From Polycladidibacter stylochi (GTDB taxonomy: Bacteria > Pseudomonadota > Alphaproteobacteria > Rhizobiales > Stappiaceae): 64,000 nt of DNA. Made by a program: the position numbers and the translations under genes. The stretch is taken from NCBI RefSeq assembly GCF_001562055.1, contig NZ_LLWE01000005.1:62001-126000 (forward strand), given 5' to 3'. This document shows, piece by piece, positions 1 through 64,000 of this stretch (position 1 is the first letter of the stretch; every line of letters starts with the position of its first letter). The notes under the pieces are model-generated. The model searched no databases and was not told the origin of the DNA. It saw nothing but the letters and a program-made list of their open reading frames with translations.

Positions 1-586
1 TTGTCATAACTTCGCGGCCATAAGCGACAAGCTGATCAATAGTTTGAAGATAAGCCTGCTCGTTCGCATTAAAGTAAGCTGCTTGTTCTGGGCGTAAATC
101 AATCAGCGCTTTGGTGACGCCATGCACTGCATTTTTCCAGATAGAAGGTGACATCCAAATATGCGGATCAAAGCGATTTTTATAGGTAGGTGAGGAAATA
201 CGTTTTGCGACGGGCACTTGTTCACCTATAAAGTAAACCGGCTTTTTCGCCTTTAACTTTAACAGCAAGCCTTCCAGTTGCGCTTCTAGAAACAGGCCAT
301 TGGCAAAGATTGCTTCTGCCTTGCCAAGCTTTACCACATCGGAACGCGTTTGCCTGTATGAGTGGGGATCTACGCCTGTGCCTATGATTGCCGTAACAGA
401 GACTTGCTCGCCGCCAACGGCTTTAACCGCATCGGCAACCATGCCAACTGTCGCCACCACGTTTATTGGTTTGCTGGCCATAGCACCTGTTGCAAATGAA
501 CTTACTATGAGTGCGCAAAGGAGCATAAAAGAACCGATCGTTCTTCGAGCCGTGTGTATTATTAATTCCCCAATTGCCTTTAACAT
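1..586 (-). CDS. Mn/Zn ABC transporter substrate-binding protein, N-terminal part
   Basis: This is the first 195 residues of a periplasmic metal-binding protein of the TroA/SitA/ZnuA family; the rest runs off the left edge. The family captures Mn2+ or Zn2+ in the periplasm and hands it to an ABC permease. Residues about 18-37 form a Sec signal peptide (hydrophobic run, then AMA before SKPIN). Two metal-ligand motifs are visible: GVDPHSYR near residue 71 and FDPHIWMSP near 139, both giving a metal-binding His. The start ATG at 586-584 follows AGGAT at short spacing. A TTGCAA palindrome 83-105 bases upstream could be a metalloregulator site. Mn versus Zn cannot be decided from this fragment; with a Mur-like site I lean to Mn (inference). 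Confidence 0.88.
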   Translation of the reverse strand, partial: MLKAIGELIIHTARRTIGSFMLLCALIVSSFATGAMASKPINVVATVGMVADAVKAVGGEQVSVTAIIGTGVDPHSYRQTRSDVVKLGKAEAIFANGLFLEAQLEGLLLKLKAKKPVYFIGEQVPVAKRISSPTYKNRFDPHIWMSPSIWKNAVHGVTKALIDLRPEQAAYFNANEQAYLQTIDQLVAYGREVMT

Positions 587-668
587 ATCCTAGAATCTCT
601 CTTTTGGAATAATTCTAATCTTACATTTTCTCGTTAACTTGTCAGTAAAAAATTACATCCACACCCTA

Positions 669-691
669 TTGCAAGTCATTCTTAATTGCAA
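669..691. promoter_or_regulatory. TTGCAA-N11-TTGCAA palindrome, possible Mur/Fur-family operator
   Basis: Two TTGCAA hexamers (669-674 and 686-691), each its own reverse complement, are separated by 11 bases, giving a 23-base inverted repeat in the divergent spacer between the metal-binding-protein gene and the metallo-hydrolase gene. Alphaproteobacterial Mur (Mn-sensing Fur) sites contain TGCAA/TTGCA half-sites, so Mn-responsive repression of the importer is plausible. This is an inference from pattern and neighbour only. Confidence 0.4.
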
Positions 692-843
692 CAAAAAAGA
701 GACTCATTCGCGCTTTGAAATATAACCCATTGCTCTTAATAGTATTTCAGTATGGATGACCAAAGAGGCATAAGCGCTTCTTTATACCTATTGTTTGTTT
801 AGGGATGTTGACGGTAAAACACTTCCATGTGTGGGAGGGTAAA

Positions 844-1764
844 ATGACTAAACTTCTTTTCGACCAAAACTTCGAACCACGTTATGGACAGGCAGTTTCT
901 GTTCGCGATGGCTTGTTGCGTATTACCTGCAACAATCCTAGTCCTTTAACTTTTCATGGCACCAATAGTTATTTGGTTGGTAAGGATCGTCTGATTTTAG
1001 TTGACCCGGGCCCAGTAAATGAACAACATCTTACCGCCCTTTTGGATGCCATTGATGGTCGCCCACTTGATGCTATTTTGATAACGCATTGTCATGTTGA
1101 CCACTCCCCATTAGCTGTAAAGCTCAAAGAGCTCACCAATGCCCCCATTTGGGGGTGTGCGCAATATAGCCGCGCTCCTGCGTTTGAAGAATTGAGCACG
1201 ACTATTATGGATGGCAGCAATGATGCCAATTACGCACCTGACAGGGTTTTAGAGGATGGCGAACACCTCACGTTAGCAGGTTCGCGTTTAAAGGTGATCG
1301 CCACACCAGGGCATACTATGAATCACCTATGTTTCTCCCTCCTAGACTATGGAGTTATTTTGAGCGGCGATCATGTTATGGGCTGGTCAACTACTGTTGT
1401 TGCGCCACCTGATGGCGATATGGCCTCTTATATGGCTTCCCTAAATAAATTGGGCGAACAAGGCGAGCTGCGCTACTTCCCTGCCCATGGCGGAGAGATT
1501 CATAGACCTTTATCCTACCTAAAAGCACTCGCAGCTCATAGACGTACGCGGGAAAATGCTATTTTGTCAGCAGTTCAAAATGGCTGCTTTACTGTAAGCC
1601 ATATAACCGACAAGGTTTACAGCGGCCTAGAAACAAAACTCATTGCTGCAGCAAGTCTAAATGTGCTTGCCCACCTTCAGCATTTATATGATCAAAAACT
1701 TATCACTTATGAAGGCCCCATAAGTTTTGATAGTCACTTTCGTGCTTGCGAAAGACCCAGTTAA
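844..1764 (+). CDS. MBL-fold metallo-hydrolase, LACTB2-like
   Basis: A 306-residue metallo-beta-lactamase-fold hydrolase. The zinc motif THCHVDHSPLA (HxHxDH type, near residue 92), a later TPGHTMNH and LSGDHVMGW supply the remaining ligands, and the C-terminal ~80 residues resemble the winged-helix domain of LACTB2-like proteins, some of which are RNA endonucleases. The substrate cannot be told from sequence. I chose ATG 844 because GGAGGG lies 7 bases upstream; an ATG 13 codons earlier (805) has no such site. It stands alone, divergent from the metal importer and just upstream of the C-S lyase gene. Confidence 0.85.
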   Translation: MTKLLFDQNFEPRYGQAVSVRDGLLRITCNNPSPLTFHGTNSYLVGKDRLILVDPGPVNEQHLTALLDAIDGRPLDAILITHCHVDHSPLAVKLKELTNAPIWGCAQYSRAPAFEELSTTIMDGSNDANYAPDRVLEDGEHLTLAGSRLKVIATPGHTMNHLCFSLLDYGVILSGDHVMGWSTTVVAPPDGDMASYMASLNKLGEQGELRYFPAHGGEIHRPLSYLKALAAHRRTRENAILSAVQNGCFTVSHITDKVYSGLETKLIAAASLNVLAHLQHLYDQKLITYEGPISFDSHFRACERPS

Positions 1765-1810
1765 GTTGAGAGAGCATGCCTAGTTGCTTGGGTTTTCCTG
1801 CATGTATAAA

Positions 1811-1827
1811 CAATAGCTATGCTATTG
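1811..1827. promoter_or_regulatory. CAATAGC-TAT-GCTATTG perfect palindrome
   Basis: A perfect 7-3-7 inverted repeat sits 58-74 bases upstream of the C-S lyase start. The placement suits an operator for a local regulator, or a small hairpin in the leader. No regulator gene is adjacent, so its role is unknown. Confidence 0.3.
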
Positions 1828-1884
1828 ATGAAGACCAGCGCTATGTATATTCCTTTGAAAAACATGCATGCTCTGGGAGACATA

Positions 1885-3060
1885 ATGACTATTGATTTTG
1901 ATCGGGTTATCGACCGCCGGAACAGCCATTCACTCAAATGGGATGAGCTTGAATCCCGTTACAGCCTTAGCTGTGATGAAGCGTTGCCTATGTGGGTGGC
2001 GGATATGGACTTTCGCCCACCTGAAGCCGTAAATGATATGCTTAAGAGCGCTGCTGAACATGGCATTAATGGCTATTACGGTGACAATAATCAGTATGTT
2101 GAAGCCATTTGCAATTGGATGCTGCGGCGTCATGACTTTGTTGTTGACCCCAGTTGGATACAGTGGGTTCCCGGTATTGTCGCTGGTTATTCATTTGCTA
2201 TTCAAGCTTTTTCGAAGCCGGGCGATGGTGTTCTGGTTTTCTCCCCTGTTTACCATGCATTCGGGCGCGCGGTTAAAGCCAATGAGCGCCGGTTAATTGA
2301 AAGCGAGCTGGTTGTTCGTGATGGTCAATACCAGATTGACTTCGACAGCCTTGTTTCATTAGTTGATGAAAACACTCGGATCATGTTGCTATGCAGCCCA
2401 CATAACCCCGGGGGGCGTGTTTGGAGTGAACAAGAATTAAGGAAGATTTGTGAATTCTGCCTTGAGCGGGATATCCTTATAGTGGCCGATGAAATTCATC
2501 ATGACCTTGTGTTTGATGGCAATAAGCATTACGTCACTGCAAAACTAAGCCCTGAAATCGCTGATAAAACCATTAGCTTTGCTGCGGCCTCGAAAACATT
2601 CAATCTGGCAGGTTTTATGACCGGCGCGGCAATAATCAGCAATCCGGATTTACGCAAGGCCTATAAAAAACAACTGGATGCTGCAGGCGTTGGCCCCACC
2701 AGGCTAGGTCCTCTCGCAACAGCCGCTGCCTATGATCACGGCGAGGTTTGGCTCGATAAACTGCTTCCCTACTTAAAGGCCAATCAAGAACTACTGTGCG
2801 AAGGCATTGAGCGAGTTATACCAGGGGCGAAAGTTATGCGTTTACAGAGCACCTACCTTTCCTGGGTCGACTTCAGCGGCGTAGACTTACCAATGAAAGA
2901 AATTATCGAGAGAGTTGAAAGAAAAGCCAAGATTGCATGTAACTATGGTTCAGCATTTGGTAAGGGTGGTGAAAATTATTTACGGTTCAATATTGCTTGC
3001 CCTACAAGCTTAATCCATGAAGCTATCAAACGTTTAGAAGTTGAGTTTCAAGACCTTTAA
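1885..3060 (+). CDS. patB: PatB/MalY-type PLP-dependent C-S lyase (cystathionine beta-lyase)
   Basis: A 391-residue fold-type-I PLP enzyme of the MalY/PatB group, which cleaves the C-S bond of cystathionine or cysteine conjugates to give a thiol, pyruvate and ammonia in the cytosol. The N-terminal pattern (FDRVIDRRNSHSLKWD, then LPMWVADMDF) is typical of the group; CSPHNPGGRVW, VADEIHHDLV and the PLP-lysine motif SKTFNLAGF are all present. Length is usual for the family. Start ATG 1885 follows GGGAGA at 4 bases; an upstream ATG at 1819 would add 22 atypical residues. The natural substrate is not decided by sequence. Confidence 0.9.
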   Translation: MTIDFDRVIDRRNSHSLKWDELESRYSLSCDEALPMWVADMDFRPPEAVNDMLKSAAEHGINGYYGDNNQYVEAICNWMLRRHDFVVDPSWIQWVPGIVAGYSFAIQAFSKPGDGVLVFSPVYHAFGRAVKANERRLIESELVVRDGQYQIDFDSLVSLVDENTRIMLLCSPHNPGGRVWSEQELRKICEFCLERDILIVADEIHHDLVFDGNKHYVTAKLSPEIADKTISFAAASKTFNLAGFMTGAAIISNPDLRKAYKKQLDAAGVGPTRLGPLATAAAYDHGEVWLDKLLPYLKANQELLCEGIERVIPGAKVMRLQSTYLSWVDFSGVDLPMKEIIERVERKAKIACNYGSAFGKGGENYLRFNIACPTSLIHEAIKRLEVEFQDL

Positions 3061-3230
3061 AACGTCACGCTGGAGGCACGAGAGATACTTGTCTCCAGCT
3101 CTTGGCGATAGTCTTTTTACCATTTAATAAAAAAACTCACCTAAAGAGAGGTACCGAATCCATCATCAATGGTAAGTACAAATACCAAAATTTGAGCATT
3201 AAAATTTTCTAGGTCCCCAAAAAACTAGTG

Positions 3231-3270
3231 GGATATTACAGATATTACATAAGATTACATAAGATTACAT
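3231..3270. repeat. Four ~10-base direct repeats, helically phased
   Basis: Four consecutive units of about 10 bases sharing GAT(A)TTACAT lie end to end, the last two identical (AAGATTACAT). A 10-base period places each copy on the same DNA face, as in cooperative binding sites or curved DNA. It lies about 60 bases before the CRP-type palindrome. Confidence 0.6.
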
Positions 3271-3327
3271 TCTATATCGTGGATTAATGAATTTTATTTA
3301 CGTAAAATGTATAGAGCTGCCCTTATT

Positions 3328-3343
3328 TGTGATGTTTATCACA
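3328..3343 (+). promoter_or_regulatory. Perfect CRP-type palindrome TGTGA-N6-TCACA
   Basis: TGTGA at 3328-3332 and TCACA at 3339-3343 match the CRP half-site consensus exactly. A sigma70-like promoter follows: TTGTGA (3352-3357), 18 bases, CATAAT (3376-3381), predicting a start near 3388 and placing the palindrome about 52 bases upstream of it. No protein gene starts downstream on this strand; a two-hairpin RNA with a terminator does. Confidence 0.5.
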
Positions 3344-3387
3344 GTCATTTTTTGTGAACTCTATAGCTTAAAAAACATAATAAGAGG

Positions 3388-3494
3388 ATGTTAAGTCCAC
3401 TGTGCCCAAGAGCCGGTCAACAAGGCTCTATGCTGCATTTGCCCAGAATAATTGCCGCTGCTGCCGTCCCCTCGGTTCGCAGCGGTTTTGTTTT
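3388..3494 (+). ncRNA. Candidate small RNA with two hairpins and terminator
   Basis: A predicted transcript of about 107 bases. Hairpin 1 pairs AGAGCC (3409-3414) with GGCTCT (3424-3429) around a 9-base loop. Hairpin 2 pairs CCGCTGC (3455-3461) with GCAGCGG (3479-3485) around a C-rich loop containing TCCCCTC, and is followed by TTTTGTTTT (3486-3494), a rho-independent terminator. The RNA ends before the convergent DUF1499 gene. A CRP-type site and a plausible promoter precede it. The overlapping 79-codon reading frame from 3388 would run through the terminator, so I favour RNA. The C-rich loop could target Shine-Dalgarno regions (inference). I could not assign a known family. Confidence 0.5.
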
Positions 3495-3506
3495 ATACAC
3501 GGCATT

Positions 3507-4412
3507 TCATTGTTGCGAAGGTTTTAAGCTTGGTAGCGGAACTTCTTCTTTCGGCTGGGAATTTACAGCCCCTTTGCCATTTTTAGTGGGCTCTAGCATG
3601 AAACTATCTCCCGTTTCTTGCAGATAACTTTTAGACAGATCTTCTTCGCCCTTGATGCCATAGGACTTGATAAGAACAGTGTCCAGTTCTTCCCAAAAAT
3701 CACGAATACGCGCCGCATTCGCACCAAGGTCGTGAGAACCAAAACCACTTTTCGAGCGGATATCGATAAGTGAACCCATTTTATCTGGTTGAATGCGAAT
3801 GGTAACATAATCATGAAAAGAAAAAACAGGCGTGATAACCTCAAAACCCATTGAGCTCGGGGTGACAGAAAGATCAACTGGCAACTCTGCTTGTAAAGCC
3901 CAACCGAGCTCGTCGCCTACTTCAAGGGCAGCTGCATGTAATTGATAGGGCGAAATACGAAAACGTCTTGGCACAATATCGGGATAATGTGTTCGTTGAA
4001 GAACCGCATGCTCAAGGGTGAGCGCATGGTACGCCCCCATTGGGGTTACCACAGAAGGGGGAGTTGCCAAGTCTGTAGAAACATCATTTATATTCGGGTA
4101 TTGACGCATGTAAATAAGTGTTCCGACAGGCAAGCAAAGCGTTAACAGAGCATAAGCGAAGCCCATAAACGCGTTGGTAAAACCACGCCCCCCCGCATAC
4201 CAGAGCCTAATACCCGCAGCGAAGGCAACCAGGCCTGCAATTATCGCAATTATTGAGGCGCCAATTACTAAATCCAACAGGATTTTTGGCGTTATGTACT
4301 CCCAGTGTCGCCCCAGTATCGCTAATACTATTATAAAGACAGAAATGACACCTAGGCGGCGACTAACCAGAGCCAGGCGTGACCTCTGATAATTCATCAC
4401 CAATTTCCGCAA
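3507..4412 (-). CDS. DUF1499 membrane protein
   Basis: A 301-residue protein of unknown function. The first ~105 residues hold three predicted membrane helices (about 20-36, 43-68 and 80-101); the rest is a DUF1499 domain, recognised by DIRSKSGFGSHDLGANAARI. DUF1499 proteins are widespread in alphaproteobacteria and have no established activity. The start is TTG at 4412 with AGGAGA 5 bases upstream; an in-frame ATG at 4397 lacks a good ribosome site. The ~30 C-terminal residues are polar and low in complexity. It lies downstream of the HAD phosphatase on the same strand, with a hairpin between. Confidence 0.8.
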   Translation of the reverse strand: MRKLVMNYQRSRLALVSRRLGVISVFIIVLAILGRHWEYITPKILLDLVIGASIIAIIAGLVAFAAGIRLWYAGGRGFTNAFMGFAYALLTLCLPVGTLIYMRQYPNINDVSTDLATPPSVVTPMGAYHALTLEHAVLQRTHYPDIVPRRFRISPYQLHAAALEVGDELGWALQAELPVDLSVTPSSMGFEVITPVFSFHDYVTIRIQPDKMGSLIDIRSKSGFGSHDLGANAARIRDFWEELDTVLIKSYGIKGEEDLSKSYLQETGDSFMLEPTKNGKGAVNSQPKEEVPLPSLKPSQQ

Positions 4413-4504
4413 GGTTGTCTCCTAGTTTCAGTGAGCACCAATTGTGCGGCGTAGTAACCGCTTCTGTGCCTACGTTTTGAAAGCTAGGGTAAGTGCCATG
4501 GCTT

Positions 4505-4538
4505 TATGGGCAACCCAAGAATATAGGGGGTGCCCATA
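4505..4538. repeat. Inverted repeat TATGGGCA/TGCCCATA
   Basis: An 8-base perfect stem (4505-4512 with 4531-4538) with an inner CCC/GGG pairing lies between two leftward genes. No T-run follows on either strand, so it is a poor intrinsic terminator; it may mark an mRNA 3' end or a processing site. Confidence 0.45.
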
Positions 4539-4606
4539 ATCGATAACCTTCTTAACTAGTTCGTAGAAACCACTCAGTTCCACGTTTTGGGCATTGATCT
4601 ACAGCG

Positions 4607-5314
4607 TTAAGCGTCTACGCGCTCCAATAATTTTGAGAACTCAGTTAGCGAGTTGAATAGGTAGTCACATTCACCCTTCAGCTCTTCGGCACTTAAGGCA
4701 CCTGTCGTCAATGCAACCCGGATCATTCCAGCCTCTTTGGCAGCATGCATGTCGTGTAAACTATCGCCTACCATCGCTATTTCATTGACAGGGATTTTCA
4801 GTTGCTCTGCAAATGCCAGAAGTTGACCTGGTGCCGGTTTGCCGCCGAAACCACTGTCGTAGCCTGCAAGAAAGTCAAAATCGTCACGCAGCCCTAAATG
4901 TTGCATTTGTTTATGGGCTGACAGTTCTGTTCCATTCGTCGCCATGCCAACAGGGATACCATTTTTCCGGCAGAGCTTGATGATGTCTTCAGTATCAGGA
5001 AAAGGGCTAACATACTCAACAGCATAGTCTGCAATGAGGGCTTCTATGCGGGCAAGGAACTCTTCTTTATCGGTGATACCCAACTCATCGGCCCATAAGG
5101 CACAATAGTCTTTTGTGCTGTGTGTTAAGATAATGCTGCCATCAAGAAACTTCTTATTATCGTAATCAAAGCCTGAAAGATGAGCGAAACGGCGCAATAG
5201 CTCATCCTGTTCACCTGAAATATCCTCCAGGATTTTAGATACAACCGGCCCCCAAGTTTTGTCGAAATGGGTTAGCGTACCGTCACGATCAAAAAGAACT
5301 GCACGAATTTTCAC
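4607..5314 (-). CDS. HAD-superfamily hydrolase, phosphoglycolate-phosphatase-like
   Basis: A 235-residue cytosolic HAD phosphatase. Motif I is LFDRDGTLTHFD (the DxD pair, with Arg in the middle), motif II is ATNGTE, and motif III/IV is KPAPGQ followed by MVGDSLHDMHAA. A four-helix cap domain lies between motifs I and II. It resembles Gph/pyrophosphatase-type enzymes; the substrate is unknown. I prefer GTG at 5314 because AAGGG lies 6 bases upstream; an ATG at 5332 would add six residues but lacks a ribosome site. Confidence 0.8.
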   Translation of the reverse strand: MKIRAVLFDRDGTLTHFDKTWGPVVSKILEDISGEQDELLRRFAHLSGFDYDNKKFLDGSIILTHSTKDYCALWADELGITDKEEFLARIEALIADYAVEYVSPFPDTEDIIKLCRKNGIPVGMATNGTELSAHKQMQHLGLRDDFDFLAGYDSGFGGKPAPGQLLAFAEQLKIPVNEIAMVGDSLHDMHAAKEAGMIRVALTTGALSAEELKGECDYLFNSLTEFSKLLERVDA

Positions 5315-5554
5315 TTTTTTCCCTTTTAGCATAAGTTGCTGATCTTTTAATAATGGGGCGTTTACTTCCAGCCTGTTTTAGGCTTCAGATGATGACATTC
5401 TTATGTCATATCTCCCTGAGTTATCGAAACAGCATTTTAATTTACCTAGCGTAAATACTTCTATTCTCAAAACCACTATTAATCAAACAAACAGTCATAC
5501 TGAATAGGTTTAACTTATGTTCCAATGTGGTTAATAATTGTAATATATTGTAAG

Positions 5555-5643
5555 AGAACAACTCAAACTCGCAGAAATACTGAGACCTGCAATGGAAATA
5601 TGCCAATAAGGCCCTTATGTCGCAGGTTTTGGCCTTTTATTTT
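5555..5643 (+). ncRNA. Structured leader with mutually exclusive hairpins
   Basis: Two stems compete here. One, ACCTGC (5585-5590) with GCAGGT (5622-5627), can extend by A-U and G-U pairs and encloses a small ATAAG/CTTAT hairpin (5607-5619), so it resembles a multi-branched junction. The other, AAGGCC (5608-5613) with GGCCTT (5631-5636), overlaps both and is followed by TTATTTT, an intrinsic terminator. This is the layout of a riboswitch or attenuator, upstream of a 56-residue protein gene. I do not recognise a known riboswitch consensus; the 5' end is a guess. Confidence 0.4.
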
Positions 5644-5767
5644 ACCCAAAAACGGCGCAAGACATAAATATACCAGATTTTTTGGGAATCTCTTGTAGCG
5701 GAATGCACAAGACCTATCTCAATGAAGTATTGGGTAGAAGTTTCTCTAAGGTGCCCCAGAGCACTAA

Positions 5768-5790
5768 CAGTCCCACAAGGAGGGACGACC
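5768..5790 (+). promoter_or_regulatory. Strong ribosome site inside a GTCCC/GGGAC hairpin
   Basis: AGGAGGGAC lies 6-14 bases before the ATG at 5791. Part of it (GGGAC, 5782-5786) can pair with GTCCC (5770-5774), leaving a 7-base loop containing AAGGA. The ribosome site may therefore be opened or closed by structure, in keeping with the regulated-looking leader upstream. Confidence 0.45.
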
Positions 5791-5961
5791 ATGGCATACG
5801 AATACATCGACAAACAAAAAAAGCAAACCAAACCAGACTTGGATAAGCTTTACGGGCCGCTTGGTATACAAGCAATCGCAGCAGCCAATCGCTTTTGCGC
5901 AAAGACTAAAGACACAAAGAAGCCAGTCATTGATCCTATGTATCCGTTGCCAACTGACTAA
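5791..5961 (+). CDS. Small basic protein of unknown function (56 aa)
   Basis: A 56-residue, Lys-rich soluble protein with no signal peptide or membrane helix. It starts MAYEYIDKQKKQ, contains a short amphipathic stretch LYGPLGIQAIAAANRF, and ends DPMYPLPTD. I do not recognise a family. The case for a real gene is the very strong ribosome site, the structured leader and the downstream hairpins. The frame is open further upstream (an ATG at 5722), but the strong site fixes the start at 5791. It stands alone, convergent with pdxH. Confidence 0.55.
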   Translation: MAYEYIDKQKKQTKPDLDKLYGPLGIQAIAAANRFCAKTKDTKKPVIDPMYPLPTD

Positions 5962-6027
5962 TATAAAAATCTCATTTGAGAAAATATGAGATTAACAGCG
6001 CCTCGCTTACCCTGTTAATTATATGAA

Positions 6028-6058
6028 TAGTAAAGTCTCCAAACTGGAGACTTTACTA
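6028..6058. terminator. Bidirectional 14-bp hairpin between convergent genes
   Basis: TAGTAAAGTCTCCA (6028-6041) pairs perfectly with its complement at 6045-6058 around a 3-base loop. It separates the rightward small-protein gene from leftward pdxH. A second stem, AATCTCAT/ATGAGATT, lies just before it (about 5968-5993). T-runs are short, so termination may be partial. Confidence 0.6.
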
Positions 6059-6081
6059 GCGTAAATCAGGACAAGATGAAA

Positions 6082-6720
6082 TCAAGGGTAAAGGCGTTTT
6101 GTCTGCCATACTCCTGAAGTAACATCTTTAGTCATTACAAATCTATCGTGCAGCCTAAAGGCACGGTCGTTCCAAAATTCAACTTCTATTGGCTCAACAC
6201 AAAATCCTGTCCAGTATTCCGGCCTTGGAATATCCCCAATAGCATACTTTGCAGAGTATTTAGCAACTTCCTTCTCTAGTGCAAACCGGCTTTCAAGAGG
6301 TCTTGATTGTTTTGAGGCCCAGGCTCCAATACGGCTTTTACGTGGCCTAGAGGCAAAATAGGTATCGGCCTCTTGCTGCGTAACTTTATGCGCAATCCCA
6401 CGTACCCTGACTTGACGCCTTAAAGATTTCCAATGAAAATTTAAAGCAACTTTAGGATTATTTTCTATTTCTTTTCCTTTATTGCTTTCTAAATTCGTAT
6501 AAAAAGTAAATCCTTCTGGCCCACACCCCTTTAATAACACCATACGAATATTAGGCATACCTTGATCATCTACTGTGGAAAGTGCCATAGCATTTGGATC
6601 ATTTACCTCTTTTTTCTGTGCATCAACCATCCACTCCTGAAATAATTCATAGGGGGCATTGACTTTTTCGAAGTAATCATTTGTAAACTTATTTTCGGGA
6701 TTGTTGGTTTGTTGGGTCAC
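6082..6720 (-). CDS. pdxH: Pyridoxamine/pyridoxine 5'-phosphate oxidase
   Basis: A 212-residue FMN enzyme that oxidises pyridoxine- or pyridoxamine-5'-phosphate to pyridoxal 5'-phosphate, the last step of vitamin B6 synthesis and salvage. Signatures: NIRMVLLKG (FMN/substrate), [37 protein letters not shown] and the terminal RLYP. I chose GTG 6720 because AAGGGGAG lies 5 bases upstream and the length then fits the family; ATGs at 6762 and 6741 have no ribosome site. In Rhizobiales pdxH commonly sits near a DnaJ-like gene and fabI; here the DnaJ-like gene is near but fabI is 23 kb away. Confidence 0.95.
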
Positions 6721-6777
6721 GGGCACTCCCCTTTTACTCATGGAATAATTGCGCTGCTTCATTCGCGTTTATAAGAA

Positions 6778-6792
6778 AGGATAGGCTATCCT
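6778..6792. promoter_or_regulatory. Palindrome AGGATAG-G-CTATCCT at a start codon
   Basis: A perfect 7-1-7 inverted repeat ends at the base before the lipoprotein ATG and lies in the spacer divergent from pdxH. It includes the only Shine-Dalgarno-like bases (AGGA), so it could act as an operator or restrict translation. Function unknown. Confidence 0.35.
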
Positions 6793-7296
6793 ATGAATCT
6801 CACTGGAGACTCATATAGCAGAAAGCTACGCCTAATCCAGCACTGTACCACTGCTGTACTGCTGGCCATTATATTTGCTGGGTGCTCACAGGTTTCTTTT
6901 GATATGGGGGACGACAGTCGTAAGCCCTTAAACCTGACAGGCTCTTTGCCCGAGAATGAAACAGCCAATACAAGTGAGATTGATGGTAGCGATAAACAGG
7001 CTATTACCTCAACAATACAAAAAGCGCTGAATAAAAGTCCGATCCCAGCTGCAAACACGGCTTTCGAGCCCTTGGCTTGGTCTAGTACTGAAAGCGGGAA
7101 TAGCGGCATTATTACCAGTTTGATGAAGCTAAAGGATGAAGGCACGAAAGGGTGCACAGAGTTTGTAACCAGCGCAAATACATATATTGGTGTTAAAGCT
7201 TACTCTGGCCGGACTTGTCCTAATACGAATAATCAAATGCGGATTGTCGAGCTGGCTCCTTATGAGCCAACGCATGATGAAGCCTATAAAAACTAG
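6793..7296 (+). CDS. RT0821/Lpp0805-family surface lipoprotein
   Basis: A 167-residue predicted lipoprotein: a basic N-terminus, a hydrophobic stretch (about 21-30) and a lipobox IIFAGC with Cys 31. The C-terminal half (LAWSSTESGNSG, then CTEFVTSANTYIGVKAYSG and GRTCPN) matches the 17-kDa-antigen-like RT0821/Lpp0805 family, whose function is not established. Two Cys in the mature domain may form a disulfide. In Rhizobiales a member of this family commonly sits between pdxH and a DnaJ-like gene, as here. A TAGGTGTA/TACACCTA stem begins at the stop codon. Confidence 0.75.
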   Translation: MNLTGDSYSRKLRLIQHCTTAVLLAIIFAGCSQVSFDMGDDSRKPLNLTGSLPENETANTSEIDGSDKQAITSTIQKALNKSPIPAANTAFEPLAWSSTESGNSGIITSLMKLKDEGTKGCTEFVTSANTYIGVKAYSGRTCPNTNNQMRIVELAPYEPTHDEAYKN

Positions 7297-7496
7297 GTGT
7301 AATTCTTTCAATCAGTGTTTATACACCTAAACATTTGCACAACTCATAATTGCTACCTACCTAGCGTCACGTTTTTCACAAGTCATTGACTAAAAAGCTT
7401 AGGATTGCTGACAATAGGCCAGCTTCACACAAATTGACTTTGTAACTAGACGTAACTGGCTTATGCTAGGTAAAGATTGTGGTGTACTAATACACC
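7294..7496. repeat. Two GGTGTA/TACACC palindromes flanking the dnaJ leader
   Basis: TAGGTGTA (7294-7301) pairs with TACACCTA (7322-7329), and GGTGTA (7481-7486) with TACACC (7491-7496) around 4 bases. The same half-site occurs in both. The second lies about 100 bases before the dnaJ-like start and could be an operator. Otherwise the 299-base spacer 7297-7595 shows no gene. Confidence 0.35.
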
Positions 7497-7595
7497 TTCG
7501 AAAAACCGATGGGATTAAAGAGTACCTATCGGAGATGATGTTCTGTTTTGCTGCGCTGATGGCTTATTACAAGTTAAGCGCTGTTTATTTGATGG

Positions 7596-8585
7596 ATGAC
7601 AATGAGAGATCCCTATAGCGTACTGGGTGTAAGTAAAAACGCAACAGAAGCAGATATTAAGAAGGCTTTTCGTAAGCTGGCTAAAAAATATCATCCAGAC
7701 CAAAACGCTGACGACCCGAATGCTAAGGAGCGCTTTGCAGAAGCGAATTCAGCCTATGAAATTTTAGGCGATAAAGAGAAACGGGGACAATTTGATCGGG
7801 GCGAGATTGATGCCACCGGCAAACAACAATTCTACGGGCAAGATTTCCCAGGCGGCTTCAATCAGACACGCGGGGGAGCGCGTGGAGGCTTTAACTTCTC
7901 ACAGGATAGCGGCCCAATGGGTGGCGGTGGGTTTGACGACATTCTCAACGACATCTTAGGGGGATTTTCAGGGCGACGCCGGTCTGCCAGTGCTGGAGCT
8001 TCTGGTGCACAAACGCGCCGAGCACAAGCACGCAGCAATGCAAATGAAAAACAAAGTGCTGCTAAAGACGCCAGTTTGATTGCCCGGGTAACACTTGAGG
8101 ACTTGGTTAACACAGGCAAAGTGCGCGTTAAACTCCCTAGCGGAAAGACTGTCGATGTTAAAATACCTCGTGGTACTGTTGAAGGAGAAAAAATCCGCCT
8201 GAAGGGGCAGGGTTTTTCGGCGAATGGCCAAACTGGCGATGCATTGGTTGAAGTTCGTTACGCGGCGCACACGCTATTCAAACCTGATGGGCATGATCTA
8301 CGAACCGAGCTGCCGATTACACTCTATGAGGCTGTGCTAGGTACAAAAATTCGTATTCCAACATTAGAGGGCGCTGTAAAAATTACAGTCCCGGAAAACA
8401 CATCGGGTGGCAAAACTATGCGCTTAAAAGGCAAGGGCTTGCCTAAAAAGTCTGGCGGTCAAGGTGACTTGCTTGTGACTTTGCGTATTGCGTTGCCTGA
8501 GAAAGCCGATGGAGAACTGGAAAAACTCATGCGTATTTGGCGCGAGCTTAGACCCTACAAAGTTAGGGGATCTGAGTTTGGTTAA
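7596..8585 (+). CDS. DnaJ-family co-chaperone without zinc finger (CbpA-like)
   Basis: A 329-residue class-II-type J protein. The J domain covers about residues 3-70, with the DnaK-stimulating HPD in KKYHPDQN. A Gly/Phe-rich segment (about 80-128) and an Arg/Ser/Ala-rich linker follow, then two beta-rich substrate-binding domains (about 155-318) with KIPRGTVEGEKIRLKGQG and a repeat VPENTSGGKTMRLKGKG. The CxxCxGxG zinc domain of DnaJ is absent, as in CbpA. It would present unfolded protein to DnaK. The start is ATG 7596 or ATG 7602; neither has a strong ribosome site. A clear terminator follows. Confidence 0.9.
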   Translation: MTMRDPYSVLGVSKNATEADIKKAFRKLAKKYHPDQNADDPNAKERFAEANSAYEILGDKEKRGQFDRGEIDATGKQQFYGQDFPGGFNQTRGGARGGFNFSQDSGPMGGGGFDDILNDILGGFSGRRRSASAGASGAQTRRAQARSNANEKQSAAKDASLIARVTLEDLVNTGKVRVKLPSGKTVDVKIPRGTVEGEKIRLKGQGFSANGQTGDALVEVRYAAHTLFKPDGHDLRTELPITLYEAVLGTKIRIPTLEGAVKITVPENTSGGKTMRLKGKGLPKKSGGQGDLLVTLRIALPEKADGELEKLMRIWRELRPYKVRGSEFG

Positions 8586-8610
8586 TTAAACTTCATCGCG
8601 TTGGTAAATT

Positions 8611-8635
8611 GGGAGGCTTGGCCTCCCTTTTGTTT
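8611..8635 (+). terminator. Rho-independent terminator of the dnaJ-like gene
   Basis: GGGAGGC (8611-8617), loop TTG, GCCTCCC (8621-8627), then TTTTGTTT. It separates the rightward gene from the convergent SDR gene ending at 8634. Confidence 0.85.
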
Positions 8636-9512
8636 AGCACTCTTCTTGAGCCGTTAGTGGCGCTGGTGGCAGGCTATCATCTGGCACAAAAAAGTCCGGC
8701 ATTAACGCGGATTTTGGATCGACCCGATAGTGATCGAAATTACTCGTACCATTTTCAGCCAGTAAACTGTCATCAATAAAGAAGTTACCGCTTGTCTCAT
8801 TGGCTGGTGACGTCAGGATGATATGGGCTGCATCTGCCAATATTTGCGGTGTACGGCTTGCCTTAATCATCTCCTCCCCGCCCAGTAGGTTTTTTACTGC
8901 AGCGGTTGCAATAGTTGTTCGCGGCCACAATGCATTTACCGCGATACCTTTAGAGCGCAATTCACCAGCTAAACCCAATACAGCCAAGCTCATACCATAT
9001 TTTGCTATCGAGTAGGGCGTATGGTTTTTAAACCACTTCTCTTGCATATCCAAAGGGGGAGAAAGCATTAAAATGTGAGGGTTCTGTGCATTTGCAAGAT
9101 AGGGTAGCGCCAGCTTGGAGCACAGCAATGTACCCCGTGTATTAACTTGATACATTAAATCAAAGCGCTTCATTTCCAGTGCTTGTAATGGGGACAAATT
9201 GATCGCACTTGCATTGTTAATCACGATATCTATGCCGCCATAAGTGTCGGCACCAGACTTAAGTGCTTTGGCAACACTTTCCTCATCGCGAACGTCAACA
9301 ACTACAGGCATTGCCTTGCCGCCTAGCGCCTCCAGTTCTGCAGCTGCGGTATAAATTGTCCCTTCGAGCTTAGGATGCGGCTGCGCTGTTTTTGCTGCTA
9401 TAATGATATTAGCACCATCTTGTGCAGCACGTTTTGCAATAGCTAGGCCAATACCCCTTGAAGCCCCGGTAATGAAAAGCGTTTTCCCTTTTAATGTTTT
9501 GGCTGATTGCAT
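8634..9512 (-). CDS. Short-chain dehydrogenase/reductase, HSDL2-like
   Basis: A 292-residue SDR. The NAD(P)-binding motif is TGASRGIG (about residue 15), NNAS follows near 110, and the catalytic pair is YSIAKYG, with the expected Ser position inside LMLSPP. The shape, with its long tail after the catalytic domain, resembles the bacterial relatives of hydroxysteroid dehydrogenase-like protein 2 that often accompany fatty-acid genes. It is the last gene of a leftward operon (acyl-CoA dehydrogenase, crotonase, SDR), so a role in acyl or alcohol oxidation is likely. GGGAGGG lies 4 bases before the ATG. Confidence 0.85.
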   Translation of the reverse strand: MQSAKTLKGKTLFITGASRGIGLAIAKRAAQDGANIIIAAKTAQPHPKLEGTIYTAAAELEALGGKAMPVVVDVRDEESVAKALKSGADTYGGIDIVINNASAINLSPLQALEMKRFDLMYQVNTRGTLLCSKLALPYLANAQNPHILMLSPPLDMQEKWFKNHTPYSIAKYGMSLAVLGLAGELRSKGIAVNALWPRTTIATAAVKNLLGGEEMIKASRTPQILADAAHIILTSPANETSGNFFIDDSLLAENGTSNFDHYRVDPKSALMPDFFVPDDSLPPAPLTAQEEC

Positions 9513-9578
9513 ATTACCCTCCCAAGGAAATACTTATTTGACAGTTGACTACGCCCAATGATCGTTACCCATGGATGG

Positions 9579-10313
9579 TTAGCTCGTATTGCGCTCCATA
9601 AACTTCATGAATGCTGCCTGCGCTTCTTGTGAACCAAGTCGCTGTGCAAACAAACGCCCTTCCTCCTCAATACGATGTTCAATATCACCTGAGTTCTGAC
9701 GTAGTAGATTTCGAGAAATTTCAAGTGCTTCTCGGGGTTTACTTGCAATGGTTGCAGCACAGTCCAGTGCTGTTTCCTCAAGTTTATCACTTTGAACGAT
9801 TTTATTTATCAGTCCATATTGTAGTGCCTGTTCTGCGCCCCATTGCTCGCCCAAACACAACAGCTCAAACGCCCGTTTATACCCCAACTGCTGCGGCCCT
9901 AACTGACTCGAACCCGCTTCTGGAACCAAACCTAAGTCAACAAATGGTGTTTTGAAACTTGCTCCATTAGAAGCAAGGACCATATCGCAATGTAGTAACA
10001 TTGTTGTGCCAACGCCCACGGCCGGACCATCTACTGCTGCAATTACAGGAAGTTTGCAATTTGGTAGCACCTTTAAAAAACGGCGCACTCCCTCCATCTT
10101 AGCGATATCCGAGCTTAATTGCAGAAAGTCCATTATATCATTGCCAGCGGTGAATATGCCGGGAAGCCCCAAAATAACATGGCATCTTATGCCTTCACTT
10201 GCTTCTAAAGCTGTTGCAAGGGCTGCATACATATCCACCGTTAGAGCATTTTTCTTTTGCTCTCGATTGATACGAATAAGCTGAACCCGATCCAATACAG
10301 AAGTTAATATCAT
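9579..10313 (-). CDS. Enoyl-CoA hydratase/isomerase (crotonase family)
   Basis: A 244-residue crotonase. The oxyanion-hole segments are visible: FTAGNDIMDF near residue 55 and DGPAVGVGTTMLLHCD near 90. PEAGSS carries one of the acidic residues used by hydratases, but the second, usually in the helix before it, is not obvious, so isomerase or another crotonase reaction is possible. It lies between the acyl-CoA dehydrogenase and SDR genes with short gaps, as in a beta-oxidation-type operon. GGAGGGG lies 2 bases before the ATG. Confidence 0.88.
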   Translation of the reverse strand: MILTSVLDRVQLIRINREQKKNALTVDMYAALATALEASEGIRCHVILGLPGIFTAGNDIMDFLQLSSDIAKMEGVRRFLKVLPNCKLPVIAAVDGPAVGVGTTMLLHCDMVLASNGASFKTPFVDLGLVPEAGSSQLGPQQLGYKRAFELLCLGEQWGAEQALQYGLINKIVQSDKLEETALDCAATIASKPREALEISRNLLRQNSGDIEHRIEEEGRLFAQRLGSQEAQAAFMKFMERNTS

Positions 10314-10362
10314 TTCCCCTCCAACGCATTTTATAGCTTTACATACTCAAGAGATGTCAGCA

Positions 10363-12141
10363 CTAGACCAGATCCGATGGATCTAGCATCAAGATAGCCC
10401 CTGAAGCTGTTTGAACCGTCGTTGCAAGCGCTCCTACTTCAGGTAATACGCTCTCAGAAAAAATTCTAAGATGATTGGCCCGCTGGTCTTTTTGCGGCAC
10501 ATTGAGCGCTACTGACTTTAAGGCGGTCTGAGCTAAAAGGTGAGCTGATAACGTAATGGCTAACAGCCTTAAAAACGGTGTGGCACCAGCAAGAACCCGC
10601 TCATTCTGGCCCTCTTGTTTTGCAGTTTTAATCCAGTCGGCACTGGCTTCTAAATGCCCAAGAGCTTGCTTTAAGCGAACTGCCGCCAAACCGAAGGCTG
10701 GTATGTTGTGTTTTATGAGCTGATCACATGTTTGCTCAATTTCATCAAGCAGGCTTTGTAGTGCTGCTCCGTCGGAAAGCGGTAGCTTGCGCATTACCAA
10801 ATCGATAGACTGGATTGCGTTGGTACCTTCGTAAATGGGCGCAATACGGGCATCACGCAAATGTTGCGCAACGCCAGTTTCTTCAATATATCCCATTCCC
10901 CCATGGATCTGAAGCGCCTCAGATGCCACTTCTACTCCCATATCTGTTGCATAGGCTTTGGCAATAGGCGTTAATAGATTTGCTCTTTCACTCCAAAAGC
11001 GCTGTTGTTTGTCATCCTTAACCGATTTTGACATATCCAATGCATGTGCGCAGGCGTAGCATATTGCCCGCGCTCCCTGGATTTTAGAGCGCATTAAAAC
11101 AAGTGAGCGGCGAATATCCGGGTGATATGCAATCGGGCTCATTCCCTGCCCTTGCCAACTAGCAGACTTTCCCTGCTTACGTTCTAGCGCAAATTGTTTT
11201 GCTGCTTGCCATGCCCGCTCTGCGATACCGACCCCTTGAATGCCAACAGCCAAACGCGCGTTGTTCATCATGGTGAACATGCACGCAAGACCTTTATTTT
11301 CTTCGCCGATGAGCCAGCCTATCGCACCTTCATTTTCACCATAAACCATAGTTGCAGTCGGGGAGGCATGAATGCCCATTTTGTGCTCAAGCCCTGCTAC
11401 TTTGATGTCATTTTTACTCGCTAGACTGCCGTCATCATTGACCAGAAACTTTGGAACCAAAAACAAGGATATACCGCGGGTACCCGGCGGGGCATCTGGC
11501 AAACGAGCAAGTACCAGATGAACGATATTTTCACTCATATCGTGATCGCCGTAGGTGATAAAAATCTTTTGCCCTTTAATTGAATAGGTGCCATCACCTT
11601 TTGGCTCAGCCTTACAGCGCAAAGCAGCAAGATCAGAGCCAGCTTGAGGCTCTGTCAAATTCATGGTTCCGGTCCATTGACCTTCAACAAGCTTTTGCAA
11701 GTATGTTTGTTTTAAGTATGCACTACCATGCTCTTGTAATGCCTCAATTGCACCAATGGTAAGAGTTGGCGCAAGTGCAAACGCCATGGAAGCGGAGTTC
11801 CACATTTCCATCAAAGCTGTTGCAAGTAAATTCGGTAAGCCCTGTCCTCCATAATCAGGCTGACCTGCCAGAGAGCCCCAGCCAGACGCACACCACTGTT
11901 TATAGGCTTGCGCCCAGCCTGGGGGCGTGATGACACTGTCACCTTGTAAGCTTGAGGGGTTTTGATCGCCAACTTTATTCAAAGGGGCAATTACATCCTG
12001 CGCAAATTTTGCAGCCTCTTCTAGTATGGCCTCAACCAAATCGCTTGAGAGGTCCTCATTTGGCCAATTCGACTGGAGAGCAGAGAAATCAACGGTGTTT
12101 TGTAATATAAATGCAATTTCTGAAAGTGGAGCACGGTACAT
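10363..12141 (-). CDS. Acyl-CoA dehydrogenase, large (DmdC-like) form
   Basis: A 592-residue FAD-dependent acyl-CoA dehydrogenase of the ~590-residue class with an extra C-terminal domain, which includes 3-methylmercaptopropionyl-CoA dehydrogenases (DmdC) and other enzymes. Features: N-terminal YRAPLSEIAFIL, MNLTEPQAGSDLAAL and the catalytic-Glu segment IYEGTNAIQS. Electrons would pass through ETF to the ETF-QO encoded at 52.7 kb. ATG 12141 follows GGAAGAC; ATG 12186 would add 15 residues without a ribosome site. The exact substrate is not known; a DMSP-related role is only a possibility. Confidence 0.88.
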   Translation of the reverse strand: MYRAPLSEIAFILQNTVDFSALQSNWPNEDLSSDLVEAILEEAAKFAQDVIAPLNKVGDQNPSSLQGDSVITPPGWAQAYKQWCASGWGSLAGQPDYGGQGLPNLLATALMEMWNSASMAFALAPTLTIGAIEALQEHGSAYLKQTYLQKLVEGQWTGTMNLTEPQAGSDLAALRCKAEPKGDGTYSIKGQKIFITYGDHDMSENIVHLVLARLPDAPPGTRGISLFLVPKFLVNDDGSLASKNDIKVAGLEHKMGIHASPTATMVYGENEGAIGWLIGEENKGLACMFTMMNNARLAVGIQGVGIAERAWQAAKQFALERKQGKSASWQGQGMSPIAYHPDIRRSLVLMRSKIQGARAICYACAHALDMSKSVKDDKQQRFWSERANLLTPIAKAYATDMGVEVASEALQIHGGMGYIEETGVAQHLRDARIAPIYEGTNAIQSIDLVMRKLPLSDGAALQSLLDEIEQTCDQLIKHNIPAFGLAAVRLKQALGHLEASADWIKTAKQEGQNERVLAGATPFLRLLAITLSAHLLAQTALKSVALNVPQKDQRANHLRIFSESVLPEVGALATTVQTASGAILMLDPSDLV

Positions 12142-12225
12142 TTTGTCTTCCTTGCCAATCGCGGCTTGACGAAACGCGATTTGCACCGCAAAACGCGCAT
12201 AAATATCTCCTAGAGATTAGGGTGT

Positions 12226-13272
12226 ATGACGTTTACGTCAACCCTTGGAAGCCTCGCCATTCGTCGGACTATGGAATTGGACCAAATGAAACGCTGGACA
12301 CTGCCTTGCAATGATAAAACCTTTACAACAAGTGTGGAATTCGCAGAAGTCTGCCAGTTATTAAAGCAAGGGGATTTGGTCGCGCTCCCGACAGAAACGG
12401 TTTACGGGCTGGCAGCTGATGCAACCAATGGACAGGCATGTGCACGAATTTATAGTGCTAAAGGACGGCCACAGTTTAACCCATTAATCTCACATGTTGA
12501 GGATTTAGGAGCTGCCAGGCAGCACGGGGTATTTAATTTGGCTGCAAATAAACTAGCCGAAGCGTTTTGGCCCGGTCCTTTAACTCTCGTTGTCCCCAAG
12601 CTCCCAAACTCACCCGTTAGCGCGTTGGTTACAGCCGGTCTTGATTCAATTGCTTTGCGCGTGCCTAACGCACCTATTATGCAAGCACTTGCTAAATCGT
12701 GTGGAGTGCCATTGGCCGCTCCAAGCGCTAACCTATCAGGGAAAATTAGTGGCACTACCGCTGATGATGTTGCTGCGGACCTTTCTGATAGTCTTGCATA
12801 TTTGATTGATGGCGGCCCGACCAAGGTTGGCATTGAGTCTACAATTGTTTCATTGGTTGGCAGCACCCCTACCCTACTTCGACCAGGCGGTATTTCCCGC
12901 GAGGCCATTGAAGCGGTTCTAGATTGCACATTGGCAACAGCAGGACATAATAATAGCGCTCCCTCTGCCCCCGGAATGCTCAGCTCGCATTATGCACCAA
13001 ACGCTACGCTACGCTTAAATGCGCTTGAGGTTCTCCCCGGTGAAGCCCTGCTTGCTTTTGGCCAAGATTTGCCCGAGAGCGCTCATGTTGCCACCGGTGT
13101 CATAAACCTTAGCCCTTCTCGCTGCTTAGAAGAGGCCGCAGCAAATTTATTTTCAGCGTTACGCGCGGCAGACAAACTTGGAACAAACGGTATTGCCGCC
13201 ATGCCCATTCCGATGGAAGGGCTTGGAGAGGCTATTAACGATCGCTTAAAGCGAGCTGCTGCACCGAGGTAA
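12226..13272 (+). CDS. L-threonylcarbamoyladenylate synthase, Sua5 type
   Basis: Makes threonylcarbamoyl-AMP from threonine, bicarbonate and ATP for the t6A37 modification of ANN-decoding tRNAs. The YrdC/Sua5 catalytic domain spans about residues 32-230 (ALPTETVYGLAADA, SAKGRPQFNPL, PSANLSGKISGTT, GGPTKVGIESTIV), followed by the smaller Sua5 C-terminal domain (SSHYAP onward), which separates it from short TsaC. Start is uncertain: ATG 12226, 12271 or 12286 are in frame; the last has GGA 4 bases upstream and may be the true one. Divergent from the acyl-CoA dehydrogenase operon. Confidence 0.9.
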   Translation: MTFTSTLGSLAIRRTMELDQMKRWTLPCNDKTFTTSVEFAEVCQLLKQGDLVALPTETVYGLAADATNGQACARIYSAKGRPQFNPLISHVEDLGAARQHGVFNLAANKLAEAFWPGPLTLVVPKLPNSPVSALVTAGLDSIALRVPNAPIMQALAKSCGVPLAAPSANLSGKISGTTADDVAADLSDSLAYLIDGGPTKVGIESTIVSLVGSTPTLLRPGGISREAIEAVLDCTLATAGHNNSAPSAPGMLSSHYAPNATLRLNALEVLPGEALLAFGQDLPESAHVATGVINLSPSRCLEEAAANLFSALRAADKLGTNGIAAMPIPMEGLGEAINDRLKRAAAPR

Positions 13273-13291
13273 AAGCCATTATGGTTTTGTG

Positions 13292-13543
13292 CTATGGTTT
13301 GAAGGGAAACAAACCACTTTTCTGCAGATTGAAAAAACTGATTGGGATGACAGCCGCCAATGCCAATAACATGGTAAGCGCAAATGCTGCCTTGATATTA
13401 TAAGCCGTTATAATGGCCGCAAATACAGGGCTACCAAGTGTTGTACCCAAATTACCGAGCTGCACCCAACCCCAGTCCCCACAGGACAAAAACAAGTAGC
13501 CAATTGGTTTTAGTGGATAGTTGATTTGATGACATAATTCCAT
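13292..13543 (-). pseudogene. Remnant of an MFS transporter (C-terminal fragment)
   Basis: An 83-codon reading frame whose middle, GNLGTTLGSPVFAAIIT and the following hydrophobic run to SFF, matches the last two membrane helices of major-facilitator transporters. The first ~30 residues are poorly conserved and nothing recognisable lies upstream in the AT-rich spacer, so the N-terminal ~80% of the gene is missing. I read it as a decayed, 5'-truncated gene. It has no ribosome site. Confidence 0.55.
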
Positions 13544-13996
13544 TCCATGATAAATATTTCAATTGGTGTTCAAAATTTTACGCAACTGATAGTTTTACCT
13601 AATAATAAAGATCGCAATAAAAATAAGAATAACGCTTGCATAAATAACACAGTTTTTCAAAAATACATATTGTTATGTCTTAATTTCAATAAAACACAAT
13701 ATAATCACTTGCAATGTATAATAATAAAAATGAAAATTAACTTGTTTCATGAGTGGTTATGTGAAATTTATTTTGCATAACAACGAAACCTCCCCACGGG
13801 CAATTACGCTCGCAACTAGGACCGGGGCTGTTTTGAGTTATCCCCGGCCTGTCTTTTCGTCAACTTTCATGATGCACACAACAAAGCGGGCTGGAAATTA
13901 TCAGCTTTTAAGAATCTCTCTAATCACAGTGGATGATTGACAGTGGTGTTCGTTTGAGAAAAGCTAACTCAACTTTCTCACAAGAGGCCTGTTCCT
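13544..13996. other. AT-rich spacer with one GC-rich hairpin
   Basis: Very AT-rich from 13560 to 13770, with no supported gene; the open frames here have skewed composition (Asn/Lys/Ile) and no ribosome site. A CCGGGG/CCCCGG stem (13822-13827 with 13842-13847) lies further right without a T-run. Probably a degraded region beside the transporter remnant. Confidence 0.5.
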
Positions 13997-14926
13997 TTGA
14001 GTACACTATTGTTGCATCATTCATCTTACCTGAGCCATTTAACTCCCATCGGCCATCCTGAACGTCCTGATCGCCTGCGGGCTATTGACAGGATTTTAGA
14101 AAATGAGCGCTTTCTAATACTGGAGCGCGATACAGCGCCAATTGGACGATTTCAAGATGTGGCAAGGGCACACCGAGCTGATTACATCAATGGCATACAC
14201 CGGAAAATGCCACGGGACGGCATTATCCAACTTGATCAGGATACGACGCTTTCTCCTGGCAGCTGGGAAGCAGCCATGCGGGCTGTCGGCGGCGCATGCA
14301 AGGCTGTTGAAGAGGTGATGGAAGGCAAAGTGACGAATGCGTTCAGTTTATCGCGCCCACCTGGACACCATGCTGAGTCTCAACGATCTATGGGTTTTTG
14401 CGTTTTTAATAATGCTGCAATCGCTGCACGCTTTGCACAGGACCATTACGGAGCTGAACGTGTGGTCATCGTTGATATCGACGTCCATCATGGTAACGGA
14501 ACCCAAGAAATTTTCTGGGCTGACAAGACTGTAATGTATGCCTCAATCCATCAAGGACAACTATACCCGGGTACTGGTGAAAAGAATGAAGAGGGTGAGT
14601 TTGGAACAATAGTCAATGCACCTCTCGTGGCAGGTGATGGCGGCGATACCTTTAAAGAAGCTTTTTTACAAAAACTGCTACCTAGGATAAACAATTTCGC
14701 GCCGGATCTGGTAATCATTTCTGCTGGTTTCGATGCTCATCAACGTGACCCAATGGGCAGCCTTCGATTGTCCGAGATTGATTTTGCCTGGGTTACACGG
14801 CAGTTGATGGAAGTTGCTGACAAACACAGTAATTTGAAACTGGTCTCTCTCCTTGAAGGTGGATATGATTTAGAAGGTCTTGCGCGTTCATGCGCTGCCC
14901 ATGTAATGACATTGATGGACCATTGA
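13997..14926 (+). CDS. Histone-deacetylase-family protein (zinc deacetylase)
   Basis: A 309-residue arginase-fold zinc hydrolase of the HDAC/acetoin-utilisation/acetylpolyamine amidohydrolase superfamily. Key pieces: GHPERPDRL near residue 19, RPPGHHAE (the His-His charge relay), [12 protein letters not shown] (Asp and His zinc ligands), [11 protein letters not shown] (third ligand) and LEGGYDLEG (the transition-state Tyr). It should remove acetyl groups from a protein or small amine; the target is unknown. Start is TTG 13997, with AGAGG about 9 bases upstream. It precedes xseB by 52 bases, likely an operon and a gene pair I recall from Rhizobiales. Confidence 0.88.
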
Positions 14927-14978
14927 ATATTGGGACCGGACAAAACTGGTTCGGCCCCTACCTAGCCTAGGAGCCATT

Positions 14979-15239
14979 ATGCAAGAAACACAGCAAACTT
15001 CAAAAACCGAAATCAAGTCGCTTTCGTTTGAAGCTGCAATGGCTGAACTGGAAGCAATTGTTCGTAATCTTGAGCAAGGGAATGTACCGCTTGAGAAAAG
15101 TATTGAGCTTTATAGTCGTGGCGACTTACTTCGCCAGCATTGCGATGCACTATTGAAGGCTGCAGAAGCAAAAGTTGAAAAAATACAGCTTAACCAATCT
15201 GGTAGTGCTACTGGCGTTACAGAGTTGCCCGACATTTAA
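14979..15239 (+). CDS. xseB: Exodeoxyribonuclease VII small subunit
   Basis: An 86-residue helical protein. [20 protein letters not shown] and the following [20 protein letters not shown] are the family signature. XseB binds XseA to form exonuclease VII, which degrades single-stranded DNA to oligonucleotides; xseA is not in this window. AGGAG lies 6 bases before the ATG. Downstream AAGACTTG/CAAGTCTT forms a terminator, so dxs, 866 bases on, has its own promoter. Confidence 0.92.
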
Positions 15240-15262
15240 AAGTGATATCTTGTAGAAGATGC

Positions 15263-15297
15263 AAGACTTGTTGCACTCGGCTTCAAGTCTTTCTTTT
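15263..15297 (+). terminator. Terminator after xseB
   Basis: AAGACTTG (15263-15270) pairs with CAAGTCTT (15284-15291) around a 13-base loop and is followed by TCTTTT. Confidence 0.65.
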
Positions 15298-16104
15298 GGA
15301 AATATGTTCCTCTTTGATTAGAAAATTTCTATATAAGCAAAAGACAGCTTATTGATTATTATTTCTTATCTGAAAAAAGATAGTAAACTAAGCTTACGCC
15401 TCATTGTTTTATTTTGGCAATATTTTTTCAGCGAAATAATTCAAACTCTGCTACTTGTTAAATAATATTCTTAAATGTATGTGAGCGTTCTATCTGCCCT
15501 TAAATGATGAGGAAATTTAAATCGTTGCCAATAGCTGTTTTTAATAGCTCTAGTATTTTGAAGCTATCACATACAGCTCACGCTATTAATGGCGCTTAAT
15601 ATGCTCACATTATTACGAAAATAGAGCTCCTACCTAACAGATCATCCTAATAAAAATATTTTAGTGTCGTTGAATAGGATACTTAACCATTTAACAATTA
15701 TTAATTTTGTTGCTTTTAGATTTTGAAAAGAATAGTAAAAAATTAGTCAAATTTATTTATAGTTAAAATTTGATAAAAAAAGGGGGCCGCGTAAAGTGCG
15801 GCCCCAAGTCGATCACTGTGCACGTGGCCCCATCGACCACGACTTATCACATAAGATGTTTTTTAATCAATTGCATCACCCCATAGGGTGAAACCAATAC
15901 AATTTCTGATAGAAATTATAAAAAAACCGCATTTTTACCTAAAACAAATCACAGAATAACTATAGTAACCCTATAAATCACTAATTATAAAGCTGGGGCT
16001 ACCCTGAATAGATACGACTTAGCGATTGCGACATACTCTATCATGTTGTAAGGATCGAGGTTAATTCAGCATTCGCCATACAATGATAAGTGAATTAAAA
16101 AGAT
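15298..16104. other. Long non-coding stretch before dxs
   Basis: About 800 bases without a supportable gene on either strand. 15298-15770 is AT-rich with scattered short repeats. 15774-15895 holds the minus-strand RNA candidate listed separately. 15900-16104 should contain the dxs promoter, but I cannot name a convincing -35/-10 pair. Confidence 0.6.
15774..15895 (-). ncRNA. Candidate orphan small RNA, minus strand, with strong terminator
   Basis: Read on the minus strand: a TCACCC-N4-GGGTGA hairpin (15891-15876); a central hairpin with GTCGAT (15837-15832) pairing ATCGAC (15813-15808); then GGGGCCGC (15805-15798), a 7-base loop, GCGGCCCC (15790-15783), one C and a run of seven T (15781-15775), a textbook terminator. 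GGGGCC in the central hairpin (15831-15826) could also pair with the terminator's GGCCCC, giving an alternative fold. No minus-strand gene lies downstream for 3.6 kb, so it should be free-standing. The family is not assigned; alphaproteobacterial sRNA families such as suhB deserve comparison. The 5' end is uncertain. Confidence 0.55.
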
Positions 16105-17976
16105 ATGTCTTTGCTTAAACAAATCAATAATCCTGACGATTTAAAAGACCTACCTGAGTGTGAGCTGCAAAAAGTTGCTGACGAAGTTCGCCAGAGTATG
16201 GTTGAGGCTGTTTCTGTTACTGGTGGTCACTTGGGGGCCGGTCTTGGGGTTGTCGAGCTGAGCGTTGCCCTTCATTACGTTTTTAACACACCTAAGGACC
16301 GCTTGATTTGGGATGTCGGGCATCAAAGTTACCCGCACAAGATACTTACTGGACGCCGCGAGCAAATGACCAGCCTTCGCACAGGCGGCGGGCTTTCAGG
16401 TTTTACCAAACGTAGCGAGAGCGAATACGATGCGTTTGGAACCGGACATTCTTCAACCTCTATTTCTGCAGGCCTTGGCATGGCTGTTGGCCGTGATTTG
16501 CTTGGTAAAGACAATAATGTGATCGCCGTTATTGGCGATGGGGCATTGTCTGCGGGTATGGCATATGAGGCTATGAATAATGCCGGTGCACAAAAATCGC
16601 GTTTGATCGTCATACTCAATGACAACGATATGTCTATTGCACCACCAGTTGGTGCGGTATCAGCTTCTCTTGCCCGCCTTGTATCAGGGAAAACATATAC
16701 TTCAATCCGTGAAGCTGCCAAGCAGGTTGTAAGAGCTTTACCCAAACCTTTACAAGACAAGGCTGCACTCGCCGAGGAGTTTGCGCGCAGTTTTGTCACT
16801 GGTGGTACGTTATTTGAAGAACTTGGTTTTTACTATGTTGGTCCCGTTGACGGGCACAACCTTGACCACTTATTACCGATCTTAAAAAACGTACGAGACG
16901 CCGAGGAAGGGCCAATACTGGTTCATGTGGTCACTCAAAAAGGAAAAGGGTATCTTCCTGCAGAAAATGCCAGTAATAAACTGCATGCAGTCGCCAAATT
17001 CGATGTGGCAACCGGCGAACAAAACAAACCTGTCTCGAATGCGCCTAGCTATACACGTGTTTTCGCCAACTCATTAATCAAAGAGGCTGAAAAAGACGAT
17101 AAGATTGTTGCAATCACTGCAGCAATGCCAGATGGGACCGGCCTAGATATTTTCGGAAAACACTTTCCCAAACGTACTTTTGATGTGGGCATTGCAGAGC
17201 AACACGCCGTAACATTTGCGGCCGGTTTGGCTTGTGAGGGTCTTAAACCATTTTGTGCAATTTATTCCACCTTCTTGCAACGCGCTTATGATCAGGTGGT
17301 TCACGATGTGGCCATACAAAACCTTCCTGTGCGGTTTCCAATTGATCGTGCAGGCCTGGTTGGGGCTGACGGGGCCACACATGCGGGGTCATTTGATGTG
17401 GCCTTCTTAAGCTGTTTGCCTAACATGGTTGTCATGGCATGTGGTGATGAGGCTGAGCTCTCGCACATGGTTGCTACAGCTGCAGCTTATGACAGTGGAC
17501 CAATCGCCTTTCGCTATCCTCGCGGCGAAGGGATGGGGGTTGAAATGCCTGATGAAGGAATGATCCTTCCTATTGGCCGTGGCCGCATTATGCGTGAGGG
17601 GCAACATGTTGCCTTGCTATCGTTTGGCGGTCGACTTAAAGAGGCACTTGCAGCTGCCGACATTCTGGATGAACAAGGCTTTTCTACAAGTGTTGTTGAT
17701 GCGCGCTTTGCAAAACCGCTTGATCGAGATCTCATTTTGCGACTGGCTAAAGAGCACGAAGCACTGATTTGCATTGAAGAAGGCAGTTCTGGAGGCTTTG
17801 GTGCTCATGTCCTTCAGCTTCTGGCTGCAGAAGGTGCTCTGGATAAGGGATTAAAAGTCCGCTCTTTGGTACTACCCGACAGCTATCAGGACCATGATAA
17901 ACCACAGGCAATGTATGCCCATGCAGGTTTAGATGCCAAGTCGATTGCGGCGACTGCAGCTTCAATTCTTACATAA
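16105..17976 (+). CDS. dxs: 1-deoxy-D-xylulose-5-phosphate synthase
   Basis: A 623-residue thiamine-diphosphate enzyme condensing pyruvate and glyceraldehyde 3-phosphate to DXP, the entry to MEP isoprenoid synthesis and a precursor of thiamine and pyridoxal. Motifs: [35 protein letters not shown], the ThDP motif [13 protein letters not shown]...NDN, GPVDGHN, and [15 protein letters not shown] with the cofactor-activating Glu. Length is typical. The ribosome site is weak. A CTGCCCG/CGGGCAG stem follows the stop. In Rhizobiales it usually follows xseB and precedes tlyA closely; here long insertions separate them. Confidence 0.96.
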
Positions 17977-17990
17977 AATCGCACCAAGGG

Positions 17991-18013
17991 CTGCCCGGTT
18001 AAACGGGCAGTTT
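17991..18013 (+). terminator. Terminator-like hairpin after dxs
   Basis: CTGCCCG (17991-17997), 6-base loop, CGGGCAG (18004-18010), then TTT. The short T-run makes it moderate. The 260 bases to the next gene show nothing else. Confidence 0.55.
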
Positions 18014-18274
18014 GACGTCGTTCGCGAGTCCCTAAGATCGTGTTCATCCCCAGAGATTGCGAAAACAGCGAATATTATCAATTATACGTAAAAACTTCTT
18101 GCTGAATTGCATTTTCTTATTCATAGAGCCTTTTGTCATTCGACTTCATAAGATTCTCGTTATCACTGAACAAATTACTAGTGATAAGGGACGTCACATT
18201 CCCACTTGTCTTCTATGTTATGCTTCAAAGTGCATAGGAGATACCCTTCGTCGCTCTAATGCTGGAATAAAAAA

Positions 18275-19597
18275 ATGGCGGCACTTTTTAGTACAATTGC
18301 AGCTCTTCTGATTTCTGTTGTTTTGCTAATTGTTGGTCACGGGCTGACCTCAACCCTTATTCCACTGCGAGCGAGTAGCGCCGGCTTTGGGGATTTGGAA
18401 ATCGGCTTGGTTTCCTCCAGCTTTTACCTAGGTTATGTCGTTGGTTGTTTTTACGGACCCTATCTAATTTTACGGGCTGGCCATATTCGCACATTTGCAG
18501 CCCTCGTCTCCCTTATGTCTGGCGCGGCAATTTTACATCCGGTTATAATCGAACCCATTTCCTGGTCTGTATTTCGGTTTATTACTGGGGCCTGTTTGGC
18601 CGGTATCACTTTGGTCGTCGAAAGCTGGCTTAACGAGCGCTCGACCAACGAAAATCGTGGTGCTGTTATGTCAACATATGTTGTGTTGTACCTGAGTGCT
18701 ACAATGGTTGGGCAGGTCTTACTGCCACAATTTGACCTGATGACATTTATTCCCTTTGTGATTGCATCTGTTCTTGTGAGTGTTGCTGTTGTTCCTGTTG
18801 CTTTAACCCGTTCTGCGCAACCGGCCCCCATTGCACTTGTGCATTTTCGCCCTAAAAGACTATATGATACCTCTCCGATTGCGCTGGTAGGCTGCTTGCT
18901 TGTTGGGCTTGCCAATGGTGCCTTGTGGATGTTAACGCCGCTCTATGCAACACAAGTTGGTTTTAGCAGTTCACAAGCCGCGTATTTGGCTGCTGCAATA
19001 GTTTTTGGAGGCACTTTAGCTCAATGGCCCATTGGCCGACTTTCCGACCGCATTGACCGCCGAGCAATTATTGTTTTTCTGGCCGGATTCTCTTTCGTTT
19101 TTGCCGCTTTAATTATGAATTCCCATGCCAATAGCTTTTTAGTATTTGTTTTGCTGTTCACACTGCTCGGAACCGTAACTCAGCCTATTTATGCTATCAT
19201 TGCTGCGCACGCTTTCGACAGTGCGGACGCTGAAGACTACGTTGAGGTTTCCTCTGGCCTTCTTATGGCATCAGGGCTTGGGTCAATGATTGGCCCGACA
19301 TTGGCCTCCCTACTCATTGGCAACAAAGGACCACAAGGTCTGTTGTCATGGGTGGCTGCAATCGAAGTTGTTCTATTTATTTATGTACTCTCGCGAATGC
19401 TGGTTCGTCCTCCGCTTGAATCAGAGGATAAAACAGACTTCGAGTTGGGTACGACCTCCAGTGTGGGTGCCGCTTTAACGCCTGAGCCACTTGATGTGGA
19501 TGACCCGAATGTTATTCCTCCCGAAGAGTTTCCAGCCTATGAGACAACAGAGGTTGAAAATGAAATCGAAGAGGAAAAAATACAAGAACTCAAATGA
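18275..19597 (+). CDS. MFS transporter, YcaD-like, with acidic C-terminal tail
   Basis: A 440-residue inner-membrane protein with about 12 predicted helices across residues 5-380. GCLAGITLVVESWLNERS and the loop QWPIGRLSDRIDRR are typical of the YcaD-like branch of the major facilitator superfamily; the substrate is not known. The last ~55 residues are a cytoplasmic, highly acidic tail (EEEK and similar runs), which is unusual and could bind a partner or cations. The start ATG 18275 has no strong ribosome site. Not obviously in an operon. Confidence 0.82.
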   Translation: MAALFSTIAALLISVVLLIVGHGLTSTLIPLRASSAGFGDLEIGLVSSSFYLGYVVGCFYGPYLILRAGHIRTFAALVSLMSGAAILHPVIIEPISWSVFRFITGACLAGITLVVESWLNERSTNENRGAVMSTYVVLYLSATMVGQVLLPQFDLMTFIPFVIASVLVSVAVVPVALTRSAQPAPIALVHFRPKRLYDTSPIALVGCLLVGLANGALWMLTPLYATQVGFSSSQAAYLAAAIVFGGTLAQWPIGRLSDRIDRRAIIVFLAGFSFVFAALIMNSHANSFLVFVLLFTLLGTVTQPIYAIIAAHAFDSADAEDYVEVSSGLLMASGLGSMIGPTLASLLIGNKGPQGLLSWVAAIEVVLFIYVLSRMLVRPPLESEDKTDFELGTTSSVGAALTPEPLDVDDPNVIPPEEFPAYETTEVENEIEEEKIQELK

Positions 19598-19670
19598 ATT
19601 AGCATGGTAGCGCCACATAAGACCTTTGAGGAAATTTCTTTGAACAATTACAAGTAATTTCATCCGAACA

Positions 19671-19698
19671 TTGACTTGATGTCTATGGTGTGTACTTT
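19671..19698 (+). promoter_or_regulatory. Candidate sigma70 promoter of the copper cluster
   Basis: TTGACT (19671-19676), 16 bases, TACTTT (19693-19698), about 40 bases before the first gene of the copper cluster. Reasonable but unproved. Confidence 0.35.
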
Positions 19699-19739
19699 AA
19701 ATATCGGTAGTTGGGTTATAAAGCATCCTAGGGGAAAAA

Positions 19740-20135
19740 ATGGGTAGGCGTGCAGATTTACTGTATACACTCAGATCTACCCAAGATGTTTTAGCCCTAT
19801 TACTGATAACTGCGTTTTTAACGCATTTTCTTCTTGTTGAAGGATCACAAATCAAGCCAGCATTCGATATGGCTGGCCATACAATGATATGCAATCCTTC
19901 TGGTTCGCACTATCACCAATCAATACCTTTGCGGCAGCGTCACAATAACTGCTGTTGCGACAAAACAATTGGTCCTATCGGCCATTTAAAATTCTTTTTT
20001 AGAAGTGGCTATGGTTCACGGTTTGATTTACCCGAGCCGTTTTTGTCCTTATGCGTGGTCCTCTTAATAGGTCTACCACGCTTTCATTTCAAATTAACTG
20101 CTTTTCAAAGTCGCGCTCCTCCTTTGTATCGCTAA
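19740..20135 (+). CDS. Cys/His-rich membrane protein, DUF2946-like
   Basis: A 131-residue protein with a hydrophobic segment at residues 18-32 and another near 104-117. Between them lies a metal-ligand-rich stretch: AGHTMICNPSGSHYHQS, then HNNCCCDK. It ends with QSRAPP, a tail I associate with small DUF2946-type proteins found next to copper chaperones. AGGGGA lies 5 bases before the ATG. Directly downstream are PCu(A)C and SCO, so a role in copper handling is a fair inference. The family call is tentative; the protein could be partly decayed. Confidence 0.5.
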   Translation: MGRRADLLYTLRSTQDVLALLLITAFLTHFLLVEGSQIKPAFDMAGHTMICNPSGSHYHQSIPLRQRHNNCCCDKTIGPIGHLKFFFRSGYGSRFDLPEPFLSLCVVLLIGLPRFHFKLTAFQSRAPPLYR

Positions 20136-20300
20136 GTTATTTTTAAAATATGAGTAGCTTATAAACTGTAGGGCTGTGGCCTTGCTGTGCAGCTGCCCAT
20201 TTAGAGTTATTTGCCTAAGAGCAAATTGTTGATGGCTATTCTCTGATATCCCATGAACTCGAAGCCGTTACAGCAATTTGCATACAAAGAGGACAAAACC

Positions 20301-20819
20301 ATGCGTAAACTACTATTAGCTGTATTCATTTTCGCTGTAGGCATCATTGGTGCCCAATCAAGCTTTGCCGATTCTGGTGAACATAAAGCTACTAAGCTTG
20401 GAAACTTAAGTTTTACGGCCCCCTGGACCCGCGCAACCCCTCCTAATGCCCGTGGTGGTGGCGCTTTTGTCATGATTCATAATAATGGAGAGCACACCGA
20501 TACTCTGGTGTATGCCAGCTCTGATATTGCTAAGAAAACCGAAATACATGAAATGAAGGTTGTCGATGGCATTATGAAAATGCGCCCCTTATTATCTGGT
20601 TTGGAGATCAAGGCCGGAGAGAGTGTTGCATTAAAACCCGGCGGTTATCACATCATGTTTATGGGTCTTAAAGGCGGCATCAAAAAGGGTGACACTGTTA
20701 ATGTGACACTGTCTTTCGCGGAAGCTGGCGATATTACGCTACCGTTTATTGCAGAAAGCATGGGCGCGAAGTCAATGAGCCACAATATGAAAAAAGGCAT
20801 GAACCATGAGAACCACTAG
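20301..20819 (+). CDS. Periplasmic copper chaperone PCu(A)C
   Basis: A 172-residue secreted protein: signal peptide over residues 1-23 (MRKLLLAVFIFAVGIIGA, then FA), followed by the PCu(A)C beta-barrel with copper ligands in EIHEMKVVDGIMKMRPL and GGYHIMFMGL, the H...M...HxM arrangement. The family carries Cu(I) in the periplasm to the CuA/CuB centres of cytochrome oxidase together with SCO proteins. The C-terminus is Met/His rich (KSMSHNMKKGMNHENH), probably an extra copper-binding tail. GAGGA lies 8 bases before ATG 20301; ATG 20253 would add residues before the signal peptide. It overlaps the SCO gene by 14 bases. Confidence 0.93.
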   Translation: MRKLLLAVFIFAVGIIGAQSSFADSGEHKATKLGNLSFTAPWTRATPPNARGGGAFVMIHNNGEHTDTLVYASSDIAKKTEIHEMKVVDGIMKMRPLLSGLEIKAGESVALKPGGYHIMFMGLKGGIKKGDTVNVTLSFAEAGDITLPFIAESMGAKSMSHNMKKGMNHENH

Positions 20820-21414
20820 TGTTATACGCCTTGTGGCATGGGCAGCAATTGTTGCCCTCCTCATTGGTGCAGGTGGAATTTACGGTTATCGCTATTTCAG
20901 TCCAGACGGTGGGTCTACTGCATCAACCGCAACAATTGGCGGTGATTTTGAGCTGGTTGATGGCAAGGGAAATCGTTTCACGCAAGCAAATCTATCGGGA
21001 AAGCCGTTTTTGATTTTCTTTGGCTTTACATATTGCCCTGACGTTTGCCCAACAACTCTTTCAGATATGCAAGGGTGGATTGAAGATCTGGGTGAGCAAG
21101 CCGATGATTTAAACTTTGTGTTTGTCAGCGTTGACCCAGAACGAGATACACCAGAAGTGCTCTCTGACTATGTCTACGCTTTTGATCCGCGTATTATTGC
21201 CCTAACAGGAACACCCGAACAGGTTAATAAAATTAAAAAGGCATACAGAGTTTTCTCTCGCAAAGTCATGCTTGAAGACGGTGATTATACAATGGATCAT
21301 ACCGCGGCCGTTTACATGATGTCTGCTAAGCAAAATTTTGTCGGCACAATTCAATATGGTGAAACCCACGAAGAAGCCATGAAGCAAATTAAAGCTTTAA
21401 TAAAGCAAAGCTGA
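20806..21414 (+). CDS. SCO1/SenC-family cytochrome oxidase assembly protein
   Basis: A 202-residue membrane-anchored thioredoxin-fold protein. One N-terminal helix (about 8-28) anchors it; the copper-binding pair is in GFTYCPDVCPTTLSDM (CxxxC) and the distal His in YTMDHTAAVYMM. SCO proteins insert copper into, or reduce thiols of, the CuA site of cytochrome c oxidase subunit II. Its start lies inside the PCu(A)C gene, so translation is probably coupled. A 12-bp hairpin follows. Confidence 0.93.
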   Translation: MRTTSVIRLVAWAAIVALLIGAGGIYGYRYFSPDGGSTASTATIGGDFELVDGKGNRFTQANLSGKPFLIFFGFTYCPDVCPTTLSDMQGWIEDLGEQADDLNFVFVSVDPERDTPEVLSDYVYAFDPRIIALTGTPEQVNKIKKAYRVFSRKVMLEDGDYTMDHTAAVYMMSAKQNFVGTIQYGETHEEAMKQIKALIKQS

Positions 21415-21433
21415 AATCGTGGATAACACAACA

Positions 21434-21465
21434 GTTGTGGTGGCATGCTTTTTTGCCACCACAAC
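21434..21465 (+). terminator. 12-bp hairpin after the SCO gene
   Basis: GTTGTGGTGGCA (21434-21445) pairs perfectly with TGCCACCACAAC (21454-21465) around an 8-base T-rich loop. No T-run follows, so it may act as an mRNA end or a factor-dependent terminator. Confidence 0.5.
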
Positions 21466-21702
21466 CGCTCGTTTAATAGACTTACAATTATTGTTGGTAA
21501 ACTTACTCGATTTATTCAACAAACTTGCACTGACAACTCGGTATTTGTTAAAAATTCGATTGTGTTAAGATGCATATTAGTTATGCACGACTGGCACGAA
21601 TGAGAAGTTGTTGTTATTAGCCATTAAACGCTCTTGATAATAGGCGTTATCTATAACTAGCAACAGCTAAATGCTCCATGCAAAGCCGGAATACCCTTCG
21701 TT

Positions 21703-22431
21703 ATGCGCCTAGATCAATACCTTGTCGAGCGTGGAAAATTTGCCAGCAGGGCTAGAGCGCGTGATGCAATAGTGCGCGGGACGGTTGAGCTAGATGGTGT
21801 AATTACAAAAAAGCCCTCACAGAAAGTCTCTGATAATAGCCTTGTGGTTATCAATGATGCCGCTGCACAGTATGTTTCTCGTGCAGCTTTGAAACTCCTC
21901 GAAGGCCTACAGTATTTTGCATACTCCCCTAAAGAAAAAATTGCGCTCGATATCGGCGCTTCGACAGGGGGATTTACGCAAGTGTTACTTGAATATGGTG
22001 CCGCAAAAGTTCATGCAATTGATGTTGGCCACGATCAATTAGCTGAAAAACTATTGTCTGATCCACGTGTTGCTAGCCAGGAAGGGTTAAATGCGCGTTA
22101 TTTAACCACTGATGATTTGGGTGGTGAACAACCGCAGTTTTTGGTCAGCGATGTTAGTTTTATCAGCTTAAAGCTCGCATTACCGCCTGCACTTTCTTTG
22201 GCCGCAAAGGGCGCAAATGGCCTGTTTCTAGTCAAACCTCAATTTGAAGTGGGCCGGCAGCGGATTGGGAAAAACGGTATTGTTTCAAAAGAGGATGCGC
22301 TTGCCGCAGCGCAGGATTTGGAACACTGGTTTGGCCAACAACCTGGCTGGCATGTGGATGGCATTATCCCCTCTCCGATTAAAGGCGGTGATGGTAACAG
22401 CGAATTTATTCTTGGGGCACGCAAACTATAA
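21703..22431 (+). CDS. tlyA: TlyA-family rRNA 2'-O-methyltransferase
   Basis: A 242-residue protein: an S4 RNA-binding domain (residues 1-62, MRLDQYLVERGKFASRARAR) followed by an FtsJ-like Rossmann methyltransferase with the SAM motif LDIGASTGGFTQVLLE. TlyA proteins methylate 2'-hydroxyls of specific rRNA cytidines and are often mislabelled as hemolysins. The Lys-Asp-Lys-Glu tetrad can be traced (DVSFISLK, LVKPQFE). The start has no strong ribosome site. The next gene, an rRNA uracil methyltransferase, lies 85 bases on, a pairing I recall from Rhizobiales. Confidence 0.92.
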   Translation: MRLDQYLVERGKFASRARARDAIVRGTVELDGVITKKPSQKVSDNSLVVINDAAAQYVSRAALKLLEGLQYFAYSPKEKIALDIGASTGGFTQVLLEYGAAKVHAIDVGHDQLAEKLLSDPRVASQEGLNARYLTTDDLGGEQPQFLVSDVSFISLKLALPPALSLAAKGANGLFLVKPQFEVGRQRIGKNGIVSKEDALAAAQDLEHWFGQQPGWHVDGIIPSPIKGGDGNSEFILGARKL

Positions 22432-22516
22432 ACCAGACCAATACAGCAGCGTTTTATACCTCAAGCGCTGATATTGTTGCTTGTCTCTTAAGTGGGGCTT
22501 GTATACACCCATAAGC

Positions 22517-23776
22517 ATGAGTGACCATACACAAAACTATAAAATAAGCCATATGGCCCATAAAGGCGATGGTGTAGCCGTAACGCCAAACGGTGAAGTT
22601 TATGTACCCTTTACACTGCCAGGGGAAGTCGTTTCCTTAAAGCTTGAGGGAAAACGTGCGAGACTTGAGCAAATTGTCAGCACCAGTGACGCACGTGTTG
22701 CACCCGTATGTGGCCATTTTGGCGTATGTGGTGGCTGCAACTTACAGCACATGAGTGATGAGCTTTATAGCGAGTTCAAGCAGAACCTAGTTCGTGAAGC
22801 CCTATTGGACCGCGGTTTGGAATTGCCGCTTGATGGTGTACAAATTTCACCGCGCCATAGTCGCAGACGCGCTGTTTTTACAGCAACACGCGCGGGGCAT
22901 AAAATTTTACTTGGCTTTCATGAAGCCCGTTCACACAAGCTTGTCGACCTACAAGAATGCCCTGTACTCGATAAGAGAATAGTATCGAGAATTGGCGATA
23001 TTAAAAAGCTGGCAAGCTTATGTCTGCCGCGAAAGGGGGACGTAAAACTCACTGTTATTGCGAGTGAAACAGGACTTGATATCGCTATTCAAAGTGATGA
23101 AAAAACAGCGCATAAGCGGCTTTTAGAATTATCGCAGGCTACCATGGCATTAAATTTTGCCCGTGTTACCTTGAACGGAGAAATGGTTTTAGAAGCCAAG
23201 CAGCCCACATTAGCTATGGGGAAAGCCACTGTACCAATTGCTCCTGGCGGCTTTATACAGGCCACGCAACAGGCTGAAGATGCAATGAGCGCATTGGTTA
23301 TGGAAGGCCTAAGAGGGTGTAAAAATGTTGCTGATTTGTTTTGCGGTGTAGGGACTTTCAGTTTTCATATTGCAGAGAAAGCCAAGGTCTGTGGTTATGA
23401 AAGCGATAAAAACGCGCTCAAGGCCTTTGACATGGCAAGACGTCAAGTCAAGGGTTTAAAGTCAATCCATTTTGAGCAGCGAGACCTATTTCGCAGACCA
23501 TTAACAGCACAAGAACTCTACAATTTCGCCAAGGGTTTTGATGGTGTTGTTTTTGATCCCCCGCGTGCTGGGGCGCATGCACAAGCAAAAGAACTTGCTA
23601 AATCTAAAGTTCGCAAGATCGTAGCGATTTCTTGTAATCCTGCGTCTTTAGCCCGTGACCTTAAAGAGTTAATTGATGGCGGATATTCTGTCAAAAAGGT
23701 CGTACCGATTGATCAATTTATTTATTCTGCACATGTGGAAGTTGTCGCTTTACTAGAGCGTGTAACTAAAAAATAG
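22517..23776 (+). CDS. 23S rRNA (uracil-C5) methyltransferase, RlmD/RumA family
   Basis: A 419-residue SAM-dependent methyltransferase that forms 5-methyluridine in 23S rRNA. An N-terminal TRAM-like domain (residues ~5-55) precedes the 4Fe-4S ligands CGHFGVCGGC and a fourth Cys in LQECPVL. The catalytic domain has DLFCGVGTFS for SAM, FDPPRAG and the nucleophilic Cys in ISCNPASLARDL. The exact target uridine cannot be read from sequence. I chose ATG 22517; TTG 22481 in frame would add 12 residues. A GGGGCAAG/CTTGCCCC hairpin follows. Confidence 0.9.
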   Translation: MSDHTQNYKISHMAHKGDGVAVTPNGEVYVPFTLPGEVVSLKLEGKRARLEQIVSTSDARVAPVCGHFGVCGGCNLQHMSDELYSEFKQNLVREALLDRGLELPLDGVQISPRHSRRRAVFTATRAGHKILLGFHEARSHKLVDLQECPVLDKRIVSRIGDIKKLASLCLPRKGDVKLTVIASETGLDIAIQSDEKTAHKRLLELSQATMALNFARVTLNGEMVLEAKQPTLAMGKATVPIAPGGFIQATQQAEDAMSALVMEGLRGCKNVADLFCGVGTFSFHIAEKAKVCGYESDKNALKAFDMARRQVKGLKSIHFEQRDLFRRPLTAQELYNFAKGFDGVVFDPPRAGAHAQAKELAKSKVRKIVAISCNPASLARDLKELIDGGYSVKKVVPIDQFIYSAHVEVVALLERVTKK

Positions 23777-23808
23777 TACTTTATATTTTTTTATAGGATA
23801 TATTTGTG

Positions 23809-23830
23809 GGGGCAAGTCTATACTTGCCCC
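23809..23830 (+). terminator. Hairpin after the rRNA methyltransferase gene
   Basis: GGGGCAAG (23809-23816), loop TCTATA, CTTGCCCC (23823-23830). The stem is strong but no T-run follows. Confidence 0.45.
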
Positions 23831-23993
23831 TAACTCGCCCAAATTCATGGTTTAATACTAATCTCATATAAATTTAGAAATGAAATAAATCATGATTACA
23901 TACTAATAAAATAAAATCATCAAAACTAATGTTTATAGCACTGGCAGTTGTCTAGGCTGAACGAGTGCCCGTCATTTTACAGGGAGATGATAA

Positions 23994-24290
23994 TTGCGGA
24001 AATGGCTATATTTTAGTCTTGCCATCATATGCTTAGTTTTTGGTTTGCTTACTGTTTGGTTACCCATTCCAACTGGCGTGCCACTATTGGCAGTAGGTAC
24101 CGTGCTGTTAGTTGCTACAAGTCGTAGTGCTGCACGTTTTATTCGCCGTCGACGTCGTAATTATAAATTACTTGATCGGGCCATTAACTGGATAGAGCAA
24201 AGAAGTAGCGGTAAGGTACACAGAATAATAAGGCGCACGCGCCCTCGTCACCGAAAAGGCAAAGCCACATTTAAAAATGATAACGGCTAA
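23994..24290 (+). CDS. Small inner-membrane protein with Arg-rich C-terminus
   Basis: A 98-residue protein with two predicted helices (about 5-24 and 28-43) joined by a short PIPTGVP turn, then a very basic cytoplasmic tail (RRRRRNYK, RRTRPRHRKGK). The layout resembles PGPGW/DUF454-like small membrane proteins of unknown function. Start TTG 23994 follows AGGGAGA at good spacing. It is convergent with the methyltransferase gene ending 16 bases away. Confidence 0.65.
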   Translation: MRKWLYFSLAIICLVFGLLTVWLPIPTGVPLLAVGTVLLVATSRSAARFIRRRRRNYKLLDRAINWIEQRSSGKVHRIIRRTRPRHRKGKATFKNDNG

Positions 24291-24306
24291 CACAACTGGG
24301 TGTCAG

Positions 24307-25041
24307 TTAGCTTCGACGCGAACCTGTAACAATAACATGCGGCGCATTTTCACCTGCGCCTTCGCCACTCCAGTCACCATGCCAGTGGTCGACTTTAAGG
24401 CCAGCAACTTCGATCAGCTGTGTGATATGGTCCTTGTCTATAAACCGTCTTGTTTTTTCCAGTGTGCAATGGTGTGCGGCCGTATTGTAGTGCGCTTGAT
24501 AACGCACAACACCTGATGCCTCATGCTTTCGCTCATCTTGCCATATAGCCACCTCGTCGCCCTGTGCAGTTCTGGAGCGGCGTGGTTTTTCAGCTTCGCC
24601 CCAAGATGCCCAAGGTTTCGCGTGGGGGTTTTGCATACCTATTGCAAAACGACCTGTCTTTGACAGGTGCAATGCTACTGTTTCCAGTAGCAACATCTGG
24701 TCTGTATCTGTTGGTAGTGAATGGAATGCAAGACCGGATACAATCACACGGTCGAAAAGCTGATTTAATCTCAGTGTGCGCATGTCTGCGCCTACCCACG
24801 TCACCGCTTTGCTTTTGTGAATCGCTTTTGCAATTTTGTAGGGATTACGATCGACACCAACAACTTGGGTACCCACCTTGCTAATTGCAATTGCAAGATC
24901 ACCAGTGCCGCAAGCGAGGTTCAATACACGCGCATGCGGTATTGCAGCAAACGTTAGAAGAAAATCATCGTCAACACCCCACCCTTTTTCAAGTGCGGTT
25001 ATATTTTGTGTCGATTTGGATCCTGCTGTTGACAGGTGCAT
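24307..25041 (-). CDS. Class I SAM-dependent methyltransferase
   Basis: A 244-residue Rossmann methyltransferase with VLNLACGTGDLAIAI (motif I), VVGVDRNP (acidic end of strand 2) and FDRVIVSGLAFHSL (motif IV region). It resembles UbiE-type or small-molecule methyltransferases; no substrate-specific feature is evident. GGAGG lies about 10 bases before the ATG. It appears monocistronic. Confidence 0.8.
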   Translation of the reverse strand: MHLSTAGSKSTQNITALEKGWGVDDDFLLTFAAIPHARVLNLACGTGDLAIAISKVGTQVVGVDRNPYKIAKAIHKSKAVTWVGADMRTLRLNQLFDRVIVSGLAFHSLPTDTDQMLLLETVALHLSKTGRFAIGMQNPHAKPWASWGEAEKPRRSRTAQGDEVAIWQDERKHEASGVVRYQAHYNTAAHHCTLEKTRRFIDKDHITQLIEVAGLKVDHWHGDWSGEGAGENAPHVIVTGSRRS

Positions 25042-25215
25042 GGTGCTCGTCCTCCATCCACCGATAAGTTTAGATAAGCAATATTAACGCTTCGTAACAA
25101 CGGGAACTTGTATTGCCCGAATCGAAAATATTCTCATCCATACACATGAAACAATAATACAACGATATGTTGCAAATGTACATCAATAAGTTCTACCGGA
25201 ACACTGATAGTTACC

Positions 25216-25836
25216 CTATGTTACGCGTCTGTATTTATTGATATAATTGATAATAGCCTCTGGGCTGCAGTTAACGTGTGACAATTCGACAACTATTCGA
25301 CTTCCCCCTGCCCTTCCTGCCGGTGGTGAAGTACGCTTGAGGTCAGCTGCTTTTTTATGCCAACATTTCATCATAGGGATGCGCCACCAGTTTTTAACTT
25401 CGCGCGCTATAATTGCTGTTTCAAGATTACATGAGAGCGTTAAGATCAGGCGTTCGAATTTCATAGTTCGAACATAACTGGTTTCAATCGTAGCATTGGT
25501 TATATTCAACCAACCAATAAAGCCTAAACGTTCAAGATAGAAGCCATGGCTATTACACCCTACCTGAGGTCTTGGCTCGATCATTGGATAATGCCAGTAG
25601 GCAACCAAACTGGCAGGAACAGCGCCAAGTGCCAATAAGGGCAACTCCAGCAGACTGGATAAACAGATGAATAGGATTGCCAAAAACATTGCCGTATAAA
25701 CGGTAGATCTGCCCTGTTGAATGTTATAGCCACAGGCCAGTTCACGCTCGCTATTCTTATACCCCCTTTCCTTAGAGGGGATAAATGCTTTTTGTCGTTC
25801 CTCTGGCAAGGCGTCGTCTCCCAAGCGGTAAACCAA
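25216..25836 (-). CDS. Membrane protein with PH-like domain, unknown function
   Basis: A 206-residue protein with a soluble N-terminal ~45 residues, two close membrane helices (about 47-64 and 66-82) and a beta-rich C-terminal part (HGFYLERLGFIGWLN, then YVRTMKFERLILTLS) like the PH-type domains of DUF304/YcxB-like bacterial proteins. I do not recognise the exact family. The annotated start is TTG 25836 with no ribosome site; the true start could be further inside, since an AAGGAAAGGGGG run occurs near codon 25. Confidence 0.5.
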   Translation of the reverse strand: MVYRLGDDALPEERQKAFIPSKERGYKNSERELACGYNIQQGRSTVYTAMFLAILFICLSSLLELPLLALGAVPASLVAYWHYPMIEPRPQVGCNSHGFYLERLGFIGWLNITNATIETSYVRTMKFERLILTLSCNLETAIIAREVKNWWRIPMMKCWHKKAADLKRTSPPAGRAGGSRIVVELSHVNCSPEAIINYINKYRRVT

Positions 25837-25921
25837 ATTTGGGGTTGTTTGGTAAACCAGCTTGGGATGATATCTTTAATAACTCAAGAACAAAGCTTGT
25901 GCATTCTAAAACAAATATTAC

Positions 25922-27256
25922 TCATTCATCGTTGTAGAGTTCAGTGGCATCAATTTTCAGGCCAAAACCTTCCAAGCCGATATAATGGCGGTGCCGAGAA
26001 GCCAGAACTCGAATGGAATTCACACCCAAGTCTTTAAGTATCTGTGCACCCAGACCGATTTCACGCCAGCCCTCTGCTCGTTCCTGAGCTGACTTATGCT
26101 CTTCCAGCTCTGCAGCTTCTAGTCCATCACGGCGGCGGCAAGAGTGTGATGTCACACCAACGGCACCTTCGCGCAGATATACAATGACGCCTTTTTGCTG
26201 GTCCGCAAACTTTTTCATAATCTTTTGCAAAGTAGGACTAGGACCAAAAACATCATCCAATATCGATTCCCCATGAAGTCTTACGGGAATATTTTGCCCA
26301 TCACGGATATCTCCGAAGACCACCGCAAGATGGCCGACACTATCAAATGGTGTGGTATATGTTATTGCTGTGGCGGGGCCATAGGGCGTGGTTATTTGCA
26401 GTGTCTCGCCTCGCTCCACAAACGATTCAGTCCGCTGACGCCATGCAATTAGGTCTGCAACTGAAACTGTCTTTAGATTATGGCTTTTAGCAAACTCAGC
26501 AACCGCTTCGCCTCTTTTAACCGTGCCATCATCATTGACGAGTTCGGATATAACGCCAACCTCTGGAAGCCCTGTCAGCTTGCAAAGGTCAACAGCTGCT
26601 TCGGTGTGGCCTGAGCGAATTAACACCCCGCCCTCTTTGGCGATTAGTGGGAAAACATGCCCTGGGCGGACAAAGTCCCCTGCCCCTGCATTTGGGTTTG
26701 CAAGCCCGTGGACTGTTGCGCAACGCTCTTCAGCAGAAATACCGGTGGTTAAACCGGGAGCATAATCAACTGACACTGTAAATGCGGTTGCTAACGGCGC
26801 ATCATTTTGCGCAACCATTGGCTGAAGCTGCAAGCGTGCCGCAGTTGCCGGCGTCATTGGCGCACAAACAATTCCAGATGTGTGCCGGATTATAAATGCC
26901 ATTTGCTCCGGTGTTATTTTACTGGCTGCAACGATTAGATCGCCTTCATTTTCACGATCGTCATCATCGGTTACCACAATCATTTCACCAGCTTCGAAAG
27001 CCCTCAAAGCTTCGGCAACGCGTGTTTGCGACATATTATATTCTCCACCAACATTCTGTTCTTGTTGTAAGCCCAACATGTCATTGGGCGTTACTTTATC
27101 TTGAGTGGCCTTGGCTATTTTTTGCGCCATGTCACGCGAGACCCATGCATGAGGGTCGTTGCAAAGCGCCGTGACAGAGGCAGGCGAAAGCCCAGCACGA
27201 CGCGCAAAAGCACTTCTACTTTCGTTTTTTTCTTGTAGGTATTCGTTTAAACGCAT
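25922..27256 (-). CDS. ribB: HTH - DHBP synthase - degenerate GTP cyclohydrolase II fusion
   Basis: A 444-residue protein in three parts. Residues 1-65 look like a Cro/phage-repressor-type helix-turn-helix (SAFARRAGLSPASVTALCND). Residues ~75-275 are 3,4-dihydroxy-2-butanone-4-phosphate synthase, which makes the four-carbon unit of riboflavin from ribulose 5-phosphate; DDDDRENEGDLIVAA and RSGHTEAAVDLCKLTGL keep the catalytic set. Residues ~285-440 resemble GTP cyclohydrolase II, but the zinc site is gone: the usual SECLTGD...RCDCG region reads GESILDDVFGPSPTLQK with no Cys. A separate RibA must exist. An internal ATG at 27034, with GGTGGAG 8 bases upstream, could give RibB-RibX without the HTH. 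It follows aroC in the fabI-phosphatase-aroC-ribB order. Confidence 0.88.
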   Translation of the reverse strand: MRLNEYLQEKNESRSAFARRAGLSPASVTALCNDPHAWVSRDMAQKIAKATQDKVTPNDMLGLQQEQNVGGEYNMSQTRVAEALRAFEAGEMIVVTDDDDRENEGDLIVAASKITPEQMAFIIRHTSGIVCAPMTPATAARLQLQPMVAQNDAPLATAFTVSVDYAPGLTTGISAEERCATVHGLANPNAGAGDFVRPGHVFPLIAKEGGVLIRSGHTEAAVDLCKLTGLPEVGVISELVNDDGTVKRGEAVAEFAKSHNLKTVSVADLIAWRQRTESFVERGETLQITTPYGPATAITYTTPFDSVGHLAVVFGDIRDGQNIPVRLHGESILDDVFGPSPTLQKIMKKFADQQKGVIVYLREGAVGVTSHSCRRRDGLEAAELEEHKSAQERAEGWREIGLGAQILKDLGVNSIRVLASRHRHYIGLEGFGLKIDATELYNDE

Positions 27257-27377
27257 CGCTTTTCCAATTTGGCCTTAAGCTGGCTCAAATAACCATATAG
27301 GTTTAACTGACTGGATATTTATCGCCACTGGAGAGGACAATAACAGCTTTTCAGCGATACTGAAAAAAATATTACAT

Positions 27378-27402
27378 GGCCTCCGCATTTCGTGCGAAGG
27401 CC
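27378..27402 (-). terminator. Terminator-like hairpin after aroC
   Basis: AGGCC (27402-27398) and GGCCT (27382-27378) pair, with inner CGCA/TGCG; on the minus strand an AT-rich tail ending in T7 follows within about 15 bases. It separates aroC from ribB. No FMN riboswitch signature is visible in the 161-base spacer. Confidence 0.45.
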
Positions 27403-27417
27403 TGTGTTTTAGAGTAA

Positions 27418-28503
27418 TCAGCCAATTTGTGCGCGGTGGCGAAGCAGATGGTCAGCCAAGACGCATGCAACCATTGCCTCAGCTACCGGAACAGCCCTAA
27501 TCCCCACGCAAGGGTCATGACGTCCTTTCGTACGCACTTCAACATCTTCACCGGATCGGGTAATCGATTTTCTTGGTGTTAAGATTGAAGAGGTTGGTTT
27601 CACGGCAAAGCGGATGACAACAGGCGCACCGGAAGAAATCCCGCCCAAAACGCCACCTGCATTGTTTGAAAGGAATACAGGAGCGCCATCCGCACCAACC
27701 CGCATTTCATCGGCATTTTCCTCACCTGTCAAAGCAGCGGCTTCAAAACCATTGCCAATCTCAACGCCTTTAACTGCATTGATAGACATAATGGCACTGG
27801 CCAAATCCTGATCGAGTTTACCGTAGAGCGGTGCCCCTAGGCCCACAGGTACATTTTCGGCAACGACTTCAAGCACAGCCCCGACTGAAGAGCCGTTTTT
27901 GCGTATTTCGTCTAGGTAGCTTTCAAAGAAAACAGCCGCTTCTTTATCGGGGCAAAAAAACGGGTTGTTGTGCACTTCATCCCAAGACCAATTATTCCGA
28001 TCGATTTTATGAGGCCCCATTTGCACGAGAGCACTACGTATCTTGATTGAGGGAATAACTTTGCGCGCAATTCCCCCCGCAGCAACCCGAGCTGCTGTTT
28101 CACGCGCTGAAGAACGGCCGCCACCACGATAATCGCGGATACCATATTTTTGGTCGTAGGTGTAATCCGCATGCCCTGGACGATAGCGCGTTTTTATTTC
28201 GCTATAGTCTTTTGACCTTTGGTCTGTATTTTCGATAATCAGCGAGATGGGTGTGCCGGTCGTTTTTTGTAGCCCGTCTTCATCCACCATCACGCCAGAC
28301 AATATTTCGACTTGATCCGGCTCATTACGCTGAGTGGTGAACTTTGACTGCCCCGGACGGCGTTGATCCAGATAAACCTGCAAATCCTCCGCTTTGATAG
28401 GCAGCAAGGGTGGACAACCATCAACCACACAGCCAAGAGCAGGACCGTGACTTTCTCCCCACGTGGTTACACGAAACATTTTTCCAAAGGTATTGTCGGA
28501 CAT
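27418..28503 (-). CDS. aroC: Chorismate synthase
   Basis: A 361-residue enzyme that converts EPSP to chorismate using reduced FMN, the last shared step to aromatic amino acids, folate and ubiquinone precursors. Signatures: [19 protein letters not shown] at the N-terminus, [35 protein letters not shown], and [16 protein letters not shown] near the end, all diagnostic. Length is typical. It sits between a histidine phosphatase gene and ribB, an order I recall from Rhizobiales. Confidence 0.96.
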
Positions 28504-28670
28504 GCGCTCGGATCTTTAATCTGTTTTCGAATGTTAAATGCCTTTTGTAGTTACCCCATAGCTCTAGGTCAATTGAGCTTAGGACAAGTCACAGATAACA
28601 TTTGGGTAGAAAGCATAATATTCTGGTTTTATTCTGTTGTTATGAATGCTCATCACTTATCATTAGATGA

Positions 28671-29402
28671 TTATTGATTTTGCGCCATTTCACCTAAAGC
28701 CCCATCATCTTCACTCTTGGCGTTTTCTTCGCTCTCTTCACTAGCGCCTTCATCTGGATCGACTGAAAGTGCCGTATCAACCCAAAAGCCGGTATGGTCT
28801 TGCCAAACCCAAAACCGATCCTGAGGAACCTCTAGAACAGGTACTTCATGATCCGGGTGACCACATAATAAGCCGCGTAATGCTCGGAGTACGCCACCAT
28901 GAGAGACAATTATCATCGGGCGGTGGGTTGTCATCAACCAAGCTTCCACGCGTGATGTCAGCATTTGATAGGACTCCCCCTCAGGAGGGACAAAACCCCA
29001 CTTGTCTTGCTTTCGTCCTTCAACGTGTTCTGGCCTTGCCTTTGCAATCTCATCAAGGGTTTTTCCCTCGAACGTGCCAAATGTTATTTCCTTGAGCCGA
29101 TTTTCGATTCTGTATTGGCCCTCAGGTAAAACCATTTTTTCGCGAATGATGTCCATCGTCTGACAAGCACGCTTCATTGGCGAACACAACCACTCGAAAT
29201 CTGCAGGTAAGCGGCTTGTTTCCTCTAGAAACTCATAGAGCCTTTCGCCAATAGCTTCCGCTTGAAGCTCTCCAGTTTCATTTAATGGAATATCTTGATG
29301 ACCCTGCATTCGCCCTTCTTTGTTCCAATCGGTTTGGCCGTGGCGAATAAAAATAATTGGCGCTGGGGCCAACCTTGCAGAACGGGTGAGCTTAACTGAC
29401 AT
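28671..29402 (-). CDS. Histidine phosphatase family protein
   Basis: A 243-residue phosphoglycerate-mutase-fold phosphatase. The phosphohistidine motif is FIRHGQTDWN, the second catalytic His is in IIVSHGGVLRALRG, and EITFGTFEGKT supplies the acid residue. The last ~30 residues are strongly acidic and disordered-looking. Substrate unknown; these enzymes often act on small phosphoesters. ATG 29402 follows AAGGAA; ATG 29480 would add 26 residues. It lies between fabI and aroC. Confidence 0.85.
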   Translation of the reverse strand: MSVKLTRSARLAPAPIIFIRHGQTDWNKEGRMQGHQDIPLNETGELQAEAIGERLYEFLEETSRLPADFEWLCSPMKRACQTMDIIREKMVLPEGQYRIENRLKEITFGTFEGKTLDEIAKARPEHVEGRKQDKWGFVPPEGESYQMLTSRVEAWLMTTHRPMIIVSHGGVLRALRGLLCGHPDHEVPVLEVPQDRFWVWQDHTGFWVDTALSVDPDEGASEESEENAKSEDDGALGEMAQNQ

Positions 29403-29726
29403 ACGATCAATTCCTTTTGCACTTTCCCGCCTCTTAACACCGTGTGTTTTTATGTACTTATTTGTACCGGGTAGTGCCAAGCAGTTATAATTTGCTTCTT
29501 ACATTAATATAGAGCAACAGATGAAAATAGATTATTTGCATCCTCTAAAGATGAAATAACGTTTTCCCTTTAAAATGTGAACATATTTTTTTGCAGAGCC
29601 GCTTATATATAAGCTACTAACCTTCGCAGGGCTTACAAGCTGTTGTCTCGGTTGTAGTGTTAATATGTGCCAACAAGTAAAAAAGCCGCCCTTTCGGGCG
29701 GCTTCAATATTACTTTTTCAATTGGT
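29403..29726. other. Spacer between fabI and the phosphatase gene
   Basis: No gene. The right part holds the fabI terminator; the rest is AT-rich and probably contains the phosphatase promoter, though I cannot name it confidently. Confidence 0.55.
29679..29702 (-). terminator. Rho-independent terminator of fabI
   Basis: On the minus strand GCCGCCC (29702-29696), loop GAAA, GGGCGGC (29691-29685), then TTTTTTAC. A textbook terminator, so the downstream phosphatase gene has its own promoter. Confidence 0.9.
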
Positions 29727-30539
29727 TTAAACTGTCGCAATATCCGGGGCATCTACCGCCTTCATGCCTACAACATGATATCCGGCATCTACGTGTACTG
29801 TTTCGCCTGTTGTGGCCGTACTTAAATCGGACAGCAAATAGAGGGCAGAGTTGCCGACTTCTTCAATGGTTACAGTCGCGCGTAGTGGTGCGTTGTATTC
29901 ATTCCACTTCAAAATATACCGGAAATCGCCAATACCAGATGCTGCCAATGTTTTAATTGGCCCAGCAGATATTGAGTTCACACGTATTTTTTGCGGTCCA
30001 AGATCAACAGCCAAATACTTAACCGAAGCTTCAAGCGCAGCCTTTGCAACACCCATTACGTTGTAATTCGGCATTACTTTTTCTGCACCGTAATAAGTGA
30101 GGGTCAAAATCGAGCCTCCCTCCGGCATAAGCTTTTCAGCACGTTTGGCGACAGCTGCTAGGGAGTAGCAGGAAATCTCCATGGTTTTGTTAAAATTTTC
30201 AACGCTGGTATCAAGGTAGCGCCCTGTCAGCTCGTCCTTATCTGAAAAGGCAACTGCATGAACGACAAAGTCAATTGTCCCCCATTTCTCTTCCAAACCG
30301 GAAAAGACAGCATCAATGCTTTCATGGTCTGTCACATCGCAATGACCTGCTAGATGACCATTCAGTTTTTCGGCCAGAGGAGCCACGCGCTTTTTCAGGG
30401 CTTCCCCTTGATATGTTAGGGCAATTTCCGCACCTGCATCTGAAAGCGCTTTGGCAATTCCCCACGCGATAGAACGATTGTTGGCAAGACCCATGATTAG
30501 GCCACGCTTACCTTCCATCAATCCGCGCGCTTGTGACAT
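29727..30539 (-). CDS. fabI: Enoyl-[acyl-carrier-protein] reductase (NADH)
   Basis: A 270-residue SDR-type enoyl-ACP reductase, the final step of each fatty-acid elongation cycle and the triclosan target. LIMGLANNRSIAWGIAKAL is the FabI nucleotide motif, and the catalytic pair is spaced YNVMGVAK (Tyr-x6-Lys), as in FabI rather than ordinary SDRs. RVNSISAGPIKTLAASGI is also diagnostic. ATG 30539 follows GGAGAA at 4 bases; an upstream ATG at 30563 is weaker. Confidence 0.95.
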   Translation of the reverse strand: MSQARGLMEGKRGLIMGLANNRSIAWGIAKALSDAGAEIALTYQGEALKKRVAPLAEKLNGHLAGHCDVTDHESIDAVFSGLEEKWGTIDFVVHAVAFSDKDELTGRYLDTSVENFNKTMEISCYSLAAVAKRAEKLMPEGGSILTLTYYGAEKVMPNYNVMGVAKAALEASVKYLAVDLGPQKIRVNSISAGPIKTLAASGIGDFRYILKWNEYNAPLRATVTIEEVGNSALYLLSDLSTATTGETVHVDAGYHVVGMKAVDAPDIATV

Positions 30540-30710
30540 ATTCTTCTCCTGAGTGAATTCCACTAGACCTGCTACAACAGTTTGAAATTGCTAAGGCCAC
30601 TGTTGCGCAAGCTGCAAGCCGTCGATAATTAAACTAAAGCCGTTTCACAGGCTATCCTTTGCGACCCAATATCTGATAGTTAGCTATAGATCAATCATCA
30701 AGAGAGCATA

Positions 30711-32141
30711 ATGAGTAACGCATACCCAGCTTACGTGAGTGAATTTCAAAAATGTATTGGTGAAAAACACGTTTTACTCAGCCAAAGAGACAAAGCTCCT
30801 TATCTCGTTGAATGGCGCGATAAGTTTGATGGTGAGAGTGAGTGCGTGTTGCGACCAGGCAACACTCAGGAAGTTTCAGCACTCGTAAAAATTGCAACTT
30901 CATATGGTTTAAAGCTAATCCCACAATCTGGAAATACCGGTCTTGTAGGTGGGCAAATACCACGTCCCGGCAAGAACGAAATTGTTGTTTCTCTCGCCAG
31001 GTTAAATAAAATTAGGCAGGTAGATGCAGAGGGTTATTCAATAACTGTCGATGGCGGCGTTACATTACAGACCTTGCAAGAAGCGGCTGAAAAAGCAGGA
31101 CGCCTGTTTCCACTTTCGCTTGCTTCGCAAGGTAGCTGCCAGATTGCAGGCAACATTGCTTCCAATGCTGGCGGAACGGCAGTTCTTTCCTATGGCAATG
31201 CAAGAGACTTGGTCTTAGGGCTTGAAGTTGTGCTTGCCAATGGCGAAATCTGGCACGGATTGCGCACATTGCGAAAAGATAACACCGGTTACGATTTGAA
31301 ACATTTATTCATTGGATCAGAGGGGACACTTGGAATCATAACGGGGGCCAGCCTCAAATTATTTCCCAAACCTGTATCACAAATCGTTGCATTTTGTGCA
31401 TTAGATTCGGCCGCAGATTTGTTGCAATTGTTTTCTCTAGCCAAACAGCATGCCGGTTCAATGCTTACCGGATTTGAAATCCTTCCCAAAGTGGGTATGC
31501 AATTTGCTGTCACGCACCAAGAGGGGGCAAGGTTACCCTTCCAACACGAACACAACTGGTATGTGCTGTTAGAGCTGTCAGCAACATCAGCTGCTATAGA
31601 ACTGAATAGTCTAGGAGAAATGATCCTCGCTCAAGCTTTGGAAAGCAGCTTTATTGAAGATGCTGTCTTGGCACAAAACCAAAGTCAGGCAGAAGCCTTT
31701 TGGCGTTTGCGCCATGGCATGTCGGAGGTACAGAAGTTTGAAGGGGGATCTATCAAGCATGATGTTTCTGTCCCTGTGGCACACATACCGGTATTTCTTG
31801 AGGAAACAATTGAAGCCGTTTCAGCTTTAATACCGGGATGCCGCCCTGTGCCCTTTGGCCACATGGGGGATGGCAATATCCACTTTAATATTAGCCAGCC
31901 AATTGGAGCCGATAAGCAAGCCTACCTAGAGCGTTGGGATGAGGTCAACGAGGTGGTACACGGTATTGTGGCCAAGTATGACGGTTCCATATCTGCCGAG
32001 CATGGCATAGGTATTCTTAAACGGGATTTGCTCGGACGCGTTAAGAGCAAAACAGAGCTGGATATGATGAAAAGTATCAAGCGAACTCTGGATCCTAGCA
32101 ATATGTTTAGCCCTGAACGCATCATTACACTAGACGATTAG
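30711..32141 (+). CDS. FAD-binding oxidoreductase, D-2-hydroxyacid dehydrogenase type
   Basis: A 476-residue flavoenzyme of the GlcD/D-2-hydroxyglutarate dehydrogenase group. The PCMH FAD domain occupies about residues 40-220 (PQSGNTGLVGGQIP, ASNAGGTAVLSYGNARDLVLG, GSEGTLGIITGASL); the oxidase C-terminal domain follows, with metal/substrate motifs PFGHMGDGNIHFN and SAEHGIG. It probably oxidises a D-2-hydroxy acid and passes electrons to ETF or quinone; the substrate is not decided. AGAGAG precedes the ATG. The stop overlaps the convergent ABC-F gene by 4 bases. Confidence 0.9.
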   Translation: MSNAYPAYVSEFQKCIGEKHVLLSQRDKAPYLVEWRDKFDGESECVLRPGNTQEVSALVKIATSYGLKLIPQSGNTGLVGGQIPRPGKNEIVVSLARLNKIRQVDAEGYSITVDGGVTLQTLQEAAEKAGRLFPLSLASQGSCQIAGNIASNAGGTAVLSYGNARDLVLGLEVVLANGEIWHGLRTLRKDNTGYDLKHLFIGSEGTLGIITGASLKLFPKPVSQIVAFCALDSAADLLQLFSLAKQHAGSMLTGFEILPKVGMQFAVTHQEGARLPFQHEHNWYVLLELSATSAAIELNSLGEMILAQALESSFIEDAVLAQNQSQAEAFWRLRHGMSEVQKFEGGSIKHDVSVPVAHIPVFLEETIEAVSALIPGCRPVPFGHMGDGNIHFNISQPIGADKQAYLERWDEVNEVVHGIVAKYDGSISAEHGIGILKRDLLGRVKSKTELDMMKSIKRTLDPSNMFSPERIITLDD

Positions 32142-33721
32142 CTGTTAGGCATCTTGTAGGTTTTTGTTATGCCAACATTTTGCAGGAACTGTTGGTCGTG
32201 GCTCACGACCAACAAAGCGCCATCGTAGTTTTTCAGGGCATTTTCCAAAAGCTCTAACGATGGTAAATCCAGATGATTGGCGGGCTCGTCTAGCATTAAG
32301 AACTGTACAGGCTGTGGACCTCCCAACAAACATGCGAGGCCCGCGCGTACTTTTTCACCACCACTTAATTCACAAGTCTTCTTGGCTGCCAACTTATTAC
32401 GAAAACCGAAAGTTGCGAGTGCTTTAAAGGCCTCATGCTCTGTTGCCTCCGGATTTAGCCGTAAATAGTTATTTAACAGTGTTTTTGAGGGGGCTAAATG
32501 ACCTGCTTCTTGATTGATAAGAGCACGATTGGCGAGCACAAATTCTCGTCCCTTGTAATATCTAAGCTGGTTATCAATTAAACTTAGGAGACTGCTTTTT
32601 CCTGAGCCGTTTTTTCCTGTTAAAGCTACTCGCTCTGCTCCAGTAATTTTCAGATCAATTCCCGAAGAAAACCACGCATCCTTCTTAAACCCAAAGGCTG
32701 CATTTTGTAACACAAGCACTTTTTGTTTTGACGGTAACTTGCAGGTGACTATTGGAAGATTGATTGGTACGTCGACTGATTTTCGTGATTGAGCATGCTC
32801 TAGCTCATTTTGTGCGCTGTCCAGAATGGCATCTTTAACCTTTTGTAAATTAGCGCCTGTTGCTTCACTTTTCCGCTTCATGGCACCTAAAAGAACAGCC
32901 GGTTGATCCTTATTTTTGGCCTTTAGCTTTCCTCTTTTGTCTTTTTGAGCCTGACGTTCCAAGTCCCGTTGATGTTGTCGTTTCACTTTTTTTAGCAGTA
33001 CTTTTTGGGCGGCAATTTTCTGCTCAATACGATTGTTTTCGTCTTGTTTAGCCTTTGTATATTGCGCGTAGGATCCTTTGAAAAAGCTCGCGGTTGCGTT
33101 ATGCAAATCAATCAAATAATCAAAATGCGAAAGCAATTCCCTATCATGGGTTACGACCAATGCTCCTTTGGTCCAACTGGAAAGTAATTCGACAATAATG
33201 CGACGCCCTTCCAAGTCCAGATTATTGGTTGGTTCATCCAAGAGCAAAAAATCAGGGCTTTTCAATAAGGTCCCCGCAAGTGAAGCCCGCATGCGCTCCC
33301 CACCTGAAAGGCTCGTTGCCTTGAAATCTAGTGGAAGATTTAAATTCATTTTCGCCAACAGGCTTTGACAATTGGACAGTAAGTTCCAATCGATTGCTGC
33401 CAGCTCTTCGGCAGTAGCCTGCCCTACTTCGGCTTTTTGCAGAAGGTTATGATGCGTGCGAAGGCCCAAAAGATCAATGAGCTGTAAATTATCTACATCA
33501 AGAAGCTGGCGCATTGCACCAACACTACCTTCAACCGTTATAGTGCCCGAAGTAGGTTGTAGCTCACCAGCAATGAGCTTTAGTAGTGTTGTTTTACCGC
33601 AACCATTAGGTCCGATAAGTGCAATGCGCTCATTTTTAATTGAAAAGCTAAGGTTATCGATGATCTTTTTTTGATCTGACCCGTACCAACTGAGGTTGGC
33701 GAGCGTTAAGGAGCGCGACAT
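32138..33721 (-). CDS. ABC-F family ATP-binding protein
   Basis: A 527-residue soluble protein with two ABC ATPase domains and no membrane part, the ABC-F layout of ribosome-associated factors. Walker A motifs GPNGCGKTT and GKNGSGKSS, signatures LSGGERMR and LSGGEKVRA, and Walker B LLLDEPTNNLD and LMLDEPANHLD are intact. The linker (about residues 215-300) is long and very basic, as expected for a segment that contacts rRNA or tRNA. It could be a housekeeping translation factor or an antibiotic-protection type. Its ATG has AGGA about 10 bases upstream, and lies within an overlapping 42-codon frame that has a much better ribosome site. Confidence 0.9.
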   Translation of the reverse strand: MSRSLTLANLSWYGSDQKKIIDNLSFSIKNERIALIGPNGCGKTTLLKLIAGELQPTSGTITVEGSVGAMRQLLDVDNLQLIDLLGLRTHHNLLQKAEVGQATAEELAAIDWNLLSNCQSLLAKMNLNLPLDFKATSLSGGERMRASLAGTLLKSPDFLLLDEPTNNLDLEGRRIIVELLSSWTKGALVVTHDRELLSHFDYLIDLHNATASFFKGSYAQYTKAKQDENNRIEQKIAAQKVLLKKVKRQHQRDLERQAQKDKRGKLKAKNKDQPAVLLGAMKRKSEATGANLQKVKDAILDSAQNELEHAQSRKSVDVPINLPIVTCKLPSKQKVLVLQNAAFGFKKDAWFSSGIDLKITGAERVALTGKNGSGKSSLLSLIDNQLRYYKGREFVLANRALINQEAGHLAPSKTLLNNYLRLNPEATEHEAFKALATFGFRNKLAAKKTCELSGGEKVRAGLACLLGGPQPVQFLMLDEPANHLDLPSLELLENALKNYDGALLVVSHDQQFLQNVGITKTYKMPNS

Positions 33722-33779
33722 AGCTGAGAGATCCTAAAACAACAAGAGTAAGAATAGCTGTTGCAAGATGGATAATCAT
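33651..33779 (-). CDS. Candidate 42-aa membrane/leader peptide overlapping ABC-F start
   Basis: A 42-codon frame starting ATG 33779 with AAGGAG 6 bases upstream, the best ribosome site at this locus. It begins MIIHLATAILTLVVLGS, one predicted membrane helix, and ends with a basic tail (VRSKKDHR). It overlaps the first 71 bases of the ABC-F gene in another frame, so the ABC-F start codon lies inside it. ABC-F antibiotic-protection genes are often controlled by ribosome stalling on upstream peptides, so this may be a regulatory peptide; it may instead be a small membrane protein or a chance frame. Confidence 0.45.
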
Positions 33780-33905
33780 CGTTCGCTCCTTTCATAACTT
33801 CATATGATCATTCAAACATGTCTGGTATTTTTGTACAAGGGTATTTTCCTATAGAGAGCTGTCTTCACTTGTTTTTTACATAAATTTTTTGAAATGAGTG
33901 GCGCA

Positions 33906-34688
33906 TTACTCGAAAAGGTTGAGTTGACGCGCTCTATCGTCCTTATTTTTCCTTTTCGTTTTTGAGCGCTTGAATTGCTGATCCTCCTCCTGATCACGAA
34001 CAGCTGCTATCAATTCAGCACCATCGTTGTTCTTGTCCAAATACCTATTAGAAACAGGTTCTGGGTAAAAACGCCCTTCAGGTGAGGGTTTAAGTAGTTT
34101 TGCAGCTTGTTTTGCCGTGATATCACAGGTGTTCAGCCATTCATCAAAGTGGTCTTGCTCAATAATCGCGGGGGAACGATGGTGAATAAAACGGATATCA
34201 TCGTTGGCGGGCACAGTTATAATTGCCAGAGTATCAATGTCGCCGCCATCGGGATGTGAATAGGTTTCCCAAAGCCCTGCCATCGCCAGTATCCCATTTT
34301 CCCCGTAGTCGGGCGAAGCCTTATGTGCTGAGATATGATAGGCTTGACGCTCATTACAGCCTTTTCTTTTTCTTGCTCGCTCATAAAAGCCGCTTGCCGG
34401 TATTAAACAACGACGATGCTTCATTGCATTTTTAAATGCAGGTTTTTCAACGACTGTTTCAGCTCTTGCATTAATAGCTAATGAAAATTCTAAGGGATTG
34501 TTAACCCATGCAGGTAAGAATCCCCAGTGCGCAAGCATGGCCTGCCGACGCCCAAAATCTTGCATAACAAACAAAACCGGCTGTTGAGGCAAAATATTGT
34601 AGCGTGGTGGAAAATCAATATTGTTTATATATTGGAAGTAGTTATGGACTTCCTCCGCTGGGACTGCAAGACTATAACTTCCACACAT
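33906..34688 (-). CDS. SRAP-domain protein (YedK/HMCES family) with clamp-type C-terminus
   Basis: A 260-residue SOS-response-associated-peptidase-family protein. Cys 2 (MCGSYSL), exposed after Met removal, forms the thiazolidine crosslink to abasic sites in single-stranded DNA. Other conserved parts: RYNILPQQ, AINARAETVVEKPAFKN, CLIPASGFYE (catalytic Glu) and FIHHRSPAI (His). It protects abasic sites during replication. Its basic tail ends RARQLNLFE; QLNLF fits the bacterial sliding-clamp-binding pattern QLxLF, a parallel to the PCNA-binding tail of human HMCES. A likely clamp link is inference. Confidence 0.88.
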   Translation of the reverse strand: MCGSYSLAVPAEEVHNYFQYINNIDFPPRYNILPQQPVLFVMQDFGRRQAMLAHWGFLPAWVNNPLEFSLAINARAETVVEKPAFKNAMKHRRCLIPASGFYERARKRKGCNERQAYHISAHKASPDYGENGILAMAGLWETYSHPDGGDIDTLAIITVPANDDIRFIHHRSPAIIEQDHFDEWLNTCDITAKQAAKLLKPSPEGRFYPEPVSNRYLDKNNDGAELIAAVRDQEEDQQFKRSKTKRKNKDDRARQLNLFE

Positions 34689-34774
34689 GTTGCCACACCT
34701 GTTCGTATTTCGTTTAAAGCGAACTATAATTTAAAATGTCCAATCGTTGCTATTGTATTAGCCTGGAGGGTTGA

Positions 34775-35287
34775 ATGAAAGAGTTGCACGCACACATAAG
34801 CTTGGCTGACCTGGGTCACGAGCGTCTTGCGTGCGCCAACATAAACCCAACAACAGGCCTTGCCACTGACTACCTTAATCATTTTAACGAAGTTATCATG
34901 CTTCTTGAAATGTTGCCCGCTATGCCGGACTGCGTTGAGGATGTGCTTGATTGGAAGCCTAAAAGCTATATCGAACATTTTGAAGATTCTTCATTTTCCG
35001 AGCGAGAGCTGGCAATTGAAGCGTATTATGCAGCGCCTTCACACACGCGTGATGCGTTGGAAATGGCCATTCAAGCCGTTGATAAAGAAGTGGGCGATAT
35101 TCAGTCGGTGTTATGTACAATGGAAGTGACAAACCCTGACTACTTGAGGGAATTACAATACAAGGTAAGCGAGGTCATACAGCCCTTGGTATGCTCTTGT
35201 ATTGGAATTATCCATGGCCGTGAAAGCAATGCCGCCCCTGTCGAGCAAGATACAATTCAAGCAGACGTCGATGCATTGTTCTCCTGA
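34775..35287 (+). CDS. Conserved protein of unknown function
   Basis: A 170-residue soluble, acidic, largely helical protein. Visible segments are NHFNEVIMLLEMLPAMPDCV (about 40), an IEHFEDSSFSERELAIEAY stretch and a late CSCIGIIHG. I do not recognise a named domain. GGAGGG lies 5 bases before the ATG, and its 3' end overlaps the NUDIX gene by 17 bases, so the two are probably translated together. Homologues probably exist next to NUDIX/SRAP genes in related bacteria (recollection only). Confidence 0.7.
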   Translation: MKELHAHISLADLGHERLACANINPTTGLATDYLNHFNEVIMLLEMLPAMPDCVEDVLDWKPKSYIEHFEDSSFSERELAIEAYYAAPSHTRDALEMAIQAVDKEVGDIQSVLCTMEVTNPDYLRELQYKVSEVIQPLVCSCIGIIHGRESNAAPVEQDTIQADVDALFS

Positions 35288-35783
35288 CAGTTTGCTACAG
35301 CCAGCTGGCGTTCCAATACGCCGCAAGCGGTTTGGTGTGTCGATTGCATGCTTGGATAGGTTTGAGCGTGTACTACTTATTAAGCGTGCTCATGAACCTG
35401 ATGCTGGCCTGTGGGCATTTCCTGGCGGAAAATGTGAGAGAGGCGAAAGCTTTTACCAAGCTGGACAGCGCGAACTTTATGAAGAAAGCGGTCTAAGAGC
35501 TGGCATGCTGCAAGAGCTCGAAGAGCTTCAATTCCTAACTGACCTTGAGCCAGGTGGACAACAATCAGCTCGCTCTTCACTATTAACTCTTCGCGTCTTT
35601 TATTGTTTAAACTTTACAGGCGAAGCCAAAGCCGCAAGCGATGCAGATGATTGTAAGTGGATATCGCTCAAAACAATAATAGATGATGAACAAGTGCGTG
35701 AACTTGAGAAAGAAGGGGTTGTTCTTGTTGGGGCTATACGAAATTGTGCCCATAAGCTTCATAGAGTACTCACCTGCATCTGA
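35271..35783 (+). CDS. NUDIX hydrolase
   Basis: A 170-residue NUDIX protein with a complete box, GGKCERGESFYQAGQREL followed by YEESGL (GX5EX7REUXEEXGU). FGVSIACLDRFERVLLIKRA at the start and DADDCKWISL after the box are usual. It hydrolyses a nucleoside diphosphate linked to some moiety, possibly oxidised nucleotides or NADH; the sequence does not decide. I place the start at ATG 35271, inside the previous gene; ATG 35202 would add 23 residues. Translation is probably coupled. Confidence 0.85.
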   Translation: MHCSPDSLLQPAGVPIRRKRFGVSIACLDRFERVLLIKRAHEPDAGLWAFPGGKCERGESFYQAGQRELYEESGLRAGMLQELEELQFLTDLEPGGQQSARSSLLTLRVFYCLNFTGEAKAASDADDCKWISLKTIIDDEQVRELEKEGVVLVGAIRNCAHKLHRVLTCI

Positions 35784-35889
35784 CATTTTGGTATTTATCA
35801 ATCGTTTCCATATAAGAAAAAAACTGGTCGTAGCAAGATTATACAGCCATCAGCATGGTTTAAGGGTGGCCTTTTAGGGGTAGACACAT

Positions 35890-36417
35890 ATGAGAAGTCA
35901 CCAACTGTTTTCACAAAGGTTAGATGTGGTTTGCAGCACCTCATGTCGTCTTAGGCTCGCCAAGCTGGTTTTGAGCTGTTTGATGGCTATATTTTTTACG
36001 GTCAACTTAGCCAGCAGTGCTCCAGTTCAAGAGAATAGCGAAGCAAAACCCGCTACTCAAACGCAAGCTCCCGAGAATAATAGCCCTGTTGAACCTCCCG
36101 AATTGAAGAACTCACCTTATGAGCCGCAGCTCATGCGTCTTGCGGAAATAATGGGTGCATTACATTACCTGCGCCCGTTATGTGGCTATAAAGCGGAAGC
36201 GGATGAATGGCGAGGAAGAATGCAGGCGCTTTTAGATATGGAGGTGAAGAATGAACTGCGGCGGCGGCGGCTGGTTGAACGGTTTAACCAAAGCTATCGT
36301 GGATACGCCAGTGTTTATTCCCAGTGTACCGACTCTGCAAAAGCCGCAACCAAACGGTACATTCGCGAAGGTTATGAAACCAGCCACCTGATTTTAGGTA
36401 AGTACAGCCGAAAATAA
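35890..36417 (+). CDS. TIGR02301-family secreted protein
   Basis: A 175-residue exported protein: a long basic start, a hydrophobic signal segment (about 25-43, ending SSAP) and a Pro/Glu/Gln-rich linker, then the TIGR02301 domain (PQLMRLAEIMGALHYLRPLC, RFNQSYRGYASVYSQC, RYIREGYETSHL). The family is largely confined to alphaproteobacteria and has no known function. Two conserved Cys may form a disulfide in the periplasm. It follows the NUDIX gene, a neighbourhood I recall from Rhizobiales. Confidence 0.85.
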   Translation: MRSHQLFSQRLDVVCSTSCRLRLAKLVLSCLMAIFFTVNLASSAPVQENSEAKPATQTQAPENNSPVEPPELKNSPYEPQLMRLAEIMGALHYLRPLCGYKAEADEWRGRMQALLDMEVKNELRRRRLVERFNQSYRGYASVYSQCTDSAKAATKRYIREGYETSHLILGKYSRK

Positions 36418-36644
36418 CCCAATTGTTTTTTATACTCGTTTTCCACAGTTTGAATGTAGATGACCCTTGTATAACCGTAGTTTCGGGCTGCTGTTAACCA
36501 TAAACTATAGAAGTTCTGGACGAGCTTAACAATTCTTTTACCCAAGGGCCCTTGCTCTCCTTTGCCGTGTTAACGTTGAGCCAACAACCATGGAATCAAA
36601 TGCGCTTTACAATGCGCCTTGTTGGCAAAGGACGACTGCCTAGT

Positions 36645-36929
36645 ATGATCAAAGATCAATTCACCCCATCTGGATTGGATGAAGAAGTTGAGGAAATTGA
36701 AGTTACTGATGCAGATATCAGAAGGCTTGCTCTAGGCTTTATCCAAGAAGCATTTGAAGAAGGTATGTCTCACGGGCTTGATTCTGCAGCTCTTTCTCAT
36801 GCCGCCCTTTTCACGGCAATGATGGATCTGGTCACTCAGTTTGGAGAGGAAGCCGTAACCAAATTTGCCGAAGAGCTCCCCATGCGGGTACAACGTGGTG
36901 ACTATTCTATCGAGCGCTGCGTCCACTAG
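36645..36929 (+). CDS. Small conserved helical protein of unknown function
   Basis: A 94-residue acidic protein with EVTDADIRRLALGFIQEAFE, GLDSAALSHAALFTAMMDLV and GEEAVTKFAEELPMRVQRGD, three predicted helices and no membrane segment. I recall similar short proteins beside TIGR02301 genes but no function. ATG 36645 is the most family-like start; the frame is open to TTG 36552. The ribosome site is weak (AAAGGA 12 bases off). A terminator follows. Confidence 0.6.
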   Translation: MIKDQFTPSGLDEEVEEIEVTDADIRRLALGFIQEAFEEGMSHGLDSAALSHAALFTAMMDLVTQFGEEAVTKFAEELPMRVQRGDYSIERCVH

Positions 36930-36970
36930 TGCGGCAAGTTATTAACGTGTGTTGCCCTATTAATTTTCAA

Positions 36971-37012
36971 GAGACTCAAATCCATTGAATGTTATTTTGA
37001 GTCTCTTACTTT
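36971..37012 (+). terminator. Terminator between convergent genes
   Basis: GAGACTCAAA (36971-36980) pairs with TTTGAGTCTC (36996-37005), followed by TTACTTT. It probably also serves the leftward lysE-type gene in reverse. Confidence 0.7.
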
Positions 37013-37047
37013 ACGCCTGCTTTATTGTGATTCTACGCAATGCTTGC

Positions 37048-37728
37048 TTAGCCTAGAGTTTCCAAGCCCGCTTCAAAGTAATCTGCTGGCCAAAAACCCA
37101 AGAGCGTTGCCGCAACCTTCACAAGTAAAAAGCCTCCAAAGCCTATCAAAATTATCGCTGCAATCCGGTTGATCCAGTCTAGAGTACTGTCATTTACCCG
37201 GTGGCGAATTAGCTTTGAAACAAGCATTGATATACTTGCCCACCACAGCAAAGCACCTATAATTACACCAGTTACTAATGTGAGTGCAGCTAGATAGTCT
37301 TTATGATCGGGCGCAAGGTGCCCAAGAGAGCCAAAGATAGCTACAAAGCCCAAAATAGCACCCGGGTTCGTTACAGTCATAGCAAAAGCGGCAAAAAAGC
37401 CTTTGATGATTGAAGTTCCCGAATTTTGGGCCTGCGATAAATGTAAATGCACGCGTAATGTATTAATCCCGTAGAACAGCAACAAAAGTCCGCCACATAA
37501 TTGTATTGCTAAGCTATAGCTTTTGATAAACTCGGCAATTGCAGTTACTCCCAAAGCTGCAGCCAAAGCAAACAGCGCATCGGCCGTAACAGCCCCTAAT
37601 CCAGCAAGAAAACCAGGAATGAAACCCCGATTAACAGCCCGACGAATTGCCATAACATTTACTGGCCCAACCGGTGCAGATGTAACCAGACCAATAATAA
37701 AACCAGTCATAATCAGTTCAAAATTCAT
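37048..37728 (-). CDS. LysE-family amino-acid/metabolite exporter
   Basis: A 226-residue inner-membrane protein with about six predicted helices. GLVTSAPVGPVNVMAIRRA is the LysE/RhtB signature, with TNPGAILGF in the middle. The family exports amino acids or related compounds; the substrate is not known. ATG 37728 is preferred over TTG 37752; neither has a strong ribosome site. Monocistronic. Confidence 0.85.
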   Translation of the reverse strand: MNFELIMTGFIIGLVTSAPVGPVNVMAIRRAVNRGFIPGFLAGLGAVTADALFALAAALGVTAIAEFIKSYSLAIQLCGGLLLLFYGINTLRVHLHLSQAQNSGTSIIKGFFAAFAMTVTNPGAILGFVAIFGSLGHLAPDHKDYLAALTLVTGVIIGALLWWASISMLVSKLIRHRVNDSTLDWINRIAAIILIGFGGFLLVKVAATLLGFWPADYFEAGLETLG

Positions 37729-38033
37729 TTCAACAAGGCCACTTGTGTCCAATTACTCTATTCGTAGGCTGCTTATAATATCTCGTGTTAGCACTTAGCA
37801 ATCTCCTATAGATATTTTACAGAGAAAGTAAGTTGAGATACATCATATTCATTTGAATTTTATGGTGTTTTACCTAAATTAAGTTGCATTAATTTAACGA
37901 TACACTGCAATTCGAATCTGAGCTGTGCATAGGCCCAACTATCCCCAGCCTTCGTGTGGCTATGCTCTTCTTTTAGTGTGGTCATTTGCTAGACTGGAAT
38001 CAGTATTTACATCAATTTTTTGGAGCTGGTTTT

Positions 38034-38687
38034 ATGAACGCACGCCTCTTGCTTATCGGTTTCATTTTTATTTTCAGCTCCTGCGTGGCTCATGCTGCCG
38101 TCACCAAGACCCAATCCATTCGTATCACGCCACCTAATGATGGTAGTACCCAAATAAATATTGGCGATAACAACGAGAGTAATACGGACTTTGAAGAGGG
38201 TATAGCGCCTACACCACAGGTGATCCCTGAAGTTTTATACGACTTAGACCAACTGCCGGCTCCTGTTGCCGCTTTACGCAATAAACTAATTGCCGTTGCG
38301 CGCTCGGGTGATATGGATGCATTGCGGCCGTTGTTTCAAGCCCAAAAAACACCGCCGCAGGTTGCATATGGTGACGTCTATGATCCGGTTGATTACCTAA
38401 AAGAAAGCTCCGGAGATGGCGAAGGGCGTGAACTGCTGGCCATCATGCTTGATACACTTGATAGTGGTTATGTTCGTGTATCCGAACCTGGTAAACCCGT
38501 AGTATTCGTTTGGCCTTATCATGCGCGCTTTCCTCTGACAAAGCTCAATAGCAAGCAGACAGTGGAAATGTACCGCATTATTACCGCGGCTGATTTTTAC
38601 GAGATGCAGGATTATGGAATGTGGACCTTCTACCACATAGCAATCGCTGAAGATGGAACGCTAAGAGAGTTCATTGCAGGTGACTGA
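38034..38687 (+). CDS. Secreted conserved protein of unknown function
   Basis: A 217-residue exported protein: signal peptide over residues 1-20 (LLLIGFIFIFSSCVAHA), a polar Asn/Asp-rich linker, then a conserved domain with LPAPVAALRNKLIAVARSGD, YLKESSGDGEGRELLAIML and PLTKLNSKQTVEMYRIIT. The Cys at 16 is followed by VAHA, not a clear lipobox, so a soluble periplasmic protein is more likely. I do not know its function. GGAG lies 9 bases before ATG 38034; ATG 37986 would add 16 residues before the signal peptide. Confidence 0.72.
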   Translation: MNARLLLIGFIFIFSSCVAHAAVTKTQSIRITPPNDGSTQINIGDNNESNTDFEEGIAPTPQVIPEVLYDLDQLPAPVAALRNKLIAVARSGDMDALRPLFQAQKTPPQVAYGDVYDPVDYLKESSGDGEGRELLAIMLDTLDSGYVRVSEPGKPVVFVWPYHARFPLTKLNSKQTVEMYRIITAADFYEMQDYGMWTFYHIAIAEDGTLREFIAGD

Positions 38688-38697
38688 TGCTTAAAGC

Positions 38698-39369
38698 TCA
38701 TTCATAGGAGAGCAGGCGCGGCATTTTAAGCTGCGCCTTCCAAGCATAACCACGATAAAGGCTTTGAAAGGCCAGTTCCCCCTCTGTTTGCCCGCGTAAA
38801 TATAACAGGTCATCTTGTAAGTCTGCTCTGGGTTCAACATGGAATTTATGTAACCAACGAAATAGTAGCGAACGGAATACTTTTGGTAACTCTTCTTGCT
38901 GACCAAAGTCCACCAGATGTAAAGCACCACCTGGTTTGACCAGTTTCGTCGCATTTTCAAGGGCGCGTTTCCAAGGGGGAATCATTGATAGTGAGTAAGA
39001 AAAAAAGACACGATCAAATGCATCCACGCCAAAGACATCAAAGCAGTTACAGTTAGTCGCATCTGCTTTGGCTAAATGTATTCTATGGGATAAGTTTGCA
39101 CGTTGGATTTGCTCCTCAGCCTTTTCGAGCATTGCCTCGGATATGTCTAATCCATAAAAAATTGCATTGGGGTACTTTCTAGATGCAGCAATCAAATTCC
39201 GACCAGTGCCGCAGCCCAGTTCAAGCGCTGTACCACCATTTGGCACTTCCAGTTCGTTAATGAGTTGATCGCGGCCTAATAAATAGTACTTTCGCGTTAT
39301 ATCGTATATATGGCGTTGATGACGATAAATTGAATCCATTAGTCGGTCGGATGTCATAGGTTGCAACAT
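38698..39369 (-). CDS. btaB: BtaB-like betaine-lipid N-methyltransferase
   Basis: A 223-residue SAM methyltransferase (ALELGCGTGRNLIAASRKYP; HLVDFGQQEELP). Directly upstream is btaA, and the pair matches the two-gene pathway to diacylglyceryl-N,N,N-trimethylhomoserine (DGTS), in which BtaB adds three methyl groups to the homoserine lipid. The N-terminus (YRHQRHIYDITRKYYLLGRD) is typical of BtaB. The gap to btaA is 78 bases. The call leans on context, because UbiE-like enzymes look similar. Confidence 0.85.
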   Translation of the reverse strand: MLQPMTSDRLMDSIYRHQRHIYDITRKYYLLGRDQLINELEVPNGGTALELGCGTGRNLIAASRKYPNAIFYGLDISEAMLEKAEEQIQRANLSHRIHLAKADATNCNCFDVFGVDAFDRVFFSYSLSMIPPWKRALENATKLVKPGGALHLVDFGQQEELPKVFRSLLFRWLHKFHVEPRADLQDDLLYLRGQTEGELAFQSLYRGYAWKAQLKMPRLLSYE

Positions 39370-39447
39370 TAACTGGTCTCGTATTTAAAAAATTGCTGCG
39401 CAAACGATTCTTAATAATCAGAGAAAAGATACCTATAAATTCATATA

Positions 39448-40698
39448 TCACTGTCGCGTGTAAATATGAAATCCTCCATATATTGCAGAGCGATCTTCTG
39501 CATTTAACTTTTGACTTTCTTCTTCCTCATAATTCCAGCAGGCCAGTATATCTGGTGACAAGCGCCCTGGAAGAATGCTATGAACACCTGCTGTACGAAA
39601 GATAACCCGCCCTCCCTTATGGGCTGTTCGGCTCATTTCCGCCCATAAGTCGTTTAGCTGTTCATCCGTCATCCAGTCTTGAGCATCTAAAAGTACAAAG
39701 CCATGCATGCTTTGATCGGCTTCCTCAACCAGTTGCTCTTTAAAATTCTTATGTCGGATTTGCACACGGCCAACGCGAGATTTTATTTCTTCATAATGGC
39801 TTTGTGATAGGTACGGTGGCAGCGGACCAGAACTTCCTCTTGCCTCTTTTGGTGAGGCTGGCGCGTAGCCACGAGAGAATGCCTGCCAAGCAAAGTAGTT
39901 GTCGCTCATTGAGAAGCCACAGGCGAGTTTTTCCAGCCGTCCTTTTAGCACCACAGCCATATCCCCGCCTCCAGAGGCAGCTAGCTCTTCATATTGAGCC
40001 GGAGGAATGCCAAGACCGTAGAGCGACATTTTTTTACTTGTTGCCCAGCGGATCAGTCTTTTATCAAAAAGCGGGGCAATAGTCCGGTCAAAAATCGTTC
40101 TTTGCTCATCCAGAGTTTTTGCTTTGACGACTTCATTGAGGTTAACACCGTAAAACTTGGCAATCTTATGCGTTAAACCAATAAAGTAACCTAGTAAGCC
40201 GTGGTGATATAAGTCGCGGGAAAAAAGCGTTATACGTCGGCGCCCTGTCCAATCCCGGCTTTCCCAGTAGTGACGTGTTTCCTTATCGAGCTTATCTTTT
40301 AAATACAGGTGATAAGCTTCAACATTGGCTTTCTCGTGGGCTTCACCGAAGAAGCGATAGAAAGTGCTATAATCGGGTAAGTGTTTGATGGCTGCCAGCT
40401 TTAAATGATTCAGCGCGACATGCGCCCTATTTAAATCTACAGCTATAATTTGCTCCGGGTTTGCTGTTAGGTATGACAGCACATTACAGCCACCTGATGC
40501 TATTGTGATTATTCTTGAATCAGGTTTTAGTTGTAGGGCTTTCATATCAACTTGGGGGTCCTCCCATATTTGTGGGTAGACCATTCCTTTAAATGCAAAC
40601 GTAAACGCTCGCTCCAATAGACCACTTGATGTTTTAATTGAGGAGCGGTGTACCGCTTGGCTCAAATTCTTTTTGGATTGCTTTAAAGGCGTCGACAC
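39448..40698 (-). CDS. btaA: BtaA, SAM:diacylglycerol 3-amino-3-carboxypropyltransferase
   Basis: A 416-residue DUF3419 protein. It moves the 3-amino-3-carboxypropyl group of SAM onto diacylglycerol, the first step to the betaine lipid DGTS, a phosphorus-free substitute for phosphatidylcholine. Markers: YPQIWEDPQVDMKALQL, ITIASGGCNVLSYL (SAM site), IAVDLNRAHVAL, and near the end VIFRTAG. Start is GTG 40698 with GGAG upstream. A PHO-box-like element lies 59-76 bases before the start, in keeping with induction by phosphate starvation in Rhizobiales. Confidence 0.92.
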   Translation of the reverse strand: MSTPLKQSKKNLSQAVHRSSIKTSSGLLERAFTFAFKGMVYPQIWEDPQVDMKALQLKPDSRIITIASGGCNVLSYLTANPEQIIAVDLNRAHVALNHLKLAAIKHLPDYSTFYRFFGEAHEKANVEAYHLYLKDKLDKETRHYWESRDWTGRRRITLFSRDLYHHGLLGYFIGLTHKIAKFYGVNLNEVVKAKTLDEQRTIFDRTIAPLFDKRLIRWATSKKMSLYGLGIPPAQYEELAASGGGDMAVVLKGRLEKLACGFSMSDNYFAWQAFSRGYAPASPKEARGSSGPLPPYLSQSHYEEIKSRVGRVQIRHKNFKEQLVEEADQSMHGFVLLDAQDWMTDEQLNDLWAEMSRTAHKGGRVIFRTAGVHSILPGRLSPDILACWNYEEEESQKLNAEDRSAIYGGFHIYTRQ

Positions 40699-40756
40699 AA
40701 CCTGCTCCAGAATCTATACCCGGTTAAATATTGGAGCAGAGACCTAATTGACGCAG

Positions 40757-40774
40757 ACGACATACGTATGACAT
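40757..40774 (-). promoter_or_regulatory. PHO-box-like element upstream of btaA
   Basis: On the minus strand two 7-base repeats, ATGTCAT and ATGTCGT, are separated by 4 bases. The PhoB consensus is CTGTCAT-N4-CTGTCAT: 11 of 14 repeat positions agree and the spacing is exact. Distance to btaA is right for an activator site replacing a -35 element. Confidence 0.6.
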
Positions 40775-41022
40775 TCAACGCGAACCTAATAAAAATAACG
40801 CTCAGATCAATTTTTAAGTTAGGCTGCTAAATATAATCTCTATAATTACATCATACTTAGATCAATTTTCTATTTAAGGTACCTGAGCTCGCGTTGTTAT
40901 TATACATTGATATGTGTTTGACTATAAAACAATCTTGCTGTTTACGGGTACTTTATGTAGAAGCGCGACACACTGTATTCTAGTCGTTCCTAGCCTTCCT
41001 ATCGGTTTCATTGGAGTTTATC

Positions 41023-41907
41023 ATGTCCCACATGCATATTGCGAAATTGACTTCCCGTTCTGTGGTAAGCATTTGCGGTGATGATGCACTTGATTTTCTA
41101 CAGGGGCTTGTTAGCTGCGATGTCATGCCCGCTCAAGAAGCGGGCTTGGCTTATGGTGCTCTGCTTAGCCCGCAAGGAAAAATCGACTTCGATTTTTTCA
41201 TTCACGCATCAGATGAGAATACGGATCAAGCGCAAAAGTTATTCTTGGACTTACCATCGAGTACCCTTAGTTTGTTCTTGAAGAAAATGCGCCTTTACAA
41301 ACTACGTGCCAACATCACCATTGAACATTGCCCTGACCTGTTTTGTTTTGCGGCTTGGAATGATGAGCAAACGAGCACGTATGATGAGCTTGGCTTTACC
41401 ACTGACCCGCGTTTACCAGAAATGGGAGGAAGGCGCATTGGCCCATTGAATGCGGTTGCTACCAATGCAGAAGAACAAGATTACCATGCCCATCGTATTT
41501 CTCATTGTGTCGCCGAGGGCGGACAAGATTATAATTTTGGTACCTTTTTCCCTTCAGACGTTGGAATGGATTTACAAAACGGCGTTAGCTACACAAAAGG
41601 ATGCTTTGTGGGTCAGGAAGTCGTTTCCCGTATGAAACACCGTGGCAGCAACCGACGTCGTTTGCTTGAAGTTGTTACGGCAACACCGCCACTCGCTCAA
41701 ATGGGGAGCGAAATACTCGCTGGCGAAAAGGCTGTAGCGGTACTGGGTTCTTCCTATCAAACCCAAGGTATCGCTATTGCTCGGCTTGACCGTGTTACTG
41801 AGGCATTGCAAAAAAAGCATAGCTTGCATGTCAACCACGTTTCAGTTGCCTTGAGAGTGCCTCATTGGGCAAACTATGATTTGGAAAGTACACTTAGTGA
41901 AAAGTGA
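41023..41907 (+). CDS. YgfZ/GcvT-domain folate-binding protein
   Basis: A 294-residue protein of the YgfZ/IBA57 family, which binds tetrahydrofolate and helps assemble or repair some iron-sulfur enzymes. The family motif is KGCFVGQEVVSRMKHRG near residue 197, with the conserved Cys; the N-terminal DALDFLQGLVSCDV and GALLSPQGKIDFDF are also typical. ATG 41023 follows TTGGAG at 6 bases; TTG 41011 in frame is less likely. It starts a rightward cluster with the HD and tyrosine-phosphatase genes. Confidence 0.9.
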   Translation: MSHMHIAKLTSRSVVSICGDDALDFLQGLVSCDVMPAQEAGLAYGALLSPQGKIDFDFFIHASDENTDQAQKLFLDLPSSTLSLFLKKMRLYKLRANITIEHCPDLFCFAAWNDEQTSTYDELGFTTDPRLPEMGGRRIGPLNAVATNAEEQDYHAHRISHCVAEGGQDYNFGTFFPSDVGMDLQNGVSYTKGCFVGQEVVSRMKHRGSNRRRLLEVVTATPPLAQMGSEILAGEKAVAVLGSSYQTQGIAIARLDRVTEALQKKHSLHVNHVSVALRVPHWANYDLESTLSEK

Positions 41908-41984
41908 TTGGACGCAGGGTCACTCATTGACGTTTAGTCACCTGTTAAAGAAAATTCAATTTATAGATTACAATCGAGAGCGTT

Positions 41985-42635
41985 ATGGCAGCAGACAGAA
42001 TAAACAGTCCTCCGCGTGTTTGGCAGCGTATGTTGTCTGGGCGGCGCTTAAACCTGTTAGACCCTTCACCGCTGGACATCGAAATCACCGATATTGCCCA
42101 GGGTTTGGCGCGTGTGGCACGCTGGAACGGCCAGACTCAAGGTACACATGCATTTTCTGTTGCCCAACATTGTGTTTTGGTTGAGCACATCGCCAAGCTA
42201 CTTGTTCCTGAGCTGGAAGCGCGATGGTGTTTGGCTATTTTGTTGCACGATGCTCCTGAATACGTCATTGGTGACATGATTTCCCCCTTCAAGAATGTGA
42301 TGGGCGGTAATTACAAGGTTGTTGAAACTGCGCTGCATCATGCCATTCATCGGGCTTTTGGCTTACCGCATTCACTCCCAAACAAAATCGACCGCTTAGC
42401 AAAACGTGCCGATATTATAAGCGCATATTTCGAGGCTACGTTACTGGCTGGATTTGATGAAAACGAAGCGAAGCAATTGTTTGGCGCTCCTAAAGAGCTG
42501 AGTGCAATACAGCAGGAAGAAATGAAGGGCTTGTTTATTTCGCAATCCACAGTAGATGCACAAAGAGCTTTTTTAAATAGATTTCATGCGCTCGCTGCCT
42601 GCAGCACATCTGACAAGATCACAAATGAAATTTAA
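41985..42635 (+). CDS. HD-domain hydrolase, YfbR-like
   Basis: A 216-residue HD-superfamily metal-dependent phosphohydrolase. Ligands: HAFSVAQHCVLV (first His), LLHDAPEYVIGD (the HD pair) and IDRLAKRADIISAYFE (final Asp region). The layout is that of YfbR-type 5'-deoxyribonucleotidases and related (p)ppGpp-like hydrolases. Likely substrates are nucleotides, not proved. It lies 77 bases after the YgfZ-type gene. Confidence 0.85.
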   Translation: MAADRINSPPRVWQRMLSGRRLNLLDPSPLDIEITDIAQGLARVARWNGQTQGTHAFSVAQHCVLVEHIAKLLVPELEARWCLAILLHDAPEYVIGDMISPFKNVMGGNYKVVETALHHAIHRAFGLPHSLPNKIDRLAKRADIISAYFEATLLAGFDENEAKQLFGAPKELSAIQQEEMKGLFISQSTVDAQRAFLNRFHALAACSTSDKITNEI

Positions 42636-42696
42636 CTCGAAAACATCAAGAAAACCCTTAGCGCCCTTAGCATGCAAAGCCAATTAAGAGTATCAA

Positions 42697-43200
42697 ATGA
42701 ATAAAATATGGGTTTGCCCGCAGCGACACCTTGTAAATACGTTAGAGCTATCGCAAGCATCCGCCGTTATCAGTCTCAGCTCACCCAAAAGTGAGATTAT
42801 AAGGCCCAAGCTTATATCTGGCGATAAGTTTTTGAGCATACAATTTCATGATATTTCGCAGGCGCGTGATGGCCTTGAGCTTGCCACGCGTGAGCAAATA
42901 GAAACACTCATTGACTTTGGCAGGGACCAACTTGCTGCTGGCTCTGTTGTTATTCATTGCTTTGCAGGCATTTCGCGTTCACCTGCAGCTGCATTTCTTT
43001 TAAAATGTTGCGTTTGCCCGTTTGAAACAGAAGAGTTTTGGGCTCTGCATATGAGATCTTTATGCAAGAAAGTTACCCCCAACAGACATGTGGTTGAACT
43101 GGCAGATCAAATATTGCAACGTGAAGGAAGAATGGTTAAAGCGATTGATGGCATTGGTCGCGGCGCTGACGCTTTTGAAGGCAACGTGTTTTGCCTGTAA
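42697..43200 (+). CDS. Protein-tyrosine-phosphatase-like protein
   Basis: A 167-residue dual-specificity-type phosphatase with the P-loop VIHCFAGISRSPAAAFLL (HCX5R) and an upstream general-acid candidate in FHDISQARDG. Cys and Arg of the P-loop are intact. The substrate may be a phosphoprotein or a phosphate ester. It lies between the HD and NadQ/NrtR-type genes, an order I recall from Rhizobiales. Confidence 0.82.
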   Translation: MNKIWVCPQRHLVNTLELSQASAVISLSSPKSEIIRPKLISGDKFLSIQFHDISQARDGLELATREQIETLIDFGRDQLAAGSVVIHCFAGISRSPAAAFLLKCCVCPFETEEFWALHMRSLCKKVTPNRHVVELADQILQREGRMVKAIDGIGRGADAFEGNVFCL

Positions 43201-43245
43201 TGATTGGCTGTTATAGTTATAATCTCGGTAATGCAGGACTAACCC

Positions 43246-44268
43246 ATGATAACCACATGTCAGGACACCATAGAAATAGAGATGGCACCTGAACAAACGC
43301 CCTCAATTGAAATTGCGTTGAATGCGGTTATCGTTTCCGTTGTTGATTCCACGCCTTATGTGCTGACACTTCCAGACTTAAAGGGGCGGCCAACTATGGA
43401 TAGCCTGCCCTCCGGTCCTTTTAACCCTCTGCGGCATCGAACATTCGAGATTGGGCTGCGTGAGTTTGTGCACGCGCAAACCGCATTACCACTTGGTTAT
43501 GTGGAGCAGCTTTATACGTTTGGTGACAGAGGGCGTTACACCAAAAAAGAAGCCGATGAGCCACATGTCATTTCTGTCGGGTATCTTGCTTTGACACGGC
43601 AAACACCGGAATCGCAACAGATGCTTGATCAGCTTGGTGCAAAATGGCGTCCTTGGTATAGCTTCTTTCCGTGGGAAGACTGGCGCGAGGGAAAACCGGA
43701 GATCCTCCAAAACCACATAGATCCGCTTTTAAACCAGCTTTGTCGTGATACAAAAACTTCAAATACCGGTGTTAGCGGTTTCAAGCTGAAAGACAGGTAC
43801 CAACTGTCGTTTGGCGCCGGTGCACTGGATTGGGACGAAGAACGGGTTCTAGACCGTTATGAACTCATGTATGCGCTTGGCGTCGTTCCTGAATCATTGC
43901 GCGATGGCCGCACCAGCTTGTCATCACAAGACCATGTTCGTTTTGGCTGCGGCCTACAATTCGACCATAGGCGGATTTTAGCAACGGCACTTTCGCGGTT
44001 ACGTGCAAAACTCAAATATCGACCGGTTATTTTTGAGTTAATGCCAGACGAGTTTACTCTCACTGACCTGCAAAGAACCGTCGAAGCTATTTCAGGCCAT
44101 CACCTACACAAGCAAAATTTCCGCCGACTTGTTGAAGTTGGACAATTGGTTGAACCCACCGGAGGCACATCAACGGCCACTGGTGGCCGCCCAGCCGCCC
44201 TTTATCGCTTTCGTCGGGATATATTGAAAGAGCGCCCCGCTCCAGGATTACGCGTAAGTCGGAATTAA
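43246..44268 (+). CDS. NadQ/NrtR-type NUDIX-related transcriptional regulator
   Basis: A 340-residue protein: a NUDIX-like sensor domain over about residues 20-200 (IALNAVIVSVVDSTPYVLTL, YVEQLYTFGDRGRYTKK, GYLALTR) without a catalytic NUDIX box, then a winged-helix DNA-binding domain over about 220-330 (FELMPDEFTLTDLQRTVEAI, HKQNFRRLVEVGQLVEPTG, GRPAALYRF). In bacteria such proteins repress NAD-synthesis genes in response to NAD-related metabolites. The likely target, nadABC, lies 4.7 kb away behind two palindromic sites. ATG 43246 has AGGAC upstream. No matching site precedes this gene itself. Confidence 0.85.
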   Translation: MITTCQDTIEIEMAPEQTPSIEIALNAVIVSVVDSTPYVLTLPDLKGRPTMDSLPSGPFNPLRHRTFEIGLREFVHAQTALPLGYVEQLYTFGDRGRYTKKEADEPHVISVGYLALTRQTPESQQMLDQLGAKWRPWYSFFPWEDWREGKPEILQNHIDPLLNQLCRDTKTSNTGVSGFKLKDRYQLSFGAGALDWDEERVLDRYELMYALGVVPESLRDGRTSLSSQDHVRFGCGLQFDHRRILATALSRLRAKLKYRPVIFELMPDEFTLTDLQRTVEAISGHHLHKQNFRRLVEVGQLVEPTGGTSTATGGRPAALYRFRRDILKERPAPGLRVSRN

Positions 44269-44308
44269 ATTTCGGCCCCTTAAGGCGCACATTGAAATAC
44301 GATAGCGC

Positions 44309-45388
44309 TTAGCTTCCGATTAAACTTGCATGGACTTCATTCCAAATCCGCAATGCAATTTCATCGGCAGGGGCATTTCTAGCAAGCATGGCCGACTGTC
44401 CAGCCCAAGCCTGAATCCCTTTTATATCGTTTTGCTTTGCAGCCGTACTACGCATTTTACCAGTCAACCCGCGTTGGACTGGATAGGGGCATGGAGTAAG
44501 GCCATCTGCCTCTAAAGCATGAACATAGTCTGTGCGGATGCTGCGCCCTAGCCTCCCTGAAAAACCCTTGGTCAATGTCGTATCTTCAGGTCTGGTGGAC
44601 GCGATTTCGCGCGCCCAAGCCTCTGGGATTCCAGCTTCAGGACATCTCAAAAAACCAGTGCCGATTTGGACAGCCGAGGCACCAAGAGCCAACGCTGCAA
44701 AGGTCGTACGCGCATCGGCAATGCCCCCGGCAGCAACCACCGGACAAGATACAACATCAACAACTTGCGGCACTAGAGACAACAGCCCCACACAAACACT
44801 TTGTGCTTCTTCTTGTTTAAATGTTGCTCTGTGGCCTCCTGCCTCTGAACCTTGTACAATAATCAAGTCACAACCCGTTTTATTGGCCTGTATGGCCTCC
44901 TTTACTGTTGTTACGGTAGCTGAATACAAAATTCCTGCTGATTTGATCCGCGCGATTTGTTGTTGTGAAAACAGGCCCATACTGCTTGAAATTAAAGTTG
45001 GTGCTTGTGCCACCATCGCATCGAATTGATCATCAAAATTCGGCGGAGTTAGATTAGCATCCTCATTATCAACCTCTGGCCCCCAATTGGCAAGAAACTC
45101 TCTCATCTTTTGTTCTTGGGCGATGTTCCGCTGAGCAGCGGCATCTGGCACCCAGATATTGAGTTGAAGTGCCCCTTTAGATCGGCTTTTGAACGACTGA
45201 CACCACTGGGTGATTGCCTCTGGCTGCATCAGTATGGTGCCACAAGATGCCATGCCCCCGCTATTGGCGATATTGGCCGACAGCTCTACGGAAGGTACGC
45301 CCGCCATCGGTGCCAACCAAATGGGGTGTGTGGTTCCAGTCAGATTACAAGCATTCTTAACCCGAGATCCAATTTGGTTTATAAGCAT
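44309..45388 (-). CDS. Nitronate monooxygenase family FMN enzyme
   Basis: A 359-residue TIM-barrel flavoprotein of the NMO/2-nitropropane dioxygenase family. IWLAPMAGVPSVELSANIANSGG, VQGSEAGGHRATF (FMN phosphate loop and substrate His) and VVAAGGIADARTTFAALALGA are the standard pieces. It may detoxify nitronates such as propionate 3-nitronate; many members have other or unknown roles. It is convergent with the NadQ/NrtR gene and appears alone. Confidence 0.85.
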   Translation of the reverse strand: MLINQIGSRVKNACNLTGTTHPIWLAPMAGVPSVELSANIANSGGMASCGTILMQPEAITQWCQSFKSRSKGALQLNIWVPDAAAQRNIAQEQKMREFLANWGPEVDNEDANLTPPNFDDQFDAMVAQAPTLISSSMGLFSQQQIARIKSAGILYSATVTTVKEAIQANKTGCDLIIVQGSEAGGHRATFKQEEAQSVCVGLLSLVPQVVDVVSCPVVAAGGIADARTTFAALALGASAVQIGTGFLRCPEAGIPEAWAREIASTRPEDTTLTKGFSGRLGRSIRTDYVHALEADGLTPCPYPVQRGLTGKMRSTAAKQNDIKGIQAWAGQSAMLARNAPADEIALRIWNEVHASLIGS

Positions 45389-46093
45389 TTTTACCTCAAA
45401 TATACTATAATGAAATTACTGGGCTATCTAGGGTTTCTGCGGCATTTACCGGTTATCAATGCATTATAATTACGAATGATAATCTGCGTAGACACTTGGT
45501 AGAAATAATAATTACATGCGCTCTAATAGATAGGTATAGTACCGTATTGTCAATTACTAGGGCAGCTGGAGTGTGTTCGCCCTTTGTCAAAAATAATAGT
45601 GACTTATGCAGTATTTTGCCAATCTCGCTCTTTCTCTAACCAATGGCTCTTTTAGCTATTCAAATGAAAATTATATCGGCACAATTATCAGTCTTTAATT
45701 TTTGATTGTTTATTGGCCTTTTTCTTCAAACCCTCTTGGCTAGCTGTTTCGATAGTGCTGATTCCGCTTGAATTCATTATAGTTTTAATAATTAAGAGTA
45801 TTTTGCATACCCTTTGGGTATCGATCATTTTTGTTCATTGAAACTATGATTTATTTGCCTGTTTTGAGGATAAAAAAGCAACCTTCGGAACTATCTACGG
45901 TAAATAACGGTTAATTTGTCATAGAAGGCAATCTCAGTGTTTGCATTTGGCTTTTTGTCCTCTTAGCTTGATCACATAAATCGTATCTGCATTTGATGCA
46001 TGGTGTTAAGCGAGTTAACCTATTATCAAGGTTAATAGATAATTATCGCCTGATACACGGCATTAAGGAATGTGACGGGTTTGTGGTCAATCT
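45389..46093. other. 705-base spacer without a gene
   Basis: AT-rich, no supported gene on either strand. It contains ATACCC-TTT-GGGTAT (45807-45821), a perfect palindrome, and a CTATTA/TAATAG stem near 46020-46038. It must hold the promoters of the leftward NMO-type gene and the rightward sleB-type gene. Confidence 0.55.
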
Positions 46094-47173
46094 ATGATTT
46101 CTTTGAGAAGTTATTGTTTTGATTGCATTTTATGTAATATTTACTGGGGTGTTGGCATTTTGTCGATTTTTAATAATCTGATTATTCGCAGAACATCTCG
46201 CCTTTCACATAGATTTGGCTATCTGTTCTTTTTTGGTACATCTATGATGTTTCTTGGCGTGAGCAGTGTTGCTCACCAAAGCCCCCAGGGGGATATTACG
46301 CCATCGGCCATTCAAAACCGTTTGCATAATATTTCGCGCAGTGGCTACACCGAAGAAGCTCCTAAGGAAGAACAAACCGTCGTAGCGTTTCGTACAGGTT
46401 TTACTTATAATGAACTTACGAAAACAGTTCCGAATTTCCAATATCACTTTACCAAAAGAAGCCCTCGTCAAAACGCGGATAAAGTTTCCGATTTAACTTC
46501 GAAAACAACAGTGCCTCTTAAAAAGGCAACAGATTACAAAAATCCTCAACCTTCTAGCGCTGAGCTATCTGTGGCAAATGCCTATGCCCCGCAAGTGCGC
46601 CCCAAAGCCAAGGCACCTTTTGAGGCATTATTTAGAGCACAATCGATTCCAGCTGATGCTCACCCGGTTGGCAAGCCTATTCTCACAGCGCAAGACTTGA
46701 AAGTTTATGCAAAAACCAACCCGCATTGGTGGTATCTAAAAAGATTGCCGGCATCGGTGAACGACGCCAAACAGCTACGTTGCCTTGCAGAGGCGATTTA
46801 TTTTGAAGCGCGTAGTGAGCCGAGAAATGGCCAGATTGCAGTGGCACAGGTTGTACTTAATCGCGTGAAAAACCCTGCATATCCCAATAATATTTGTGAT
46901 GTCGTTTACCAGAACAAGCATCAACTCAACGCATGCCAGTTCTCTTTTGCGTGTGATGGCTACCCTGAGATAATTTATAACCGGAAATCTTGGGCAAAAG
47001 CACAAAGACTTGCAAAACTTGCGGCCAACGGAGAAGTGTCTGCCCCATCTGTGGGAGCTGCAACCCACTATCATGCGGTATATGTTAATCCCAAATGGGC
47101 CAGCTCAATGAAGAAGCAAAAGCAAATTGGATTACATATTTTTTACAAGACCTATGGTGGCGGCTGGAGCTAG
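46094..47173 (+). CDS. SleB-type cell-wall hydrolase
   Basis: A 359-residue protein with an N-terminal hydrophobic segment (about 41-58, a signal anchor), a long Pro/Thr/Lys-rich linker (60-230) and a C-terminal SleB/CwlJ hydrolase domain: [30 protein letters not shown] and [14 protein letters not shown]. The catalytic Glu is in [10 protein letters not shown]. The domain cleaves peptidoglycan, and in non-sporeformers acts in wall remodelling. Start ATG 46094 has no clear ribosome site; the ~40 residues before the anchor are atypical, so the true start may be internal. A strong terminator follows. Confidence 0.85.
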
Positions 47174-47272
47174 GGCTACTCAATATTTCGTGTCATAGCT
47201 CTATCTCGTGGAGCCGCTGGAAATGTTTGCCATGATTGTTTTAGTCGTTCTATCACCTTAGCGACTAGGCGC

Positions 47273-47315
47273 AAAACCAGATCGAAATGTTGTCGATCTG
47301 GTTTTCTTTTTATTT
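47273..47315 (+). terminator. Strong terminator after the sleB-type gene
   Basis: AAAACCAGATCGA (47273-47285) pairs over 13 bp with 47293-47305 around a 7-base loop, followed by CTTTTTATTT. Confidence 0.9.
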
Positions 47316-47424
47316 AAAGCAGTTTGCTATTTCAAAGAAGCTCTCTAACTGCTTTAGCCTATTATTTTGACGCGCATTCTTACCCGAAAACCGCTAGGCA
47401 CTTTTCGGGAATATGCTCTAATTA

Positions 47425-48417
47425 CTAGCCTTCAATGTCGACTATTAGTCGGCCACGTACCTTGCCTTCCAAAATGGCTTTGGCGTATTCAGGGACGTCC
47501 TCCAGTTTTATGGTGGTAGAGAGCGCTTCAAGCCTGTTCATATCCAAGTCAGTTAAAAGCCGATCATAAGCTTTTTGCCGCTTTTGCAAGGAAGCTTGCA
47601 CTGAATCGACCCCCAGCAAGGCCACGCCACGCAAAATAAAGGGCATTACAGTTGTTTGTAAGTCTGCACCTTGCGCCAGACCGCATGCCGCGACAGCACC
47701 GCCATATTTCGTGGCTGCAAGCAAATTGGCTAGAGTATGCGAACCTGCAACATCTACAGCCCCCGCCCATTGCTCTTTTGCAAATGGACGCCCTTTTTCG
47801 CTTAAACTTGCCCGATCTCTTACTTCACTGGCACCTAATTGTTTTAAAAAGGTTTCCTCCTGCATTCGCCCTGTGAACGCAATCGTTTCGTATCCCAGCT
47901 TTGATAGGATTGAAAGAGCTACCGAGCCAACTCCGCCTGATGCGCCGGTTATGGCAATTGGGCCTTTATCCGGTGTAATACCATAATCCTCTAATGCCAT
48001 AACACATAGCATTGCGGTGTAGCCTGCAGTGCCAATTGCCGCGGCATGGGCCGCGCTCAACCCTTCAGGCCGCTTAATCAGCCATTTTGACTTTAACCTT
48101 GCGTACTGAGCAAAGGCACCTGTATGCACTTCACCCACACCAAAGCCGTTCATGATCACTTGATCGCCGTTTTTAAAATCGGGAGATTGTGAACTCACCA
48201 CTTCGCCAATCACATCGATACCCGGTACCATTGGCGTTTTGCGCAGAACCCCCGGATTCCCAGCCAAGCATAAACCATCTTTATAATTCACTGTTGAGTG
48301 GCTTAGTTTCACAACCACATCGCCCTCAGATAAATCATCAAGTGAAATTTCTTTGAATGTTGCCGTTGGTTTTTCATCGGCAAGCTTGTCGATCCATAGA
48401 GCTTTAAACTGATCCAT
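47425..48417 (-). CDS. acuI: Acryloyl-CoA reductase, AcuI/YhdH family
   Basis: A 330-residue zinc-free medium-chain dehydrogenase. VPGIDVIGEVV, TVNYKDGLCLAGNPGV and the NADPH motif ITGASGGVGSVALSIL are the AcuI/YhdH signature. AcuI reduces toxic acryloyl-CoA to propionyl-CoA, which matters in DMSP catabolism and 3-hydroxypropionate routes. It is monocistronic here, and no DMSP lyase is in the window, so it may serve general acryloyl-CoA detoxification. Confidence 0.88.
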   Translation of the reverse strand: MDQFKALWIDKLADEKPTATFKEISLDDLSEGDVVVKLSHSTVNYKDGLCLAGNPGVLRKTPMVPGIDVIGEVVSSQSPDFKNGDQVIMNGFGVGEVHTGAFAQYARLKSKWLIKRPEGLSAAHAAAIGTAGYTAMLCVMALEDYGITPDKGPIAITGASGGVGSVALSILSKLGYETIAFTGRMQEETFLKQLGASEVRDRASLSEKGRPFAKEQWAGAVDVAGSHTLANLLAATKYGGAVAACGLAQGADLQTTVMPFILRGVALLGVDSVQASLQKRQKAYDRLLTDLDMNRLEALSTTIKLEDVPEYAKAILEGKVRGRLIVDIEG

Positions 48418-48835
48418 TAGATGTCCTTAGTAATGTCTATCGTTCACCAGTCAGCACTTCATGCATTCGTTCAAAAGCTGTTTCGAGGTTCTCTGGCTGG
48501 CTGTCTGTTTTCCCGTTATTTAAGTCATAGCCTGCCCAAAACAGATAAAATTCGCAATGGGCATTCTACGCAAAACAAGTCTCAAGCCACTTATATTGGA
48601 CCGATCGCTACCATTTGTCCCCCTGCTCGATAGTTCTAGTGCCCGTTTACAAAGGTCGTCATGTGTCGTGATAATGCTATTTTGAATAGGTTGTGATTTT
48701 GTAAAACTCATAGGGTCATCAAAGCCCCCCCGATAAGTCGGGTAATCTTTTATCTCAAACAATACAACATGTTAGACATTAAGTTGACAGTAAGCGTAAT
48801 TGTTTACTTGGCAAAGCAGGTGTTTTGGGCCTATA

Positions 48836-48854
48836 TATGCTTTAAATGAGCATA
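48836..48854. promoter_or_regulatory. NadQ/NrtR-type operator candidate 1
   Basis: TATGCT (48836-48841), 7 bases, AGCATA (48849-48854): a perfect 6-bp inverted repeat of 19 bases overall. It shares its GAGCATA half with a second 19-base site 58 bases downstream. The pair lies just upstream of nadA, and a NadQ/NrtR-type regulator is encoded nearby. Confidence 0.6.
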
Positions 48855-48859
48855 AGTTA

Positions 48860-48883
48860 GCGACGCGATTGTCGCGTTTTTTT
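48860..48883 (+). terminator. Terminator-like hairpin between the two nadA operators
   Basis: GCGAC (48860-48864), loop GCGATT, GTCGC (48871-48875), one G, then seven T (48877-48883). It could stop transcription from further upstream or act as an attenuator in a longer nadA leader. Confidence 0.5.
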
Positions 48884-48893
48884 ATAGCTCACA

Positions 48894-48912
48894 TATACTC
48901 GTATTGAGCATA
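48894..48912. promoter_or_regulatory. NadQ/NrtR-type operator candidate 2
   Basis: TATACTC (48894-48900), 5 bases, GAGCATA (48906-48912): six of seven base pairs match, with the same 19-base span as site 1. TATACT is also a good -10 hexamer (with TTGTCG 19 bases upstream), so a bound repressor would cover the promoter. Confidence 0.6.
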
Positions 48913-48969
48913 AGTATCACCTCCCCCTGATCATGGTGATTTTATGCCGGTCCAATTTAAGGAAACGTC

Positions 48970-50058
48970 ATGAGCGCCACAACCGAACAGGTTCAGCAGG
49001 ATAACCCGCTCACCCCCAAGACTGGCCAAAGTGCTCTGGAGCGTCATGGCCGTCTGGAGTATCCGCCTCTTGAATATACTGCTGAGGTAGCGGAAGCGAC
49101 TAAAGGGGCCTACGAACACCTAAAAGATTTCATTCCTGAAATGGAATGGGTGTTGCTGGCACCATATGTTTACGCAATCAATAAACTCAAGAAAGAGCGT
49201 AACGCAGTCATACTAGCGCACAATTATATGACACCGGATATCTATCATGGTGTTGCTGATATTGTCGGCGACAGTTTGCAGCTTGCAAAAGAAGCCGCTC
49301 AAGCGGATGCGGATATCATTATCCAGTGCGGTGTGCATTTTATGGCCGAAACTTCCAAGATTCTTTCTCCCGAGAAAACCGTCTTGATTCCGGACATGGA
49401 CGCGGGCTGCTCATTGGCCGAGTCTATTACTGGGGCAGATGTACGCCGGCTTCGCGAGGAAAACCCTGGAGTTCCAATTGTCACTTATGTTAATACTTCA
49501 GCTGATGTGAAAGCCGAATGTGATATTTGTTGCACCTCTTCCAATGCTGTACAAGTGGTCGAAGCAATGGGGAGTGACCGTGTTCTTTTGGTCCCCGACC
49601 AATATCTTGCGGGCAATGTGAATAATCAGACAGATGTGGAAGTGCTCACATATGCTGGCTCATGCGAGGTTCATGAACAGTTCACCCCTGAAGAGTTGCG
49701 CGAGTATCGTGAAATCGAACCCGAAGCGAAGATCATTGCCCACCCAGAGTGTCCACCCAATGTGGTTGCGGAGGCAGACTTTGCCGGCTCCACTGCCCAT
49801 ATGATTGACTGGGTTAAAAAGCACCGCCCTAAAAAAGCAATGCTGATTACCGAATGTTCCATGGCCTCAAATATTGCTTCGGAAACACCTGACGTTGAAT
49901 ATGTAAAGCCGTGTAACCTTTGCCCGCATATGAAGCGTATTACGCTTGCCAAGATACTTGATTGTCTTGTTGACATGCGTGGTGAGGTGGTTGTTGACCC
50001 TGCGATTGCCGCTCGGGCTCGTCAATCGGTTGAACGAATGATCAACCTTAAAAACTAA
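48970..50058 (+). CDS. nadA: Quinolinate synthase
   Basis: A 362-residue 4Fe-4S enzyme that condenses iminoaspartate with dihydroxyacetone phosphate to quinolinate, the second step of de novo NAD synthesis. Cluster ligands and substrate motifs can be seen: [33 protein letters not shown] and [35 protein letters not shown] is the N-terminal family signature. AAGGAAA lies 5 bases before the ATG. It is the first gene of nadA-nadB-nadC, preceded by two operator-like palindromes. Confidence 0.96.
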
Positions 50059-50074
50059 TTGGTCTCCACAAAAG

Positions 50075-50131
50075 GCCCGCCTGTGGTAAAACTCCTCTGG
50101 TTTACCAGTGAGTGAAGCGCTATAAGCGGGC
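50075..50131 (+). repeat. Compound hairpin between nadA and nadB
   Basis: GCCCGC (50075-50080) pairs with GCGGGC (50126-50131), and an inner GGTAAA/TTTACC pair (about 50085-50106) folds inside. It may adjust the relative expression of nadB, or be a processing site; no T-run follows. Confidence 0.45.
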
Positions 50132-50169
50132 TTCCGTTTCCATGTTCCTTGAATAGCGTTCCATTAAAA

Positions 50170-51807
50170 ATGTCTAAGTTTGCCAATCACCTTGCACCTA
50201 CCGTGATACAAAGCGGTGTCGATGACGTTGTGATACTGGGAGGTGGGCTTGCTGGGCTGTTTTGTGCACTCAAACTTGCGCCTCGGCCAGTAACTATTGT
50301 GACAAACGCCCCAATTGGTGGCGGCGCTTCTTCTGCATGGGCGCAGGGCGGCATTGCAGCAGCAGTCGCCGATGGTGATAGCCACGAGCAGCATACGGCG
50401 GATACGCTGGTTGCTGGCGATGGCATTTGCGAAGAAGCCATTGTTGCAGGGATGACCGCCGAAGCACGCGAGCGAATCCACGATTTGCTATCCTACGGTG
50501 TTCCTTTTGATCGTGACCTTGCCGGTAAGCTTGCGCTTTCCCGCGAAGCGGCCCACAGCACGAACCGCGTTGTACGCGTACGTGGCGATATGGCTGGTGC
50601 CGCAATAATGGAAGCCTTGTTAAGTGCTGCCAAGGCAACTTCGAGCATTCGTATCATCGAGGGTTATATCGGCTGCCAGTTGCTGCGTGATGGCCGCTAT
50701 GTAACCGGTATTACTGCTCGGCGGCGTGGCGGTACACAAATGATTACCATCCCGGCAAAAGCCGTTGTTTTGGCTTCTGGCGGTGTTGGTCATTTATATC
50801 GCACAACGACCAATCCAATCGAAGCCAATGGGCATGGCTTGGCTATGGCAGCTCGGGCTGGTGCCTTGGTTGCCGATGCTGAGTTCGTTCAATTTCACCC
50901 AACTGCACTTGATGTCAATAAAGACCCTGCACCTTTAGCTAGTGAAGCGCTACGCGGTGAAGGTGCACTCCTGGTGGATAATAACGGCAAGCGCTTTATG
51001 CCTGCAATCCATCCAGATGCGGAGCTGGCTCCACGCAATGTGGTTGCGCGGGCAATTCACCAGAATATTATTGAAGGGCGTGGTGCTTTCTTGGACTGCC
51101 GTGAGGCTTTAGGCAGCCGCTTTGCTGACGAGTTTCCAACGGTTAATGCCGCAGCTCTTGAAGCTGGCTTTGACCCAGCAACAGCACCGCTTCCAATCGC
51201 ACCTGCTGCACATTATCACATGGGCGGCGTACTCAGTGATGCTAACGGACGCACATCAGTTGATGGCCTTTGGGTTGCGGGAGAGGTAGCCTCTACCGGT
51301 GCACATGGCGCCAACCGTTTGGCTTCCAATTCCTTGTTGGAAGCCGTTGTGTTTGCAGCACGAATTGCAGATGACATACAGGGGCTTATGCCAACACCTC
51401 GTGTTCACCACTGGGCCGAAATCGACGATGAGGGCGATGCAGATTCGCAACGCAATGTGGCCGAGCGTTCTGTAGTTGATCTCTTGCGCAACACCATGGC
51501 TCGATATGTTGGTGTTGAACGCGATGCAGCAGGCTTGAAGCGGGCTTTGGCCCTATTACAGCACAGCGAGCAGTTCTGCCGCCGTGATTCCATTTTTAAT
51601 ATGATACAAACCGCCAAGCTGATTAGTGGTTCGGCGTTGCTGCGCACAGAAAGCCGCGGCGGACACTACCGCGCTGACTACCCTGAAAAAGACCCGAAAC
51701 AGGCCAAGAGGTCTTATTGCACGCTTTCGGATATCAATGGGTTAGCGCAAGAAGCACTTGCTAGCCCAGAGGGGCAGGCCGCGGTTAAGGAGGCCGATTT
51801 TTCATGA
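50170..51807 (+). CDS. nadB: L-aspartate oxidase
   Basis: A 545-residue FAD enzyme that oxidises L-aspartate to iminoaspartate, feeding NadA. VVILGGGLAGLFCAL binds FAD; GGGASSAWAQGGIAAAV, HPTALD and SEALRGEGALLVDNNGKRF are family hallmarks; the C-terminal helical domain is present. ATG 50170 and an in-frame TTG 50149 are both possible starts; neither has a ribosome site. The stop overlaps nadC by 4 bases. Confidence 0.95.
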   Translation: MSKFANHLAPTVIQSGVDDVVILGGGLAGLFCALKLAPRPVTIVTNAPIGGGASSAWAQGGIAAAVADGDSHEQHTADTLVAGDGICEEAIVAGMTAEARERIHDLLSYGVPFDRDLAGKLALSREAAHSTNRVVRVRGDMAGAAIMEALLSAAKATSSIRIIEGYIGCQLLRDGRYVTGITARRRGGTQMITIPAKAVVLASGGVGHLYRTTTNPIEANGHGLAMAARAGALVADAEFVQFHPTALDVNKDPAPLASEALRGEGALLVDNNGKRFMPAIHPDAELAPRNVVARAIHQNIIEGRGAFLDCREALGSRFADEFPTVNAAALEAGFDPATAPLPIAPAAHYHMGGVLSDANGRTSVDGLWVAGEVASTGAHGANRLASNSLLEAVVFAARIADDIQGLMPTPRVHHWAEIDDEGDADSQRNVAERSVVDLLRNTMARYVGVERDAAGLKRALALLQHSEQFCRRDSIFNMIQTAKLISGSALLRTESRGGHYRADYPEKDPKQAKRSYCTLSDINGLAQEALASPEGQAAVKEADFS

Positions 51808-52682
51808 GCCAACACATTAAAAACTTGCCTGTTTTACCTGCCATCATGGTCATCGAGGCCGTAAAATCTGCCCTTTTGGAAGACTTGGGCCGCGCTGGCG
51901 ACATCACCTCAATGGCGACAATTCCTCAAGATGCGAGGGCCAAAGCGCAGCTTGTTTCACGACAACATGGTGTGTTGGCGGGGCAAGCGCTTGGTGAAAC
52001 GGCTTTTCTTCTTAGCGATGGTGGGCTCGAGGTCAGCTGGCATAAACGGGACGGTGATGTTTTGTCCCCTGGTGATGCAGTTGCTACAATAGAAGGTCCG
52101 GCACGTGGTTTGCTTTCTGGTGAGCGCGTTGCCCTTAACTTCCTCGGGCATTTGTCGGGTATCGCCAGTGCAACACACTCTTTTGCCCGCAAAATTGCCC
52201 ACACCAAGTGTAAAGTTGTTTGCACTCGTAAAACCACACCGGGCCTACGCGCCTTTGAGAAGTATGCCGTGCGTTGCGGTGGTGGCTCTAGTCACCGGTT
52301 TGGTTTGGACGATGCTATTCTTATCAAGGATAACCATATTGCTGTTGCTGGCGGCGTCGCGATTGCTATTGAGCGTGCCCGCGACTTTGCCGGTCACTTA
52401 GTCAAAATCGAGGTGGAAGTCGATACGTTAGAGCAGCTTAAAGAAGCACTTATCGCGAAACCAGATGTCATCATGTTGGACAATATGGGACCTGAGCAAC
52501 TTAAAGAAGCCGTAGTGATTAACGAAGGTCAGGCATTATTGGAAGCTTCTGGCGGCATTAATCTAGACACTGTTACTGCAATCGCCGAAAGCGGTGTGGA
52601 TGTGGTTTCCACCGGCTGGATTACGCATTCGGCTCCGGTTCTTGATTTAGGGCTTGATATCAACATTGATGCGAATAGTTAA
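51804..52682 (+). CDS. nadC: Nicotinate-nucleotide pyrophosphorylase (carboxylating)
   Basis: A 292-residue quinolinate phosphoribosyltransferase: quinolinate plus PRPP gives nicotinate mononucleotide and CO2. LLEDLGRAGDITSMATIP, LNFLGHLSGIAS, CTRKTTPGLRAFEKYAV and GGGSSHRFGLDDAILIKDNH are diagnostic. It starts by ATGA overlap with nadB (translational coupling) and ends the operon at a strong terminator. Confidence 0.96.
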   Translation: MSQHIKNLPVLPAIMVIEAVKSALLEDLGRAGDITSMATIPQDARAKAQLVSRQHGVLAGQALGETAFLLSDGGLEVSWHKRDGDVLSPGDAVATIEGPARGLLSGERVALNFLGHLSGIASATHSFARKIAHTKCKVVCTRKTTPGLRAFEKYAVRCGGGSSHRFGLDDAILIKDNHIAVAGGVAIAIERARDFAGHLVKIEVEVDTLEQLKEALIAKPDVIMLDNMGPEQLKEAVVINEGQALLEASGGINLDTVTAIAESGVDVVSTGWITHSAPVLDLGLDINIDANS

Positions 52683-52705
52683 AAGACTGGATAAGCTGAT
52701 TTGAT

Positions 52706-52738
52706 AAAGGCCGTGGCAATTGCCACGGCCTTTTTATC
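52706..52738. terminator. Strong terminator after nadC
   Basis: AAAGGCCGTGGCA (52706-52718) pairs with its complement ending TTT (52721-52733), with TTTTT at 52731-52735. It lies between convergent nadC and the ETF-QO gene and can serve both. Confidence 0.9.
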
Positions 52739-52742
52739 TTCA

Positions 52743-54419
52743 CTACATGTTCGGGTAGTTCGGCCCCCCCTGCCCTTCTGGCACTGTCCATGTGATATTG
52801 CTGTTTGGATCTTTAATATCACAGGTCTTACAGTGTACGCAGTTTTGAGCGTTAATCTGGAAGCGGTTTTCGCCGTTTTCTTCCACCCACTCATAAACAC
52901 CAGCGGGGCAATAACGCGCTGATGGGCCCGCAAACTTATCCAACTCAGATAGTTTTTGAAGCGCTTCATCACGCAGTTTCAAATGGATCGGCTGGTCTTC
53001 TTCGTGGTTGGTGTTCGAGAGGAATACCGAGGACAAACGATCAAAGGATATTTTGCCATCCGGTTTGGGATAATTAATCGGCTTGACATCTGCTGCTGGT
53101 TTCAAACTCGCGGCATCCGTTTTTCTATGATGCAATGTACCGAACAAGGACACGCCAACCAGCTCTTGTAACCACATATCAAAGCCGCCCATCATCATAC
53201 CAAGGTAATTACCAAAGCGAGAGAGAAGCGGTTTAACATTGCGCACCAGTTTCAAATCTTTACCAATGGCTCCAGCACGCAAATCGTGGTCGTAGCTATC
53301 GAGCTGTTCGCCTGCTTTCTCGGCAACAAGTGCCTCCATGACCTTTTCAGCAGCTAGCTTGCCCGAGTATATGGCGTTATGTGAGCCTTTAATGCGGGGT
53401 AGATTCACCAGCCCAGCCGAGCAGCCCATGAGCAAGCCACCGGGGAAAGCCAGTTTCGGGATAGACTGGAAGCCACCTTCTGCTATGGCTCTTGCGCCGT
53501 AAGCTATACGCTTGCCGCCCTTAAACAGGTTTTCTATAGCAGGGTGATGCTTGAAACGCTGGAACTCTTCAAATGGTGACAAATACGGGTTTTCGTAGTT
53601 CAGGTGGACCACAAACCCAACTGCAACCTGATTATTATCAAGATGATAGAGGAAGGAGCCACCACCGGTTTTACTATCTAACGGCCAGCCCAATGTGTGC
53701 TGTACCAAACCTTGCTGGTGCTTTTCCGGCTCCACTTCCCATAGTTCTTTAATGCCAATTCCGAACTTGGGTGTATCGCTATCACGGTCCAAATTGAACT
53801 GCTCAATGAGTTGCTTGGCGAGCGATCCGCGTACGCCTTCACCAATCAAGGTGTATTTGCCCACAAGCTCCATGCCGCGCATGTACGTGTCTTTTTGGCT
53901 GCCATCTTTAGCAACGCCCATGTCACCTGTGGCGACACCACGTACTTTGCCGTCTTCATCGTACAGGACTTCAGCTGCTGCAAACCCGGGGTAGATTTCG
54001 ACACCCATAGCTTCGGCTTTTTCGGCCAGCCAGCGGCAAACATTTCCAAGAGATATAATATAGTTGCCATGATTGTTCATCAGGCGAGGCATGGTGAAGT
54101 TCGGAATGGAAATGGCTTTTTTCTCGCTCAATAGCAAGAATGTATCCTTATTAACTTTCACATTGAGCGGGACTGTATCGTCCTTGCGCCAATCAGGCAG
54201 CAGCTCGTCCAGCGCACATGTATCCATTACAGCACCGGAGAGTATATGGGCTCCAACTTCCGACCCCTTTTCCAGTACTACTACAGAAATGTCTTTTTCC
54301 TGCTCTGTTGCCAGTTGTTTAAGCCGTATGGCTGCTGCCAAACCTGCCGGACCTGCCCCAACAATAACAACGTCAAATTCCATAGATTCGCGTGGTGGCA
54401 ACGTGCCCACATCAGCCAT
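52743..54419 (-). CDS. Electron-transfer flavoprotein-ubiquinone oxidoreductase
   Basis: A 558-residue membrane-associated FAD/4Fe-4S protein that passes electrons from reduced ETF to ubiquinone, linking acyl-CoA and related dehydrogenases to respiration. VVIVGAGPAGLAAAIRL binds FAD; HILSGAVMD and the C-terminal cluster motif NCVHCKTCDIKDP are diagnostic. ATG 54419 follows GGGAGAGACGA; GTG 54434 would add five residues. It would serve the acyl-CoA dehydrogenase encoded at 10.4 kb. Confidence 0.95.
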   Translation of the reverse strand: MADVGTLPPRESMEFDVVIVGAGPAGLAAAIRLKQLATEQEKDISVVVLEKGSEVGAHILSGAVMDTCALDELLPDWRKDDTVPLNVKVNKDTFLLLSEKKAISIPNFTMPRLMNNHGNYIISLGNVCRWLAEKAEAMGVEIYPGFAAAEVLYDEDGKVRGVATGDMGVAKDGSQKDTYMRGMELVGKYTLIGEGVRGSLAKQLIEQFNLDRDSDTPKFGIGIKELWEVEPEKHQQGLVQHTLGWPLDSKTGGGSFLYHLDNNQVAVGFVVHLNYENPYLSPFEEFQRFKHHPAIENLFKGGKRIAYGARAIAEGGFQSIPKLAFPGGLLMGCSAGLVNLPRIKGSHNAIYSGKLAAEKVMEALVAEKAGEQLDSYDHDLRAGAIGKDLKLVRNVKPLLSRFGNYLGMMMGGFDMWLQELVGVSLFGTLHHRKTDAASLKPAADVKPINYPKPDGKISFDRLSSVFLSNTNHEEDQPIHLKLRDEALQKLSELDKFAGPSARYCPAGVYEWVEENGENRFQINAQNCVHCKTCDIKDPNSNITWTVPEGQGGPNYPNM

Positions 54420-54527
54420 TCGTCTCTCCCTCACCTTTCAGCGCTACCAAAGTTTTGGCAGGCTCCGTCACTGCTTGGTTATTGTCAATTTCAACTGTTT
54501 TGTTCTTTGTGTAGAGGAGTGCTTTGC

Positions 54528-54575
54528 GCAGCGCAATGCGTTTTAAGGCGCAAGTGGCATTGCACAAGGCGCTGC
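54528..54575. repeat. Compound inverted repeat upstream of the uracil-DNA glycosylase gene
   Basis: GCAGC (54528-54532) pairs with GCTGC (54571-54575), and GCAATGC (54533-54539) with GCATTGC (54557-54563), leaving a 7-base bulge on one side. It lies in the divergent spacer; role unknown. Confidence 0.4.
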
Positions 54576-54679
54576 AAAACCTCGCTATTCGTTATAGTCA
54601 CGCAATTATATGTGACTGTTTAAACAGTTATGAAGGCTTATGTTTGCTTTCTTGATAAAGAACGTAGTATTTTGCTCTC

Positions 54680-55606
54680 ATGTCGTACGAAAATGTCGCA
54701 GCAGACGTCCCCTTATCCGCTATGGAAGCGTATCTTGAGTTCTTGGTGAGCTCGGGTGTGGACTGCTGTATTGATGAAACACCGCATGACTGGTTCAGCG
54801 AGCCTGCGACAAATAAAACAACGGCAGTCGTGAGCACGCCGGCTCCTACGCCAACGCCGAAAGTTGTCCGCCGTGCTTTTAAAGCTGAAGAGGCAGGACA
54901 TATTAGTGCTGATGCGAAGGCAACAGCAAAGGCAATTTTGCAGCGACAAAAACAAACGGTACAACAAACGCAAGGAAGCCAAAGCCCGCAAATAGCGGTT
55001 TTACCCGACGCAAATGCGGTAACATCTGCTCGTGATACTGCGTTTAAGGCTCACTCGCTTGAAGAACTTAGGCAAAGCATGCTTGAGTTTGAAGGCTGTA
55101 ATCTTCGCCTCACCGCCTCGAACTTGGTTTTTGGGGATGGTCCTGCACATGCACCGATCATGTTTGTTGGAGAAGCCCCTGGAAAAGAAGAGGACTTAAG
55201 CGGTGTGCCATTTGTTGGGCGTTCAGGGCAATTGTTGAATCTAATCCTTAAACGCGCTGGCATAGCGCGTGAACAGGTTTACATTGCCAATGTCGTTCCA
55301 TGGAGGCCACCGGGCAATCGCACCCCAACGCCACAAGAAACCGAAATTTGCCGCCCATTTATTCAACGGCAGATAGAGTTGGTTGACCCCAAAGTACTCA
55401 TTTTTCTTGGGGCAGCCTCGGCTTCAGCATTGACTGGATCGCGCGATGGCATTCGCAAATTACGTGGTAAATGGCTGACTTACAAAGCAGGTGCGTTTGA
55501 GCGTGATGCTATGGCGATGTACCACCCCGCCTATTTGTTGCGCAGCCCGGCTGAAAAAAAGCTGGTGTGGCGGGACATTTTGAATGTCAAAAACAAATTA
55601 GGTTAG
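54680..55606 (+). CDS. Uracil-DNA glycosylase, family 4-like
   Basis: A 308-residue protein. The first ~110 residues are Ala/Thr/Gln-rich and weakly conserved; the rest is the family-4 fold: IMFVGEAPGKEEDLSGVPFV (uracil pocket), NVVPWRPPGNRTP and MYHPAYLLRSPAEKK (catalytic His region). It removes uracil from DNA. Only some of the Cys expected for a 4Fe-4S cluster are seen (GCNLRLTASN and EICRPF), as I recall for alphaproteobacterial members generally. The KRRIH crosslinking loop of UdgX is absent. Confidence 0.88.
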   Translation: MSYENVAADVPLSAMEAYLEFLVSSGVDCCIDETPHDWFSEPATNKTTAVVSTPAPTPTPKVVRRAFKAEEAGHISADAKATAKAILQRQKQTVQQTQGSQSPQIAVLPDANAVTSARDTAFKAHSLEELRQSMLEFEGCNLRLTASNLVFGDGPAHAPIMFVGEAPGKEEDLSGVPFVGRSGQLLNLILKRAGIAREQVYIANVVPWRPPGNRTPTPQETEICRPFIQRQIELVDPKVLIFLGAASASALTGSRDGIRKLRGKWLTYKAGAFERDAMAMYHPAYLLRSPAEKKLVWRDILNVKNKLG

Positions 55607-55735
55607 TTGCCACTTCGCTACTTGATTATCTCAATTACTGTCCAATATCAAAGTCATCGATTTTGCAGTGCTATCCACCCGATGCTATCGCCTTGCAACA
55701 ATCGTTTACAAGAGCCAGCCACACAGGAGATTCCC

Positions 55736-56599
55736 TTGATTAAGAAAATTGCCCGTAAAGTTTTGCCAAAAAAATGGATGGGAGAAGAAACAATTATCCC
55801 CGTTGTACGGTTAAAAGGTGTCATCGGGGAAGGTTCTAAAATTAACCCTGGTCTCAATCTGGAAGCGGTCAATGAGCAACTGGAATCAGCATTTGAAAAC
55901 AAAAGTGCACCAGCAATTGGTATTTTGGTGAACTCTCCTGGTGGCTCGCCTGTGCAATCTCGGCAGATTTATCTTCGCATACGCCAACTTGCCGCACTGC
56001 ACAATAAACAAGTCCTGGTGTTTGTTGAAGATGTGGCGGCCTCTGGTGGGTATATGATCGCACTCGCCGGGGATGAGATATTCGTTGACCCGGCCTCTAT
56101 TATCGGTTCCATCGGTGTTGTTTCATCTGGTTTTGGCTTTACAAGCTTGATTGAAAAAATCGGCGTGGAACGTCGGGTTTATACAGCTGGTAAAAAGAAA
56201 GTAACCCTTGATCCCTTCGCGCCCGAAGTCGCTGAAGATGTCGAACACTTAAAAACCTTGCAACGTGAAATCCACGACCTGTTTATCACAATGGTCAAAG
56301 AGCGGCGCGGCGATGTACTGGCACAAGATGATGATATTTTTTCCGGGCTATTCTGGACCGGTGAGAAAGCCCAACAGCTTGGTCTTGTCGATGGCATTGA
56401 GGATGTTTATGGCCTTTTACAAAAGCGATACGGCGATAAAGTGAAGGTAAAGTACGAGGAAGCCAGCAAGGGCTTTATTAGTAAACTTATTGGGGCGCAC
56501 TCTGAAAAGCTGGATTTGCGAAGCGGTGTTCAGGCAATGCCCGATGCGGCAATACAATCACTTGAAGAACGCACTATCCGCGCTCGCTATGAAATATAA
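55736..56599 (+). CDS. S49-family serine peptidase (SppA/SohB-like)
   Basis: A 287-residue Ser/Lys peptidase of the SohB/SppA family, which digests signal peptides and other membrane fragments. LVNSPGGSPVQSRQIY, EDVAASGGYMIALAGD (nucleophile Ser) and SIIGSIGVVSSGFGF are typical; the Lys lies in the second half. TTG 55736 follows GGAGA at 5 bases and matches the usual start (IKKIARKVLPKKW); the frame is open to 55607. In Rhizobiales this gene usually precedes glyQ, as here. Confidence 0.9.
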   Translation: MIKKIARKVLPKKWMGEETIIPVVRLKGVIGEGSKINPGLNLEAVNEQLESAFENKSAPAIGILVNSPGGSPVQSRQIYLRIRQLAALHNKQVLVFVEDVAASGGYMIALAGDEIFVDPASIIGSIGVVSSGFGFTSLIEKIGVERRVYTAGKKKVTLDPFAPEVAEDVEHLKTLQREIHDLFITMVKERRGDVLAQDDDIFSGLFWTGEKAQQLGLVDGIEDVYGLLQKRYGDKVKVKYEEASKGFISKLIGAHSEKLDLRSGVQAMPDAAIQSLEERTIRARYEI

Positions 56600-56705
56600 G
56601 AGATTGTCTATTTGAAATTATCAAAAGCGTTCCTAGATATCACTAGGTGCTGTTTAGTTATACAGCACAGCCCTTTGGGTGCTTGTTAGGATAAGGAACG
56701 CTTTC

Positions 56706-56900
56706 ATGACCGAGACATTTGCAACAATAGCAGCAATCGCTGGTGGTTATGCGGTTTTTAAATATGTGCAACGTGAGGTGCGCTCTTGGAATTTGGGTCT
56801 GCGTCCAGTGAAAGCTAAAGCCTATTACCGTTCCTTTGATAATCCTTACCCACAATTGGTGCTGGACCCGCGTAGCGGCAAATACATTGTGCGCAAGTAA
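56706..56900 (+). CDS. Small membrane-anchored protein of unknown function
   Basis: A 64-residue protein with one N-terminal helix (FATIAAIAGGYAVFKYV) and a basic C-terminal part (VKAKAYYRSF, LDPRSGKYIVRK). I recall similar short proteins between S49 peptidase and glyQ genes in related bacteria, without known function. AAGGAA lies 7 bases before ATG 56706; ATG 56679 would add nine residues. Confidence 0.65.
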   Translation: MTETFATIAAIAGGYAVFKYVQREVRSWNLGLRPVKAKAYYRSFDNPYPQLVLDPRSGKYIVRK

Positions 56901-57078
56901 AGTAACGGAATACCGCGACCAAAAACCCAAGCCTTTTCACGGAAAAAGCTTGCTTAATGCCACTTAACACGTTTGTGTCCTTGACCTTGTGGCCCACGCA
57001 TGGCACCTGTCGGCTAAGAGTTATTTGAGAGGTGGCAAAGTACGCAACTTGGCTGCCAGTGTATTCAGGAAGCTGCCC

Positions 57079-58062
57079 ATGACACTTGATGCTGTTTCGG
57101 CCAATAACCGCGCCACGACCCCAGCCTATATGGACCCAACTAAGTCGTTTCAAGGCTTATTGCTCACACTGCAACACTTTTGGGCAGACAAGGGCTGTGC
57201 CATTTTGCAGCCCTATGACATGGAAGTGGGTGCCGGTACTTTTCATCCGGCGACAACCTTACGTGCACTTGGTCCGCGCCCATGGAAAGCTGCTTATGTA
57301 CAGTCGTGCCGGCGTCCAACTGATGGGCGCTACGGCGAAAACCCTAACCGCCTTCAACATTATTACCAGTTTCAGGTTATTTTAAAGCCCTCTCCTGAGA
57401 ATCTTCAGGAACTTTACCTTGAAAGCCTGCGGGCCATTGGCATCGACACCGCCTTGCATGATGTGCGGTTTGTTGAAGATGACTGGGAAAGCCCAACCCT
57501 CGGAGCTTGGGGACTTGGCTGGGAATGCTGGTGTGATGGTATGGAAGTCTCACAGTTCACCTATTTCCAGCAGGTTGCCGGTTTTGAGTGTAAACCGGTT
57601 TCCGGCGAGTTGACATATGGCTTGGAACGCTTGGCAATGTATGTGCAAGGCGTTGATAATGTTTACGACTTGAACTTCAATGGGCGTGAGGGTGAAGACA
57701 AAATCACATATGGTGATGTGTTCTTGCAAGCCGAACAGGAGTTCTCGCGTCATAACTTTGAATATGCAGATACAGAAATGCTGTTCCGTCACTTCAAAGA
57801 TCATGAAGACGAGTGTAAGCGTTTGCTGGCTTTTAGCGAGAAAGCTAAGGATGAAGCTGGTGATGGCCTACATAAAGTGGTGCTGCCTGCCTATGATCAA
57901 GTTAACAAGGCTTCGCACGTTTTCAACCTTTTGGATGCACGCGGGGTGATTTCGGTTACCGAGCGGCAAAGCTATATTTTACGCGTGCGCGAATTGGCCA
58001 AAGCTTGCGGTACTGCATTCCTTGAGACCCAATGGGGCGGGAAAGAACCAGTCAGTAAGTAA
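57079..58062 (+). CDS. glyQ: Glycyl-tRNA synthetase alpha subunit
   Basis: A 327-residue class II synthetase subunit carrying the catalytic core; with GlyS it forms the heterotetramer charging tRNA-Gly. [60 protein letters not shown] and [13 protein letters not shown] are diagnostic. AGGA lies 9 bases before ATG 57079; upstream in-frame ATG 56989 would add 30 atypical residues. A terminator and a GH3-family gene separate it from glyS, which is unusual. Confidence 0.96.
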
Positions 58063-58083
58063 AAACTGGCCATTATATCTTTC

Positions 58084-58118
58084 CAAAGCGCCGGCATATG
58101 CTGGCGCTTTGTTTATTT
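58084..58118 (+). terminator. Terminator after glyQ
   Basis: CAAAGCGCC (58084-58092) pairs with GGCGCTTTG (58103-58111), followed by TTTATTT. glyQ is therefore probably not co-transcribed with glyS. The 250 bases that follow show no gene. Confidence 0.8.
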
Positions 58119-58374
58119 GTCTCTGTTAATAGTTCTAATCGCAAGCTGTATAGTAATTCTATACTCGATTAGGTACTTAATAATGACTAGTTATATTCTT
58201 CCCTTATATTTTATTAGGTCATTAGCACCAGATTCTTTGTTGGCACCAGTATGCTAGTTTGGTCGGAATTGATTTGCCTATAGCTGATTTGTTTTTCTCC
58301 TCGCAGATTAATAGCTATTTCAAAACCTGTAGGCTTTATTTTCGCTGCCATTCGATACTGGAGGTCTTTTAGGT

Positions 58375-60591
58375 ATGGAAAAAGCGCCCCTCAAACAAGA
58401 GGCCGTTTTACCAAGGGTTAATTCACCACACAACGCTAAGATAAGTGATGACGGTCTATCGGAGCTGGCCGTTGAGAAGCTAAGTGACAGCGATAAAGTA
58501 CTTTTAAGGTCTGGCAGCATGCCTTTTTGGCAAGGCATTAAAGAGCTTATGACGAATGGGCATAATCAAAAGCCATGGCCTGCAAGCCTTATTCATAATC
58601 TAGGAATTGAGGGGTTACATTTTTGCGAGGGCAATCGTGGTGTTGTTTTAAAGGGAGCGACAACCTTCCCTGTTGGTATGGCGCGCGGTGCAACATTTGA
58701 TCGGGAATTAGAAAAGCGCATTGGCGAGATCATCGGTTACGAGCTACGCGCAGTGGGTGCGAACGTTTTTGCCGGTGTGTGCGCGAGTATATTGCGCTTT
58801 CCACAATGGGGGCGCGCACAGGAGTGTTATGGGGAAGACCCTTACCATGTGGGAGAGATGGCCGCAGCACTTACAGAAGGCGTGCAGCAATATGCAATCG
58901 CCACAGCAAAAAACTTTGTGGCGTGCGAATTCGAGACGAGCAAGTTCAAGTGCGATATTAGCATCAGTGACAGGGCCTTACATGAAATATACTTACGCCC
59001 CTATAAAAGGGTGATTGAAGCCGGTCTGGGTGCTATTATAACTGGTTACAGCTCGCTCAATGGTGAATGGCTTTGCCAAAATAGCGAGATGATACACGGT
59101 ATCTTGAAAAAGAAACTTCGCTATGAAGGCCTTGTTATCAGCCCCTTTTTGTTTGGCATACGTGACAGCCTAAAAGCCGCCAATGCAGGGCTTGATTTGG
59201 AAATGCCATTTTGCATGCACTACGCCCAAAATTTAGCAACCCACCTTAGGGATGGCAAGCTCGACAAGCGGTTACATGACGACAGTTGCCGGCGCATTGT
59301 ACGCCAACAGTTACGCCTTAAAACAAACGAGCAATTTGACCGACGTAAATTGGCCTGTAAACAACACCGGACTATTGCGTTAGAAGCGGCTGAAAAATCT
59401 ATTGTTTTACTTAAAAATGATCACAACATACTGCCCCTGGAAGGGGTTGAGACACTGGCCGTTATAGGCGAATTTGCAGGAACTCCAAACCTTGGCGATA
59501 ATGGCTCTGCCAAAACACAGCCACGCCATGTTGTAACGCCTCTTGAGGGATTGAAAAATGCATTTCATTTACAAATCGAACTTTGGCAAGATAAAGGGCG
59601 TGATTTACAACGGGCAACACAACTGTCACGTAAAGCAGATGCTGTATTACTGGTAGTTGGTAACGGGGCTGAGGATGAGGGAGAACATATACCTACCGAT
59701 TTGGCCGAGAATTTTTGGCACTTGCTTCCTGAACCACAAAGCCGTGAAGAAAAGTACACAAGGGATGCTTTTCTGCGCACTTTTACCGCAAAAAACAAGG
59801 CTCAGCATGCCTGCGGAGATCGAAGGGATCTCTCGCTAAAACCAAGCGATTTACGATTGATTGACCAGGTTTGTGCCGTGAATGAGCGTGTTATTGTTGC
59901 CATCATGGGGGGCGGCCCCTTTACTATGACAGAGTGGATCCGCAAACCTGCAGCGGTTTTAATACTATGGTATCCTGGTATGGAAGGGGGGACAGCTTTA
60001 GCACGCCTTTTGAAGGGTGCTATCTCGCCAACTGGGAAGCTACCCTTTGCGATTGCGCAGCAACAACAACACTTACCTTGTTTACCCAATAACTTCCGCC
60101 AGTTGAGCTATGATATGTGGCATGGATACCGACGCCTTGATAAAGATGGTAACACTCCACTCTTCCCCTTTGGCTATGGGCTTTCTTACAGCAATTTTCG
60201 TTACAGCAACCTAGAGATATCCTACCCACCAAGCCAACTTGTCTCTGGAGTAGTAGTTTCTTTCAATCTGGAGAATATTGGCAGTTACGATACCGAGGAA
60301 GTTGCTCAGCTGTACACTTCTGCATTAAATTCCAAACTCAGCAGAGCACAACGGGAGCTCAAAGGGTTCAGACGCGTTTTTTTGAAAGCCGGGGAAACAA
60401 AACATATTGAAATGTTACTTTTATACAAAGACTTAGCAATTTACGATAGTCATAGTGATGATATGGTCGTGGAGCGTTTGGTTTATGATATCATCGTTGG
60501 AGGCTCTAGCCGTGATCCTAATGGACTGCGGGCTCAGCTTAATTTAAACGGTAGCAAGCACAAGCAAACGAGTGAAGCCGCACTTACATAG
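58375..60591 (+). CDS. GH3-family protein lacking the catalytic nucleophile
   Basis: A 738-residue, apparently cytosolic protein (no signal peptide) with the three parts of a GH3 beta-glucosidase: TIM-barrel (about 30-300), alpha/beta sandwich (about 345-610) and fibronectin-III-like end (about 650-715). Family anchors remain: GRAQECYGEDPYHVG, DRALHEIYLRPY, AGLDLEMPF, SIVLLKNDHNILPL, GYGLSY, QRELKGFRRV. The active site is altered: the nucleophile motif SDW reads SPF (256-258), the substrate His of KHF is Asn (KNF, 179-181), and DGPRGV reads EGNRGV. The acid/base-like EDEGEH stays, but a ~45-residue insertion separates it from the usual DR element. It is likely inactive or re-purposed. GGAGGT lies 10 bases before the ATG. 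Confidence 0.8.
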   Translation: MEKAPLKQEAVLPRVNSPHNAKISDDGLSELAVEKLSDSDKVLLRSGSMPFWQGIKELMTNGHNQKPWPASLIHNLGIEGLHFCEGNRGVVLKGATTFPVGMARGATFDRELEKRIGEIIGYELRAVGANVFAGVCASILRFPQWGRAQECYGEDPYHVGEMAAALTEGVQQYAIATAKNFVACEFETSKFKCDISISDRALHEIYLRPYKRVIEAGLGAIITGYSSLNGEWLCQNSEMIHGILKKKLRYEGLVISPFLFGIRDSLKAANAGLDLEMPFCMHYAQNLATHLRDGKLDKRLHDDSCRRIVRQQLRLKTNEQFDRRKLACKQHRTIALEAAEKSIVLLKNDHNILPLEGVETLAVIGEFAGTPNLGDNGSAKTQPRHVVTPLEGLKNAFHLQIELWQDKGRDLQRATQLSRKADAVLLVVGNGAEDEGEHIPTDLAENFWHLLPEPQSREEKYTRDAFLRTFTAKNKAQHACGDRRDLSLKPSDLRLIDQVCAVNERVIVAIMGGGPFTMTEWIRKPAAVLILWYPGMEGGTALARLLKGAISPTGKLPFAIAQQQQHLPCLPNNFRQLSYDMWHGYRRLDKDGNTPLFPFGYGLSYSNFRYSNLEISYPPSQLVSGVVVSFNLENIGSYDTEEVAQLYTSALNSKLSRAQRELKGFRRVFLKAGETKHIEMLLLYKDLAIYDSHSDDMVVERLVYDIIVGGSSRDPNGLRAQLNLNGSKHKQTSEAALT

Positions 60592-60815
60592 AACTTCTCG
60601 CCGCGGACACAAATATTTTTCAGCAGTACGTACTGGAATATTCGCAATGTAGTGCTTTGATTGATGAGCTATGGTATTTTCTTTTTATGAACATAGCGGT
60701 AAAACTCCACAAAATTCCTTCACAGTAGCCTAACAGGGGTGACTTTTAACGGGGACCTTGCTAGGCACTAGACAACACATCTGAATTAAATACGAAATTA
60801 AAGGCGCCCTTCTCC

Positions 60816-63053
60816 ATGCCTGATCTTCTACTTGAACTGTTTAGTGAAGAAATTCCTGCCCGTATGCAGCGGCGTGCGGCTGACGACCTCAAAAGCCTTG
60901 TCACCAATGCCTTGGTTGAAGCCGGCTTGACCTATGAGGGTGCCAAAGCCTATGCAACGCCACGCCGTCTTGCTCTGCATGTGGCTGGCCTACCTTCGGC
61001 CTCAAAAGCAACTCGCGAAGAACGCAAAGGGCCTCGCGTTGGAGCGCCGGAAAAAGCGCTCGCAGGCTTTTTGCGCGGTACTGGGTTGAGCTGTATTGAT
61101 GAAGCCCAAATCCAAAGCGACCCGAAGAAGGGTGAATTTTATGTTGCGGTCATTGAAAAACCAGGCCGCGATAGTCAAGACATTATTGCCGATATCATGC
61201 CTGGCATTATTCGCAGTTTCCCGTGGCCAAAGTCGCAGCGCTGGGGCACAGGTTCATTGAAATGGGTGCGTCCATTACACTCTATTTTGTGCCGGTTTGG
61301 GCCTGAAACTGAAGAGCCGGAAGTCATTGAATTCGAAGTGGATGGTATTAAATCTGGAGCAACCACCTACGGTCACCGCTTTATGGCGCCGGATCAATTC
61401 GAGGTGCGCCGCCTTGAAGATTATATGGCAAAGCTGGAAGCGCATAAGGTTGTTTTGGATGCAGACCGACGCAAAGATATTATTTTGCATGATGCTAAAA
61501 ATAGTGCCATGGCGCTTGGTCTAGAGCTGGTTGAAGATGAAGGCCTTTTGGAAGAGGTCGCGGGCTTGAACGAGTGGCCGAGTGTGCTTATCGGTTCCTA
61601 TGACGAGGCTTTTTTGCAACTTCCTGATGAGGTTATTAAGCTTACCATCAAGGAAAACCAAAAGAATTTTGTCCTGAAAGACCCGAGCACCGGGCGCTTG
61701 AGTAACAAGTTTGCATTGACCACGAATATTGAAGCCAGTGATGGCGGCTCTGTGATTATTCGTGGTAACGAAAAAGTTGTGGTCGCACGGCTTTCAGATG
61801 CCAAGTTTTTCTGGGAAAGTGATCTTAAAACTCGCCTTGAGGATAGCTTACCAAAACTGGATTCGATTGTGTTCCATGAAAAGCTCGGAACCGTTGGTAT
61901 GCGGGTACACCGGCTGGTAAGTCTTGCAAGTGAAATAGCACCTTTGGTTCAGGCAGATGTAACCAAAACAGCACGCGCTGCAAAACTGGCAAAAGCTGAC
62001 CTCGTGAGCGCTACAGTCTATGAATTTACCGAGTTACAGGGGCTAATTGGCCGGTACTTGGCACAAGAACAAGGCGAAGACAACGATGTAGCGCTTGCTA
62101 TTGAAAATCACTATAAGCCTGCAGGTGCTCACGGTGATATCCCTGCCGCACCTATTTCTATTGCCGTTGCCCTTGCCGACAAGCTGGATGTACTCGCTGG
62201 TTTTTGGGCGATTGACGAAAAGCCTACTGGCTCTAAGGATCCATTTGCGCTACGCCGTGCCGCTCTCGGGGTTATCCGACTGATATTGGAAAACGATTTA
62301 CGTTTACCCCTACGGGATTTGTTGGTGCAGGCACTGCGTCGCAATCTTGCACATATGGCAAGCCACCGCGGTGAAGAGGCTGTTGCCAGCCTACCATTCC
62401 TTGGCAAGGGTGATTTTGCTGGCAATGCTGTGCAAGAGTTTTTCAATTTCGTTCGTAATAGTGCCGATAAAGTTCTTGATTCTGTTGCAGAAAAAGTTGG
62501 CGAGACATCTTTCGAACATGCCGTTATCGATGACCTGATGGCTTTCTTTGCTGAGCGCTTAAAAGTTGTGATGAAAGAAAAAGGCATTCGTCACGATTTG
62601 ATTGATGCCGTTTTTGCTCTTGGAGGCCAAAACGATTTGGCACTGTTGGTCAAACGTGCTGAAGCCCTCGGCGCATTGCTGGAAAACGAAAATGGTATCA
62701 ATCTGCTCGCAGGTTACAAACGTGCTGCGAACATTTTACGCGCTGAAGAAAAGAAGGACGGTGCTGTATTTGACGGTACACCGCTCAAAGAACTATTGAG
62801 CGAGAATGCCGAGGTCGTTCTGTTTGAAGCCATTGAACGGGCAAATGCAGAACTGGCACCTCTTTTAGCACAAGAGGATTATGCCGGTGCAATGAATGCG
62901 CTCTCGGCACTTCGCGGACCTGTTGATCTGTTCTTTGTTGAGATACATGTGAATGCGGAAGATTCGGGGGTACGCGAGAATCGATTGAAACTACTTTCGC
63001 AAATACGCGATGCAGTGCATCAAGTCGCTGATTTCTCCAAGATATCCGGTTAG
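60816..63053 (+). CDS. glyS: Glycyl-tRNA synthetase beta subunit
   Basis: A 745-residue subunit that binds tRNA-Gly. [71 protein letters not shown] and [20 protein letters not shown] are diagnostic; the HD-like and anticodon-binding C-terminal domains are intact. It has its own upstream spacer (60592-60815) rather than joining glyQ, so it needs its own promoter or read-through from the GH3 gene. A strong terminator follows. Confidence 0.96.
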
Positions 63054-63080
63054 GTTTATACAGCTAGATCATAGTTTTTT

Positions 63081-63110
63081 CGGGCAGCAATCGCTGCCCG
63101 TTTTTGTTTT
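63081..63110 (+). terminator. Rho-independent terminator after glyS
   Basis: CGGGCAGC (63081-63088), loop AATC, GCTGCCCG (63093-63100), then TTTTTGTTTT. Confidence 0.9.
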
Positions 63111-63208
63111 AAGCATGTTGTGCTCATTTGTTTTCGCGCTCTTGCTCTTACTTCTTCAATTTAAGCAAACTCTTGCCGTTAGATTGAATTCAATCGGATG
63201 GAACACAG

Positions 63209-63673
63209 CTAATAGGCTATATTGGCACGTTTATAAATAAAATGGAGTAACCAGGCAGGACCAATGAGTAAAAATTGAATATCCTTCAAAAACGATGGTT
63301 TTTTCCCTTCGATTTTATGTCCCCAAAACTGCGCTATCCAAGCAATAACAAATAATGATAGTGCAATCTTCCATAGAGAGCCTGGAAAGCTTGCTTCGAT
63401 GATCGCATTTAAGAGAAGGCAGCCTATGGAAAAAACCAGCATCCCGAGTGCCAATTGCCAAGACAAAACTAAGTAGTAAATAGTAACAGGAATAAGCGCC
63501 AGAGTGCACCAATTATTCACAATAGTTTTTTCAATGATTGGAATTGGCAGTGACCATGACAATGCTGTGATACTCCAAAATATTACAGGAACACAAATCC
63601 AATGCACTAGTTTATTGGTCTCATCTTGATGACTCTCTCCGTATTCATCTAGTAAATTTTCTAGTTTTCGCAT
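63209..63673 (-). CDS. Mpo1-like (DUF962) membrane protein
   Basis: A 154-residue protein with about four predicted helices. YGESHQDETNKLVHWICVPV at the start and AWIAQFWGHKIEGKKPSF near the end are the DUF962/Mpo1 signature, with the conserved His that bind iron in yeast Mpo1, a dioxygenase removing one carbon from 2-hydroxy fatty acids. The bacterial role is not established. GGGGGA lies 6 bases before the ATG. Convergent with glyS. Confidence 0.85.
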   Translation of the reverse strand: MRKLENLLDEYGESHQDETNKLVHWICVPVIFWSITALSWSLPIPIIEKTIVNNWCTLALIPVTIYYLVLSWQLALGMLVFSIGCLLLNAIIEASFPGSLWKIALSLFVIAWIAQFWGHKIEGKKPSFLKDIQFLLIGPAWLLHFIYKRANIAY

Positions 63674-64000
63674 TTTTTATCCCCCCTGCTCTGCATTCAA
63701 GTATCCTAATAGAAATAGACAAAAGCCAATCCCTCATTTTCGAGAAAAACTATTAAAGGAGTAAAATAGAAAACGCTAAGTCAGATAATTCTCACATAGT
63801 TTTTTACTTATACTTATCTTTTGCAAACCTATAAGTAAATTGATTTTAAATATATAAATACATTTTAACTAATAGGTAAATATATTATTTTGTTTGTTAT
63901 CAAACTTCAAATCATTTAGTAATTATAACGGTATGGATGATAGGTATGTATTTATGAAATTAAAAATTATTCATAAAAATTTACTAATATTACTAGGCGG
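63674..64000. other. AT-rich right edge
   Basis: Very AT-rich; no gene, terminator or clear promoter seen. The next gene presumably lies beyond the window. Confidence 0.6.

Follow-up and report, generated by a model that had tools for sequence, protein, structure and literature searches.

A GH3-type protein with proline at the nucleophile position, encoded between glyQ and glyS in Polycladidibacter stylochi

The aspartate nucleophile of GH3 glycosidases has been described as strictly conserved (PMC6987092). In the Listeria beta-glucosidase Lin1840 subsite -1 is formed by Asp91, Arg149, Lys191, His192, Asp270 and Glu473, and the D270A mutant shows undetectable activity, with disaccharides held in the same place, at subsites -1 and +1 (PMC4757417). 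The GH3 beta-xylosidases are marked by a strand c that carries Glu instead of Asp (PMC6987092). Enzyme homologues without the conserved catalytic motifs are defined as pseudoenzymes (PMC10211241). At the level of titles and the opening lines of abstracts, the literature on pseudo-glycosidases and nucleophile-less GH3 proteins yielded no bacterial GH3 naturally devoid of its nucleophile. No report of the protein described here was found in the literature on pseudo-glycosidases, on Pseudovibrio glycoside hydrolases (including the CAZyme section of PMC5959193) or under the species names, most subscription journals lying outside that search.

This protein is encoded in a stretch of 64,000 nucleotides of P. 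stylochi, hereafter the window (contig NZ_LLWE01000005.1, positions 62,001 to 126,000; Table 1). The reading that we favour, with a probability of roughly 0.55, is that of a probably cytoplasmic, xylosidase-derived pseudo-glycosidase, which would bind a sugar rather than cut it.

The GH3 protein and its active site

The reading frame is unbroken from its ATG at 58375 onwards, and direct reading of the sequence bears out both the intact 738 codons and the GGAGGT ribosome site reported in the first-pass annotation. Three Pfam domains, GH3 N (86-310), GH3 C (343-605) and Fn3-like (642-712), all score above their cut-offs, and the AlphaFold model is a complete three-domain GH3 structure (pLDDT 92, pTM 0.93). 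By sequence family and by fold the protein is thus a GH3 member with well-kept domains, as first described. It is probably cytoplasmic, because its N-terminus, judged by eye, has no stretch resembling a signal peptide.

The six subsite -1 residues of Lin1840 were mapped by motif to residues 85, 147, 179, 180, 257 and 435 of the window protein. In three alignments with solved homologues Pro257 stands at the Asp of the GH3 nucleophile motif (SPF for SDW) and Asn180 where the Lys-His pair has its His (KNF for KHF), in agreement with the first-pass annotation, and these two are the real breaks of the active site. Compared with a working retaining beta-glycosidase, the protein has lost the Asp nucleophile on strand g and half of the Lys-His pair, of which Lys179 is left, and has kept the subsite -1 Arg (Arg147) and, in the loop of domain 2, the acid/base Glu (Glu435). 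Tyr225, which we take to be a pocket residue, is also retained. With D257P and H180N the protein answers to the description of a pseudoenzyme; to call the active site destroyed overstates the case, as Arg147, Lys179, Tyr225 and Glu435 persist. The change from DGPRGV to EGNRGV is likewise present, with Glu at residue 85, but D85E is not damage, because Glu is the natural state of GH3 beta-xylosidases. The insertion of about 45 residues after the acid/base region also exists, measuring about 44 residues from E437 to GDR. As an abnormality or novelty it is ruled out, since Asp-keeping relatives share it and its length is usual in this subfamily: it spans 43-54 residues across the 14 rows of the genus, 45 in three Anaerolineae rows and 44-62 in those acidimicrobial rows that were read in frame.

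Table 1. Coordinates of the GH3 gene, its active-site codons and its neighbours in the window
Feature	Positions	Strand	Basis
GH3-type protein, 738 aa, Pro257 at nucleophile Asp	58375..60591	+	ORF, Pfam, alignments, AlphaFold
Ribosome-binding site GGAGGT	58360..58365	+	9 bases 5' of ATG; read from sequence
Codon 85, Glu	58627..58629	+	Asp in 74/74 outside subfamily rows; Glu in GH3 xylosidases
Codon 180, Asn replacing His of Lys-His pair	58912..58914	+	alignments
Codon 257, CCC, Pro replacing nucleophile Asp	59143..59145	+	alignments, codon comparison
Codon 435, Glu, acid/base position	59677..59679	+	kept in 14/14 genus and 74/74 outside rows
Insertion, codons 438-480, between acid/base loop and GDR	59686..59814	+	alignment
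glyQ (glycyl-tRNA synthetase alpha chain), upstream neighbour	56989..58062	+	ORF, tblastn
glyS (glycyl-tRNA synthetase beta chain), downstream neighbour	60816..63053	+	ORF, tblastn
Terminator-like hairpin 3' of glyQ, 12 pairs and T-rich tail	58084..58111	+	terminator scan

Outside the genus the six pocket columns (85, 147, 179, 180, 257, 435) read D, R, K, H, D and E in all 74 subfamily rows, which come from several phyla but are not independent and include some near-duplicates. Of these rows, 71 were taken from the best 80 of 257 relatives obtained by pattern scan and three were added; one scan pattern spanned residue 147 and permitted R, K or M there. The scan of genome contigs gave no relatives with the single protein as query, and the best 80 of 257 with an alignment. 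Excluded were L087, which had been read in a wrong frame, as well as the distant L177, L178-L180 and eight loci duplicating genus genomes; L062 and L112 are partial. R, K, H and D at 147, 179, 180 and 257 were also present in 29/29 more distant rows, these being the ones read of 45 further matches in 398 genomes of the phylum; Glu occurs at column 85 in 11 of them, and column 435 is unreliably aligned at this distance.

Within the genus the picture differs: at least one of the six residues is changed in each of the 14 rows, in G002 by D85E only. Column 85 is Glu in 12 rows, Asp in one and Ala in one; column 147 is Arg (12), Lys (1) or Met (1); column 179 is Lys (12) or Arg (2); column 180 is Asn (11), His (2) or Tyr (1), so that the histidine is changed in 12/14; and column 257 is Asp in 11 rows and Pro in three, the nucleophile being replaced by no other residue. 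Glu435 is invariant (14/14). A set of 91 columns is conserved outside the genus; inside it, variation affects five of the six that belong to the pocket and 27 of the remaining 85 (p 0.019 by one-sided Fisher test, uncorrected, with rows that are not independent). For the window row alone the figures are 3/6 and 11/85 (one-sided p 0.045, uncorrected), and p falls below 0.05 in three of the 14 rows (window 0.045, G008 0.029, G012 0.0005), suggesting a modest enrichment of changes at the pocket. The extreme case is G012 (Pseudovibrio flavus; L014/L043), in which five subsite -1 residues have changed (A85, M147, R179, Y180, P257), leaving only Glu435; given these losses, sugar binding may not be common to all rows with Pro. 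The G012 protein was shortened to its first ATG (667 aa) in the alignments, and the GTG-started frame of 732 aa was used for dN/dS. The Asp-keeping orthologue of G010 (L012) has Lys for Arg at 88 and 147 and keeps His180, to judge by its residues a different route of pocket change from that of the other genus members.

No convincing substitute acid was found among the three Pro rows. Column 356 is the only one that is acidic in all three and in none of the 11 Asp-keeping genus rows, and it is an unconvincing candidate, being acidic in 43% of outside rows and far from the site in sequence.

The glyQ-GH3-glyS locus and the origin of the gene

The GH3 gene lies between two ORFs that we take to be glyQ and glyS, the real start of glyQ being probably inside the mechanically called frame. 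Orthologues were found in 13 of the 15 other genus genomes (41-49% identity, E 2e-177 or better), and in 13/13 of these carriers the order glyQ-GH3-glyS is the same by tblastn. The glyQ-glyS gap measures 2.6-2.8 kb in the carriers other than G005 (4.0 kb) and G012 (4.4 kb), where extra frames lie inside it. No GH3 orthologue was matched at E 0.001 in G007 and G011, in which the gap holds other genes over 7.5 and 6.6 kb, respectively. Beyond the genus, 19 of 21 genomes of the same family gave no match and two gave weak ones (E 2e-32 and 3e-4). Of 14 outside stretches (11 of the same family, three of the same order), five ended before glyS, and in the nine that reached it glyS lies 1.95-5.3 kb from glyQ; gene order was taken from tblastn, since in GC-rich genomes long antisense frames masked glyS in the gene maps. 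The first-pass view of a later arrival that split a normally adjacent gene pair does not stand: the wide gap in all nine measurable outside stretches contradicts the adjacency, and this together with the 13/13 synteny rules out a recent insertion. Genus-wide synteny and the outside gaps rather point to a gap that accepts genes, and to the stem of the genus as the most likely time of entry of the GH3 gene. The locus had also been described as bounded by terminators. A hairpin does follow glyQ, but the scan gave no + strand terminator-like site between the GH3 stop and glyS, and its total of five sites is near the chance level (mean 4.1).

Some further features of these loci may be mentioned. 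The gap gene sets of G007 (L157:4554-11437) and G011 (L158:5586-11876) differ from those of the GH3 carriers and are partly shared, their frames resembling, by eye, an arsenate-reductase-type small phosphatase, an MFS transporter and a permease. In G005 the reading of glyS (L034:4379-6611) changes frame, one part giving residues 1-44 and the other 44-745, perhaps owing to a sequencing slip in a draft genome. Downstream of glyS in the window, a 154-aa protein (63209-63673, - strand), presumably of the DUF962/Mpo1 type, has relatives near glyS in the genus at 56-60% identity.

The surroundings of subfamily members elsewhere suggest what the ancestral enzyme may have done. At 72 outside loci, some of them short and four being the query proteins' own, relatives of xylose isomerase (4), xylulokinase (5), sugar ABC ATPase (17, with a query that matches ABC ATPases generally) and GPH symporter (9) were found at E 1e-15. 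NCBIfam models above cut-off identify a xylulokinase beside L098 and L068 and a xylose isomerase beside L098. In the acidimicrobial loci L068, L105 and L109, relatives of xylose isomerase, GH3 and xylulokinase stand side by side, likely a xyloside-use cluster for this GH3 subfamily, whose enzyme would cleave glycosides taken up by the cell and so free xylose or a similar sugar. None of the five xylose-neighbour queries matched the 13 genus loci of 18 kb (E 1e-5), which rules out such genes next to the genus copies; xylose isomerase is present in two of the 16 genus genomes and absent from the window genome.

Assignment to the GH3 beta-xylosidases proper is mixed. The strand c Glu is present as Glu85, where the 74 outside Asp-keeping relatives have Asp, and the curated NCBIfam xylosidase models are missed by a wide distance (246.8 against 1250, 270.8 against 1050 and 235.5 against 1350 bits), as they are by all six Asp-keeping relatives tested. 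Profile and alignment searches with the window protein and its relatives brought up no characterised member of the subfamily. The enzymes of PMC8954004 are ruled out as characterised relatives, being GH120.

Loss of the nucleophile and selection on the gene

The 11 rows with Asp have GAC or GAT at codon 257; the window has CCC there, and G013 (P. hongkongensis-like) and G012 (motif TPF) have CCG, so that each replacement requires at least two base changes. In the GH3 tree, computed with 11 active-site columns removed and 12 of the 74 outside rows included, the window row (G000) groups with G013 (94/95), apart from G010 and G012 (99/99), and G010 keeps Asp. The suggestion that the proline-bearing sequences might form a clade is rejected on this tree (p-AU 0.00142), a test weakened by the long branches of G013 and G012 and the odd composition of G013; seven flanking genes again unite G010 with G012 (94/99) but do not reject a single clade (p 0.139). 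Read by eye, the tree needs two changes: Asp was either lost twice or lost once and later regained, and the former is the simpler reading. Two separate losses of Asp are therefore likely, with one of the two clade tests in support.

For the GH3 gene, dS could be computed in eight of the 14 pairs tested, and in these Nei-Gojobori dN/dS lies at 0.037-0.079; all eight are Asp-keeping and from the ten-species large-genome clade (dS below 0.8 in five, 1.6-2.8 in three); glyS gives 0.025-0.063 in seven of the same pairs. By these ratios, the remodelled protein is under strong purifying selection in the Asp-keeping species. In the other six pairs, including all three with the window, dS is saturated, as it is for the Pro rows. 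There the evidence is of another kind: all three frames are intact, and the window and G013 share their pocket letters while differing at 87, 182 and 184. Branch lengths for GH3 and for glyQ plus glyS are 0.69/0.168 in the window, 0.74/0.18 in G010, 1.84/0.139 in G013 and 1.12/0.099 in G012; the window branch is thus no faster than that of Asp-keeping G010, and those of G013 and G012 are faster.

Proposed function and comparison with described systems

For a protein with its nucleophile gone, its frame kept and its predicted fold intact, the best reading is, as first suggested, a pseudo-glycosidase that serves in binding or sensing. A GH3 enzyme with three domains, probably located in the cytoplasm and belonging to a widespread subfamily akin to xylosidases, would have entered the genus stem, its gene settling between glyQ and glyS and its sugar-catabolic surroundings being lost. 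Subsite -1 would have been remodelled in the genus ancestor or shortly afterwards, and Asp would then have given way to Pro in the P. stylochi/P. hongkongensis-like lineage and also in P. flavus, there most likely as a separate event. Proline at this position should abolish retaining hydrolysis. Because the fold and Arg147, Lys179, Tyr225, Glu435 and Glu85 remain, the window protein can most likely still accommodate a sugar or a small glycoside uncut, and would act by this binding, as a sensor, a carrier or the regulator of a partner; loss of activity, ligand binding and a regulatory role are what we infer for it. We propose the wider course of events tentatively: that a xylosidase of the genus became a cytoplasmic receptor or regulator, with the pocket retuned before hydrolysis was abolished, on two or more parallel occasions, through one and the same replacement of Asp by Pro, and with the gene fixed between the glycyl-tRNA synthetase genes. 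A role as inhibitory partner or decoy of an active three-domain paralogue is unlikely, because the sole other GH3 N-domain match in the window genome is a frame of 355 aa, NagZ-like by its length. Esculin, a beta-glucoside, is hydrolysed by all strains compared in one study, the P. stylochi type strain included (PMC12080928); this may count against a pseudo-glycosidase.

The strongest competing account is relaxed selection, under which an enzyme no longer needed in small-genome, host-associated lineages would decay at its active site first, with gene loss ahead. We regard it as rather doubtful. The two genomes that lack the gene and have others in the glyQ-glyS gap, the long GH3 branches of G013 and G012 and the window genome of 3.68 Mb, against 4.7-6.5 Mb in the large-genome clade, would all fit, but the frames of the Pro rows have stayed open despite the 41-42% identity of the G013 and G012 proteins to that of the window, the window branch does not outpace that of G010, and the pocket changes are already found in lineages with dN/dS near 0.05. 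A different chemistry, with Glu435 and the remodelled pocket needing no Asp nucleophile or using one borne by the substrate or supplied from outside, would account for the retention of E435 in the genus, of E437 throughout a 56-row alignment and of Tyr225, Arg147 and Lys179 in the window protein, as well as for the recurrence of the same letters at 85 and 180. It is nevertheless unlikely, as the Pro rows have no new candidate catalytic residue in common, G012 has lost both Arg147 and Lys179, and an Asp-to-Ala mutation kills a relative (Lin1840 D270A, PMC4757417).

A glycosidase still at work with a nucleophile from another residue or a shifted loop would agree with the predicted fold and the acid/base, but is very improbable when residue 257 aligns with the nucleophile of solved homologues and the one acid column specific to the Pro rows is so common outside. 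An error of sequencing or assembly at codon 257 can hardly be credited at all: a single genome of the species was compared, but two bases would have to be wrong (GAC/GAT against CCC/CCG), and Pro occupies the same codon in two other genomes. The sugar-binding pseudo-glycosidase is favoured over these because Lin1840 D270A is inactive and yet holds disaccharides, and the pocket residues of the window protein are kept.

GH3 is a large enzyme family, and here orthologues with and without the Asp occupy one locus in one genus. Nature thus offers a series in which to study the conversion of a glycosidase into a binding protein and to ask whether one particular replacement arises repeatedly. Should the members with Asp still be hydrolases, the genus would contain the active, the intermediate and the inactive stage together. 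Among described systems, the three-domain beta-glucosidases of Kluyveromyces marxianus (3abz/3ac0), Listeria (Lin1840, 4zo6) and Clostridium thermocellum (7ms2) have, by alignment, the same overall fold as the window protein and share its acid/base Glu and its subsite -1 Arg and Lys, but not its Pro for the nucleophile Asp or its Asn for the His of the Lys-His pair. The beta-xylosidases RmXyl3A/B carry the strand c Glu seen as Glu85 (PMC6987092), and some relatives in the subfamily adjoin relatives of xylose isomerase and xylulokinase, whereas the genus copies are without such neighbours and the window protein has lost the nucleophile. Lin1840 D270A is, like the window protein, a GH3 without nucleophile, but is a laboratory Ala mutant with its His intact, whereas the Pro and Asn of the window protein are natural. 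Klotho is a pseudo-glycosidase in which a glycoside hydrolase has been kept after loss of catalytic residues. The same likeness to the window protein is seen in the pectinase pseudoenzymes of beetles, and both Klotho and these pectinases belong to GH families other than GH3.
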